Source of the DNA: an uncultured Clostridia bacterium
Lineage (GTDB): Bacteria > Bacillota > Clostridia > Christensenellales > Christensenellaceae
Length of the DNA: 43,120 bases
Assembly (NCBI GenBank): GCA_944347775.1
Contig: CALVMT010000001.1
Span: 1-43,120, forward strand
Direction of reading: 5' to 3'
How positions within the stretch are numbered: position 1 is the first letter of the stretch; each line of letters opens with the position of its first letter. Below, piece by piece: positions 1-43,120 of the stretch. The notes below the pieces were generated by a model. The model saw only the letters and a list, made by a program, of their open reading frames with translations. It was not told where the DNA came from and made no database searches. Position numbers and translations under genes: made by a program.

Positions 1-1582
1 CTTCTACCGCATTAGGGGCATCATACATTGGCAAGCCCAAACTTCTCTTTACCTCCGCTATATAAGCAGTATGTACCTTGAAGCCATATTTCGCTTCTAT
101 GTATTCCTTTATCATTTTGTAGGTAACTCGCTCTTTCGGCTTGTACGCCTCGGCTCTTTTAGAGATATTATCAAGCGGTACTTTGCCCTCTCCCTCGCCA
201 AACTCCACTTTTACGCTGATTGTGCTGTCAGGTTTTTTGTGGGAAAGCAGTACTACCGTCTCAACGTGCATAGTCTGTGGGAACAAATCGACAGGCTGCA
301 CAGCTTTTATCTCATAGCCTTGATGGATAAACTGTTTTATATCCCTAGCTAAAGTTGACGGATCACAAGAAATATACAAGATTTTTTTTGGTTCATTCGC
401 TATTATTGTCTGTATCGTCTTACGGTCTGCTCCTTTTCGCGGCGGATCAAGAATAACAATATCTATTTTGCCTTTTTTTATCCCTAATTGTAAAAAACCT
501 TCCCCGGCATCAGCACATAAAAACCTTGCATTATACAGCTTATTTATATATGCATTTTTTTGTGCATCGATAACAGCAGCTTTAACCACTTCTATTCCGT
601 ATGCCATAGCCCCACGCTTTGCTGCTTGCAAAGTAATTGTTCCTGCTCCGCAATACAGATCAATCACATGCATTTGCGGCTTTATTCCCGCCATATCCAG
701 TGCTCTTGTATATAAAAGCTCTGCCGCATTGTGATTTACCTGTAGAAAAGTCTGCATTGAAATATCAAATAATAATCCATTTAATTCCTCACGCACTCTA
801 CTTTGCCCATAAATTGTTTTTAGTTTATCAATCAAGTTATCCGCACGTTTTTTAGAATTAATTCCAAGACAAATTCCGCTTAACCCTTCTACTTTATTGT
901 TCAACAACTTAATGAGTAAATCTGCTTGCGGCAACTGTTCTCCGTTAATTTCCACCATAGCTATACATTTGTTCATTGACGTGCTGCGTACGCTAAAACG
1001 GCGAACCAATCCCTCATGACGATAAGGATTATATGCCGAAACTTTACTTTTCTCCAACCAGCAGGAGAAGGCATTCAATGCACTATTCATTTGATTACTA
1101 ATCAGTCCACATCTTTCAATTGCTATCAATTTTCCCGTATTTCTTTCTAAATAGCCTACCTGTGCGCAATCTTTATTTTTTCTCACGGGAAAGGATGCTT
1201 TATTACGATATGCCCATTGCGGTGAAACACTTAAAACAGGAGGAATTTCCAATTCTACTCCACATATACGTGTAAAACAATCCCGTATACGCTTACGCTT
1301 TAGCGTCAATTGAGATGCATATTCAAGATGCATGCAATCACAGCCTCCGCATATACCAAAATAAAGGCATTGCACTGCACAACGCTGATCGCTTTGCACC
1401 AACCGTTCTTGTATAATTCCTTCAAATATTCCTTTTCTCTTAGATATAATCCTTATCTTCGCTTTTTCGCCCGGAAGAAAATCAGGAACAAAAACAATTT
1501 CGCCATTCCTTTTGGCAATTCCTTTCCCGTCTATCGTAAGATCAATACATTCGATTTCAGTACAACATCCAACTTCCAACAT
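1..1582 (-). CDS. rlmD: 23S rRNA (uracil-C5)-methyltransferase, RlmD/TrmA family, 3' end outside the window
   Basis: SAM-dependent methylation of a uracil C5 in 23S rRNA (family knowledge; the exact uridine is not shown by sequence). The reading frame is open from 1582 to the window edge, about 527 codons. Visible in order: a TRAM-like N-terminus (about 1-62), an iron-sulfur cysteine set (C72-x5-C78-x2-C81), the SAM motif DLYCGAGT, the DPPRKGAD motif, the catalytic Cys406 in YISCDPSTLARD, and HVETVVLLS. A C-terminal extension starts near residue 448 (HKKPDS) and runs off the window. It uses GAG, AAG and TAC codons more than the AT-rich core does. Start at 1582 is preferred over the ATG at 1600: AAGGAG lies six bases upstream of 1582, and a -10 hexamer at 1607-1612 would put the transcript start at about 1600. 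Divergent from rmuC. Confidence 0.9.
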   Translation of the reverse strand, partial: MLEVGCCTEIECIDLTIDGKGIAKRNGEIVFVPDFLPGEKAKIRIISKRKGIFEGIIQERLVQSDQRCAVQCLYFGICGGCDCMHLEYASQLTLKRKRIRDCFTRICGVELEIPPVLSVSPQWAYRNKASFPVRKNKDCAQVGYLERNTGKLIAIERCGLISNQMNSALNAFSCWLEKSKVSAYNPYRHEGLVRRFSVRSTSMNKCIAMVEINGEQLPQADLLIKLLNNKVEGLSGICLGINSKKRADNLIDKLKTIYGQSRVREELNGLLFDISMQTFLQVNHNAAELLYTRALDMAGIKPQMHVIDLYCGAGTITLQAAKRGAMAYGIEVVKAAVIDAQKNAYINKLYNARFLCADAGEGFLQLGIKKGKIDIVILDPPRKGADRKTIQTIIANEPKKILYISCDPSTLARDIKQFIHQGYEIKAVQPVDLFPQTMHVETVVLLSHKKPDSTISVKVEFGEGEGKVPLDNISKRAEAYKPKERVTYKMIKEYIEAKYGFKVHTAYIAEVKRSLGLPMYDAPNAVE

Positions 1583-1606
1583 TGTTTTCTCCTTTTCCAT
1601 GTTGTT

Positions 1607-1612
1607 ATTATA
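1607..1612 (-). promoter_or_regulatory. probable -10 box for rlmD
   Basis: A perfect TATAAT on the minus strand about 25 bases before the chosen rlmD start. No convincing -35 box is seen 17 bases upstream. Its main use is that it argues against the upstream ATG at 1600, which would fall at the transcript start. Confidence 0.4.
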
Positions 1613-1665
1613 TCACAGAAAAATAAAACACGAGTCTGTTGGTTGGTTTTCTTTTTATCTGAAGG

Positions 1666-1694
1666 TTGAGCAAAAATTTTCTCAATGTTATAAT
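1666..1694 (+). promoter_or_regulatory. sigma-A-type promoter for rmuC
   Basis: TTGAGC (1666-1671), 17-base spacer, TATAAT (1689-1694). A GGAGG ribosome binding site follows at 1711-1715, ten bases before the rmuC ATG. Confidence 0.75.
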
Positions 1695-1724
1695 TAAAAC
1701 TGCCTTAGAGGGAGGAATACTCTT

Positions 1725-2957
1725 ATGGAAATTTATATTTTAATTTGTATTTGTATCTTTTTAGTAATTAATACTTTATTTTTGTTATTTATATTTTTCA
1801 AAAAAAATTCCGAATCTTCTGCTTTATTAAAAGAGGACTTTCGTACTATACATCAGGAACAACAAACCGGGCAAGCTGAAATCCGCCGAGAAATCAACGA
1901 ACAGCTCAACCATGTCGGCAATCTTTCTTTGCAAACAATTTCCAAAATTTCAGAGAATACAATGGCTAATCTGGAAAGCATGCGTTCTACATTAGACCGG
2001 CGTCTGGAAAGTATGCGTTTGGAAAATCAGACTGCAATGGAACAAATTCGCAAATCCGTCGACGAACAATTAGCTTCCACCCTTTCTACTGGCCTTGATC
2101 AGTCTTTTAAATCTGTTAGTGCGCAGTTAGAACAAGTCTCGAAAAGTATTGGGGAAATGCAAAGTGTGGCCTTTGATATTCAAGGTCTGCGTAATATTCT
2201 TTCTAATGTAAAAAATCGGGGAGTTTGGGGCGAAATTCAATTAGGTTCGATCATTGAAGATATTTTTGCTCCTTCACAATATGAAGCGCAGTTTGCCATT
2301 ACTAGCGGAACAGACAGAGTTGACTACGCTATAAAACTACCTGGCCAAGGAAAAAATGAAGTCTACTTACCAATCGATTCAAAATTCCCCATGGATCGAT
2401 ATTCAACTTATCTATCTGCCGAAAAACAGGGAATCCCTGCATTAACAACAACAGCAAAAAATGCATTGCTACGAGCTGTACGTGAACAAGCTAAAAGTAT
2501 CCGGAAAAAATATATTTCTCCGCCCTATACAACTGATTTTGCTATTCTTTTTGTTCCCTCAGAAGGAATATATGCCATGCTTGCATCAGAGGATTTCGCT
2601 TACGTTCTGCAACAGGAATATAAAATTTTGTTAGCAGGGCCTTCCACCCTTGCTGCTATGCTTAACAGTTTGCAAATGGGTTTTAAGACACTTGCTCTTC
2701 AACAAAAATCAGCAGATGCTATGCAATTACTTCGGGCAATAAAAAAATCTATGCAAAATTTTGACCAAAATATCCAATCCACACAAAAAAGTCTATCCGC
2801 AGCACTAAATCATTTACAGAGAACTTCTGGAAATATACACGGAATACAACAACGCTTACAAAACTTGGAAGAAATGGATCCCAGTGAAGCAGAACAACTG
2901 CCGGACAAATTTTATCCAGCTTCAGATACCCAAATCTCTGAAATGGATAATCACTAG
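1725..2957 (+). CDS. rmuC: DNA recombination protein RmuC
   Basis: RmuC-family protein, 410 aa, thought to limit recombination or inversion at inverted repeats through a nuclease-like fold (family knowledge). A hydrophobic N-terminal segment (about residues 2-26) looks like a membrane anchor. It is followed by a long, charged, Gln/Glu-rich coiled-coil stretch (about 30-150). The RmuC core begins near NVKNRGVWGEIQLG and includes LPIDSKFPMDRY and LFVPSEGIYAML. A second coiled coil follows and the acidic tail is short. Monocistronic, with its own promoter and a shared bidirectional terminator with thiM. Length is in the normal family range and nothing is missing. Confidence 0.93.
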   Translation: MEIYILICICIFLVINTLFLLFIFFKKNSESSALLKEDFRTIHQEQQTGQAEIRREINEQLNHVGNLSLQTISKISENTMANLESMRSTLDRRLESMRLENQTAMEQIRKSVDEQLASTLSTGLDQSFKSVSAQLEQVSKSIGEMQSVAFDIQGLRNILSNVKNRGVWGEIQLGSIIEDIFAPSQYEAQFAITSGTDRVDYAIKLPGQGKNEVYLPIDSKFPMDRYSTYLSAEKQGIPALTTTAKNALLRAVREQAKSIRKKYISPPYTTDFAILFVPSEGIYAMLASEDFAYVLQQEYKILLAGPSTLAAMLNSLQMGFKTLALQQKSADAMQLLRAIKKSMQNFDQNIQSTQKSLSAALNHLQRTSGNIHGIQQRLQNLEEMDPSEAEQLPDKFYPASDTQISEMDNH

Positions 2958-2989
2958 AAGAATAAATACTTTCTGTATTGAAAATATAG

Positions 2990-3022
2990 AAAAAGATGTC
3001 AATATTTAATTGACATCTTTTT
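2990..3022. terminator. bidirectional terminator between rmuC and thiM
   Basis: A 14-bp perfect stem (AAAAAGATGTCAAT at 2990-3003 with its complement at 3009-3022), A-rich on one side and T-rich on the other, so it can serve both converging genes. The thiM stop codon lies in and next to the loop, so the last thiM codons form one arm of the stem. Confidence 0.85.
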
Positions 3023-3794
3023 CTTCTTGCTGTGTTAGGCAATACATCTCATCTATTAAAGCCATATGCAGAGTCCCCAGCCCTCCAAATTTGCCTATTC
3101 TTTGTGCCGCTCTAGTTGCACAAGTTTTCCAACTTACAGCAGCTATATGCGCAGCCGTCAATGGATCTGTTACCACAGCCAAAGCTCCGCAAAGCACAGA
3201 TAACATACATCCAGCTCCTGTAATTTTCTGCATAAACGCTTGCCCTCCGGATACAACAATTTCATCTGTTCCATTGGTAATAAAATCTTCTTTGCCACTC
3301 AATAAAACAACGCACTTCATTTCTTTAGCCAAACGTTTTGCTAGTTTGTGTCCTTCTTGCAACAAATCTGTTGGGCTATCTACTCCCCAATTGTCATGTG
3401 CAGTATGCGATAGGGTTTGTATTTCCTGTAAATTTGCTCTTAAAATATCAGGTCGAATTTCGGTGAGCAGTTTGCCAATTTGATTTTTTCGGTATAAACT
3501 GGCTCCTATACCAACTGGGTCGACCACTAACGGATGTTTTAAGCGATTTGCTTCTTTACCCGCATTCATACATGCAATCATTTTTTCATCATCCGGCGTT
3601 CCCAAATTAAGCACTGTAGCCGCACATGCAGCTGTAATTTCTGCCGCTTCCTGTGGTGCCTGCGCCATAATCGGTCTAGCTCCTACTGCCAACAAAAGAT
3701 TTGCACAATCGTTTGCCGTCACAATATTACTAATTGTATGAATCATTAAGTTTTGTTGCCGAACTTTATGCCACAACTGCATAATTTGCTTCAT
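3006..3794 (-). CDS. thiM: hydroxyethylthiazole kinase ThiM
   Basis: Phosphorylates 4-methyl-5-(2-hydroxyethyl)thiazole with ATP, the thiazole salvage step of thiamine synthesis. 262 aa, the usual length. Visible: the N-terminal HTISNIVTANDCANLLLAVGA stretch (NxVTxxxxAN-type substrate motif), a TVLNLGT strand, VVDPVGIGAS, and the C-terminal GAGCMLSV anion-hole motif with its conserved Cys. It overlaps thiW by four bases (ATGA), so translation is probably coupled. Last gene of the riboswitch-controlled thiE-thiW-thiM unit. De novo thiazole genes (thiG, thiH) are not present here, consistent with a salvage cluster. Confidence 0.95.
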   Translation of the reverse strand: MKQIMQLWHKVRQQNLMIHTISNIVTANDCANLLLAVGARPIMAQAPQEAAEITAACAATVLNLGTPDDEKMIACMNAGKEANRLKHPLVVDPVGIGASLYRKNQIGKLLTEIRPDILRANLQEIQTLSHTAHDNWGVDSPTDLLQEGHKLAKRLAKEMKCVVLLSGKEDFITNGTDEIVVSGGQAFMQKITGAGCMLSVLCGALAVVTDPLTAAHIAAVSWKTCATRAAQRIGKFGGLGTLHMALIDEMYCLTQQEEKDVN

Positions 3795-4300
3795 TGCCTA
3801 CTCCTTTGCAGTGCCTGCAACACTTTTGCTTTTTGTAAAATGACAAGAAATAGCCATGCTAATGCACTTCCTGCTGCCGTAGAAATTAAAAATGGAACAA
3901 TATATGCATAAAATGCAACTTCTCCTGCACTTTTACCTAAAAATAAAATTGCAATAGGCCATGCACATAAACCACCTAAAATGCTTGTCCCAACAACCTC
4001 TCCCAAAGCAGCCAAAGATATTTTTTTCCATTTTTGGTAAATTAAACCGCTTAACAGAACACCAATCATACTTCCTGGAAATGCCATCAACGTTCCGAGG
4101 CCTAACAAGTTTCGAAGCAAACTAGCAACAAATGCAACACCCACACCATATACCGGCCCCAATATCACCGCGCATATTACGTTCACAATATGTTGCACCG
4201 GCGCACATTGCGACCCTAATACAGGAACATAAAACATACTGCCCACCACTGCCAACGCGCATAAAATGCTGGCAAAAGCCATTTTTTTCACATTACCCAT
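3791..4300 (-). CDS. thiW: thiazole-specific ECF transporter S component ThiW
   Basis: 169-aa integral membrane protein of the ThiW family, the substrate-binding (S) subunit of an energy-coupling-factor importer thought to bring in the thiazole moiety. About five to six hydrophobic segments span the protein. The family-typical stretch QCAPVQHIVNVICAVILGP is followed by LLRNLLGLGTLMAFPGSMIG. The ECF A, A' and T subunits are not in the window and must be encoded elsewhere. AAGGAG lies nine bases before the ATG. Its stop overlaps the thiM start, which fits the substrate logic: uptake followed by phosphorylation of the same compound. Confidence 0.93.
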   Translation of the reverse strand: MGNVKKMAFASILCALAVVGSMFYVPVLGSQCAPVQHIVNVICAVILGPVYGVGVAFVASLLRNLLGLGTLMAFPGSMIGVLLSGLIYQKWKKISLAALGEVVGTSILGGLCAWPIAILFLGKSAGEVAFYAYIVPFLISTAAGSALAWLFLVILQKAKVLQALQRSRQ

Positions 4301-4311
4301 TTTTTATTTCT

Positions 4312-4510
4312 CCTTCTCTAGGCGAATTTTTCAGAGCAAAGACTGAGCTTACAGCGTTTTGCCCTGCAATAAACAAAATAACTCCACATAGAAGTCGGTC
4401 GAAGCTTAATGGCTTCCTCTCACGCCGGAACACGGCTTCCCCTCGCTGTATATGGCTCAATCTCCGGGCGCTCCCCCGCAAATTGCTGCGAAATACCTTC
4501 ACTGCCATTT
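4312..4510. repeat. GC-rich hairpin-packed intergenic element between thiE and thiW (candidate dispersed repeat)
   Basis: About 200 bases, clearly richer in G and C than the surrounding genes and inserted inside an otherwise tight operon. Read on the minus strand it contains a run of compact hairpins: CGCA/TGCG, GGG/CCC, GCCG/CGGC and GAAGC/GCTTC, plus two direct GGAAGCC copies 19 bases apart. It does not carry the conserved TPP, cobalamin or SAM aptamer motifs. A 71-codon ORF can be read across it (4508 to 4293), ending inside the thiW start, but its translation is a basic, low-quality sequence that matches no domain I recognise. I treat it as a non-coding repeat. Confidence 0.5.
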
Positions 4511-4574
4511 ACTGATATTCACTTTTGCGATACCAGAGAAATTCAAGATTAATAACTTTTTCTCATAACATAAA

Positions 4575-5225
4575 CTAATTATTTTTTATCACTTGTTTAG
4601 CCAATCCTAACATTTCTTGCGTTGCCTTCGCCTTGTCAGTTTGAGCAAACAATGCGGAAACAACAGCAACCCCGGCTATTCCACTCCCCATTAATTGTAA
4701 AATATTATTTTTGCTTATTCCTCCAATTGCCACTACCGGAATACTTACAGCATCGCATATGGCAGATAGTTCCTTTTTTGATAATAAACCAGCATCTTTT
4801 TTTGTTAAACTGCCAAATACTGCTCCACAACCCAAATAATCTGCATTGTTCTTTTCTGCCATAATCGCCTCATTTACATTATGTGCACTCGTCCCAATAA
4901 TTTTCTGAGATCCTAATATAATTCTGGCTTTTTCCAGTTCCATATCAGACTGACCCAAGTGTACACCATCAGCACCAGATTCCAAAACCGCTTTTACATC
5001 ATCATTAATAATCAATGGCACACCATATCGCCTGCAAATTGGCAATAAATTCTTTGCGTCTCGGACAATCTGCTCATGTTCAACACTTTTTTCTCGCAAT
5101 TGTACACAAGTAACTCCATTTTGCAATAATATCTCTACTATTTTCTCCAGATTTTCTCCACATTTCATCCAACTGCAATCTGTCACAGCATATAAACATA
5201 AGCGGTTAGGCAAAATATTTTTCAT
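4575..5225 (-). CDS. thiE: thiamine-phosphate synthase ThiE
   Basis: Joins HMP pyrophosphate with thiazole phosphate to give thiamine monophosphate. 216 aa TIM-barrel protein with the family signatures LYAVTDCSW, VQLREK (pyrophosphate-binding loop), LIINDD, DGVHLGQSD, IGTSAHN, YLGCGAVFGSLTKKDA and VAIGGI. First gene of the minus-strand thiamine unit; GGGAGG ribosome binding site just before the ATG. Transcription into it is gated by the TPP riboswitch and terminator immediately upstream. The next gene, thiW, is 274 bases downstream because of the GC-rich element. Confidence 0.96.
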   Translation of the reverse strand: MKNILPNRLCLYAVTDCSWMKCGENLEKIVEILLQNGVTCVQLREKSVEHEQIVRDAKNLLPICRRYGVPLIINDDVKAVLESGADGVHLGQSDMELEKARIILGSQKIIGTSAHNVNEAIMAEKNNADYLGCGAVFGSLTKKDAGLLSKKELSAICDAVSIPVVAIGGISKNNILQLMGSGIAGVAVVSALFAQTDKAKATQEMLGLAKQVIKNN

Positions 5226-5243
5226 CTTTTCCTCCCAATTCCA

Positions 5244-5281
5244 TAAAAAAAGCAGAATACCAAACGCAAGGCATTTCTGCT
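5244..5281 (-). terminator. expression-platform terminator of the thiE riboswitch
   Basis: On the minus strand AGCAGAA...TTCTGCT forms a stem followed by seven T residues, placed between the TPP aptamer and the thiE ribosome binding site. This is the usual layout for ligand-induced premature termination. Confidence 0.8.
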
Positions 5282-5291
5282 ATCAGCTTAT

Positions 5292-5373
5292 TTTCCCTAC
5301 GTCGGTACTAACCAGACAGGTTCATTGGGTCGAACAATTTTCCGTTCCTCTCAGCTTTTCACAGCTCCCCATT
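5292..5373 (-). promoter_or_regulatory. TPP riboswitch aptamer upstream of thiE
   Basis: Minus-strand sequence has the Thi-box landmarks in order: GGGGAGC, GCTGAGAGG, GACCCAATGAACCTG, a CTGGTTAGTACC variant of the usual CTGGATAATGCC, and GACGTAGGGA. It is followed by the intrinsic terminator, so thiamine pyrophosphate should switch the thiE-thiW-thiM unit off. Confidence 0.92.
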
Positions 5374-5389
5374 TTGTTTAACATTACTT

Positions 5390-5418
5390 GTTATAGCATA
5401 CCTTATGACAAAAAGCAA
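5390..5418 (-). promoter_or_regulatory. promoter for thiE-thiW-thiM
   Basis: Minus strand TTGCTT (5413-5418), 17-base spacer, TATAAC (5390-5395). The start would fall about ten bases before the TPP aptamer. The -35 box lies in one arm of a perfect palindrome shared with the opposing promoter. Confidence 0.65.
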
Positions 5419-5434
5419 GCTATTCTTGCTTTTT
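5410..5434. repeat. 10-bp perfect inverted repeat holding both divergent -35 boxes
   Basis: AAAAAGCAAG, five-base loop CTATT, CTTGCTTTTT. Each arm contains a TTGCTT -35 element pointing away from the other. It could be a regulator-binding operator, an intrinsic hairpin, or simply the result of two back-to-back promoters. Confidence 0.6.
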
Positions 5435-5454
5435 TATCTATATTATGTTAGCAT
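5426..5454 (+). promoter_or_regulatory. promoter for thiD
   Basis: TTGCTT (5426-5431), 17-base spacer, TAGCAT (5449-5454), about 12 bases before the predicted transcript start and just upstream of the plus-strand TPP aptamer. Confidence 0.5.
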
Positions 5455-5472
5455 ATAAATAATTTAAAATTT

Positions 5473-5554
5473 AACGGGGAGCTTGCGCAGCGGGCTGAGA
5501 GGGAAATTTTTATTCCGACCCATAACCTGATTTGGATAATGCCAACGTAGGTCC
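5473..5554 (+). promoter_or_regulatory. TPP riboswitch aptamer upstream of thiD
   Basis: Thi-box landmarks in order: GGGGAGC, GGCTGAGAGGG, GACCCATAACCTGATTTGGA, TAATGCCAACGTAGG, then a T run. The thiD ribosome binding site (GGAGG) lies about 80 bases downstream. I see no strong separate terminator stem, so control may be by termination at the T run after P1 or at translation level. Confidence 0.92.
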
Positions 5555-5647
5555 TTTTTTATATTATATTAATTTTTCCCCTCTATACCTTCCAACAACT
5601 AACCGCTGAATTTTTATTTATATAACCATATCTTTCCGGAGGCTTTT

Positions 5648-6445
5648 ATGAAAACGGCATTAACCATTGCTGGTAGCGATTGCAGTGGAGGAGCTGGCAT
5701 TCAGGCTGATATAAAAACCATGACCGCAAATGGAGTTTATGCCATGAGTGCAATTACTGCCCTTACCGCACAAAATACACTCGGCGTTACTGATATTATG
5801 GAGGTTACGCCATATTTTTTAGAAAAACAGCTTGATGCAATCTTTTCTGATATTTTCCCCGATGCTGTAAAAATAGGGATGGTCTCCTCATCTTCACTGA
5901 TTCAAACCATTGCGCAATGTCTAAAAAAATATCGGCCAAAAAACATTGTTATTGATCCGGTCATGGTTGCAACAAGCGGCGCCAAGCTAATTTCCGATGA
6001 TGCTATTTCTACATTAAAAAACGATTTATTACCTTTAGCTACCATCGTCACGCCAAATATTCCGGAAGCCGAGGTACTATCGGGCGTTAAAATTGCTTCT
6101 CCACAAGATATGAAAGTCGCGGCAATGCGAATCAGTTATTCCTATCAATGTGCCGTGCTTTGTAAAGGTGGGCATTCTATTAATGACGCAAACGATTTGC
6201 TATGTAATCATGATTCTTTTCATTGGATTTTAGGTGAACGCATTCATAATCCCAATACTCACGGAACAGGTTGTACTCTTTCAAGTGCTATTGCATCTAA
6301 TCTTGCTAAAGGATATTCAATGCTTTTTGCAATAGAAAAGGCAAAAAAATACATATCCGGCGCGCTTAGTGCAATGTTAGATTTGGGAAAAGGTTCCGGC
6401 CCTATGGACCATGCGTTTGATATTCACAGCGAATTTGAGCATTAA
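5648..6445 (+). CDS. thiD: hydroxymethylpyrimidine (phosphate) kinase ThiD
   Basis: Ribokinase-fold enzyme that phosphorylates HMP and HMP phosphate to the pyrophosphate used by ThiE. 265 aa, full length. Motifs: AGSDCSGGAGIQADIK (substrate loop), VKIGMVSS, VIDPVMVATSG, TPNIPEAEVLSG, KGGHS and the anion-hole signature HGTGCTLSSAIASNLAKG. GGAGG seven bases before ATG. Divergent from the other thiamine genes and separately controlled by its own TPP riboswitch. Pyridoxal kinase activity is possible in this family, but the context argues for thiamine. Confidence 0.95.
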   Translation: MKTALTIAGSDCSGGAGIQADIKTMTANGVYAMSAITALTAQNTLGVTDIMEVTPYFLEKQLDAIFSDIFPDAVKIGMVSSSSLIQTIAQCLKKYRPKNIVIDPVMVATSGAKLISDDAISTLKNDLLPLATIVTPNIPEAEVLSGVKIASPQDMKVAAMRISYSYQCAVLCKGGHSINDANDLLCNHDSFHWILGERIHNPNTHGTGCTLSSAIASNLAKGYSMLFAIEKAKKYISGALSAMLDLGKGSGPMDHAFDIHSEFEH

Positions 6446-6558
6446 AAATAATTTAATTGAATTCTAGAGTTTACTCGTAGGTTGTATTTTTATTATTAAG
6501 ATATAAAATTTTTCGTATACAATAAGCTTTTCAGTATATAACGGTAAAATTTATGATC

Positions 6559-6595
6559 AAAAAAGGAGAATTTAAACTTTAAACTCTCCTTTTTA
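6559..6595. terminator. bidirectional terminator between thiD and the C_GCAxxG gene
   Basis: AAAAGGAGA paired with TCTCCTTTT around a 15-base loop, with A and T tails on both sides, between two converging genes. Confidence 0.75.
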
Positions 6596-6604
6596 TTTTC
6601 ATCG

Positions 6605-7081
6605 CTACTCGTCCTTTTTTTCCTGCTCCTGTACATATTCAGCAAAAATTCTCGCCGCATCTTCTACAAATTTACGACATGGACGATTTTTATAATACTC
6701 TGTAGAGCGGATTTCCGGCGTTGCCTCATAAATTCCCTTTTCTAAATGCAAAAGTTCGCGACAAATTATCGTTCCATTCTGCTCACGGAACCTCCTTGCC
6801 AGTTCCTGAACAAGAGCATATTGCTCCTTTTTTCGTACATCATTTCCTATTTCGTACGCACCATATTTCATTCCCGCAGCAAAAGCAATACTGGATACCG
6901 CTCCGCAGACTTCTCTCATCTTGCCAAGTCCACCGCCAAAAGATGCACCAAACTTCATTGCAGTATCCATATCGAGGCCAATCTCTTCAGCAAAAACAGC
7001 AATGACCGCCTGCGCACAATTATAGCCTTCATGAAATAATTCACCTGCTTTTTTTGCATATTCTTCCGGTGTATAGTTCAT
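6605..7081 (-). CDS. C_GCAxxG_C_C family protein (putative redox-active)
   Basis: 158-aa cysteine-rich protein of the C_GCAxxG_C_C family; function not established. Conserved pattern is present: YNCAQAV near the N-terminus, GGGLGKMREVCGAVSSIAFAAGM in the centre (CGAxxG), a Cys in IICRELL, and RPCRKFVEDAA near the C-terminus. Members are usually small cytosolic proteins thought to bind a metal or take part in redox chemistry. No signal peptide or membrane segment. AGAGGAG precedes the ATG. It sits downstream of the E1 gene on the same strand but behind a strong terminator, so it is probably expressed separately. Confidence 0.8.
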   Translation of the reverse strand: MNYTPEEYAKKAGELFHEGYNCAQAVIAVFAEEIGLDMDTAMKFGASFGGGLGKMREVCGAVSSIAFAAGMKYGAYEIGNDVRKKEQYALVQELARRFREQNGTIICRELLHLEKGIYEATPEIRSTEYYKNRPCRKFVEDAARIFAEYVQEQEKKDE

Positions 7082-7110
7082 ATTTTTCTCCTCTTATATA
7101 TTTTTTTATA

Positions 7111-7140
7111 AAGAAAAGGGGATAAATATCCCCTTTTCTT
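7111..7140 (-). terminator. terminator after the E2-E1 operon
   Basis: GAAAAGGGGATATTTATCCCCTTTTC perfect hairpin on the minus strand, followed by a T-rich tract. It separates the E1 gene from the C_GCAxxG gene. Confidence 0.8.
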
Positions 7141-7159
7141 TACTTTTTCAAAATTCTTA

Positions 7160-9631
7160 TCAGACACCAAGCTTTGCTTTACGCAGCTGCTCTGCTTTCC
7201 TAAATTTCGGATTTCCGTCTCTCCCGTTCAACGGCAATAACTTTTCATTAATTGCATCAATAATATCATCCACTTGTGGGAAGAAATATTCGTCATATTC
7301 CGAAGCAGGTGTTACCCAATTCTGTGCGCCCAGCACATAAGGAGCTGCATCCAAATAATCAAAACTCAATTGTGCAATATTTGTAGCCATATCATTCAAG
7401 ATATTTCCTCTTGTGCAAGCTTCGCTAACTAACAAAATGCGTCCCGTCTTTTCTACAGATTTGCAAACAGGCTCATAATTAAACGGTACTACACTTCTTG
7501 CATCAATAACTTCTGCTGTAATACCATACTTTTCTTCCAGAATCTTGGCCGCATCCAATGCCTTATATAATGAAGGACCGATAGTAAGAATCGTCACATC
7601 ATTGCCAGCCTTGCGTAATGCTGGTTCACCAATCGGGACTTCATAATATCCTTCCGGCACTCCTTCTTCATGGAACATCTCTGGCTTATCATAGAAATTC
7701 TGGCTTTCAAAGAATACAACAGGGTCTGTTCCTTCAAGTGCAGAATTCATCATCCCTTTCGCATCATAAGGTGTTACCGGATAAACTACTTTAAGGCCCG
7801 GAATATGTGCACACAATGCCGTCCACTCTTGAGAATGCTGTGCACCATATTTACAACCAACTGCAACACGCAATACTACAGGCATTTTCAAAATACCGCC
7901 AGACATCGCCTGCCATTTAGCCAACTGGTTAAAGATCTCATCACCGCAACGGCCAATAAAGTCACCATACATTAATTCTACAACTGCTCTGCCACCGCAT
8001 ACACCATATCCAACTGCAGTACCAACAATAGCAGCTTCCGAAATCGGAGAGTTAAATAATCTATGACGCGGCACAGAATCAACCATATTTCTGGAAACAG
8101 CAAACGCACCTCCCCAGTATGCCACATCTTCGCCATACATAACCAATGAACGGTCTACATAAAACTTATCAAAAATCGCCTCAAAAATACCATCTCTGAT
8201 GCCATAGCATTTAATCTTAGGCACTTCTTTTCCATTTTTCATATAGAAACGTTCTCTTGTCTTGAGCTGCTTTACTCTTGGATTATCTTCCTTAGCCGTA
8301 AGCATGTCATCAACAGGCGCATCGCTCATAGAATCAATATGCTGATTGGAGAACATCAAATCCTCTATAAAATGGGGATTCTTTTTCATATCTGCATAAG
8401 GCGTCAGCGTCTTATCAGAAGCAACTTTAAATACTGCAAGGTTTCTTGCAATGACCTGCGCTTCTAGATCCTTAATTTCCTTTTCGGTGCATATTCCGGC
8501 CTCAATTAACTTTGCCGCAAACGCAGGAATAGCATCCTGGTCTTTCCAAGCTTGAATTTCTTCTTCTGTCCGATATGCATTAACATCGGAAGGAGAATGT
8601 CCGCCAAAACGATATGTAACCACATCCAGCATAACTGGACCATCTTCCAATGCCTGCGGAATTTTTCTCTCATAAGCGTCAATAACAGCCAACACATTAA
8701 ACCCATCTATACGTTCAACATGCAACTGTGTCGGTGAAACACCTGCCGCAAAACGGGCAATCATATCATACGCCATCGTTTCACCTCTGGTCTGTCCACC
8801 CATTCCATAATGGTTTGTTGCAAAATTGAAAATGATAGGAAGTCCGCCTTTATTATAACCCTCTTCCCAGAGATACTTATACTGATCCATTGCAGCAAAG
8901 TTAATTCCTTCCCAAACAGGGCCACATCCCAAAGAACCATCACCTAAATTTGCAATAGCTATACCAGGCTTCTTGTTCACTTTCTTATATAATGCAGCTC
9001 CTGCAGCAACACAGGCAGAACCACCGACAATTGCGTTATTCGGATATATACCAAATGGTTGGAAAAATGCATGCATTGATCCGCCAAGTCCGCGCAAGAA
9101 TCCTGCTTCACGAGCGAAAATTTCCGCCATTGCACTATACAGGAAGAATTTTCTTGCTAAATCTTTTGTATCGGTATATTCAATATGTTCTTTAACGAAC
9201 TGATAAATATGACCACCCAGGAAGTTTTCCATGATTTTAACCAATTCTTCATCAGAAAGTTTATGAATCGCAGAAAAACCCTTGGCAATAATTTCATTAT
9301 GACTTCTATGGCTTCCGAAAGTGAAGTCATCAATAGTTAAATGATATGCTTCACCTACAGCTACCGCTTCTTGGCCTGTCGACAAATGTGCCGGTCCTTT
9401 ATAGCTACACGGAATACCTTCATACTCGCTTTTTGTCTTAATGTCGTTCAACATCAATTCAAAAGTACGAATAGAAAACATATCTTCATAAATACGAAGA
9501 AAGTCTTCTTTTGAATATTTTTTTGCTTCCTCTTTAATCGTCTTGTTGTACTGATTGACCGGTATATCCGTAAATTTGATATACCCAGGTGCTCTCATTT
9601 CATTTGGATCTACATAAATGGATTTTGGCAT
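7160..9631 (-). CDS. fused alpha-beta E1 component of a 2-oxoacid (pyruvate/acetoin-type) dehydrogenase complex
   Basis: 823-aa thiamine-pyrophosphate-dependent E1 in which the alpha subunit (about 1-440) and beta subunit (about 470-823), normally separate, are one polypeptide. The alpha half has the TPP motif beginning GDGSLGCGP (residues 231-239) and ending with Asn in FNFATNHYGMG; the beta half begins at RDGIFEAIFDKF and contains MYGEDVAYWGG and the QEWTALCAHIPGLKVVYP region. Compared with ordinary alpha subunits there is extra sequence of about 50 residues between HNEIIAKG and GGSMHAF. It follows the E2 gene by 48 bases, in one operon; E3 is divergent. Substrate (pyruvate, acetoin or another 2-oxoacid) cannot be fixed from sequence alone. 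Confidence 0.88.
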   Translation of the reverse strand: MPKSIYVDPNEMRAPGYIKFTDIPVNQYNKTIKEEAKKYSKEDFLRIYEDMFSIRTFELMLNDIKTKSEYEGIPCSYKGPAHLSTGQEAVAVGEAYHLTIDDFTFGSHRSHNEIIAKGFSAIHKLSDEELVKIMENFLGGHIYQFVKEHIEYTDTKDLARKFFLYSAMAEIFAREAGFLRGLGGSMHAFFQPFGIYPNNAIVGGSACVAAGAALYKKVNKKPGIAIANLGDGSLGCGPVWEGINFAAMDQYKYLWEEGYNKGGLPIIFNFATNHYGMGGQTRGETMAYDMIARFAAGVSPTQLHVERIDGFNVLAVIDAYERKIPQALEDGPVMLDVVTYRFGGHSPSDVNAYRTEEEIQAWKDQDAIPAFAAKLIEAGICTEKEIKDLEAQVIARNLAVFKVASDKTLTPYADMKKNPHFIEDLMFSNQHIDSMSDAPVDDMLTAKEDNPRVKQLKTRERFYMKNGKEVPKIKCYGIRDGIFEAIFDKFYVDRSLVMYGEDVAYWGGAFAVSRNMVDSVPRHRLFNSPISEAAIVGTAVGYGVCGGRAVVELMYGDFIGRCGDEIFNQLAKWQAMSGGILKMPVVLRVAVGCKYGAQHSQEWTALCAHIPGLKVVYPVTPYDAKGMMNSALEGTDPVVFFESQNFYDKPEMFHEEGVPEGYYEVPIGEPALRKAGNDVTILTIGPSLYKALDAAKILEEKYGITAEVIDARSVVPFNYEPVCKSVEKTGRILLVSEACTRGNILNDMATNIAQLSFDYLDAAPYVLGAQNWVTPASEYDEYFFPQVDDIIDAINEKLLPLNGRDGNPKFRKAEQLRKAKLGV

Positions 9632-9679
9632 ATTCGTACCTCTCTAAACAGATTTTGTTTTTTATTACCATATTTGATT

Positions 9680-11257
9680 TTACTTCATTTGCATCATATC
9701 AAAATTCTCAAGATAAGCCACCAATGCCTTTAAGAACTTCGCGGCATCCGCGCCATCCATTGCACCATGATCAAATGTCAATGACAATCCCATCGCAGGA
9801 TAAGTCGTTCCATCCTTCTTGAGCTTATAGGTAATTGTATCTACGCCCAATATACCTGTCTGCGGAGGATTGATAACTGGCGTAAAACTTTCAATACCAA
9901 AAGAGCCCAAATTACTTACCGTAAATGTTGCTTGCCGCGCATTATCCGGAGGAAGTTTTCCTTCTTTTGTTACAGCAATAAGCGCCTTAAGTTCCTTTGA
10001 AAGCGTCAACAAGGACATATCTGATGCGCCTATTACAGCAGGAACAAGCAGTCCTTTTTCAGTATCTACTGCTACACCTACATTTGCCTTTTCAAATATA
10101 CGAAGGGTTTCTCCATTGAGGTGTGCATTGAGCATCGGAAAATCTACTACAACTTTCGCAACAGCATGTACCAACATATCATTTAAGGTAATTCCTGCAA
10201 ATTCCTCACTATTCTTAAATCTCTTGCGCAAATCCATAATTACTGTTGCATCAAAGCTTGTATTAAGCGTTAACTGAGGAATATTCTGCAATGAAGCTCC
10301 CATACTCTTCTTGATATACTTTCTGATGCTATTAAGCGGTTTATCTTCATAGCCTATACTCGGCATTACCGATTTCTTTTCTTCATCTTTTACAATATTC
10401 TGGATTGAAGATGTTTCCGTCTTCTTCGGTGCCTTTGCAGCATAGGCTTCGACATCTCTCCCGATAATTCTTCCTTCCGGACCAGTGGGCGTAATTGCCG
10501 AGAAATCATCGACACCCAAACGTTTTGCAAAAGTCTTTGCTCTTGGCGAAACAGGTGTTGTCTCTGCAGCTTTTCCTGTCGCTTCTGCTTTAACTACCGG
10601 CTTTTGCTCTTCCTTTACCGTTACAGGCGCCTCGTCAGCTGCCTGCTGCGCAACAGAACCACTACGGACATATTTCGTACCGGGTTTTCCAATAGCGCAA
10701 ACGGCTTCCAAACAAGGAACTACATCACCATCTTCAAAAAAGATGTCAAGCAGTTCTCCTTCAAATTCAGATTCCTGATCAATAGAGGTTTTGTCTGTCT
10801 CATAGGAGAAAAGAACATCTCCTTTTTTTACCATATCACCCACATGCTTATGCCATTCAGTCAATATGCAGTCTTCCACAGTAATCCCAATTTTAGGCAT
10901 AATAACAATATTTACATCGGGATTAGCCTCAGCCGCAGGTACAACTACTGCAGAAGGCGCCGGTTCTTCTACCACAGGAGCCTTTTCCTGCGCAGCCGGG
11001 ATTCCCTCAACTTTTTCACCCGGTTCTCCTATCACACAGACAGCTTCTAGGCAGGGAACAACATCTCCTTCTTCATAAAACGTTGCCAGCAAAGTGCCCT
11101 CAAACTCGGATTCTTGGTCGATGGAAGTTTTATCCGTCTCATAAGAGAACAAAATATCTCCCTTGGCGACCGTATCCCCTACCTTCTTATGCCAGGCAGT
11201 AAGAATACAATCTTCGACTGTTATACCGATTTTAGGCATAATAACAGTATTTGCCAT
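9680..11257 (-). CDS. E2 acyltransferase with two lipoyl domains
   Basis: Dihydrolipoamide acyltransferase core of the complex, 525 aa. Two tandem lipoyl domains carry the modifiable lysine in ETDKTS (K43 and K156) and are close to 80 percent identical, indicating recent internal duplication. Both also have extra cysteines in VEDCILT and VVPCLEAVC. Ala/Pro-rich linkers separate them from a peripheral subunit-binding domain (VSPRAKTFAKRLGV to IIGRDVEAY) and a catalytic domain ending in LTFDHGAMDG (active His and Asp). Start placed at 11257, where TGGAGG lies five bases upstream; an in-frame ATG at 11335 has no such site. First gene of the operon, before the fused E1. Lipoylation enzymes are not in the window. 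Confidence 0.93.
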   Translation of the reverse strand: MANTVIMPKIGITVEDCILTAWHKKVGDTVAKGDILFSYETDKTSIDQESEFEGTLLATFYEEGDVVPCLEAVCVIGEPGEKVEGIPAAQEKAPVVEEPAPSAVVVPAAEANPDVNIVIMPKIGITVEDCILTEWHKHVGDMVKKGDVLFSYETDKTSIDQESEFEGELLDIFFEDGDVVPCLEAVCAIGKPGTKYVRSGSVAQQAADEAPVTVKEEQKPVVKAEATGKAAETTPVSPRAKTFAKRLGVDDFSAITPTGPEGRIIGRDVEAYAAKAPKKTETSSIQNIVKDEEKKSVMPSIGYEDKPLNSIRKYIKKSMGASLQNIPQLTLNTSFDATVIMDLRKRFKNSEEFAGITLNDMLVHAVAKVVVDFPMLNAHLNGETLRIFEKANVGVAVDTEKGLLVPAVIGASDMSLLTLSKELKALIAVTKEGKLPPDNARQATFTVSNLGSFGIESFTPVINPPQTGILGVDTITYKLKKDGTTYPAMGLSLTFDHGAMDGADAAKFLKALVAYLENFDMMQMK

Positions 11258-11340
11258 AATACCTCCAAAATTATTAAGAATATACTTCTTATTGATTTCC
11301 TCTTTGAACAGGCGAACCTGCCCATATACTTTCATTATAA

Positions 11341-11369
11341 ATTTTATATCTCAGGTACACAAATGTCAA
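11341..11369 (-). promoter_or_regulatory. promoter for the E2-E1 operon
   Basis: Minus strand TTGACA (11364-11369), 17-base spacer, TAAAAT (11341-11346). The about 75-base leader holds a small CAGG-TTCG-CCTG hairpin. The intergenic stretch 11258-11596 between E2 and lpd (339 bases) otherwise holds only this promoter, the opposing lpd promoter and AT-rich sequence; I see no sigma-54-type element. Confidence 0.8.
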
Positions 11370-11480
11370 TGCAAACAAGAGTTTTATCCTTTTATATTTT
11401 ACGATCATATCTTATAAAAAACATTAATTTAAATGATTTTCTATACTTTCTTTACTTACTTTATATGTCGTGTCGGGATA

Positions 11481-11509
11481 TTGACAAATTCTTCCCTTTG
11501 CCATAACAT
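11481..11509 (+). promoter_or_regulatory. promoter for lpd
   Basis: TTGACA (11481-11486), 17-base spacer, TAACAT (11504-11509), about 88 bases upstream of the lpd start, in the same divergent region as the E2 promoter. Confidence 0.6.
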
Positions 11510-11596
11510 TATAATGTAATTTTATATAAAACAGATTTTATTAAAATCTATATATTTTAGCCTAATAATTTTTTACAAAATGATAAGGAGTTTCAT

Positions 11597-13003
11597 ATGG
11601 ATAAACGTTATGATGTCGCGGTATTAGGCGCCGGCCCTGGCGGATACGAAACCGCCATAAGATGTGCGCAATATGGTCTCAAAACAGCATTGATTGAAAA
11701 AGACAAACTCGGTGGAACTTGCTTAAATAGGGGATGTATCCCTACAAAAGCATTGCTCCATGGCGCAGAACTTTATCTGCAGGCAAAAGAAGCCTCTAAG
11801 TTTGGTGTAAATATAGGATCCGTCTCCTATGATTATGCTAAAATTGCAGCGCACAAGGATAAAGTCGTTAATAAGTTAGTAGGTGGCGTAGCCGCAATGG
11901 AAAAGGCTCACGGTGTAGACGTAATCAATGGCTTTGGCAAGTTGGTTGACAAAAATACAATTGATGTCGACGGCAAAAAAATAGAGGCCGATAAGATTAT
12001 TCTTGCGATGGGTTCTGTCCCGTCAAAGCCTCCTATTCCTGGTTTAGATGGCAAAAATGTTATAACTAGCGATGAAGTTTTGGCCATGACTGAAATTCCC
12101 GAAAGCTTCGTTATTATTGGCGGTGGTGTTATTGGCATGGAATTTGCTACATTATTCGCCACTTTAGGTAAAAGTGTTACTGTTGTTGAGATGATGCCCT
12201 TTGTTATCCCCGGTCTTGAAGAAGAAATCCGCTCCGCATTAGTTCGTAATCTTAAAAAAATGGGAGTAAACATCATTACCAGTGCTAAAGTAACGTCTAT
12301 AGAAGGCGGAGATACTGTAAAAGTCAACTATGAACTTGATGGCTCTGCTAAAGTTGCCGAAGGTGCTTGCTGTGTTGTCAGCGTAGGTAGATCTCCCATG
12401 ACTACAAATTGCGGTTTAGAAGAAGTCGGTATCAAATTCGCTGAGAAAAACGGCAGACCTACACGTTATATTCAGATTGATGACTGCTGCGAAACAAATA
12501 TTAAAAATATTTATGCCATCGGTGATATTACGCCCAAGATTCAACTGGCTCATGTCGCTTCTGCTCAGGGAATGGTCGCCGCAGCAAATTGCGCGGGAAA
12601 AACAGCGACAATGTCCTATCATGTCGTACCCGCTTGCTTATATACTTCTCCGGAAATTGCCTATGTTGGACTAACAGAGCAAAAAGCAAAAGAAGCCGGT
12701 TACGAGGTCATTACTGGTTCGTTTAATGTTGCAAATAACGGAAAAGCTATGGTTATGGGCGAAAATAGCGGATTGGTAAAACTTATTGCCCAGAAAACAA
12801 CAGGAAAATTGTTAGGGGCCCAAATCTATGCGCCTAGAGCAACAGATATGATTGGTGAAGTTGCTGTTGTCATGAGAAATGGCGGAACAGTTGATGATAT
12901 TTCCGATACCATTCATCCTCATCCGACTGTTTCCGAAACAATTATGGAGGCTGCTCATGATGTCCATGGTCTTTCTTGTAATGCTATGCCTAAAAAGAAA
13001 TAA
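11597..13003 (+). CDS. lpdA: dihydrolipoyl dehydrogenase (E3)
   Basis: FAD flavoprotein that reoxidises the E2 lipoyl groups and reduces NAD. 468 aa, normal length, without an N-terminal lipoyl domain. Visible: the FAD dinucleotide motif VLGAGPGGYE, the redox disulfide GGTCLNRGCIPTKALL (C42 and C47), the NAD-binding GGGVIGMEFA, the second FAD segment YAIGDI, and the C-terminal HPHPTVSE His-Glu pair. AAGGAG six bases before ATG. Divergent from E2-E1 with its own promoter, so E3 may also serve other lipoyl systems such as glycine cleavage. Confidence 0.96.
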   Translation: MDKRYDVAVLGAGPGGYETAIRCAQYGLKTALIEKDKLGGTCLNRGCIPTKALLHGAELYLQAKEASKFGVNIGSVSYDYAKIAAHKDKVVNKLVGGVAAMEKAHGVDVINGFGKLVDKNTIDVDGKKIEADKIILAMGSVPSKPPIPGLDGKNVITSDEVLAMTEIPESFVIIGGGVIGMEFATLFATLGKSVTVVEMMPFVIPGLEEEIRSALVRNLKKMGVNIITSAKVTSIEGGDTVKVNYELDGSAKVAEGACCVVSVGRSPMTTNCGLEEVGIKFAEKNGRPTRYIQIDDCCETNIKNIYAIGDITPKIQLAHVASAQGMVAAANCAGKTATMSYHVVPACLYTSPEIAYVGLTEQKAKEAGYEVITGSFNVANNGKAMVMGENSGLVKLIAQKTTGKLLGAQIYAPRATDMIGEVAVVMRNGGTVDDISDTIHPHPTVSETIMEAAHDVHGLSCNAMPKKK

Positions 13004-13021
13004 TTCTTTTATTCTTAATAG

Positions 13022-13076
13022 GCCATAAATTAAAAAGCAGCGCGCCGATAGGCAACGCTGCTTTTTAATTTATGGC
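13022..13076. terminator. very long perfect-stem terminator after lpd
   Basis: 21-bp perfect inverted repeat (13022-13042 with 13056-13076); the 13-base interval also folds (GCC-GATA-GGC). The AAAAAGCAGCG/CGCTGCTTTTT part is a normal intrinsic terminator in both directions. The rest of the gap to 13258 is AT-rich and I see nothing else in it. Confidence 0.85.
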
Positions 13077-13258
13077 TATGTGTTCTGACAAGAGATCTAC
13101 TAATGTTTGATATATTGATTTTTATAATATTCAAATATAATTGTATATTTTTTCTTTTATTTTTTTCCTTGTTTAAATAGAGATCTCTCCTCAATTTAGC
13201 CAAAAATCACGTTTACTCCGCTATATTAAAAATAAATAATCTTTCTTTTTTATGAAAT

Positions 13259-13831
13259 TTATTCCAAATTATTATGATATCGTTTTACATCTTCGAGTGT
13301 TTGACCGGTTTTTTGGCGAATACATGTGCTAATATAATCGTTTAGCATAAATGCCACCTCATAAAATGCATACGGCCGTTTTTCAAAAATTACATCATCA
13401 TCAATACCTTCTTCACCCGACAATCTTCTAGGGATCACAAGATTAATATCCGCCATTTCTCCCATTGTTGAATTGGCATCCCCTGAAATCAGCGCAACCG
13501 TTGCGCCATGAAATTTTGCTTGCTGACAAATAATTGAAATTGTCTTTGTATTGCCGGAACCCGAAACAATAATTAATAAATTGCCAGGTTGTATTGCTGG
13601 GGTTCCATTATCTCCTACACAAAAAACCAACTTACCCAACTGCGAACAATTCATTCCTAATATCCGCGCAACATTGCCTGCGCGTCCCCAACCGGATACA
13701 AATATTCTATCTGTATTGATAATAGACTCAACTAAAGTATCAATTTGCGTTTGATCTATACTTTTAAATATTTCCACTACCTCTTTTGCTTGGATTCTTC
13801 TTTTATCTAAGAGTCGCATACTGCTTTCCAT
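13259..13831 (-). CDS. SIS-domain sugar isomerase, 6-phospho-3-hexuloisomerase-like
   Basis: 190-aa single SIS-domain protein resembling HxlB, which interconverts 6-phospho-3-hexulose and fructose 6-phosphate in the ribulose monophosphate pathway. Matching features: FVSGWGRAGNVARILGMN, CVGDNGTPAIQPGNLLIIVSGSGNTKT (phosphosugar-binding SGSGNT loop), and ALISGDANSTMGEMADINLVIP. AGGAGAG eight bases before ATG. No HxlA (hexulose-phosphate synthase) is adjacent, so the substrate is open; another phosphosugar isomerase of this fold is possible. Monocistronic between lpd and gpmI. Confidence 0.75.
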   Translation of the reverse strand: MESSMRLLDKRRIQAKEVVEIFKSIDQTQIDTLVESIINTDRIFVSGWGRAGNVARILGMNCSQLGKLVFCVGDNGTPAIQPGNLLIIVSGSGNTKTISIICQQAKFHGATVALISGDANSTMGEMADINLVIPRRLSGEEGIDDDVIFEKRPYAFYEVAFMLNDYISTCIRQKTGQTLEDVKRYHNNLE

Positions 13832-13994
13832 AAAAATAAGCTCTCCTGTTTTTTTATTTTTTTATTATAATATTTTTTCTTAATAATTCAAGATTTGCTT
13901 TTTTGATATCTTTATCATAATCCTAAAAACTGGATAAAATAAATATATTTTAAAAAATTTTTTGGCAAAACTAAAACAAAAAAATTAACTATAT

Positions 13995-14032
13995 AAAAAA
14001 GCCAGAATACATTAGAGAATTCCAGCTTTTTT
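13995..14032 (-). terminator. terminator after gpmI
   Basis: AAAAAAGC..AGAAT paired with ATTC..AGCTTTTTT on the minus strand with two mismatches, followed by T residues, twelve bases after the gpmI stop. The rest of 13832-14044 is AT-rich without recognisable features. Confidence 0.7.
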
Positions 14033-14044
14033 ACTTTAGCTATT

Positions 14045-15580
14045 CTATTTGCAAATCAGGCTTTCCCCTGTCATTTCTTCAGGTTGCGATAAATTCATTA
14101 ATTCCAGCAATGTCGGAGCCAAATCCGCCAAAATACCATCCTCTCTCAGTTTTACGTTTCGATAACGTTCGCTGACCAAAATGCACGGAACAACATTTGT
14201 TGTATGCGCAGTAAAGGGGGCTCCCGTTTGCGGATCCGTCATCATTTCAGCATTTCCATGATCGGCTGTAATAATCACTTCTCCACCTATTTCCTGAATC
14301 GCCTGCACAACTTGGCCTACACAGGTGTCTACCGCTTCTACCGCACGAATCGCTGCTTCCAATACACCTGTATGGCCAACCATGTCAGGATTTGCAAAAT
14401 TCAGAATCATCAGATCATACTTCTTAGATCTGATTAACTCCGCTGCTTTTTCCGCAACTTCGTAAGCACTCATTTCCGGTTGTAAATCATACGTAGCTAC
14501 TTTAGGGGAAGGAATCAAAATACGATCTTCTCCAATATTCGGTTTTTCTACACCACCATTAAAAAAGAAAGTAACATGTGCATATTTTTCCGTTTCCGCA
14601 ATACGAAATTGTTTCAGTCCCTGTTTTGCAACATATTCTCCAAGCGTATTTTTTAAACTCTGAGGCTTAAAAGCAACATGTACATGACTAAATGTAGCAT
14701 CATATTGTGTCATTGTGACATAGTATAATGGAAAATAATCGTGCCCAAAGCCATCAAAATCAGGTTCAGTCAATGCACGAGTAATCTCTCTTGCACGATC
14801 CGGCCGAAAGTTGAAAAAAATTACAGAATCTCCGCTCTGAATCTTCCCTACCGGATGTCCATCCTCCCAAATGACAGTGGGTAAAATAAATTCATCGAGT
14901 ACGCCTTTTGCATAAGACTGCTCAATTGCAGTTACTGGAGAATTACTTTTTTCTCCTTCCGCTTTAACCATTGCATTGTAGGCTTTTTCAACACGTTCCC
15001 AACGGTTATCACGGTCCATTGCATAATAGCGCCCGCTTACTGTCGCGACGCGCCCTATTCCAATTTTTTCTAGGCGCAAGTAAAGATCTTTCATATAGTG
15101 CTTTCCACTATCAGGAGGAACATCTCGTCCATCCATAAAGCAATGAATATACACTTTATTTACATCATTTTTCTGAGCCAATTTTACAAGAGCTTCTAAA
15201 TGATCAATATGACTATGAACTCCTCCATCCGACAACAATCCCAGTAAATGTAAAGCACCGCCAGTTTTCTTTACATTTTCAACAGCCCCGCAAAAAGCAT
15301 CATTTTCATAGAAATTGCCATCATGAATTGATTTTGTAATCCGCGTCAACTCTTGATAAACGATACGTCCTGCACCAATATTTAAATGCCCTACCTCGGA
15401 ATTGCCCATTTGTCCATCCGGCAATCCAACAGACATACCTGAAGCACCAATATATGTAAAAGGATATTTCTCTTCCAATGCATCAATATTCGGCGTTTTT
15501 GCTAAAGCAACTGCATTACCTTTTTTTTCTTTCCTCTCCCCAAATCCATCCAGGATCATGAGAGCCGTAAATTTTTTCAT
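14045..15580 (-). CDS. gpmI: 2,3-bisphosphoglycerate-independent phosphoglycerate mutase
   Basis: Interconverts 3- and 2-phosphoglycerate using a phosphoserine intermediate and two Mn ions. 511 aa from ATG 15580, matching the usual length; an alternative TTG at 15592 would sit too close to the GGGAG site. Motifs: LMILDGFG at the N-terminus (metal Asp), nucleophile Ser61 in GQMGNSEVGHLNIGAGR, HCFMDGRDVPP, and the C-terminal metal site ADHGNAE. Last gene of a pgk-tpiA-gpmI glycolytic operon; tpiA is only 19 bases upstream. gapA and eno are not in the window. Confidence 0.96.
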   Translation of the reverse strand: MKKFTALMILDGFGERKEKKGNAVALAKTPNIDALEEKYPFTYIGASGMSVGLPDGQMGNSEVGHLNIGAGRIVYQELTRITKSIHDGNFYENDAFCGAVENVKKTGGALHLLGLLSDGGVHSHIDHLEALVKLAQKNDVNKVYIHCFMDGRDVPPDSGKHYMKDLYLRLEKIGIGRVATVSGRYYAMDRDNRWERVEKAYNAMVKAEGEKSNSPVTAIEQSYAKGVLDEFILPTVIWEDGHPVGKIQSGDSVIFFNFRPDRAREITRALTEPDFDGFGHDYFPLYYVTMTQYDATFSHVHVAFKPQSLKNTLGEYVAKQGLKQFRIAETEKYAHVTFFFNGGVEKPNIGEDRILIPSPKVATYDLQPEMSAYEVAEKAAELIRSKKYDLMILNFANPDMVGHTGVLEAAIRAVEAVDTCVGQVVQAIQEIGGEVIITADHGNAEMMTDPQTGAPFTAHTTNVVPCILVSERYRNVKLREDGILADLAPTLLELMNLSQPEEMTGESLICK

Positions 15581-15599
15581 TGTTGTATTCAACTCCCAA

Positions 15600-16346
15600 T
15601 CAATATTTTACAACTTTAGAGAAATCTTCTGCTTTTAAACTTGCTCCGCCGATCAGGCCACCATCAATTTCACTTTGAGCCATTAACTCTGCTGCATTTT
15701 TAGGATTCATACTTCCGCCATATTGAATTCTCACCTTTTGAGCAACAACATGACCATAAACACTCGCAACTGCATTTCTGATAACGCCAATTGTTTCATT
15801 CGCCTCCTGAGCAGTTGCTGTCTTTCCCGTACCAATTGCCCAAATCGGCTCGTAGGCAATAACGAGATTTTCGATTTGATCTGCGCAAATATCTTTCAAT
15901 GCAAGCTTTGTCTGCATTGCTACCAATTCATTCGTGATGCCATTTTCTCTTTCTTCTAAACTTTCTCCAACGCAAATAATCGGTTTAAGACCTGCAGCCA
16001 GCGCTGCCTTTGCTCTTTTATTGACAGTTGAATCAGTTTCACCGAAATATTGCCGGCGTTCACTATGCCCAATAATTACATACTCTACACCCATTGCCAG
16101 CAGCATATCTGCAGAAATCTCCCCTGTAAATGCTCCGCTTTTTTCAAAATGCACATTCTGTGCGCCCAACTTAATATTTGTTCCGACAATTATTTTTTTT
16201 ACTGCATCCAGGCAAACAAAAGGAGGGCACACTACAACTTCTGCTTTTGCATCAGCTACTAATGGCACTAATGCACTTACCAGTTCCGCCGCCTCTGCAG
16301 GCGTTTTGTTCATTTTCCAATTTCCTGCAATAATTGGTCTTCTCAT
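15600..16346 (-). CDS. tpiA: triosephosphate isomerase
   Basis: Interconverts dihydroxyacetone phosphate and glyceraldehyde 3-phosphate. 248 aa TIM barrel, normal length. Visible: [10 protein letters not shown] (Asn and Lys of the active site), the electrophilic His in IIGHSERR, the catalytic Glu in [11 protein letters not shown], the flexible lid following it, and the phosphate-binding [11 protein letters not shown] and [15 protein letters not shown] precedes the ATG. Middle gene of pgk-tpiA-gpmI. Confidence 0.97.
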
Positions 16347-16376
16347 GATACCTCCAAAAATCTATAAAATCACAAT

Positions 16377-17564
16377 TCAGTCTTTATCATCTAAAGCCGC
16401 AATACCCGGAAGAATCTTTCCCTCCAAAAATTCCAAAGAGGCGCCTCCGCCGGTAGAAATATGCGTCATTTTATCGCCATAACCCAAACTCTTTACTGCT
16501 GCAGCAGAATCTCCGCCGCCAATAATAGTAATTGCATCTTTGACATTCGCCATGGCTTCTGCTACAGCTCTTGTTCCTCCTGCAAAAGCACTCATTTCTG
16601 CTACTCCCATTGGCCCATTCCAAATAATCGTTTTTGCTTTATTAATTTCTTCTGCAAAAATCATTCTAGTTGATGCACCAATATCAAGTGCCATATATCC
16701 TTCCGGAATATTTTCTACTGGTACCATAACTGTTTTTGCTTCATTATCAAACTTATCTGCTGCCACAACATCAATAGGCAATAATATTTTTATTCCCAAT
16801 GTCTTAGCTTTTTTTAATAATTCCTTTGCCGTTTCAATACTATCCTGGTCAACAAGAGATCCTTTCATATCAATATTTTGTGCAGCTAAGAATGTATTCG
16901 CCATTCCACCGCCAATAATCAGACAGTCTACTTTGTTAAACAGATTTTCAATAACTCCAATTTTATCAGCAATTTTAGCTCCTCCTAAAATGGCTACAAA
17001 AGGCCTTTGTGGATTTTCTACAGCGTTTCCCAGGAATTTTAATTCTTTTTCAATTAAAAAGCCCGCCACAGCCGGCAAATATTGTGCTACTGCCGCTGTA
17101 GACGCATGCGCTCTATGTACGGCACCAAACGCATCATCAACATAAATATCACCGTAACTTGCCAGTTTTTTTGCAAATTCTGGATCATTTTTTGTTTCTT
17201 CCTTATGGAAACGGAGGTTTTCCAATAACACAACTTCCCCATTTTTCATATTTGCGACTGCTTCATCAGCGCTTTTTCCAATTACATCTGTCGCAAATGT
17301 TACTTTATTAGGCAATAATCCCTGTAAGCGGCGAGCGACTGGAGCTAATGAAAATTCAGGTTTAAATTCACCCTTGGGTCTTCCTAAGTGCGAACAAAGA
17401 ACCACTTTAGCATTCTGGTTCAATAAATATTGAATTGTCGGCAATGCTGCCTGAATGCGTGTTTCATCTGTGATCTCGCCATCTTTCAGCGGAACATTAA
17501 AATCCACACGAACAAGAACTCTTTTCCCTGCGACATCGATATCCTTAATTGTTTTTTTATTCAT
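16377..17564 (-). CDS. pgk: phosphoglycerate kinase
   Basis: Transfers the acyl phosphate of 1,3-bisphosphoglycerate to ADP, the first ATP-yielding step of glycolysis. 395 aa, complete. Visible: [35 protein letters not shown], the nucleotide-side [22 protein letters not shown], and [12 protein letters not shown] with [13 protein letters not shown] near the C-terminus. AAAGGAG before ATG. First gene of the operon, with its own promoter directly downstream of trmL. Confidence 0.97.
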
Positions 17565-17644
17565 ACTTTTATACTCCTTTTGTATAAAATTAGGATTGCC
17601 AAATATTAAAATATTTTATTATATAGATATCTATCCCAACCTCT

Positions 17645-17673
17645 ATTTTAAATAGAAAGCGTTTCTGCGTCAA
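17645..17673 (-). promoter_or_regulatory. promoter for pgk-tpiA-gpmI
   Basis: Minus strand TTGACG (17668-17673), 17-base spacer, TAAAAT (17645-17650), in the gap between trmL and pgk. No clear CggR-type operator or other repeat is seen. Confidence 0.65.
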
Positions 17674-17687
17674 TAATATTTTCCATT

Positions 17688-18152
17688 TCAACGCAAAGCA
17701 GGATAGTCTAATTGCCGCAATGCTTCATATACACCAACTGCCACTGCGTTTGATAAATTTAAAGATCTCAATTCATCACGCATAGGTATACGTACAGCTT
17801 CATCCGGCCTGCCATATATAAGGTACTCTGGTAATCCTGCACTTTCCTTACCAAAAACCAGATAGTCTTCATCCTGATAGGAAACATCTGAATGTTTTTT
17901 GGAGGCTTTTGTAGAAAAAAACCAAAAACGTCCTTTTTTATTATTTTTCTCAAAAAAATCATCTAAATTCGGATAAACAGAGAGTTCTAATTTATTCCAA
18001 TAATCTAAACCAGCCCGAACTACATGTTTTTCATCAATAGAAAATCCCAACGGTTCTACAAGATGTAACCTTGCCCCAACAACCGCACATGTACGCGAAA
18101 TATTGCCCGTATTTCCTGGAATTTCCGGCTCAACAAGCACAATATTCAGCAT
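17688..18152 (-). CDS. trmL: tRNA (cytidine(34)-2'-O)-methyltransferase, TrmL-type SPOUT
   Basis: SPOUT (trefoil-knot) methyltransferase modifying the ribose of the wobble base of tRNA-Leu species (family knowledge). 154 aa from the chosen ATG. Motifs: MLNIVLVEPEIPGNTGNISRTC (motif 1 with the Asn-Arg pair), LVFGKESAGLPE (motif 2) and IPMRDELRSLNLSNAVAVGVYEALRQ (motif 3 of the knot). An in-frame ATG four codons upstream (18164) is possible: GGAAGG is nearer to that one, while family members usually begin at MLNI. Confidence 0.92.
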   Translation of the reverse strand: MLNIVLVEPEIPGNTGNISRTCAVVGARLHLVEPLGFSIDEKHVVRAGLDYWNKLELSVYPNLDDFFEKNNKKGRFWFFSTKASKKHSDVSYQDEDYLVFGKESAGLPEYLIYGRPDEAVRIPMRDELRSLNLSNAVAVGVYEALRQLDYPALR

Positions 18153-18192
18153 GATATCATCCAACCTTCCACTACAAATTTTAAGAAAATCA

Positions 18193-18216
18193 AAGCGCCG
18201 ACATGCTCTGGCGCTT
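18193..18216 (-). terminator. terminator after the Lrp/aminotransferase unit
   Basis: AAGCGCC paired with GGCGCTT around a ten-base loop, then a T-rich tract on the minus strand, just after the aminotransferase stop. Confidence 0.75.
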
Positions 18217-18232
18217 CTGCTTCTATTTTAAG

Positions 18233-19399
18233 TTACAACTTGGCACTAAATTCCCGAATACGCTGCATCGCTTCTTTTAAATTATCCATTGATGTTGCAT
18301 AAGAACAACGAATAAACCCTTCTCCGCTTGTTCCAAATGCAGTTCCGGGAACACAAGCAACATGCTGTTCCAAAATTAGACGTCGACAGAAATCTTCTGA
18401 TGATAACCCGGTTTTCGATATATTGGGAAATGCATAAAAAGCACCTTTCGGCTCAAAACATGAAAATCCCATGTCGCGAAAACTTTCTATTACAAATACT
18501 CTGCGTCGATTATAATTTCGTACCATTTCCCGTACTTGATAATAATCTTTGCTCATTTCTGTACGCAGAGCCTCTTCCCCTGCTTTTTGGCTCATAATCG
18601 GCGCACACAACATTGTATATTGATGGATTTTAAGCATGGCATCAATTATAGGCTTCGGTCCCGCCGCATATCCAAGGCGCCATCCAGTCATTGCAAATGC
18701 TTTAGAAAAACCATTAATCAGTAGAGTGCGATCTTCAAAACCTTCCGCAAACGAAACATGTTTTCTTCCATAAGTTAATTCTGCGTAAATCTCGTCAGCA
18801 ATAACAAACAGATTATGTTTTAAAGCCAAATCCTGTATCGCTATAATATCTTCTGCCGAAAGAACCGCCCCGGTCGGGTTATTCGGATAAGGAATAACTA
18901 AAATTTTACTTTTTGGAGTAATTGCCTGTTCAATATTTTCCGGTTTAATGACAAAATCATCTTTTTCTTCTGTTATTATTGGAATACTAATGCCATGGGC
19001 AAAGCGTACTCCTGGTTCATACGAAACATATGAGGGAGCTGGAATTAAGACTTCGTCTCCCGGGTTCAGCAATGCGCGGAAAGCCAAATCCAACGCTTCA
19101 CTCGCCCCTACAGTCACCAACATCTGTTCCGGCTTATAATGCACATTAAAGCGCTCAGATAAATACTTCTCTATCAATTTACGCAGCTGAGGCGTTCCAC
19201 TGTTTGAAGTATAGTGAGTCTCCCCTCGTTCAATTGAATTAATTGCTGCTTGACATACATTCCAAGGTGTTACAAAATCCGGTTCTCCGACACTCATTGA
19301 AATCACATTTTTCATATCACTGGCAATATCAAAAAATTTTCGGATTCCAGACGGCGGAACATTGCGAACAGAATTAGCTATCAGATCCTGTGTATTCAC
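18233..19399 (-). CDS. PLP-dependent class I/II aminotransferase
   Basis: 388-aa fold-type I aminotransferase. Visible: SMSVGEPDFVTP and YTSNSGTPQLR at the N-terminus, VTVGASEALDLAFRALLNPGDEV, the Asn-Pro segment PYPNNPTGAV, the PLP Asp in VIADEIYAELTY, the Schiff-base Lys in NGFSKAFAMTGWRLGY, and the C-terminal substrate Arg in FIRCSYA. Starts with GTG overlapping the end of the Lrp gene (GTGA), so translation is coupled. The pairing with an Lrp/AsnC regulator suggests an amino-acid substrate sensed by that regulator; the exact substrate is not readable from sequence. Confidence 0.92.
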   Translation of the reverse strand: MNTQDLIANSVRNVPPSGIRKFFDIASDMKNVISMSVGEPDFVTPWNVCQAAINSIERGETHYTSNSGTPQLRKLIEKYLSERFNVHYKPEQMLVTVGASEALDLAFRALLNPGDEVLIPAPSYVSYEPGVRFAHGISIPIITEEKDDFVIKPENIEQAITPKSKILVIPYPNNPTGAVLSAEDIIAIQDLALKHNLFVIADEIYAELTYGRKHVSFAEGFEDRTLLINGFSKAFAMTGWRLGYAAGPKPIIDAMLKIHQYTMLCAPIMSQKAGEEALRTEMSKDYYQVREMVRNYNRRRVFVIESFRDMGFSCFEPKGAFYAFPNISKTGLSSEDFCRRLILEQHVACVPGTAFGTSGEGFIRCSYATSMDNLKEAMQRIREFSAKL

Positions 19400-19887
19400 G
19401 GCGACACCACCAATCTATTTTGTTTTTCTCCTTGATCGAAAACCACGCCGTTTTCTTTATATTTCCGCATAATAAAAAGCGTTTCCGTACTTCTTACACC
19501 TTCCAAAACAGAGAGCTTTTCCCAAACAAATTTAGAAATTTCTTTCATTGTCTTTGCCTCTACACGTATAGAAAGATCATATCGTCCCGACATTAAATAT
19601 AATGCCTTTACTTCGGAGAAACGATAAATCCGTCTGGCAATTTCTTCATACCCAAAATCCAGTTTGGGTTCCACTTTAATTTCAATCATTGCCTCTGCCG
19701 GTGCATCCTCTCCCATCGCCTCGGAATTAAGTATTGCACTGTATTTCATAATAATTCCCTGTTGATGCAATTCATCAATTGCTGTAGCTATCTGCTGCTC
19801 GGTAACTCCAAGCATTGCTGCAATAGTATGATTGTTGATTGTGGCATCATCGCAGAGAATATTCAATATTTCACGCTTAATATCCAT
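19396..19887 (-). CDS. Lrp/AsnC family transcriptional regulator
   Basis: 163-aa feast/famine regulator with an N-terminal winged helix-turn-helix (about 1-60, including NHTIAAMLGVTEQQIATAIDELHQQGIIMKY) and a C-terminal ligand-binding RAM domain (about 70-145, GRYDLSIRVEAKTMKEISKFVWEKL). GAGGAG before ATG. First gene of a two-gene unit with the aminotransferase, which it probably controls in response to an amino acid. Upstream (19888-19956) is a short AT-rich promoter region. Confidence 0.92.
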   Translation of the reverse strand: MDIKREILNILCDDATINNHTIAAMLGVTEQQIATAIDELHQQGIIMKYSAILNSEAMGEDAPAEAMIEIKVEPKLDFGYEEIARRIYRFSEVKALYLMSGRYDLSIRVEAKTMKEISKFVWEKLSVLEGVRSTETLFIMRKYKENGVVFDQGEKQNRLVVSP

Positions 19888-19956
19888 ATCGTTCTCCTCT
19901 AAAGATATAATAAATATTAGTATAAGTATATATCATTCCTTTTTGGAAAGCAAACA

Positions 19957-19988
19957 AAAGCGGCATATATCAATTTTTTGCCGCCTTT
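19957..19988 (-). terminator. terminator after the citrate-synthase-like gene
   Basis: AAAG-CGGC paired with GCCG-CCTTT (one bulge) around a T-rich loop, eight bases after the stop of the upstream minus-strand gene. Confidence 0.6.
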
Positions 19989-19995
19989 AAAAAAA

Positions 19996-21390
19996 TTATT
20001 TTATTTGCCGAAACCTTTGATACGACTCAGGATCTACCTTTTCCAGCATAGCTTCTAACTCCGCATCTGAAAACATTGTATTTCTTCCTTCTGCATAGCT
20101 GCTATCCATAATTTGACGCATTTTTTCTACCATCTCGCTGCGCTTATCAACACACATCTCCTGCGGCAAATTAAAATGCGTATTTATCCAGTATGCAATA
20201 CTGGCGGCACCGGAATGTTCGCCCAGCATAACGCCTACCGGACGATTTAAAATCTTTTTGGTATCAAAAATATTATAAATTTCTTCATCTTTCAAAATAC
20301 CATCCGCATGAATTCCTGCACGTGTAGAGTTAAATGCGGAGCCAACAAACGGCGTCTTGGGATCAATTACATAGCCTATTTCCTTTTGGAAATAATCGGC
20401 AATTTCAGTAATAATCTCCATGCACATTCCTCCGTCATTACCAACCAACTGGGCATATTCCATAACCATCGCTTCCAAAGGACAATTCCCCGTGCGTTCT
20501 CCAATTCCCAATAAAGTACAGTTAACTCCGGAAGCACCGTATAACCATGCCGTTGCCGCATTAACAACCACTTTGTGAAAGTCATTATGTCCATGCCACT
20601 CCAATAATTGAGACGGTACACCTGCATAAAAACGCAAACCATATACAATACCGGCAACACTTCTGGGTAAAGCCGCACCAGGATAAGGGACTCCATACCC
20701 CATTGTATCACACATCCGAATCTTTATAGGTACACCCGTCTCCTGCATAATCCGCATAAGTTCAGTTACAAACGGGACAACAAATCCATAAAAATCAGCT
20801 CTCGTAATGTCCTCTAAATGGCATCTCGGACGAATTCCATATGATATTGCATCTTTGACAATACCCAAATATTTGTCCATGGCCTGTTGACGAGTCAATC
20901 CCATTTTATTAAAAATATGATAGTCGGAACAAGATACCAAAATTCCGGTTTCCTGAATACCAATTTTCTTTACTAATTCAAAATCGTTTTTACTTGCCCT
21001 GATCCATGTTGTAATTTCCGGAAAATCGTAATCCATTTCCATACATTTTTCTAAGGCTTTACGATCCTTTTCAGTGTAAACAAAAAATTCACTCTGTCGA
21101 ATAATTCCGTTTTTACCGCCCAATTTGTGCATTAATTTATAAAGATGCAGAATTTGTTCTACCGTAAAAGGCTCCATTGCCTGCTGCCCATCCCGAAATG
21201 TTGTATCAGTAATCCAAATATGATCCGGAAAATACATTGGCACTAATCTATGGTTAAAACGTGTTTTTGGAACCTGATCATATGGGAAACTGTCGCGGAA
21301 CAATACGGGTTCTTCTACATCTTGTAAATTATAATAATAATCATGTTCCTGTAAAAGATTTGTTCTTCTATACTGTTTTTCTACCTTCAT
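19996..21390 (-). CDS. DRE-TIM metallolyase, probable Re-type citrate synthase
   Basis: 464-aa enzyme of the HMG-CoA-lyase-like/isopropylmalate-synthase superfamily, which condenses acetyl-CoA with a 2-oxoacid. Seen: ITDTTFRDGQQA (metal Asp and catalytic Arg, residues 61-72), IRMCDTMGYGVPYPG, the metal His pair in EWHGHNDFHK, and GERTGNCPLEAMVM. It carries a roughly 55-residue N-terminal arm and lacks the long C-terminal LeuA regulatory domain. This architecture resembles the anaerobe Re-citrate synthases more than 2-isopropylmalate or homocitrate synthases (inference). The aspartate-type aminotransferase nine bases upstream supports a role in making citrate for 2-oxoglutarate/glutamate. No ordinary Si-citrate synthase, aconitase or isocitrate dehydrogenase is in the window. 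Confidence 0.7.
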   Translation of the reverse strand: MKVEKQYRRTNLLQEHDYYYNLQDVEEPVLFRDSFPYDQVPKTRFNHRLVPMYFPDHIWITDTTFRDGQQAMEPFTVEQILHLYKLMHKLGGKNGIIRQSEFFVYTEKDRKALEKCMEMDYDFPEITTWIRASKNDFELVKKIGIQETGILVSCSDYHIFNKMGLTRQQAMDKYLGIVKDAISYGIRPRCHLEDITRADFYGFVVPFVTELMRIMQETGVPIKIRMCDTMGYGVPYPGAALPRSVAGIVYGLRFYAGVPSQLLEWHGHNDFHKVVVNAATAWLYGASGVNCTLLGIGERTGNCPLEAMVMEYAQLVGNDGGMCMEIITEIADYFQKEIGYVIDPKTPFVGSAFNSTRAGIHADGILKDEEIYNIFDTKKILNRPVGVMLGEHSGAASIAYWINTHFNLPQEMCVDKRSEMVEKMRQIMDSSYAEGRNTMFSDAELEAMLEKVDPESYQRFRQIK

Positions 21391-21399
21391 TTTTTATCC

Positions 21400-22590
21400 T
21401 CAATTCAATTCACTAAGAAAATCTTTAATTCTGCCAATCCCTTTCTTGATGTTTTCTTCAGATATTGCATAAGAGAGCCGTATGTACCCCTCAGCGCCAA
21501 AAGCAGAACCGGGTACTACCGCAACCAGCTTCTCTTTAAGCAACAACTCTGCAAATTGTACAGAATTTTCAATTTTTATTCCATGATAGTTTTTCCCTAT
21601 CGCATATTTAATATTCGGAAATACATAGAATGCCCCTTCCGGCATTGCGCAAGTCACTCCAGGAATTTCATTTAACAACTCATAGATCAATTTTGCTCTT
21701 TTTGCAAAAGTAGTGACCATTTGTTTCATATCATTTTTAGGGCCCTGAAGCGCCGCCAGCGCAGCATATTGAGAAATCGAACTAGGATTAGAAGAACCAT
21801 GGCTTTGGTAATTCGTCATCACTTTTGCCAATTCCGGCTTAGACAGTGTATAGCCCATTCTCCATCCGGTCATTGCAAAAGATTTGCTCATTCCATTAAT
21901 AATAACCGTTCTGTCTTTTGCATCATCAGAAACGCTTGCAATAGAAGTCATCTTACCTTGATAACACAAAACGTCATATATTTCATCCGAAACAATGACC
22001 AGATCATATTTCCTCGCTAGTTGTGCAATCTCTTCCAATGTTTTTCTTGTATAAACATTTCCACAAGGATTCGAAGGATTATTTACAATAATCGCCCTTG
22101 TTTTTGAGGTAATCGCGGCTTCTATACTACAAATATCGGGTTGAAATGCATTCTCCTCTTTGGCATCGACAATCACGGGAACTCCGGATGCCATTTTCAC
22201 CAGTTCCGGATATGTAACCCAATACGGCGATATGATAATGACCTCATCACCGGGATCTAAAATCGCCTGAAATGTATTATAAAGAGAATGCTTTGCACCG
22301 TTAGATACAACAACATTCTCTGCTTTATAATCCAAGCCGTAAGTTTCACGATAATACGTTGCAATCGCCTTACGCAATTCCATAATTCCAGGAACAGGAG
22401 TATATTTTGTATATCCTTGGTCAATTGCCGCTTTCGCTGCTTCCTTTATATACATCGGTGTATCAAAATCAGGCTCTCCCACGCCAAAACTTACTACATC
22501 TTTACCTTGCGCTTTCATTTCCTTTGACAACGTATCAATGCCTAAAGTAGGAGATGGTGAGATTCCCATTGCCTTTTTAGAAAACTTCAT
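21400..22590 (-). CDS. aspartate-type aminotransferase
   Basis: 396-aa class I aminotransferase close to the bacterial Ib aspartate aminotransferases. Visible: FGVGEPDFDTP, YTPVPGIMELRKAIA, VSNGAKHSLYNTFQAILDPGDEV, NNPSNPCGNVY, VSDEIYDVLCY, the PLP Lys in NGMSKSFAMTGWRMGY, and the substrate Arg in GYIRLSYA. GGAGG precedes the ATG. It forms an operon with the citrate-synthase-like gene (nine-base gap), which would link oxaloacetate/aspartate and glutamate/2-oxoglutarate pools. Confidence 0.92.
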   Translation of the reverse strand: MKFSKKAMGISPSPTLGIDTLSKEMKAQGKDVVSFGVGEPDFDTPMYIKEAAKAAIDQGYTKYTPVPGIMELRKAIATYYRETYGLDYKAENVVVSNGAKHSLYNTFQAILDPGDEVIIISPYWVTYPELVKMASGVPVIVDAKEENAFQPDICSIEAAITSKTRAIIVNNPSNPCGNVYTRKTLEEIAQLARKYDLVIVSDEIYDVLCYQGKMTSIASVSDDAKDRTVIINGMSKSFAMTGWRMGYTLSKPELAKVMTNYQSHGSSNPSSISQYAALAALQGPKNDMKQMVTTFAKRAKLIYELLNEIPGVTCAMPEGAFYVFPNIKYAIGKNYHGIKIENSVQFAELLLKEKLVAVVPGSAFGAEGYIRLSYAISEENIKKGIGRIKDFLSELN

Positions 22591-22593
22591 ATT

Positions 22594-22677
22594 TTAAGAT
22601 CCTCCAATCATTAATATCAACGCAATGATACCACCAATGATAATACATGCCAATTTTATTTTCAAGTCTTTTTGCAT
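22594..22677 (-). CDS. candidate 27-aa small membrane protein upstream of the aminotransferase
   Basis: A minus-strand ATG at 22677 opens 27 codons: a short basic N-terminus (MQKDLKIK) followed by one uninterrupted hydrophobic segment (LACIIIGGIIALILMIGG). The stop overlaps the spacer after the GGAGG site of the aminotransferase gene, the arrangement expected of a translated upstream ORF. Against it: no clear Shine-Dalgarno before its own ATG. Unknown function; may be a chance ORF. Confidence 0.3.
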   Translation of the reverse strand: MQKDLKIKLACIIIGGIIALILMIGGS

Positions 22678-22806
22678 ATTTTTAATACAAAAATTGCAAA
22701 ATGTTTTGCTTCTAATTTTTTTATTTTACCTCTAATCAGATATTTTTTCTTTTTCTTTTTTATCTAAATGCATCATGCTTATGCATTCTCTTCATATCTA
22801 AAAATT

Positions 22807-22832
22807 AAAAAGGCACTTTAAAAGTGCCTTTT
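22807..22832. terminator. terminator after mscL
   Basis: AAAAGGCACTT paired with AAGTGCCTTTT, near-perfect palindrome with flanking A and T tracts, eight bases after the mscL stop. The remaining gap up to 22593 holds only AT-rich sequence apart from the small ORF. Confidence 0.85.
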
Positions 22833-22839
22833 AGCAATT

Positions 22840-23346
22840 TTATTTTTTATTTATCAGCTTTTCTTCAAGAAATGCATTTTCTTCCAATATGGACGTACAA
22901 TACGGGCAACGCGTTGCCTCCTGCGCAATTTCGCTGCGACAATAAGGGCATAAACGTTTTTCCTTTTTTTCTTCCTGCTCATTTTTAATTTTCATTCGCT
23001 CACGAATTCCGGAAATTATTTTTGTCATAACAAAAATCACTACCGCGATCAGAAAGAAATTCATAACTGCAGCAATAAACGACCCATATTTTAACATTGC
23101 CGGCATTTTTCCAGCTGAAATCGCCTCTTGAATTGCCTCATCGCTAGCAAATTTTATCGCCAGTGATGAAAAATCCAATCCCCCGGTAAGTAAGCCTAAT
23201 AGCGGCATAAATATATCATTGACCAATGAATTGACAATCCCGGTAAATGCGCTGCCAATAATTACACCTACTGCCAAGTCTAACACATTACCCCGTGCAA
23301 TAAACCTTTTAAAATCACGATATATTTTTTTCACCACGCGCTCCAT
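22840..23346 (-). CDS. mscL: large-conductance mechanosensitive channel MscL with C-terminal zinc ribbon
   Basis: Osmotic emergency valve, 168 aa. N-terminal amphipathic segment, pore helix TM1 with the signature GNVLDLAVGVIIGSAFTGIVNSLV, a periplasmic loop, and TM2 (about 89-110, IAAVMNFFLIAVVIFVMTK), then a charged linker. Unlike the short classical proteins, it ends in a zinc ribbon with C133-x2-C136 and C147-x2-C150 in CPYC motifs. It starts five bases after the alaS stop, in the same operon. Confidence 0.94.
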   Translation of the reverse strand: MERVVKKIYRDFKRFIARGNVLDLAVGVIIGSAFTGIVNSLVNDIFMPLLGLLTGGLDFSSLAIKFASDEAIQEAISAGKMPAMLKYGSFIAAVMNFFLIAVVIFVMTKIISGIRERMKIKNEQEEKKEKRLCPYCRSEIAQEATRCPYCTSILEENAFLEEKLINKK

Positions 23347-23351
23347 TTAAC

Positions 23352-25154
23352 CTATTCATCTTCACGGATCAATACTGCTCGAATACGGCGTACTCCTGCC
23401 GAAGAACTTTGCTCTTTTTGTATTTGAAATCTTCCAAGTTCCCCTGTATGCGATGCATGCGGACCTCCGCAAATTTCTTTGCTCCAGCCTTCAATATTAT
23501 ATACCTTTACCACTTCACCGTATTTTGACCCGAATACACCTGTTGCATTTTCCTCTCTCGCCTGTTCCAAGCTCATTTCCTTACATTCGACCGGAACATC
23601 GGCACGAATGGCATCATTAACAAACTTCTCTACCGCCTGTTTTTCTTCAGGAGTTAATGGCCGGGGAAAACTGAAATCAAATCTTAAGCGTTCGGCAGTA
23701 ATATTGCTACCTTTTTGCATAATCGTATCGTCATTCAACACTTTTTTTAACCCCGCCAACAATAAGTGCGTTGCCGTATGTAAACGTGCCGTTGCTTCTC
23801 CGGTGTCTGCCAATCCACCTTTAAAACGTTGCTCTGCTCCAGCGTGTGACTTTTCCTGGTGTTTCCTAAAGGCTTCATGATAACCAGCTTCATCCACAGT
23901 AAATCCCTTTTCCGCAGCGAGCTCCATTGTAAATTCAATCGGAAAACCAAATGTATCATACAGTCGGAAAGCACTTTTCCCCGGTATTTCATTTGTTTTC
24001 AGATATGTCACTAATTTATCAAATTCCTTCATTCCTTGATTAATCGTCCGGGAAAAACGTTCTTCTTCCAGCGCAATCTCACTTAAGATTTTTTCACGAT
24101 TTGTTTCCAATTCAGGATAAACATCGCCGTACTGCGCAATAACCTGTTGCGCAATTTGCGGCAGTCCTCCCTGTGCAATGCCCAATTTCATTGCAAAACG
24201 TATCGCTCTTCTGAGTAATCTGCGCAAAACATAGCCTTGATCTACATTTGAAGGTGTCACACCTTTTTCATCCCCAATAATAAAAGTTGCGCATCGAATG
24301 TGATCAGCAACTATGCGAAATGCCTTTGTTGTTTCTTCATCATCACGATAATGTTTTCCTGAAAGCTCGCTGATCTTTTTTAAAATATCCGCAAATACAT
24401 CGGTATCATAAACAGACTCTTTCCCCTGCAAAATACAAATTGTTCGATCAAGCCCCATGCCAGTATCTACATTTTTATGTGCCAAAGGCTCAATTTCTCC
24501 CTTATCATTCTTATTATACTCAAGGAAAACATCGTTCCAGATTTCCAAGTACTTACCGCAAGAACATGAAGGGTCACAATGTTCACTGCATGGTGGTTTT
24601 CCCGTATCTATAAACATTTCAGTATCCGGCCCGCATGGTCCTGTTACCCCAGCCGGTCCCCACCAATTATGCTTTTTATCTAAAAAGAAAATATGGCTTT
24701 CTTCTACACCCATCTTACGCCAATATTGATAAGATTGTTCATCTCTAGGTGCATTCTCATCTCCTGCAAAGCAAGTAAAAAACAATTTTTCTTTAGGTAT
24801 ACCTAACCATTTTTCATCTGTCAAAAACTCAAAGCTCCAGGAAATCGCTTCCTTTTTAAAATAATCGCCAAGAGACCAGTTTCCCAGCATTTCAAAAAAA
24901 GTGCAGTGTGAAGCGTCTCCTACTTCATCAATATCTCCTGTTCGCACACATTTTTGGACATCGGTTAACCTTGTCCCTGCTGGATGTTTTTCCCCTAAAA
25001 GATATGGCACCAACGGATGCATACCCGCTGTAGTAAATAACACTGTCGGATCATTTTCCGGGATCAAAGATGCAGAAGGGATTACTACATGGCCCTTTGA
25101 TTTAAAAAATTCCAAATAAAGATTGCGAAGTTGTCGACTTGTCAATTGTTTCAC
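23352..25154 (-). CDS. alaS: alanyl-tRNA synthetase, short form without the C-terminal domain
   Basis: Charges tRNA-Ala. 600 aa against about 870 for the usual bacterial enzyme. The catalytic core (TSRQLRNLYLEFFKSKGHVVIPSASLIP, FFEMLGNWSLGDYF), tRNA-recognition region and editing domain (HTATHLLLAGL, CGGPHASHTGELG) are present. The C-Ala/DHHA1 region that follows in ordinary AlaRS is absent; the stop is clean and the end is not frameshifted. Begins with GTG, with AGGAG nine bases upstream. First gene of an operon with mscL. No T-box leader is seen. It may be the second of two AlaRS genes; that cannot be told from this window. Confidence 0.93.
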   Translation of the reverse strand: MKQLTSRQLRNLYLEFFKSKGHVVIPSASLIPENDPTVLFTTAGMHPLVPYLLGEKHPAGTRLTDVQKCVRTGDIDEVGDASHCTFFEMLGNWSLGDYFKKEAISWSFEFLTDEKWLGIPKEKLFFTCFAGDENAPRDEQSYQYWRKMGVEESHIFFLDKKHNWWGPAGVTGPCGPDTEMFIDTGKPPCSEHCDPSCSCGKYLEIWNDVFLEYNKNDKGEIEPLAHKNVDTGMGLDRTICILQGKESVYDTDVFADILKKISELSGKHYRDDEETTKAFRIVADHIRCATFIIGDEKGVTPSNVDQGYVLRRLLRRAIRFAMKLGIAQGGLPQIAQQVIAQYGDVYPELETNREKILSEIALEEERFSRTINQGMKEFDKLVTYLKTNEIPGKSAFRLYDTFGFPIEFTMELAAEKGFTVDEAGYHEAFRKHQEKSHAGAEQRFKGGLADTGEATARLHTATHLLLAGLKKVLNDDTIMQKGSNITAERLRFDFSFPRPLTPEEKQAVEKFVNDAIRADVPVECKEMSLEQAREENATGVFGSKYGEVVKVYNIEGWSKEICGGPHASHTGELGRFQIQKEQSSSAGVRRIRAVLIREDE

Positions 25155-25261
25155 TAGTGTAATCTCCTGTAGAAATATGATATGATATGATAAGTACTAT
25201 GTTGGTACGTATTTTTTCTTTGACATATAAAGTTATGGATTTCTCTATATATACAAATTAA

Positions 25262-25291
25262 ATTATATTATTATATAGTGGCTATTGTCAA
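25262..25291 (-). promoter_or_regulatory. promoter for alaS-mscL
   Basis: Minus strand TTGACA (25286-25291), 18-base spacer, TATAAT (25262-25267). The leader of about 105 bases contains a short ATGAT tandem repeat and no T-box or riboswitch signature. Confidence 0.65.
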
Positions 25292-25333
25292 TCAAAACGC
25301 TATTTTAATGATTTTCGAAAGGAACTTTTATTT

Positions 25334-26113
25334 ATGGATAAAAACAATTCATCGTCTAATATCCATGCGGGGCATCGTACCAGATTACGGGAACGTTTTT
25401 TTCAAAGCGGGCTCGATAGTTTTGCTGATCACGAAGTTCTTGAATTGATTTTATCCTATGCTATTGCCAGAAAAGATACAAACGAATTGGCACATCGCCT
25501 GTTGGATTATTTTGGTTCCCTTTTTGCCGTACTTAGCGCAGAAAAAGAAGAGCTATGTAAAATACCCGGAATAGGGGAAATTTCCGCTTCTCTACTTTGC
25601 CTGTTTGCTCCCGTTGCACGGCGCCTGTTTACACAACAACATGAAGAAACTTTTCTTACAACTAGCGTACAGGCCGCGAGATATATTTCTTCTTTATTAT
25701 TTGGCAGAAAAACAGAATGCCTTTATCTAATTTGTATGGACTCTTCTTATCGCGTTTTACATAAATGCATTGTTATGGAAGGCTCTATTGATGCCGTCCC
25801 CGTTTCTACAAGAGAAATTGTTGCCATTGCTCTTCGGCACAATGCCACACGTCTTATTCTTGCTCATAACCATCCAAGTGGAAATATTCTTCCCAGCCGT
25901 CAAGATATTATTATTACGCAAAACCTTGTTGAAATCCTTTCGGGCGTCGAAATTCAACTCAACGATCATATCATTGTTTCGGAAAACCAGTATTATAGCT
26001 TTGCCGACAAGCATTCTCATATCAATCCTTTGGTTATTCCCGCGTATTCTTCAGCTGCAGAAAATCATTTGGGCATTAATTATACCGTAAATACAGATAA
26101 AAAATCAAATTAA
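25334..26113 (+). CDS. radC: RadC family JAB/MPN-domain protein
   Basis: 259-aa RadC (DUF2466) protein; the biochemical role is not settled, and the older link to DNA repair is doubtful. N-terminal helix-hairpin-helix region (KIPGIGEISASLLCLFAPVARR) and a C-terminal JAB metalloprotease-like domain with the metal motif AHNHPSGNILPSRQDI (His-x-His and Asp). AAAGGAAC before ATG. Transcribed with the HAD gene 71 bases downstream. Confidence 0.93.
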   Translation: MDKNNSSSNIHAGHRTRLRERFFQSGLDSFADHEVLELILSYAIARKDTNELAHRLLDYFGSLFAVLSAEKEELCKIPGIGEISASLLCLFAPVARRLFTQQHEETFLTTSVQAARYISSLLFGRKTECLYLICMDSSYRVLHKCIVMEGSIDAVPVSTREIVAIALRHNATRLILAHNHPSGNILPSRQDIIITQNLVEILSGVEIQLNDHIIVSENQYYSFADKHSHINPLVIPAYSSAAENHLGINYTVNTDKKSN

Positions 26114-26184
26114 TAATAAAATATTCTTTTTCTTCGATATTATGTTATAATAAATCGAATTTTAAAAGGAGTATTTTTATACTG

Positions 26185-26982
26185 ATGAACCTATTTTTCT
26201 TTGATTACGACGGAACTTTGCATCAACATGGCAGCGCAGGTGTCTCTTTACGTACCCGGTCAGCTTTAAAAGCACTGCAAAAAGCCGGTCATAAAATTAT
26301 TTTATGTACTGGAAGATGCCCAGGGCATCTTCCAACAGAAATTCTAGATTTACATTTTGATTGCTATGCTACAGCATGCGGTGCGGCAACACTTATTAAC
26401 AATACGATGCTTTTCGAACATTGTATTGCCCAATCATTAGTTTTAGAAATCATGCGTCTGTTTGAATATTGGAAACTAGACGGTGCCGTAGAAGGAGAAA
26501 AACGTATTTTATTTTATCAGCGTAAATCAGATGATCCCAAAATTATTCCCGAGGTACATTCTTTTCAAGATTTTTTACTTAAATATAAGCATATGCCTGT
26601 TTATAAGTTGACATTATTTCAGGTTCCCATGCCAAAACCCGTTGCTCAATTTCTTAGGGAAAATCAACTTTCTGTTATCAATAACAGCAATACCTATTAT
26701 GAAATTATTCAAAAAGGGTATCATAAAGGTAAGGCGCTTAAAGATATTGCTTCTTACTATCATGTACCGCTAAATCAAACATTTTCTTTTGGCGACAGCA
26801 TGAATGATGCTGATATGTTACTCGCTGCCGCTCATGGTATTGTGGTAGACAATGCTCCCGCTGAAGTAAAGACTTTAGCAGATGAAATTGTTCCCTCTGT
26901 AGAAAATGATGGCGTAGCATATTGGATAGAAAACTTTTTAAATTCCTCAGAACAAAAATCTTGTTTTTCCAAAGCGCTATAA
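26185..26982 (+). CDS. Cof-type HAD-superfamily phosphatase
   Basis: 265-aa HAD hydrolase. Motif I is FFDYDGTL (nucleophile Asp), motif II ILCTGR, Lys around the C-terminal KGKALK stretch and motif IV GDSMNDADML. A C2-type cap domain lies between (about 85-185). Such proteins dephosphorylate small phosphorylated metabolites; the substrate cannot be predicted. AAGGAG lies upstream with a long spacing of about 13-14 bases. The stop codon is within the terminator hairpin. Confidence 0.9.
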   Translation: MNLFFFDYDGTLHQHGSAGVSLRTRSALKALQKAGHKIILCTGRCPGHLPTEILDLHFDCYATACGAATLINNTMLFEHCIAQSLVLEIMRLFEYWKLDGAVEGEKRILFYQRKSDDPKIIPEVHSFQDFLLKYKHMPVYKLTLFQVPMPKPVAQFLRENQLSVINNSNTYYEIIQKGYHKGKALKDIASYYHVPLNQTFSFGDSMNDADMLLAAAHGIVVDNAPAEVKTLADEIVPSVENDGVAYWIENFLNSSEQKSCFSKAL

Positions 26983-26993
26983 GCGCTTTTTTT
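26971..26993 (+). terminator. terminator overlapping the HAD stop codon
   Basis: AAAGCGC paired with GCGCTTT followed by a run of T. The TAA stop is in the loop, so the last codons of the gene form the left arm. Confidence 0.75.
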
Positions 26994-27027
26994 CCAAATT
27001 TTTTCAGAAAAAAAAGAATTTTCCAGA

Positions 27028-27056
27028 GTATATTATCGTTTTTCGGGAAAATTATA
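27028..27056 (+). promoter_or_regulatory. possible forespore (sigma-G-like) promoter for the SASP genes
   Basis: GTATA (27028-27032), 17-base spacer, AATTATA (27050-27056), one base off the sigma-G -10 consensus CATWHTA, with a -35 that fits GHATR. A second -10-like CATTATA lies at about 27106-27112 but has no matching -35. Assigned by similarity only. Confidence 0.35.
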
Positions 27057-27129
27057 GATAACGCAGCAAAAAAAATTATGCAGCGTCCGCAGTGCTTTTT
27101 GCCTGCATTATAAAAACGGAGGTGAAAAT

Positions 27130-27327
27130 ATGGCAAAGTCATCCGGTAAATCCGGTAAAGTAGTTATTCCCGAAGCAAAAGAATATTTAAACAATATGAA
27201 GTTCGAAATTGCCAAAGAACAGGGAATTAACTTGAAGGAAGGCTACAATGGCGACCTGACCGCAAAACAGAATGGTACTATCGGCGGTTACATGGTAAAG
27301 AGAATGATCGAACAATATCAGAAATAA
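27130..27327 (+). CDS. small acid-soluble spore protein, alpha/beta type
   Basis: 65-aa DNA-binding protein that coats and protects forespore DNA and is degraded at germination. Seen: the germination-protease site region KFEIAKEQGI, the GYNGDLTAKQNG segment and the conserved IGGYMVKRMIEQ helix. The Lys/Gly-rich start is disordered. GGAGGTG ribosome binding site seven bases before ATG. First of two tandem paralogues. Together they are the strongest evidence that the organism makes spores. Confidence 0.95.
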   Translation: MAKSSGKSGKVVIPEAKEYLNNMKFEIAKEQGINLKEGYNGDLTAKQNGTIGGYMVKRMIEQYQK

Positions 27328-27369
27328 CAAAACCCTGAAAAAAATAATTGAAAGGAGGCTTTTATTCAT

Positions 27370-27585
27370 ATGGATTCCAGAAGAAACAGCAATAGACTTA
27401 CAGTAGATACTGCTGCTGCAAGACAAAAAATGGATAACATGAAGTATGAGATCGCAAATGAGATCGGAGTCGATCTTAAAAAAGGCTACAATGGTGACCT
27501 CACTTCCAAAGAAGCCGGTTATGTTGGCGGTTACATGGTAAAGAGAATGATCGAAGAAGTTGAAAGATCTATGGCTAATAAGTAA
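27370..27585 (+). CDS. small acid-soluble spore protein, alpha/beta type (second copy)
   Basis: 71 aa, paralogue of the preceding gene, sharing the protease-site region (KYEIANEIGV), KKGYNGDLTSKEAGYVGG and YMVKRMIEE. The N-terminus differs and is Asn/Arg-rich. AAGGAGG lies before the ATG. It follows the first copy by 42 bases and is probably co-transcribed. A strong terminator follows. Confidence 0.95.
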   Translation: MDSRRNSNRLTVDTAAARQKMDNMKYEIANEIGVDLKKGYNGDLTSKEAGYVGGYMVKRMIEEVERSMANK

Positions 27586-27596
27586 GACGACTGATA

Positions 27597-27630
27597 AAAA
27601 AAGCAGAGGGAATGTTCCCTCTGCTTTTTT
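27597..27630. terminator. terminator after the SASP genes
   Basis: Perfect stem of 16 bp (AAAAAAGCAGAGGGAA and complement) with a two-base centre. It serves both the SASP genes and the converging GH18 gene. Confidence 0.9.
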
Positions 27631-27655
27631 ATCAACATTTTTTATGACAATGTTT

Positions 27656-28930
27656 CTAACGTTTTATAATATTATATTGCGCATTTAAAACCAACCAGTT
27701 TTGTGTAAATGGGCGCATTAAATTCCAATAAGCAACTCCAGCCAAACCATAGCTATTTGCTAAATTAAGTTTTTCTTCTATGCTGCGCGCATCTTCAAAC
27801 CAAACAATATGTTCTTGCCCATCTTTTTTATAATAAAAATATGGTGCTTGAACAGTATAATCATATTTAATTGATACATGGTTTTGAATTGCCAGAGAAA
27901 CTGCTTCCTCCGGAGAAACAGATTTTGCACCAACCCCCTGTTGATATGGGAGAATCCAATCATATCCATAAATTGGAATACCCAAATATATCTTTTGCGG
28001 ATCAATTTCTGTGACCGCATATTTTACCACTTCTTCTACTTTATCGATAGGTGCTATTGCCATTGGCGGCCCATAGGTATACCCCCATTCATAAGTCATT
28101 AACAATACACCATCTGCCGCACGGCCCAGTTCCGGATAAAGATGTCCTTCATAAATCTGACCTTGCTGCTTTGCCGAAGTCTTCGGCGCTAATGCTACAG
28201 TTACCCTGTATCCTAGTTCACTTACTGCCATACGCAATTCTTCTATAAATTGTGCATAAAGTTCGGCTTCGTCGGCCGGGATATATTCAAAATCAACATC
28301 TACCGTTTCATACCCTTTTTCTTGCATAGTTTGGATAATGTTCTTAATTAAATTATTTTTTACTTTTTTATTTGTTAAAATAGCTGAAGAAAGTGTGCTA
28401 TCAAAATATCCTTCTGTATTTAAGCTCGAAACACTCATTATAGGCTCAACCCCATATTCTTTCGCCCAACGGATATATGGTTCATCATTAGGAGCATAGA
28501 TATTTCCTTTTTCATCAATCTCATAAGTGAAAATCGTAAGAGAAGTTAGATACGGCAATACTTTTCTTAATTCATCTTCTTTAAGATAGGTATATGTATA
28601 TCCATTAACAAACAAATTTCCCTTTTTTTTCGCATTCAAAGAAATTGTCAAAATCTGCCCAGGATAGATTAACGCTTTTCCCTTTAGTTCCGGATTGTTG
28701 CGTAATATGGCATCTACCGTAGTATCATATCTTCTTGCAATGCCATATAACGACTCACCTGTCGAAACAGTATGTGTCTTACTTGGAATCTGTATAACAA
28801 GCGTTTGGCCGACTGCCAATTTTCCTGGATTAACTAGTTGATTATCAGCAATAATTTTTTCCGCATTTACTCCATATTGCGCTGCAATGGAATAAATATT
28901 ATCACCATGCATTACCACATAAATCTCCAT
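27656..28930 (-). CDS. LysM-GH18 spore peptidoglycan glucosaminidase (SleL/YaaH type)
   Basis: 424 aa: two LysM peptidoglycan-binding modules (about 3-47 and 53-97) and a glycoside hydrolase 18 barrel (about 105-420) with the catalytic DxDxE motif as DVDFE (211-215). This domain order is that of SleL/YaaH-type cortical fragment lytic enzymes, which act on spore cortex at germination. No signal peptide, as is usual for these spore-coat-associated proteins. GTAGGAGG before ATG. It converges on the SASP pair, giving a small spore-related cluster. A vegetative wall role is less likely but not excluded. Confidence 0.9.
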   Translation of the reverse strand: MEIYVVMHGDNIYSIAAQYGVNAEKIIADNQLVNPGKLAVGQTLVIQIPSKTHTVSTGESLYGIARRYDTTVDAILRNNPELKGKALIYPGQILTISLNAKKKGNLFVNGYTYTYLKEDELRKVLPYLTSLTIFTYEIDEKGNIYAPNDEPYIRWAKEYGVEPIMSVSSLNTEGYFDSTLSSAILTNKKVKNNLIKNIIQTMQEKGYETVDVDFEYIPADEAELYAQFIEELRMAVSELGYRVTVALAPKTSAKQQGQIYEGHLYPELGRAADGVLLMTYEWGYTYGPPMAIAPIDKVEEVVKYAVTEIDPQKIYLGIPIYGYDWILPYQQGVGAKSVSPEEAVSLAIQNHVSIKYDYTVQAPYFYYKKDGQEHIVWFEDARSIEEKLNLANSYGLAGVAYWNLMRPFTQNWLVLNAQYNIIKR

Positions 28931-29050
28931 TTCATCCTCCTACCACATCTTTACTTTATTGTTTACATTAATTTATTTTTTTTATTCTTTTTATATACAC
29001 ATACGGGTAAAAAAGAAATAAAAATATACTTTTATATTCACTGTTTTTTA

Positions 29051-29079
29051 TTGTTTTCCCTAAATTTATATGCTAAAAT
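29051..29079 (+). promoter_or_regulatory. promoter for the aldo/keto reductase gene
   Basis: TTGTTT (29051-29056), 17-base spacer, TAAAAT (29074-29079), about 55 bases upstream of the start codon. Confidence 0.55.
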
Positions 29080-29134
29080 AAAAGTGGTTTGTTAACTCAA
29101 CTTTTTGAAATTAGAATGAGGAGGAGAGATCATC

Positions 29135-30016
29135 ATGATTAAATCAATTAATGATGTCACTAAGTTAAACAACGGTATACTAATGCCTTGGTTTGGCCTT
29201 GGTGTTTGGAAGGCTGAAGGGCAGGAAGTTGTGGACGCGGTTAAATGGGCTGTCCAGGCAGGTTATCGCCATATCGATACCGCTGCTGTTTATGCTAATG
29301 AAAAAGAGGTAGGCATCGGCCTTAAAGAGTGCGGTGTCAACAGAAAAGATTTATTTATTACTTCTAAAGTTGCTAAAATGGGCTATAAAGAAGCTCTGGA
29401 CTCTATGGACCAAACTTTAGAAGATTTACAGACAGATTATGTCGATCTTTTCTTAATTCACTGGCCGCATCCCGAATTAGGCGATACTTATTTGGAAATG
29501 TGGACTGCCATGGAGCGTATTTATAAAGAAGGAAAAGCACGCGCTATTGGTGTTGCCAACTTCTATCAGGAGTATCTCCAAAGAATTATGGATGAGTGCA
29601 CCATAAAACCTGCAGTCAATCAATTTGAGTGCCACCCGTATTATCAAATGCCTGAATTGCAACAATTTTGCAAGGAAAATGATATTCAATACGAAGCATA
29701 TTCTCCTCTGGCCGGTGGCGCAGTATTTGGCGATGAACGCTTTACTCCTATCGCAGAAAAATATGGAAAAGATGTTGCCCAAATTATTCTCCGTTGGGAG
29801 CTTCAGCGCGGCATTGTTGTTATTCCTAAATCTGTTAAACAAAAGCGCATTTTATCCAATATGGATGTTTTTGATTTTGAATTGGAAGAAGAAGATATGC
29901 ATCTTATTGAAGCAATGGATGTAAACACAAAAGTTACTTGTGCTAGACCAGATCAATTATGGCCGGATTTTATTGCTGAAAAAGAAGCAAGAATGGCGGC
30001 GGGCGCTCGTTTCTAA
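29135..30016 (+). CDS. aldo/keto reductase
   Basis: 293-aa NADPH-dependent oxidoreductase of the AKR superfamily (DkgA/YvgN-like). Visible: GLGVWKAEGQE, the catalytic Asp and Tyr in HIDTAAVYANEKEVG, Lys in SKVAKMG, His in LIHWPHP, GVANFYQEYLQ, NQFECHPYYQ and the cofactor-binding IPKSVKQKRI. It probably reduces aldehydes such as methylglyoxal, but the substrate is not readable. GAGGAGGAG before ATG. Own promoter and terminator. Confidence 0.93.
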   Translation: MIKSINDVTKLNNGILMPWFGLGVWKAEGQEVVDAVKWAVQAGYRHIDTAAVYANEKEVGIGLKECGVNRKDLFITSKVAKMGYKEALDSMDQTLEDLQTDYVDLFLIHWPHPELGDTYLEMWTAMERIYKEGKARAIGVANFYQEYLQRIMDECTIKPAVNQFECHPYYQMPELQQFCKENDIQYEAYSPLAGGAVFGDERFTPIAEKYGKDVAQIILRWELQRGIVVIPKSVKQKRILSNMDVFDFELEEEDMHLIEAMDVNTKVTCARPDQLWPDFIAEKEARMAAGARF

Positions 30017-30022
30017 CGTATT

Positions 30023-30055
30023 AAAAAGGCAGCAGTGTCCGCTGCCTTTTCTTTT
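30023..30055 (+). terminator. terminator after the aldo/keto reductase gene
   Basis: AAAAAGGCAGC paired with GCTGCCTTTT around a short loop, followed by T residues. Confidence 0.85.
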
Positions 30056-30081
30056 ATCACTATTTTAATAAAGGCGGCTTT

Positions 30082-30966
30082 ATGGATTATACACTTTCTT
30101 GTTATCATTCCTCTCTTTCCGTTCATACAACAGGAGCAGAACTTTATTCATATATAGATACTCATGGTCAGGAGCGAATATGGCAGGGTAATCCGACCAT
30201 TTGGCCGGGTCATGCCCCGGTGCTGTTTCCTATTGTCGGTGCGCCTATAAACAACCATATATATGTTGAAGGCCTTGCTTATCCTATTCATAAACATGGT
30301 TTTATGATGCAACGTGAATTTTTCTTAGTAGAACAAGGGGAAAATTTTTTACATTTTGCCTCTTCTTCCGACGAGGAAACTTTGCGTTCTTACCCTTTTG
30401 CTTTTTCCTTACATATATTACATTACCTACATCCCAATGGATTTTCTACTGAATTTCGTATTCAAAACAAAGATACTCGCCCTATGCCTTATTGTATCGG
30501 GGGACATCCTGGATTTTGCTGTCCAATGGAACCCAATGCTTCTTTTGAAGATTATTTGCTTCGGTTTGAAAAGCCGGAAAACGGCGAAATTGCCGTATGT
30601 CCAGATGGCGAGTTAATCCAAGGGTATGAAATTTTACCTATATTAGAAAACAGATGTGAACTTCCTTTACAATATGATTACTTTGACAAAAAAGATGCTC
30701 TAATTTTTACTTCTCTTGCTTCCCGACAGGTAGATCTGATCCATAAAAAAAGCAATAAAGGTATTCGTTTTTGTTTTAATGATTTTGATATTCTTGGCGT
30801 ATGGACAAAGCCTGGTGCTCATGCAAATTATTTATGTTTAGAACCATGGATCGGGCTGAATGCCAGTAAAGGAGAAAGTAGTAATTTTGAAGAGAAGCCT
30901 TTTGTACGCACTGTTCTGCCCGGAAAGCAGGAATATGTACGTTTTTCAGTCTTTTTGCTAGAATAA
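30082..30966 (+). CDS. aldose 1-epimerase family protein (LacX/YihR-like)
   Basis: 294-aa protein of the galactose mutarotase-like beta-sandwich fold. Seen: ELYSYIDTHGQERIWQGNP near the N-terminus, HAPVLFPIVGA, HKHGFMMQREF (active-site His), IGGHPGFCCP (second His) and CLEPWIG with a C-terminal acidic residue. This matches the LacX-type subgroup rather than GalM. It would interconvert sugar or sugar-phosphate anomers. Weak GGCGG-type site before ATG. Confidence 0.88.
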   Translation: MDYTLSCYHSSLSVHTTGAELYSYIDTHGQERIWQGNPTIWPGHAPVLFPIVGAPINNHIYVEGLAYPIHKHGFMMQREFFLVEQGENFLHFASSSDEETLRSYPFAFSLHILHYLHPNGFSTEFRIQNKDTRPMPYCIGGHPGFCCPMEPNASFEDYLLRFEKPENGEIAVCPDGELIQGYEILPILENRCELPLQYDYFDKKDALIFTSLASRQVDLIHKKSNKGIRFCFNDFDILGVWTKPGAHANYLCLEPWIGLNASKGESSNFEEKPFVRTVLPGKQEYVRFSVFLLE

Positions 30967-31017
30967 ATTATAAATTTATTTTGTTCAATTTTTTTGACAA
31001 ATAGTTTGAAACAAAAA

Positions 31018-31049
31018 ATAAAGAGGGGTACATAAATACCTCTCTTTAT
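31018..31049. terminator. bidirectional terminator between the epimerase-like and acetate-kinase-like genes
   Basis: ATAAAGAGGGGTA paired with TACCTCTCTTTAT (one G-T pair) around a six-base loop. Confidence 0.8.
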
Positions 31050-31139
31050 GCGTTATATTTTATATTAATTTGCCATCAAATGCGAAATTTATTTTTTAAT
31101 TATGTTTCCTTGATTATTTCTTAGGAATTTAATCTGTGC

Positions 31140-32303
31140 TTATTTTATTAAATATGCATAAGTTTTTCTTGCCACTCCAAGTTCTTCGTTAGCCGGTATG
31201 ACAAAAACCCGTATGCTACTTTCTTTATCGCTGATTTCAAATATTTTATTCTTCTCACTTTTTTGAGAAATCTTTGCTCCGAGAAAAGCAAAATAACAAA
31301 TCACTTTGTTACGTACATTCGCACTGTTTTCTCCTACCCCTCCGGTAAAAGCAATTGCGTCCAATCCACCCATGAGGGTCATATATCCACCAATATATCT
31401 AGCAATTTCCCGACAATAGATAGCAATTGCCAATTTTGCTCGTAAATTTCCTTCTAGTGCTTTTTTTTCCAGATCTCTCATATCTCCGCTCAGACCAGAA
31501 ATTCCTTTCAATCCACTTTGTGACTCAAAAACTTCCTTTATTTGATCTAACGTATAACCTTCCTTTTGTATCATATGAAAAATAATAAACGGATCTATAT
31601 CTCCGCAGCGATTACTTTGCGGAACACCTACTTGCAAAGACAAACCGAAGCTGGTATCTACAGACTTCCCATCAACAATCGCTGCAAGAGAACTGCTCCC
31701 GCCCAAATGGCAGGAAACTGCCTTATACCGTTTTCCCAATCGTGCAGTTAAAATATCAGCAACATAACCATGAGAAGCCCCATGATAGCCATAGCGACGA
31801 ACTCCGTATTTTTCTTGCCATTCGTATGGCAACGCATAGGTATATGCCTCCGGCCTCAAAGTTTGATGAAAAGCTGTTTCAAAAGCTCCAACCAGTGGAA
31901 TATCCGGCAACAGTTTTTGAAATACATCAATCACTTCCATATAGCATCGATTATGGATTGGCGCAACACAATTGTAATCCTTCATTCCCTGTATCACTGC
32001 TTCATCAATCAAATGCACACCCGTATGCCCTCGGGATAGAACGGTTTTAAAGCCAACCGCATCTATAGAATGCAATTGATCTTTGCCAAGTTGTATCACA
32101 AATAACTTGAGGCCTTGTTCATAATCTTTGATGTTCACCTCAAACTGTTTCACATTTCCCCATATGTCAGCGTAAGAAAAACTGCCTCCAATACTATCAC
32201 CTATACGATCCATACGGCATTCAACCAATATTTTTTCTTGCGGCATCTCATAGAGTTTTAATTTTAATGAAGTGCTCCCCGCATTACAAACTAATAATTT
32301 CAT
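31140..32303 (-). CDS. acetate/propionate kinase family protein, divergent paralogue
   Basis: 387-aa ASKHA-fold acyl kinase; the family makes acyl phosphate and ADP reversibly. Kept: Asn7 in CNAGSTSLK, His178 in YGYHGASH, the Arg in SNRCGD, GVGENS and Glu in IPANEELGVA. Changed: the canonical GHRVVHGG is GFKTVLSRG (active-site Arg to Lys86), and the essential Asp of FDTAFHQT is Glu142. The normally conserved stretch before RSGD also differs. These changes suggest a different acyl substrate or weakened catalysis. AAGGGGAG before ATG. Same strand as lepB and 46 bases after it; probably not the cell's main acetate kinase. Confidence 0.85.
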   Translation of the reverse strand: MKLLVCNAGSTSLKLKLYEMPQEKILVECRMDRIGDSIGGSFSYADIWGNVKQFEVNIKDYEQGLKLFVIQLGKDQLHSIDAVGFKTVLSRGHTGVHLIDEAVIQGMKDYNCVAPIHNRCYMEVIDVFQKLLPDIPLVGAFETAFHQTLRPEAYTYALPYEWQEKYGVRRYGYHGASHGYVADILTARLGKRYKAVSCHLGGSSSLAAIVDGKSVDTSFGLSLQVGVPQSNRCGDIDPFIIFHMIQKEGYTLDQIKEVFESQSGLKGISGLSGDMRDLEKKALEGNLRAKLAIAIYCREIARYIGGYMTLMGGLDAIAFTGGVGENSANVRNKVICYFAFLGAKISQKSEKNKIFEISDKESSIRVFVIPANEELGVARKTYAYLIK

Positions 32304-32349
32304 TACTTTATCTCCCCTTGGATATAACCCGCAAAATATTTATGTATAT

Positions 32350-32877
32350 CTAGTTTAATGAATGAATCGCGCTAATTGGCCATATAACAAATAAAGCTTT
32401 CCCTATCATATCTTCCTTGGGAATCGACCCAATACTACGACTATCCATTGAATCATTACGGTTATCTCCCATAACATAATAACAATCTTCAGGCACTACC
32501 GTTTTTTCAGCATCCCAATGCATTGTTTCATCAAGTGTGTATGGCTCCTCTTGTTTTACTCCATTGAGATAAAGATATCCATCTTTTACTTCTACTACAT
32601 CCCCCGCCAGAGCAACAACTCTTTTCACATAGGCACCTGAACGCCCAGGATAATGAACAATAACAATATCTCCTCGTTGAATTTGATTCGTATGCAACGA
32701 AATTTTTTCTACAAATAAAGTCTGCCCGTCATAAAGTGTCGGTTTCATCGAATTTCCATCGACTCTCACCAATTCAAAGACAAATAAGCGAATACAAACT
32801 GCCATAATCAATGCTATGGCAAAACAAGCTATAAGGCTTAAAAAATCTTTCAATAAGCAAATCTTTTTTTCACTCAT
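32350..32877 (-). CDS. lepB: signal peptidase I
   Basis: Membrane protease removing Sec signal peptides. 175 aa: a short cytoplasmic N-terminus, one transmembrane segment (about 11-34), then the catalytic domain with Ser43 in VDGNSMKPTL, general base Lys85 in YVKRVVALAGD, and the box E motif VMGDNRNDSMDSR. Size and single membrane segment are typical of Gram-positive-type enzymes. The ATG lies eight bases inside the end of the DUF951 gene, so translation is coupled. Confidence 0.95.
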   Translation of the reverse strand: MSEKKICLLKDFLSLIACFAIALIMAVCIRLFVFELVRVDGNSMKPTLYDGQTLFVEKISLHTNQIQRGDIVIVHYPGRSGAYVKRVVALAGDVVEVKDGYLYLNGVKQEEPYTLDETMHWDAEKTVVPEDCYYVMGDNRNDSMDSRSIGSIPKEDMIGKALFVIWPISAIHSLN

Positions 32878-33055
32878 CGTTAATCACCCGCTTTACCCTT
32901 TTTTTCAAATCATCATACGACAGCATTACAATTCGCCCGCATCCCATGCATTTTATTTTATAATCCGCACCAGTTCTAATAATTTTCCATATTTTGCTTC
33001 CACAAGGGTGCGCTTTCTTTGTTTCTATTAATACTCCGAGTGGATAATTCTGCAT
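32870..33055 (-). CDS. DUF951 family small zinc-ribbon-like protein
   Basis: 61 aa. The family pattern is clear: a short beta-strand start, KKAHPCGSKIWKIIRTGADYKIKC and MGCGRIV, giving a Cys plus Cys-x2-Cys arrangement that may bind zinc, then a basic helix (YDDLKKRVKRVI). Function unknown. AAAGGAA before ATG. First gene of a probable DUF951-lepB-acyl kinase unit and divergent from corA. Confidence 0.9.
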   Translation of the reverse strand: MQNYPLGVLIETKKAHPCGSKIWKIIRTGADYKIKCMGCGRIVMLSYDDLKKRVKRVINDE

Positions 33056-33132
33056 AAAAGTTCCTTTTCTTTTTTTATCTTTTTAATGATTATACACCAT
33101 ATTCCCCCTCCTGAAAACAGCTGTAAGACGGG

Positions 33133-33161
33133 TTGCTTTTCATTGATAAAAAGTTTATAAT
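33133..33161 (+). promoter_or_regulatory. promoter of the corA leader
   Basis: TTGCTT (33133-33138), 17-base spacer, TATAAT (33156-33161). Predicted transcript start near 33168, which leaves a leader of about 160 bases before corA. Confidence 0.75.
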
Positions 33162-33211
33162 TTTTATATATGCTCAAACAAAGCAAGTTTTAAGTAAACG
33201 AGGTAAAAAGT

Positions 33212-33301
33212 TTGGATACAGATCCTTTAGATAAGCGCAATTTTTCTTTGGGCTTTACAATGCGATTAATAAATAAAGCAGCGGGCTGTATCTTATATTA
33301 A
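33212..33301 (+). CDS. candidate corA leader peptide, 29 aa
   Basis: A TTG start with GAGG eight bases upstream (33200-33203) opens 29 codons: Met-Asp-Thr-Asp-Pro-Leu-Asp-Lys-Arg at the N-terminus, then a mixed hydrophobic/basic part ending GCILY and TAA. The stop is in the loop of the first of two competing hairpins just before corA. The acidic residues plus proline immediately after the start, followed by basic residues, recall the MgtL leader peptide of enterobacterial mgtA, whose acidic/proline start destabilises ribosomes at low magnesium. There is no sequence homology to MgtL; the parallel is in architecture. Could be a chance ORF. Confidence 0.5.
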   Translation: MDTDPLDKRNFSLGFTMRLINKAAGCILY

Positions 33302-33332
33302 AGCCCGCATACGGAAAGCGGGTGTTTTTTTT
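33281..33332 (+). promoter_or_regulatory. attenuator: mutually exclusive hairpins in front of corA
   Basis: Segment 1 GCGGGCT (33281-33287) pairs with segment 2 AGCCCGC (33302-33308), 7 bp. Segment 2 CCCGC (33304-33308) can instead pair with segment 3 GCGGG (33318-33322), followed after two bases by eight T residues (33325-33332), an intrinsic terminator. The two folds share segment 2. Segment 1 lies within the leader ORF and the terminator merges into the corA start region, so either transcription or translation of corA could be controlled. Confidence 0.65.
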
Positions 33333-34266
33333 GGTTAAAATTATTTCTACAACAACAGGTGATATGCGTCAGCTTAACACTATCGAGCCAGGTTGTTGGG
33401 TACATTTGGGTAATCCTTCCGATGAGGAAATTTTTGATATCGCTGATCAACTGAAAATTGATGCTGAATTTTTGCGCGATCCTCTTGACGAAGAAGAATC
33501 TGCCCGAATCGACTACGAAGACAATATTAATATTATTATTGTTGACATTCCCCATATTGTTCCTACAAATGATGGATTTTCTTACGAAACTATTCCTCTT
33601 GGTATATTTATTACCGAACAAAACATCATCACTGTCTGTTTAGATGAAAATGCTTTGGTTGAGGATTTTTGGAATAATCGAATTAAAGGGTTTGACACAG
33701 CGAAAAAAACTCGCTTCTTATTGCAAATCCTATATCGTAATGCGACAAAATATCTACGGTATTTACGTATGATTGATAAAGCTTCGGATCGATTGGAAAG
33801 TATTTTGCATAAATCTATGCGTAACCGTGAGCTTATTCAAATGTTGCGTTTAAGCAAATCACTTGTCTATTTTTCTACATCCTTGAAAGCAAATGAAGTA
33901 ATTTTGGAAAAAATTATGCGTAGCCACAATATAATTAAATATGAGGCTGATTCCGACCTTCTTGAGGATGTTATTATTGAAAATAAACAGGCAATTGAAA
34001 TGGCCGGTATTTACATGGAAATTTTGTCCGGAACAATGGACGCATTTGCTTCATTAGTATCTAATAATTTGAATATTGTCATGAAATTCTTAGCATCTAT
34101 GACCATCGTTATGGCTATCCCCTCTATTTTTTCCGGATTCTGGGGAATGAATTTTGAGCAGATGCCATTTTTGGGTAGTCCGGCAGGGTTTTATATTGTT
34201 TTAGGCATTGCTATGGCGGCAACCGCATTAGTAGCTGCAATCTTTTGGAAAAAGAAAATGTTTTAA
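33331..34266 (+). CDS. corA: CorA-type magnesium/divalent cation channel
   Basis: CorA family Mg uptake channel, 311 aa from TTG 33331. Large cytosolic N-domain beginning VKIISTTTGD with GCWVHLGNPSDEEI, a long helical stalk (about 140-240), and two C-terminal transmembrane helices (about 250-270 and 282-305) with the signature GMNF loop in SGFWGMNFEQMP. The positively charged end KKKMF is typical. Start is uncertain: GTG 33322 and TTG 33331 are both in frame, neither with a strong ribosome site, because the region is part of the attenuator. Probably a separate unit from murA, although no strong terminator is seen before murA. Confidence 0.92.
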   Translation: MVKIISTTTGDMRQLNTIEPGCWVHLGNPSDEEIFDIADQLKIDAEFLRDPLDEEESARIDYEDNINIIIVDIPHIVPTNDGFSYETIPLGIFITEQNIITVCLDENALVEDFWNNRIKGFDTAKKTRFLLQILYRNATKYLRYLRMIDKASDRLESILHKSMRNRELIQMLRLSKSLVYFSTSLKANEVILEKIMRSHNIIKYEADSDLLEDVIIENKQAIEMAGIYMEILSGTMDAFASLVSNNLNIVMKFLASMTIVMAIPSIFSGFWGMNFEQMPFLGSPAGFYIVLGIAMAATALVAAIFWKKKMF

Positions 34267-34361
34267 CCTTTATTCTAAAGCTTTTTGAAAAATAATTAAA
34301 TTCTCCCTTTCCCTGTTGTCAGTACAGGCAACAAAAAATTTGAAGGAGTATCCTTGATTTT

Positions 34362-35657
34362 ATGGAAGAAAAATTTGTTATTCACGGCGGAAGACCGTTA
34401 AAAGGCGAAGTCTCCGTAGGGGGTGCAAAAAATGCTGCCGTTGCCATTTTACCCGCGACTTTATTGGCAGCAGACATATTTACTATTGAAAATGTGCCTC
34501 ATATTGATGATGTGGTCATATTACTTAACATACTTAACCGATTGGGTGCTAAAATTCGATTTTTAGACCGTACGACTGTAGTTATCGATACCCGTGCGGT
34601 AAATCACGGAAATGTTCGTATTAATTTGGCAAAACGTTTGCGTGCTTCCTACTATTTTGTCGGAGCCTTACTTGGTCGTTTTAAAGATACCGGTGTATAT
34701 CTGCCAGGAGGATGCGATATTGGCAGTCGCCCCATTGATTTGCATTTAAAGGGCTTACATGCGCTTGGTGCTGAAGTAGATACAGATTATGGGGTTTTTC
34801 ACGCCAAAGCAGAAAAATTAACCGGTTGTGAAATTTATTTTGACCAGGTTTCAGTTGGGGCAACAATTAACATTATGCTTTCTGCCGTTCTTGCCGAAGG
34901 TAGTACAACATTAATTAATGCGGCAAAAGAACCGCATGTTGTCGATGTGGCCAACTTCCTTAATCAGATGGGCGCTCGTATTCGTGGAGTAGGAACGGAC
35001 ACCATTCGTATTCATGGCGTTCAAAACCTTCATGGATGCAATTACAGCATTATTCCCGACCAAATCGAAGCAGGAACACTAATGATTGCAGCCGCTGCTA
35101 CTAAAGGTGATGTTCTAATCAAAAATATCGTACCCATGCATATGGATGCTCTTACGGCAAAAATGGTTGAAATGGGCGCTGAAATTCAAGAATTTGATGA
35201 TTCTATCCGAGTTCGAAATTCTTCCCGTTTAAAAGCAGCAAATATCAAAACCTATCCGTATCCCGGATTTCCTACAGATTTGCAACAACCCGCGACCGTA
35301 TTGTTGAGTACAGCAAAAGGTGCAAGCGTAATTGTGGAAAATATTTTTGAAGCAAGATTTAAGCACATCGAAGAAATTCGCAGAATGGGCGCACATGTTA
35401 CTGTAGACGACCGAATTGCTGTCGTACAAGGGGTAGAACGCCTAACGGGTGCGCAGGTAAAAGCCAGCGATTTACGTGCGGGTGCCGCTCTAATTATTGC
35501 CGGATTAATGGCAGAAGGCACAACAGAAATTTATAATATCAAATATGTCGACCGTGGTTACGATCATATTGAAGATAAGCTCATTTCTTTAGGTGCCGAT
35601 ATTTCTCGCGTTCCGGTTGAGGAAGAGCCTTTTGAGTTGGATTTAGATTTTCAATAA
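34362..35657 (+). CDS. murA: UDP-N-acetylglucosamine 1-carboxyvinyltransferase
   Basis: Adds enolpyruvate from PEP to UDP-GlcNAc, the first committed step of peptidoglycan synthesis. 431 aa. Visible: GGRPLKGEVSVGGAKNAA with Lys23, and LPGGCDIGSRPIDLHL with the active-site Cys118, which makes the enzyme fosfomycin-sensitive in principle. Also GATINIMLSAVLAEG and DLRAGAALIIAGLMAEG near the C-terminus. AAGGAG lies about 13 bases before ATG. Bacillota often carry two murA paralogues (murA and murZ); which this is cannot be told here. Confidence 0.95.
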   Translation: MEEKFVIHGGRPLKGEVSVGGAKNAAVAILPATLLAADIFTIENVPHIDDVVILLNILNRLGAKIRFLDRTTVVIDTRAVNHGNVRINLAKRLRASYYFVGALLGRFKDTGVYLPGGCDIGSRPIDLHLKGLHALGAEVDTDYGVFHAKAEKLTGCEIYFDQVSVGATINIMLSAVLAEGSTTLINAAKEPHVVDVANFLNQMGARIRGVGTDTIRIHGVQNLHGCNYSIIPDQIEAGTLMIAAAATKGDVLIKNIVPMHMDALTAKMVEMGAEIQEFDDSIRVRNSSRLKAANIKTYPYPGFPTDLQQPATVLLSTAKGASVIVENIFEARFKHIEEIRRMGAHVTVDDRIAVVQGVERLTGAQVKASDLRAGAALIIAGLMAEGTTEIYNIKYVDRGYDHIEDKLISLGADISRVPVEEEPFELDLDFQ

Positions 35658-35681
35658 TTTTTACCATAAGAAGAGGAATAT

Positions 35682-36248
35682 ATGAATAAATATTTTACAC
35701 TGCAAATTGCTGGTTTAGAGCGAAATCTTCCGGTATGCCCGCTTAATGAAAAACTCAGTATCGCCGCTTTTATCTTATTTGGTGACGTTGAGTTAACCGT
35801 TGCCTGTGCAAGGGAATTACTTAAGCTTGCGCCTGAACATGATATTATGATTACAGCGGAGTCAAAAGGTATTCCTTTGATTCATGAGATGGCAAAGCAG
35901 AGCGGAACAAACACTTATATTGTCGCACGCAAAGGTCTTAAAGTATATATGCCTAATCCTGTTCAAGTAGAAGTAAACTCTATTACAACGAAAAAAACTC
36001 AAAAGTTATATTTAGGAGAATATGAGACCAATCTTCTTAGAGATAAACGTGTACTAATTGTAGATGACGTCATTAGCACGGGAGAATCTCTCAAAGCATT
36101 AGAGGCATTAGTCAAGAAAGCCGGAGGTATAATTGTGGGCAAGATGTCAGTGTTGGCCGAAGGTGATGCGTCAACACGTACTGACATCCAGTTTCTCGCT
36201 CCCCTGCCTTTACTAGACCAAAATGGAGAACCTATTCCCCTAAAATAA
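35682..36248 (+). CDS. phosphoribosyltransferase, adenine phosphoribosyltransferase-like
   Basis: 188-aa type I phosphoribosyltransferase. PRPP-binding motif LIVDDVISTGESL is clear, preceded by IMITAESKGIPLIHEMA and YIVARKGLKVYM, as in APRT-like proteins. The specificity hood is not typical enough to name a base, and the chromosome probably has a separate canonical apt. GAGGAA before ATG; follows murA by 24 bases and may be co-transcribed with it. Confidence 0.85.
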   Translation: MNKYFTLQIAGLERNLPVCPLNEKLSIAAFILFGDVELTVACARELLKLAPEHDIMITAESKGIPLIHEMAKQSGTNTYIVARKGLKVYMPNPVQVEVNSITTKKTQKLYLGEYETNLLRDKRVLIVDDVISTGESLKALEALVKKAGGIIVGKMSVLAEGDASTRTDIQFLAPLPLLDQNGEPIPLK

Positions 36249-36277
36249 AAAAGCGCCGCTAAACGCGGCGCTTTTTT
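36247..36277. terminator. bidirectional terminator after the phosphoribosyltransferase gene
   Basis: AAAAAAGCGCCGC paired perfectly with GCGGCGCTTTTTT around a five-base loop; also serves the converging SDR gene. Confidence 0.92.
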
Positions 36278-36297
36278 ATCTCATTAATTACCCGCAC

Positions 36298-37101
36298 CTA
36301 ATCCGCATACAGCTTCCCTACAACCCAATTAGATAATTTCGTCGGTAACCATTTTGCTAAAAATGTAAACAACCGGTATTTTTTTCCAATCACATAAAAA
36401 GGACGGGGATGTCGTTGTACTATGATTTTTTCGATGCATTGGGCAACGTATTGCGGAGTCATACCAAATTGTTCATCGTGTTCCATTCCGCTTACGGATC
36501 GTTCTAGCCTTTGTGCATAAGGAGAAGTATCCTCAAAAATTTTTTTACGTGCCGCAGTAAAACCCGTTTTTACATCACCCGGCATTACAGCCAACACGCG
36601 AATACCAAAAGGTTTTACCTCGTTTGCTAATGATAATACCAACGAGTTTATTGCCGCCTTACTTGCAGAGTAAAACGCCTGGAAAGGAATAGCTAACACG
36701 CCGGCTACCGAACTAACTGCGACAATACATCCTCCGTTTGCCGCACGCATATAAGGGAGAACAGCTTTTACGCAATTAAAAAAGCCAAAAAAGTTGACAT
36801 CTAATTGTTTTTGCGCATCTATCAGCTGTGTCTCCTCTACTGCACCCGAAATGCCAAATCCAGCATTGCTAACTAATAAATCAATATGTCCATGTATTTG
36901 ATATATTTCATCAATTGCCTGCGCAATTGCTTTTTCATTACAAACATCAGCCGCAATACAATGCATTTCTCCCCATTGTAATGGATGCCTCGAAATACCA
37001 TAAACAATATATTCTCGTTTCAGTAATCGTTCAGCCAACGCTTTACCAATTCCTCCTGAAGCACCGGTTATAACCGCTACTTTTTTATTAGTCATTTTCA
37101 T
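36298..37101 (-). CDS. short-chain dehydrogenase/reductase, possible 3-ketosphinganine reductase
   Basis: 267-aa classical SDR. Nucleotide-binding TGASGGIGKALAERL, NAG motif in LLVSNAGFGISG, catalytic Ser in VSSVAG and YSASK (Tyr and Lys). It ends in a hydrophobic/amphipathic tail (LFTFLAKWLPTKLSNWVVGKLY) that could touch the membrane. Start placed at 37101 (AAGGTG four bases upstream); a TTG at 37116 is also in frame. It overlaps the end of the Spt-like gene, so the two are translationally coupled. By position it is the candidate for the NADPH reduction of the 3-keto product of the preceding enzyme (inference). On its own it would be an SDR of unknown substrate. Confidence 0.85.
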   Translation of the reverse strand: MKMTNKKVAVITGASGGIGKALAERLLKREYIVYGISRHPLQWGEMHCIAADVCNEKAIAQAIDEIYQIHGHIDLLVSNAGFGISGAVEETQLIDAQKQLDVNFFGFFNCVKAVLPYMRAANGGCIVAVSSVAGVLAIPFQAFYSASKAAINSLVLSLANEVKPFGIRVLAVMPGDVKTGFTAARKKIFEDTSPYAQRLERSVSGMEHDEQFGMTPQYVAQCIEKIIVQRHPRPFYVIGKKYRLFTFLAKWLPTKLSNWVVGKLYAD

Positions 37102-38284
37102 TAAGCACCTTTTCAATAATATCTAATGCTTCATCCAACAAAGCCTCGGTATGTGTTGCCATATAACTTGTTCTCAATAAGCACTCATGTTCAGGTGTTG
37201 CAGGCGGTAATACATTATTTACATAAACTCCCTCTTCATATAAACGTTTAGCCGTTTTAAACGTTTGCATTGGTTCATACGTATAAATAGGAATAATTGG
37301 GGTCGCACATGGAGTAGGTAACGGCGTTTTACTTTCTCGAATTGAAATTTTCCTTTTTTTGAGCCCGTTGCGCATGTACATTGATAACTCTGCCAGATGC
37401 TTCACTAATTGCGGAGTTTCAATCAAGACATGCAATGCCTCCAGAGCACTGGCACAATTTGCCGGTGGAATTGACGCACTGAAAATAAACGGCCGGGATG
37501 TGTGGCGTACATACTCTGCAACTCTCTTACTAGAAGCCATATAGCCACCTAAACTGGCTAAAGACTTACTAAATGTTCCCATAATAATATCTACCTGATC
37601 TGTCAAACCAAAATAATCAGCAGTACCTCTCCCTCCGTTACCAATAACGCCCAATCCATGTGCATCATCAACCATCACTTTTGCGTCATACTGTTTAGCC
37701 AACCGGACAATTTCCGGTAAGTTGGCAATATCACCGCCCATGCTAAAAACTCCGTCGGTCACAATAAGAATTCCTGCTGTCGCTGGAACCTTTTGCAACT
37801 GTTTTTCCAAATCCTGCATATCATTATGTTTATATCGAAGCATTTTTCCATAAGAAAGCCTGCATCCATCATAAATACTTGCATGATTTTCTTTATCGCA
37901 AATTACATAATCGTTTCTTCCCACTACAGCACTAATAATACCAAGATTAGATTGAAAACCCGTAGAAAAAGTGACTGCATCTTCCTTCCCTACAAAACTC
38001 GCCAGTTCAGCTTCAAGTTGCACATGCATATCCAAGGTTCCGTTTAAAAATCTTGATCCAGAACATCCTGTTCCATATTTTTCCAGTGCTTTAATACCTG
38101 CTTCTACTACTCTCGGATTTGTTGTCAACCCTAAATAGTTGTTCGAGCCCAACATAATACGGCGCTTCCCCTCCATAATTACTTCCGCACCTTGACGAGA
38201 CTGTAGCTGATGAAAATACGGATATATGCCAGCAGCTTTTACTTCCTCAAGCATCGGAACTTCCATCTTAGCAAAAAGATCCAT
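37088..38284 (-). CDS. alpha-oxoamine synthase, serine palmitoyltransferase-like
   Basis: 398-aa PLP enzyme that condenses an amino acid with an acyl-CoA (acyl-ACP) with loss of CO2. Seen: MLGSNNYLGLT, KYGTGCSGSRFLNGTLDMH, DKENHASIYDG (His stacking on PLP), RYKHNDM, VDDAHGLGVIG and the PLP Lys in MGTFSKSLASLGG, then IFSASIPPANCASALEAL. The TFSKS/LASLGG loop and SGSRFLNGT stretch read like bacterial serine palmitoyltransferase rather than BioF or glycine C-acetyltransferase. Start at ATG 38284, where GGAGG is eight bases upstream. No tdh or bio genes are nearby; the partner is an SDR. If correct, the product is 3-ketosphinganine or a related long-chain base. Confidence 0.85.
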   Translation of the reverse strand: MDLFAKMEVPMLEEVKAAGIYPYFHQLQSRQGAEVIMEGKRRIMLGSNNYLGLTTNPRVVEAGIKALEKYGTGCSGSRFLNGTLDMHVQLEAELASFVGKEDAVTFSTGFQSNLGIISAVVGRNDYVICDKENHASIYDGCRLSYGKMLRYKHNDMQDLEKQLQKVPATAGILIVTDGVFSMGGDIANLPEIVRLAKQYDAKVMVDDAHGLGVIGNGGRGTADYFGLTDQVDIIMGTFSKSLASLGGYMASSKRVAEYVRHTSRPFIFSASIPPANCASALEALHVLIETPQLVKHLAELSMYMRNGLKKRKISIRESKTPLPTPCATPIIPIYTYEPMQTFKTAKRLYEEGVYVNNVLPPATPEHECLLRTSYMATHTEALLDEALDIIEKVLNEND

Positions 38285-38349
38285 AAATAATTCCTCCAAT
38301 AATAATACAATAAATAAATCCCTAAATTAATAATATAATTTTATTTAAT

Positions 38350-38378
38350 ATCATATCAAAATTTCAATAAATGTACAA
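38350..38378 (-). promoter_or_regulatory. promoter for the Spt-like/SDR operon
   Basis: Minus strand TTGTAC (38373-38378), 17-base spacer, TATGAT (38350-38355). The rest of 38285-38539 is AT-rich and contains the opposing promoter. Confidence 0.6.
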
Positions 38379-38476
38379 TAAATGCCTTTTTTACAAAATT
38401 AATCATACCTTTTCGCAAGTGCACATTATAAAACAACAATTTATCTTTAATATATTTTTGCTTTTAAATTTATTAT

Positions 38477-38505
38477 TTTACTTATTATAAACCAGATGAT
38501 ATACT
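38477..38505 (+). promoter_or_regulatory. promoter for the chromate-transporter pair
   Basis: TTTACT (38477-38482), 17-base spacer, TATACT (38500-38505), about 35 bases upstream of the start codon. Confidence 0.4.
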
Positions 38506-38539
38506 ACATTAATAGGGAAATTCGGAAAAGGATAAAAAC

Positions 38540-39145
38540 ATGAGAAAAACAAACAAATATTGGGTGTTATTTTCTTCTACTTTTACAATTAGTGCCCTAA
38601 CCTCCGGCGGATACGTCATTGTATCCATGATGCGCAAAAAATTTGTGGATAAATTGCATTGGCTGAAAGACGATGAAATGCTAGATCTCACTTCTATCGC
38701 ACAATCTTCTCCAGGGCCTGTTGCCGTAAATGCATCAATCCTTGTCGGATATCGCATTGGTGGATTTACTGGAGCATTAATTACAATGTTTGGCACTATT
38801 CTTCCTCCGTTAGTCATTATGTCTATCGTTGCAATCTTTTATGAACAGTTTTGCAACAATGTTTTTGTCCGTTATTTTTTAAAGGGAATGCAGGCAGGCG
38901 TAGCCGCAATGATTTGTAGTGTTGTTATAGATCTCTTCTGCGGAGTCCTTAAGCAAAAAAGTTGGCTAAGCAATAGTTTAATGTTAGCTGCGTTTATCAT
39001 AAATTTATTTACTAATATTAATGTGTTATGGATTGCATTATTCTGTGCAGGAGCTGGCATAACGAAAACTCTTTTAATGCAAAAAAAAGCTCACTCTTCC
39101 GATCAAACATCTGATCACCAGGAGGATTCTCATGATATATCTTAA
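38540..39145 (+). CDS. short-chain chromate transporter (CHR) family protein, first half
   Basis: 201-aa membrane protein corresponding to one CHR domain. Typical motifs: FTISALTSGGYVIVSMM, the signature SIAQSSPGPVAVNASILVGYRIGG and the conserved glycine-rich membrane segments; about five to six hydrophobic helices, then a polar tail (KKAHSSDQTSDHQED). Proteins of this kind act as a heterodimer with a second CHR half. Transport of chromate is not proven for short forms and sulfate or other anions are possible. AAGGAT before ATG. Overlaps the next gene by 14 bases. Confidence 0.9.
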   Translation: MRKTNKYWVLFSSTFTISALTSGGYVIVSMMRKKFVDKLHWLKDDEMLDLTSIAQSSPGPVAVNASILVGYRIGGFTGALITMFGTILPPLVIMSIVAIFYEQFCNNVFVRYFLKGMQAGVAAMICSVVIDLFCGVLKQKSWLSNSLMLAAFIINLFTNINVLWIALFCAGAGITKTLLMQKKAHSSDQTSDHQEDSHDIS

Positions 39146-39695
39146 ACTCTTTTTTAGCTTTTTACAAATCGGACTATTAAGTTTTGGCGGTGGATATGCC
39201 GCAATACCTCTCGTTGAAAAACAAGTTATTGAAGTACACCAATGGATGACTATGGAAGAATTTACAGATATAATCACTATAGACGAGTTAACCCCAGGCC
39301 CTATTGCCATTAATGCCGCAACCTTTGTCGGAACTAAAATAGCGGGTCCAGCAGGCGCAATCGTTTCAACATTAGGGTGTGTTCTGCCCTCATGTATAAT
39401 TTGCCTGCTATTAGCCAAATTATATTATAAATACCGTTCCCTTCCACTAATCAACGGAGCACTTTCTTGTTTACGCTCTATGGTTGTTGCATTAATTGCA
39501 TCCACAGCCATTACATTAATGATGACCGCTTTTTTGGGGCATACCAATTTTTCGTTTTCTTTTTCCGATCTTGATTTTATATCTATTGCATTATTTTGCA
39601 TAGGCTTTTTTATTTTAAGAAAAATTAATATAAATCCCTTGCTTGTCATGCTGGGCTCAGGGATTATTGGCCTATGCATTTATCCATTTTTATGA
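39132..39695 (+). CDS. short-chain chromate transporter (CHR) family protein, second half
   Basis: 187-aa partner of the preceding gene. Seen: SFGGGYAAIPLVEKQVI, the signature DELTPGPIAINAATFVGTKIAG, and several membrane helices to the C-terminus. AGGAGG is placed seven bases before the ATG, inside the end of the first gene, so translation is coupled. The two likely assemble in opposite membrane orientation, as known for short-chain CHR pairs. Confidence 0.9.
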   Translation: MIYLKLFFSFLQIGLLSFGGGYAAIPLVEKQVIEVHQWMTMEEFTDIITIDELTPGPIAINAATFVGTKIAGPAGAIVSTLGCVLPSCIICLLLAKLYYKYRSLPLINGALSCLRSMVVALIASTAITLMMTAFLGHTNFSFSFSDLDFISIALFCIGFFILRKININPLLVMLGSGIIGLCIYPFL

Positions 39696-39704
39696 TCTTA
39701 ATCA

Positions 39705-39736
39705 ATAAAAGCGATGTATAGTTACATCGCTTTTAT
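39705..39736. terminator. bidirectional terminator between the CHR pair and mmuM
   Basis: ATAAAAGCGATGTA paired with TACATCGCTTTTAT, 14 bp perfect, four-base loop. Confidence 0.9.
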
Positions 39737-40665
39737 CATAAAGTAAGACTCCATTGTTTAATTTTCTTAATGTCTTCCGGTCCAGTACGGCAACATCCTC
39801 CAATAATATTTGCACCTGCTTCATACCATTTAGGTGCCCATTGACTATATCCATAGCCACATGGTGCTCCTGTCCATATTTTTTCTTTTGCATCATAAAC
39901 TTCTCCGCTATTTCCGTACACAACAATGGGCTTATTCGATACGCATCGGATTTCACGAATTAACCCTTCAATATATTCCGGAGGCGTACAATTTACTCCA
40001 ATTGCTTCCACTTTTGGCTGTTGCTGTAAAAAAATAGCACACTCTTTAATCGGCGTTCCGTCACAAACATGTTTTTCATCTTTACAACTAAAACTAATCC
40101 AGCAAGGAGTAGATATTGTTTCCATAGCCATCAATATTGCTTTTGCTTCTTCTAAAGAGGGGATGGTTTCACAGGCAAAAATATCCGTTCCTTCTTCTTC
40201 CAGTAATATCATCCGTTCCCGATGAAATTCCACAAGCCCATTATATGAGATCAAATACTTCCCTGTATATTCCGATCCATCAGATAAATATGCACCATAT
40301 GGACCTATAGACGCCGCAGCAATAGGATAAATACGCCCGCTCTTTTCTCCTTCATTTTCCCAATAGTTTGTCCTTGCCCTTTTTAGTAGTCGAATCGAAT
40401 TCTTAATCAATTCTTTCGCTTGCTGTTTTGTATATCCTTTTTGTTCAAATCCGCAAACTGTCGCCTGATAACTGGATGAAATACCAATATCCGCACCTAC
40501 CGCATAATAATCATAATGCACCCTTTGGATTTTTTCCGGTTGCTCTGCCAAAATTTTAGCAGACCAAAGTGTATCGTTAATATTACAACCACGTTTTTCT
40601 AATTCTGTTGCCAATGCACCATCCAAAATAAGTACTTTTTTTTCAGATAAACATTCTTTTAGCAT
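39736..40665 (-). CDS. mmuM: homocysteine S-methyltransferase
   Basis: Zinc-dependent transfer of a methyl group from S-methylmethionine or SAM to homocysteine, giving methionine. 309 aa barrel. Visible: ILDGALATELEKRGCNIND at the N-terminus, the zinc ligands in GVNCTPPE and GGCCRTGPEDI, and ETIPSLEEAKAI. GGAGGG before ATG. No S-box riboswitch or T-box is seen in 40666-40806, which is AT-rich. The S-methylmethionine permease usually paired in enterobacteria is not here. Confidence 0.93.
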   Translation of the reverse strand: MLKECLSEKKVLILDGALATELEKRGCNINDTLWSAKILAEQPEKIQRVHYDYYAVGADIGISSSYQATVCGFEQKGYTKQQAKELIKNSIRLLKRARTNYWENEGEKSGRIYPIAAASIGPYGAYLSDGSEYTGKYLISYNGLVEFHRERMILLEEEGTDIFACETIPSLEEAKAILMAMETISTPCWISFSCKDEKHVCDGTPIKECAIFLQQQPKVEAIGVNCTPPEYIEGLIREIRCVSNKPIVVYGNSGEVYDAKEKIWTGAPCGYGYSQWAPKWYEAGANIIGGCCRTGPEDIKKIKQWSLTL

Positions 40666-40806
40666 TTCATCCCTCCGTTTTTTATTTTATCATAAAATTC
40701 CTTTCTACAACAATAATTTCTATAATCTCATCACAATGCCGTCCGAAGATAAAATCTCAGCTAAAGATTATATAAAAAACATTAACAGCACTAAATTTTA
40801 AAAAAC

Positions 40807-40832
40807 AAAAAGCCCGTAATAACGGGCTTTTT
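40807..40832. terminator. terminator after the tRNA-6S cluster
   Basis: AAAAAGCCCGT paired with ACGGGCTTTTT around AATA, perfect stem. A second small CCGCC/GGCGG hairpin lies between it and the tRNA-Gln 3' end. Confidence 0.88.
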
Positions 40833-40861
40833 ATCCGCCGAAAAATTAGGGCGGTTTACTT

Positions 40862-40935
40862 TGGCAGCCGAACTAGGATTCGAACCTAGAAAATACGAGT
40901 CAGAGTCGTAGGTGTTACCGTTACACTATTCGGCT
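40862..40935 (-). tRNA. tRNA-Gln (anticodon CUG)
   Basis: Minus-strand cloverleaf: acceptor AGCCGAA/TTCGGCT, discriminator G, encoded CCA; anticodon stem TACGA/TCGTA with loop CTCTGAC giving CUG; T arm CTAGG-TTCGAAT-CCTAG. 74 nt. Last RNA of a tRNA-Val / 6S / tRNA-Gln cluster. Confidence 0.95.
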
Positions 40936-40956
40936 ATCTTTATAATTGACAAAAAC

Positions 40957-41131
40957 TGGGGCCCAGGAGTGTCGTCTGCTTCGTTTTGTAACCCGCCTCC
41001 CGGCAGGTGGGTAATCTGCTCATATCTTCGTGCTTCCCACTCGTAATGGGCATGCATACCTAATATGCAAGACGCGAAAACCCTTATACAAATTGTGGGT
41101 CTAAAATCAAAGCATAACCAGCACCCCAGGT
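40957..41131 (-). ncRNA. ssrS: 6S RNA
   Basis: About 175 nt regulator that binds the vegetative RNA polymerase holoenzyme by mimicking an open promoter. On the minus strand the ends pair (CC.GGGGTG with CACTCC.GG). Near the apex the family hallmark is present: GCATG, a CCCA/TGGG hairpin, then AAGC. GACGACAC lies in the 3' part, similar to the E. coli molecule. An extra 8-bp hairpin ACCCACCT/AGGCGGGT is in the 3' arm. Exact ends are estimated. It starts one or two bases after the tRNA-Val CCA and ends about 20 bases before tRNA-Gln. Confidence 0.82.
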
Positions 41132-41132
41132 T

Positions 41133-41209
<77 letters not shown>

Positions 41210-41222
41210 CTGCGCTATATTT

Positions 41223-41250
41223 ATTATACTCATCCCCTAAAAAAAAGCAA
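41223..41250 (-). promoter_or_regulatory. promoter for the tRNA-Val / 6S / tRNA-Gln cluster
   Basis: Minus strand TTGCTT (41245-41250), 16-base spacer, TATAAT (41223-41228), 13 bases upstream of tRNA-Val. No separate promoter is recognisable in front of 6S, since that position is occupied by the tRNA. Confidence 0.65.
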
Positions 41251-41294
41251 GTTTTTTATGAAAAAACTTTTATAATTCCCATACATTCCCTAAC

Positions 41295-41324
41295 TTGCTT
41301 CAAATTTATTTTTCATGCTATAAT
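41295..41324 (+). promoter_or_regulatory. promoter for the DUF4364 gene
   Basis: TTGCTT (41295-41300), 18-base spacer, TATAAT (41319-41324). The expected transcript start near 41331 excludes upstream in-frame start codons and supports ATG 41355. Confidence 0.65.
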
Positions 41325-41354
41325 TTATTTATTACTAACAAAAAAGGGATTTAC

Positions 41355-41882
41355 ATGGAAACAAACCAAGAAAAAATCGCTGTATACAAATTAGTCATCT
41401 TATATATTTTACAACAGACAGATATGCCGCTTAGTGAAAACCGTCTTTCTGAAATGAGCGCTTCGCTCAACCTCATGGAATATTTTCAACTTAAAACAAG
41501 TCTATACGATTTATTAAAAAATCATCTAATCGCCGAGACAGAACAAATTAACGGAAAATTTTTTCATATTACAGATTCCGGGCGCACAACATTATCCTTT
41601 TTCGAAACCGACTTGTTGTTCAGTCTGCGCCAAAAAATCAACCATTATCTGCAAACTCACCAGCAGGATATCCTCTTAGAAAAAACGATTTATGCTGAAT
41701 ATATACGTTTATCCGATCACCAATACAGAATTGTCTTGCGTATTCTAGAAAATGAATTACCTGTATTTGAATTAAGTTTCTTTGCCCAATCAGCAGCTGA
41801 AGCAGAAAAATATATTTTTTCATGGAAATCACGCGCATATGACGTTTATCGATCAACATTTGAAACACTTCTCGCAAAATAA
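41355..41882 (+). CDS. DUF4364 family protein, winged-helix-like
   Basis: 175 aa from ATG 41355. DUF4364 proteins are common in Clostridia and Negativicutes and have no assigned function. The N-terminal half (about 5-80: YKLVILYILQQTDMPLSENRLSE, LLKNHLIAETEQINGKFFHITDSGRTTL) reads as a winged helix-turn-helix, suggesting a transcription regulator. The C-terminal half is a mixed alpha/beta domain with EYIRLSDHQYRIVLRILENE. Followed 16 bases later by a ubiquitin-like small protein, so the two form a unit. Confidence 0.85.
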   Translation: METNQEKIAVYKLVILYILQQTDMPLSENRLSEMSASLNLMEYFQLKTSLYDLLKNHLIAETEQINGKFFHITDSGRTTLSFFETDLLFSLRQKINHYLQTHQQDILLEKTIYAEYIRLSDHQYRIVLRILENELPVFELSFFAQSAAEAEKYIFSWKSRAYDVYRSTFETLLAK

Positions 41883-41898
41883 AGAAAGGAGTAGTATA

Positions 41899-42165
41899 AT
41901 GTCTTCGAACAAAATTTTACAATTGCAGCTTCGCTTAATGGGAGGGCGCCGCACCCTGCAAATTTCAGTTCCAGAAAGCATTGACATCTCTTCTTTAATT
42001 AATGCCATGATTATGCATTGCTATATTCCCTCGAATCATTACGACATTTTAGTTCAAAAACCGGATGGCAATACACGAGAAATCCATCGCCACAAAAGTT
42101 TATCGGATAATCACATTACCGAACAGGATTTGCTGCTTCTTTTCCCAATCTCAGATATTTCCTAA
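41899..42165 (+). CDS. small ubiquitin-like (YukD/EsaB-like) protein
   Basis: 88 aa, AAAGGAG site before the ATG. Unnamed by me with certainty. The pattern of a first beta hairpin (LQLQLRLMGGRRTLQISVP), a helix (ISSLINAMIMHC), a strand with a glycine turn (YDILVQKPDGNTREIHRHKSLSDN) and a last strand ITEQDLLLLFPI is that of a beta-grasp, ubiquitin-like fold as in YukD/EsaB. The usual YukD neighbours (WXG100 proteins, EssC) are absent. There is no C-terminal di-glycine. Forms a unit with the DUF4364 gene. Confidence 0.6.
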   Translation: MSSNKILQLQLRLMGGRRTLQISVPESIDISSLINAMIMHCYIPSNHYDILVQKPDGNTREIHRHKSLSDNHITEQDLLLLFPISDIS

Positions 42166-42178
42166 GATTATCCTCATT

Positions 42179-42204
42179 AATAAGAGGCTAAATAGCCTCT
42201 TATT
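42179..42204. terminator. bidirectional terminator between the ubiquitin-like gene and the cyclophilin gene
   Basis: AATAAGAGGCT paired with AGCCTCTTATT around AAAT. It overlaps the cyclophilin stop codon. Confidence 0.8.
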
Positions 42205-42673
42205 CTTCTATATAGACTTTTTCCATAACCACATCAGTATACGGGCGATCATTATAATCTGTTAAACTGTTTGCAATTTCATCTACAACTTCCATCCCCT
42301 CAACTACTTTTCCAAAAGCAGCATATTGGCCATCTAAATAAGGAGCATCATCATGCATAATAAAAAATTGTGAACCTGCCGAATCCGGGTCCATAGCACG
42401 CGCCATAGAAACTACTCCCCGAACATGTTTAATCGGATTATTATACCCATTTGCGGAAAATTCACCTTTTATTGTATACCCTGGGCCTCCCATCCCTGTG
42501 CCTTCAGGACACCCCCCCTGAATCATAAAACCAGAAATTACACGATGGAAAATTAATCCGTTATAAAAACCTTTATTTACCAGCTCTTTAAAATTTTTTA
42601 CTGTAATAGGTGCAGCTTTCTCATCTAGTTCGATTTTTATTTTTCCTAATCCTGTTACTTCAATAATGACCAT
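42200..42673 (-). CDS. cyclophilin-type peptidyl-prolyl cis-trans isomerase
   Basis: 157-aa cytosolic cyclophilin. Motifs: [30 protein letters not shown] (catalytic Arg in FHRV), [30 protein letters not shown] and [14 protein letters not shown]. No signal peptide. Start at ATG 42673 (GAGG upstream); a longer in-frame start at 42703 would overlap the upstream gene with no ribosome site. It follows the adenine methyltransferase gene by 30 bases on the same strand. Confidence 0.95.
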
Positions 42674-42703
42674 ATTTTTTCCTCGCTTTATCATAAATTT
42701 CAA

Positions 42704-43120
42704 TCAGTAATTTAAAATCAACAATTTATCTGTGTTACTCATATCGTACCTTATCACACGATGATTTGCAATGCCGTGCGCGAGCCATTGTTCAAGTATT
42801 TCATCACATGCTCCGCTATAATTTTGAATCGCAGATAATGCATATCGTATTCCGTAAGTATCAAGCCGGTCCAACAATCCCATTAATTCCCGTTCATCCT
42901 GTGCCGACCAACCTAATTGCCTATTATAATATGTCTCCGCCCTCATATAAGGGGGATCAAAATAGAGAAAATCTTGCGTAGAGAGTTTTGAAAGATCTAT
43001 CGTTCTAAAATCCATAGGCATAAATATTGTCTTTTTCCGCTTTAAACGTGCTAAAAACTCGGTCAACTTCTCCTGCATATGAATATTCCAATCTCTTTTC
43101 CCTACATTTAAATTAAACTC
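42704..43120 (-). CDS. D12-class DNA N6-adenine methyltransferase, C-terminal part
   Basis: 5' end lies beyond the window; 138 codons are visible. The frame opens with EFNLNVGKRDW, runs through a target-recognition stretch, and contains the catalytic motif IV FDPPYMRAETYYNRQLGWSAQDERELMGLL, with the C-terminus YDMSNTDKLLILNY. These are features of Dam/DpnM-type (D12) adenine methyltransferases. The recognition site cannot be read. No restriction enzyme gene follows downstream (the next gene is a cyclophilin), so if there is a partner it is upstream, outside the window; an orphan or phage-derived methylase is also possible. Confidence 0.88.
   Translation of the reverse strand, partial: EFNLNVGKRDWNIHMQEKLTEFLARLKRKKTIFMPMDFRTIDLSKLSTQDFLYFDPPYMRAETYYNRQLGWSAQDERELMGLLDRLDTYGIRYALSAIQNYSGACDEILEQWLAHGIANHRVIRYDMSNTDKLLILNY

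Follow-up and report, generated by a model that had tools for sequence, protein, structure and literature searches.

The corA gene of an uncultured Clostridia bacterium (family Christensenellaceae) probably carries a cis-acting leader-peptide Mg2+ sensor, which would switch between two mutually exclusive RNA pairings, segments 1:2 and segments 2:3, at the corA Shine–Dalgarno (SD) sequence. The draft genome totals 2.05 Mb; the leader ORF and a promoter-like site lie on its contig 1, in the 43,120-nucleotide stretch that was analyzed as a whole and is referred to here as the window. As read from the DNA, the proposal builds on a short ORF with its SD, a conserved peptide motif at its start, a link to the Mg transporter genes corA and mgtE, tandem arrangements with M-box riboswitches, and an excess of three-way pairing.

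All features of the locus are on the forward (+) strand. The promoter-like sequence, TTGCTT-N17-TATAAT, occupies positions 33133–33161 (TTGCTT at 33133–33138 and TATAAT at 33156–33161) and was also found 5′ of the leader in all three relatives of the same genus with a CorA match (L002–L004). The leader SD, GAGG (33200–33203), is located 8 nt before the TTG at position 33212, and GAGGTA precedes the leader in L002, L003, and L004 too. The leader ORF MDTDPLDKRNFSLGFTMRLINKAAGCILY (33212–33301) consists of 29 codons and a TAA stop codon, and its first five codons (33212–33226) encode the conserved start M-D-x-D-P, the acidic residues of which occupy the same positions as Glu2 and Asp4 in the EPDP start of MgtL. 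Codons 24–26 constitute segment 1, GCGGGCT (33281–33287), which pairs with segment 2, AGCCCGC (33302–33308). Segment 2 was recognized by sequence reading, folding, and the helix scan as the shared arm and as an anti-SD, and its GCCCGC (33303–33308) pairs with the GCGGGT at 33318–33323 in segment 3, GCGGGTG (33318–33324), the 3′ arm of the 2:3 hairpin. A run of eight T residues (33325–33332) follows segment 3, forming a possible intrinsic terminator. The helix scan also identified an alternative segment 1, TGGGCTTTA (33249–33257), which can pair with 33299–33307. A scan for sigma-70 and terminator consensus sequences called neither the leader promoter nor the 2:3 hairpin; on reading of the sequence, the 29-codon TTG ORF, its SD, the hairpins with a shared arm, and the T-run described in the original prediction are all real.

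The gene that follows (33331–34266) begins with TTG, encodes a protein starting with MVKIISTTTG, and belongs to the CorA family of Mg transporters (PF01544, 178.8 bits against a cut-off of 27); with the stricter NCBIfam corA model, TIGR00383, it scored 117.1 bits, under the cut-off of 200.75. Its named near relatives come from uncultured Clostridia and Christensenella species. The TTG at 33331 (MVKIISTT) is most likely the start of corA, judging from relatives that start with MIKIISTV or with MIKI- or MIRI-type sequences. With this start, the 3′ arm of the presumed terminator would double as the corA SD (GGGTG, 33320–33324), and the T-run would be the spacer between the SD and the start codon. 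For a hairpin of its length, 1:2 is strong (−14.5 kcal/mol, z = −4.0; equaled by none of 200 shuffles), and 2:3, with 6 bp in the stem and 9 nt in the loop, is modest (−10.0 kcal/mol, z = −1.6; equaled by 16 of 200). Folding of the whole leader region gave z = −1.4, with 16 of 200 shuffles as good, and the switch score of the locus in the helix scan was matched by none of 200 shuffles. Beside segment 1, CTGTATC (33286–33292) can pair with GATACAG (33215–33221) at the start of the leader ORF; a 120-nt fold that included this pairing favored the 2:3 hairpin, a hint of a fourth segment. Elsewhere in the window, a TPP riboswitch was detected at 5465–5571 (+), with a score exactly equal to its gathering score, as were a 6S RNA at 40956–41135 (−) and two tRNAs at 40865–40935 and 41136–41209 (−).

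To place the leader in a wider context, 110 corA loci were collected, from which five duplicates (L031–L035) and three loci with weak CorA matches (L028–L030) were removed, leaving 102. The SD-preceded short ORFs of each locus were listed, and residue pairs at positions 2–8 were counted with Asp and Glu pooled. The commonest pair was an acidic residue at position 2 with Pro at position 5. SD-preceded short ORFs of the form M-[DE]-x-x-P occurred in 55 of the 102 corA upstream regions, several of which share a genus, and M-[DE]-x-[DE]-P leaders in 31. In 30 dinucleotide shuffles, the corresponding numbers were 0.33 on average (maximum 2) and 0; on the antisense strand, they were 1 and 0; and in the region further upstream, the leader motif was found once in 99 cases. 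The motif is not universal at corA: 47 of the 102 loci lacked it, and those inspected mostly had a promoter near the gene.

The three genomes of the same genus with a CorA match have leaders that begin with MDTDPL, MDTDPL, and MDGDPY behind GAGGTA and then diverge; in three further genomes of this genus, a CorA match was absent. The leader start, the SD, and the D-x-D-P motif are found again in other genera and families, as conservation of the predicted leader would require, with examples including MDADPKRT (Christensenella), MDADPYS, MEGDPKPR, MDSDP, MDEVP (Sedimentibacter), and MEAGP. Across 50 distinct leaders, the information content drops from position 6 onward. Because the acidic residue at position 2 and Pro at position 5 were filter criteria, their own frequency among these leaders is no evidence, whereas the loose filter did not demand position 4, which was Asp or Glu in 26 of the 50. 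Asp and Glu interchange at position 2 and the codons vary among leaders, a pattern suggesting that the peptide is under selection. The Pro5 codon was CCT in 37 of the 50. Weakly acidic leaders, such as MDAGP, MESGP, and MDSSP, also occur and are explained less well by a drop-off model.

Pattern searches were also started from the leader instead of the gene. The strict pattern, GAGG-N6-10-DTG-GAY-NCN-GAY-CC, was run over 248 genomes of the order and matched in 31, at one place each, including a single place in this 2.05 Mb draft genome; its reversed control matched in 6 of the 248. At 30 of the 31 places (all except that in G061), the neighborhood was examined, and 25 of the 30 preceded CorA, with the CorA alignment beginning 97–253 nt past the leader start. 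Three of the 30, all in one genus, coded for the N-terminal end of a CNNM-type protein (domain search on L114), and two appear fortuitous, spanning other ORFs. When 398 genomes of the phylum were searched with a looser pattern, 106 hits were obtained, or 104 sites after removal of two nested duplicates; its reversed control matched in about 53 of the 398 genomes. According to tblastn, 39 of the 104 sites precede mgtE (27) or corA (12). At the other 65, no CorA, MgtE, or CNNM was found, and several of the sites inspected lie inside other reading frames or coincide with their beginnings. Typing of eight proteins against Pfam and NCBIfam gave five MgtE and one further MgtE, one CNNM, and the CorA of the window. 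CorA and MgtE are unrelated proteins that share a role in Mg uptake, and the occurrence of the same kind of leader before both, in some cases behind an M-box, speaks for the main idea of the original prediction, an MgtL-like acidic/proline leader before corA that would act in Mg control.

Among 30 MgtE loci selected for their Pfam scores, 8 also had the loose motif, as did 7 of the 30 best-scoring CorA loci of the phylum; two of these seven share a genus, and one had already been found as L165. The 30-locus PF01544 sample appears to contain mainly CorA of another type, judging from the N-termini and the higher Pfam scores, and leaders such as MDGGP, MDPIP, MDGLP, MDPVP, and MEPIP were seen at CorA genes of this appearance (L260, L261, L270, L274, L276, and L278). 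At L168 and L169, the leader lies 5′ of an mgtE gene whose product has a PRC-barrel domain at its N-terminus (domain search on L168). In the genus with CNNM matches, the CNNM-type protein (PF01595 in L114) begins with MDADPSSIP after GAGGTGG in 9 of 12 genomes (L114, L115, L116, and L284–L289). By eye, the DNA of these loci is nearly invariant from the SD to about codon 10, and later codons drift. In these loci, the protein itself seems to begin with the leader motif, an arrangement that would suit an exporter whose synthesis falls when Mg is low. CNNM proteins are capable of Mg export, as in the case of MpfA of Staphylococcus aureus.

Searches with the M-box model RF00380 at its gathering score gave no match in the window or at this corA locus (L001). 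One M-box was found in this genome, 5′ of the gene for an 890-amino-acid Mg P-type ATPase (TIGR01524), and a search for MgtE in the genome found none. The description of this leader as a magnesium sensor built without an M-box thus holds at this corA gene, but not for the genome, with its M-box at the ATPase gene, nor for the tandems found elsewhere. The M-box scan covered 29 of the 55 corA-leader loci and 14 of the 27 mgtE-leader loci found by pattern. On the same strand, 58–240 nt before the leader, an M-box was present in 6 of the 29 corA-leader loci (L017, L041, L045, L047, L089, and L100). M-boxes also preceded the leader, on the same strand and within this range of distances, in 7 of the 14 mgtE-leader loci (L161, L162, L163, L168, L169, L178, and L184), some of the others containing little upstream DNA, and a partial M-box lay before L191, one of six further corA loci. 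A c-di-GMP-II riboswitch was observed near the M-box, leader, and mgtE of L163 (positions 1719–1801, + strand), on the strand opposite to them. In the MgtE sample, the M-box was no commoner with the leader (2 of 8, L216 and L220, again on the same strand within 58–240 nt, the leader of L216 being a doubtful 60-residue ORF) than without it (3 of 14). One of 17 scanned corA loci without the motif also had an M-box; together with the three mgtE loci, this indicates that riboswitch and leader neither exclude nor require each other.

Alternative pairing was quantified with a switch score, given to the best combination of two helices that cannot coexist: one joins a segment around or past the stop codon to the target SD, the other joins the same segment to sequence further upstream. 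The gap limits admitted 51 of the 55 leader loci to this test and 53 to the folding test; target starts were reviewed by hand for six loci, five of which were changed, and were assigned by script for the others. With 200 shuffles per locus, the score reached p ≤ 0.05 in 28 of the 51 corA-leader loci (median 0.025), not all of which are independent, against 4 of 44 pseudo-leaders placed in leaderless corA loci (median 0.51). Among the further leader loci, 15 of 18 were entered, 11 of the 15 being mgtE loci, and 7 of the 15 reached the same level (median 0.08). The best 2:3 helix was significant (p ≤ 0.05) in 25 of the 51 leader loci. The pairing sequences differ by species and the scheme stays, as in L002, where CGCCCGCUUU/AAAGCGGGUG is combined with CAAAGCGG/CCGCUUUG, or L040, where a 16-bp helix over the SD competes with a 14-bp alternative. 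The alternative pairing foreseen in the original prediction is therefore conserved in form. Segment 1 lay wholly inside the ORF in 24 of the 28 significant loci, a proportion partly imposed by the design of the scan, which sought segment 1 only up to just behind the stop codon. Two findings tell against a simple model. In 15 of the 28, fewer than 9 nt separate the stop codon from segment 2, which is then within reach of a terminating ribosome. Equilibrium folding of two ribosome states gave a near-null result: drop-off left the SD more exposed in 25 of 53 loci, with a mean difference between the states of −0.02 versus −0.07 in shuffles (p = 0.035), and in the completed state the SD was more paired than in shuffles (unpaired fraction 0.35 versus 0.45).

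Taken at its most probable, the leader would work as follows. Ribosomes would start the leader ORF and meet Asp2-x-Asp4-Pro5 with a nascent chain of only a few residues. At low Mg2+, the ribosome would become unstable there and drop off (or stall), so that segment 1, toward the 3′ end of the ORF, would remain available for pairing with segment 2 behind the stop codon; with 1:2 formed, segment 2 could not pair with the corA SD in segment 3, and corA would be translated. When Mg2+ is ample, ribosomes would run through the ORF and keep segment 1 unpaired, so that 2:3 hides the SD. Here and in one relative, transcription may also end at the 2:3 hairpin, which is followed by U residues. We infer the drop-off, the response to Mg, the direction of the switch, and the level of its output, translation or transcription, from these patterns; for the direction, we draw on homeostasis and on the parallels with MgtL and MgtQ. 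A U-run behind segment 3 was found in only 2 of the 55 leader loci, here (T8) and in L003 (T6), which makes SD occlusion the likelier common output and the terminator a local feature. The earlier reading is thus partly supported: transcription termination is not supported as the general output, given the rarity of U-runs and the frequency of pairing over the target SD, and its notion that a ribosome at the stop codon leaves the terminator free conflicts with the position of segment 2, which begins directly behind the stop codon, so that a ribosome parked there would cover segments 1 and 2 alike.

The main rival to drop-off is arrest at Pro5, in which the short M-D-x-D-P chain would stall the ribosome stably, perhaps in dependence on EF-P or an ABC-F protein, and leave segment 1 free for segment 2; in that case, the device could be sensing Mg2+ or the condition of the ribosome. 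The low-acid leaders MDAGP and MESGP keep Pro5, the preference for CCT at this codon would be in keeping with arrest, and EttA is described as acting on MgtL (PMC11282234). Pro5 was itself a search criterion, however, the acidic residues at position 2 and often 4 match the destabilizing positions of MgtL, and, according to the MgtQ study (PMC8092293), ribosomes are not known to stall at one Pro codon alone; we consider arrest possible, at a probability well below that of the drop-off-based sensor. Slightly less probable still is a classical transcription attenuator, in which translation of the leader would choose between antiterminator 1:2 and intrinsic terminator 2:3 before corA. The −10 kcal/mol hairpin and T8 found here, with the T6 of L003, suit such a device, but the stem and loop are modest, U-runs are confined to these two loci, and helices over the SD are frequent.

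The leader could also be a plain upstream ORF with translational coupling, its finishing ribosome covering segment 2 and opening the corA SD while sensing nothing. The closeness of segment 2 to the stop codon in about half of the significant switch loci agrees with this, but the peptide motif, the concentration at Mg transporter genes, and the M-box tandems would go unexplained, and if translation were aborted at low Mg, the importers would be switched off just when needed; we regard it as improbable. Amino-acid attenuators usually have their control codons beside segment 1. An attenuator sensing charged tRNA-Asp or tRNA-Pro would account for the identity of the conserved codons, but these are at the start of the ORF, far from segment 1, Asp and Glu interchange, and the targets are two unrelated families of Mg importers, some behind an M-box, instead of genes for making or taking up the amino acid, so this explanation was rejected as very unlikely. 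Chance co-occurrence of an ORF and hairpins was likewise rejected, with hardly any probability left to it: the whole-region fold is only mildly better than shuffles, but the motif is far more frequent than in shuffles, the strict pattern is linked to CorA, switches are in excess, and sites before mgtE and corA recur.

Against this background, the reading preferred here, a Mg sensor acting through ribosome drop-off, can be set beside known systems. Mg2+ sensing through ribosome stability has been described for the enterobacterial leaders MgtL (PMC11282234) and MgtQ (PMC8092293). Glu2 and Asp4 of the MgtL EPDP start are reported to destabilize the ribosome, an effect removed by Gln or Asn at these positions (PMC11282234) and counteracted by Mg2+ (PMC11282234, PMC11552253). 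Like MgtL, which precedes mgtA in Escherichia coli and Salmonella, the present leader is a short ORF before a Mg importer gene, with an acidic residue at position 2 and often at position 4, here followed by Pro5. It differs in its phylum, in its targets CorA and MgtE, in the rarity of Pro3 (1 of 50 leaders), and in the mapped alternative, which is SD occlusion or an intrinsic terminator in place of the Rho-dependent termination described for MgtL. Since only five residues are shared, common descent with MgtL cannot be shown. MgtL proper was ruled out as an identification, because the target is corA (PF01544), not the mgtA P-type ATPase gene.

In MgtQ of Salmonella, Asp2 and Glu5 are reported to help free the hidden SD of mgtB (PMC8092293). 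The likeness lies in the acidic residues of a short ORF, the alternative stems, and the hidden SD of a transporter gene; as described, MgtQ differs in having 8 codons, in its place within an operon (the mgtC–mgtB intergenic region of Salmonella and its relatives), in its target mgtB, in stems 1:2 and 3:4 opposed to 2:3 where three segments are found here, and in that translation of mgtQ itself is required. CorL of E. coli and Salmonella is likewise a short UUG-start ORF before corA, the translation of which is reported to be inverse to corA expression, but compared with MgtL it is described as poorer in acidic and proline residues, and Rho is reported to be involved (PMC11552253). The M-box (ykoK, RF00380) resembles the leader as a 5′ element of Mg transporter genes, with which it stands in tandem at several of them, but it is an RNA aptamer and is absent at this corA gene. 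In eukaryotes, TRPM7 mRNA reportedly carries Mg-sensitive upstream ORFs, again before a Mg channel gene. With MgtL and MgtQ, the present leaders share an SD-preceded short ORF at a Mg transporter gene, conserved acidic and Pro residues within the first five codons, and alternative RNA structures that tie the leader to its target, notwithstanding the near-null folding of ribosome states. We therefore suggest that the leader works like MgtL and MgtQ without being MgtL, in another phylum and on other targets, and that it probably belongs to an MgtL/MgtQ-like family that arose convergently in Bacillota.

Within the open-access literature, to which the search was limited and which leaves out most subscription papers and bioRxiv, no description of leaders of this kind in Bacillota was found, and a Mg sensor of this type is apparently undescribed. 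A broader proposal, to which we give even chances, is that Bacillota own a wide, independently evolved class of nascent-peptide Mg sensors, the M-[DE]-x-[DE/G]-P leaders. Such a class would control the unrelated CorA and MgtE mainly by SD occlusion and, stacked behind M-boxes, would provide a second measure of Mg, based on the ribosome. In one genus, it would have turned into the N-terminal end of a CNNM-type Mg exporter, and the same abortion would there reduce export under Mg scarcity. The tandems pose the question of why a ribosome-based and an RNA-based Mg sensor should reside on one mRNA. Should Bacillota have a conserved counterpart of MgtL and MgtQ, at other transporter genes and next to the M-box, dozens of natural variants would be at hand from which to learn which early residues destabilize ribosomes, and gauging Mg2+ by how stable a translating ribosome is would become a general, repeatedly evolved principle.
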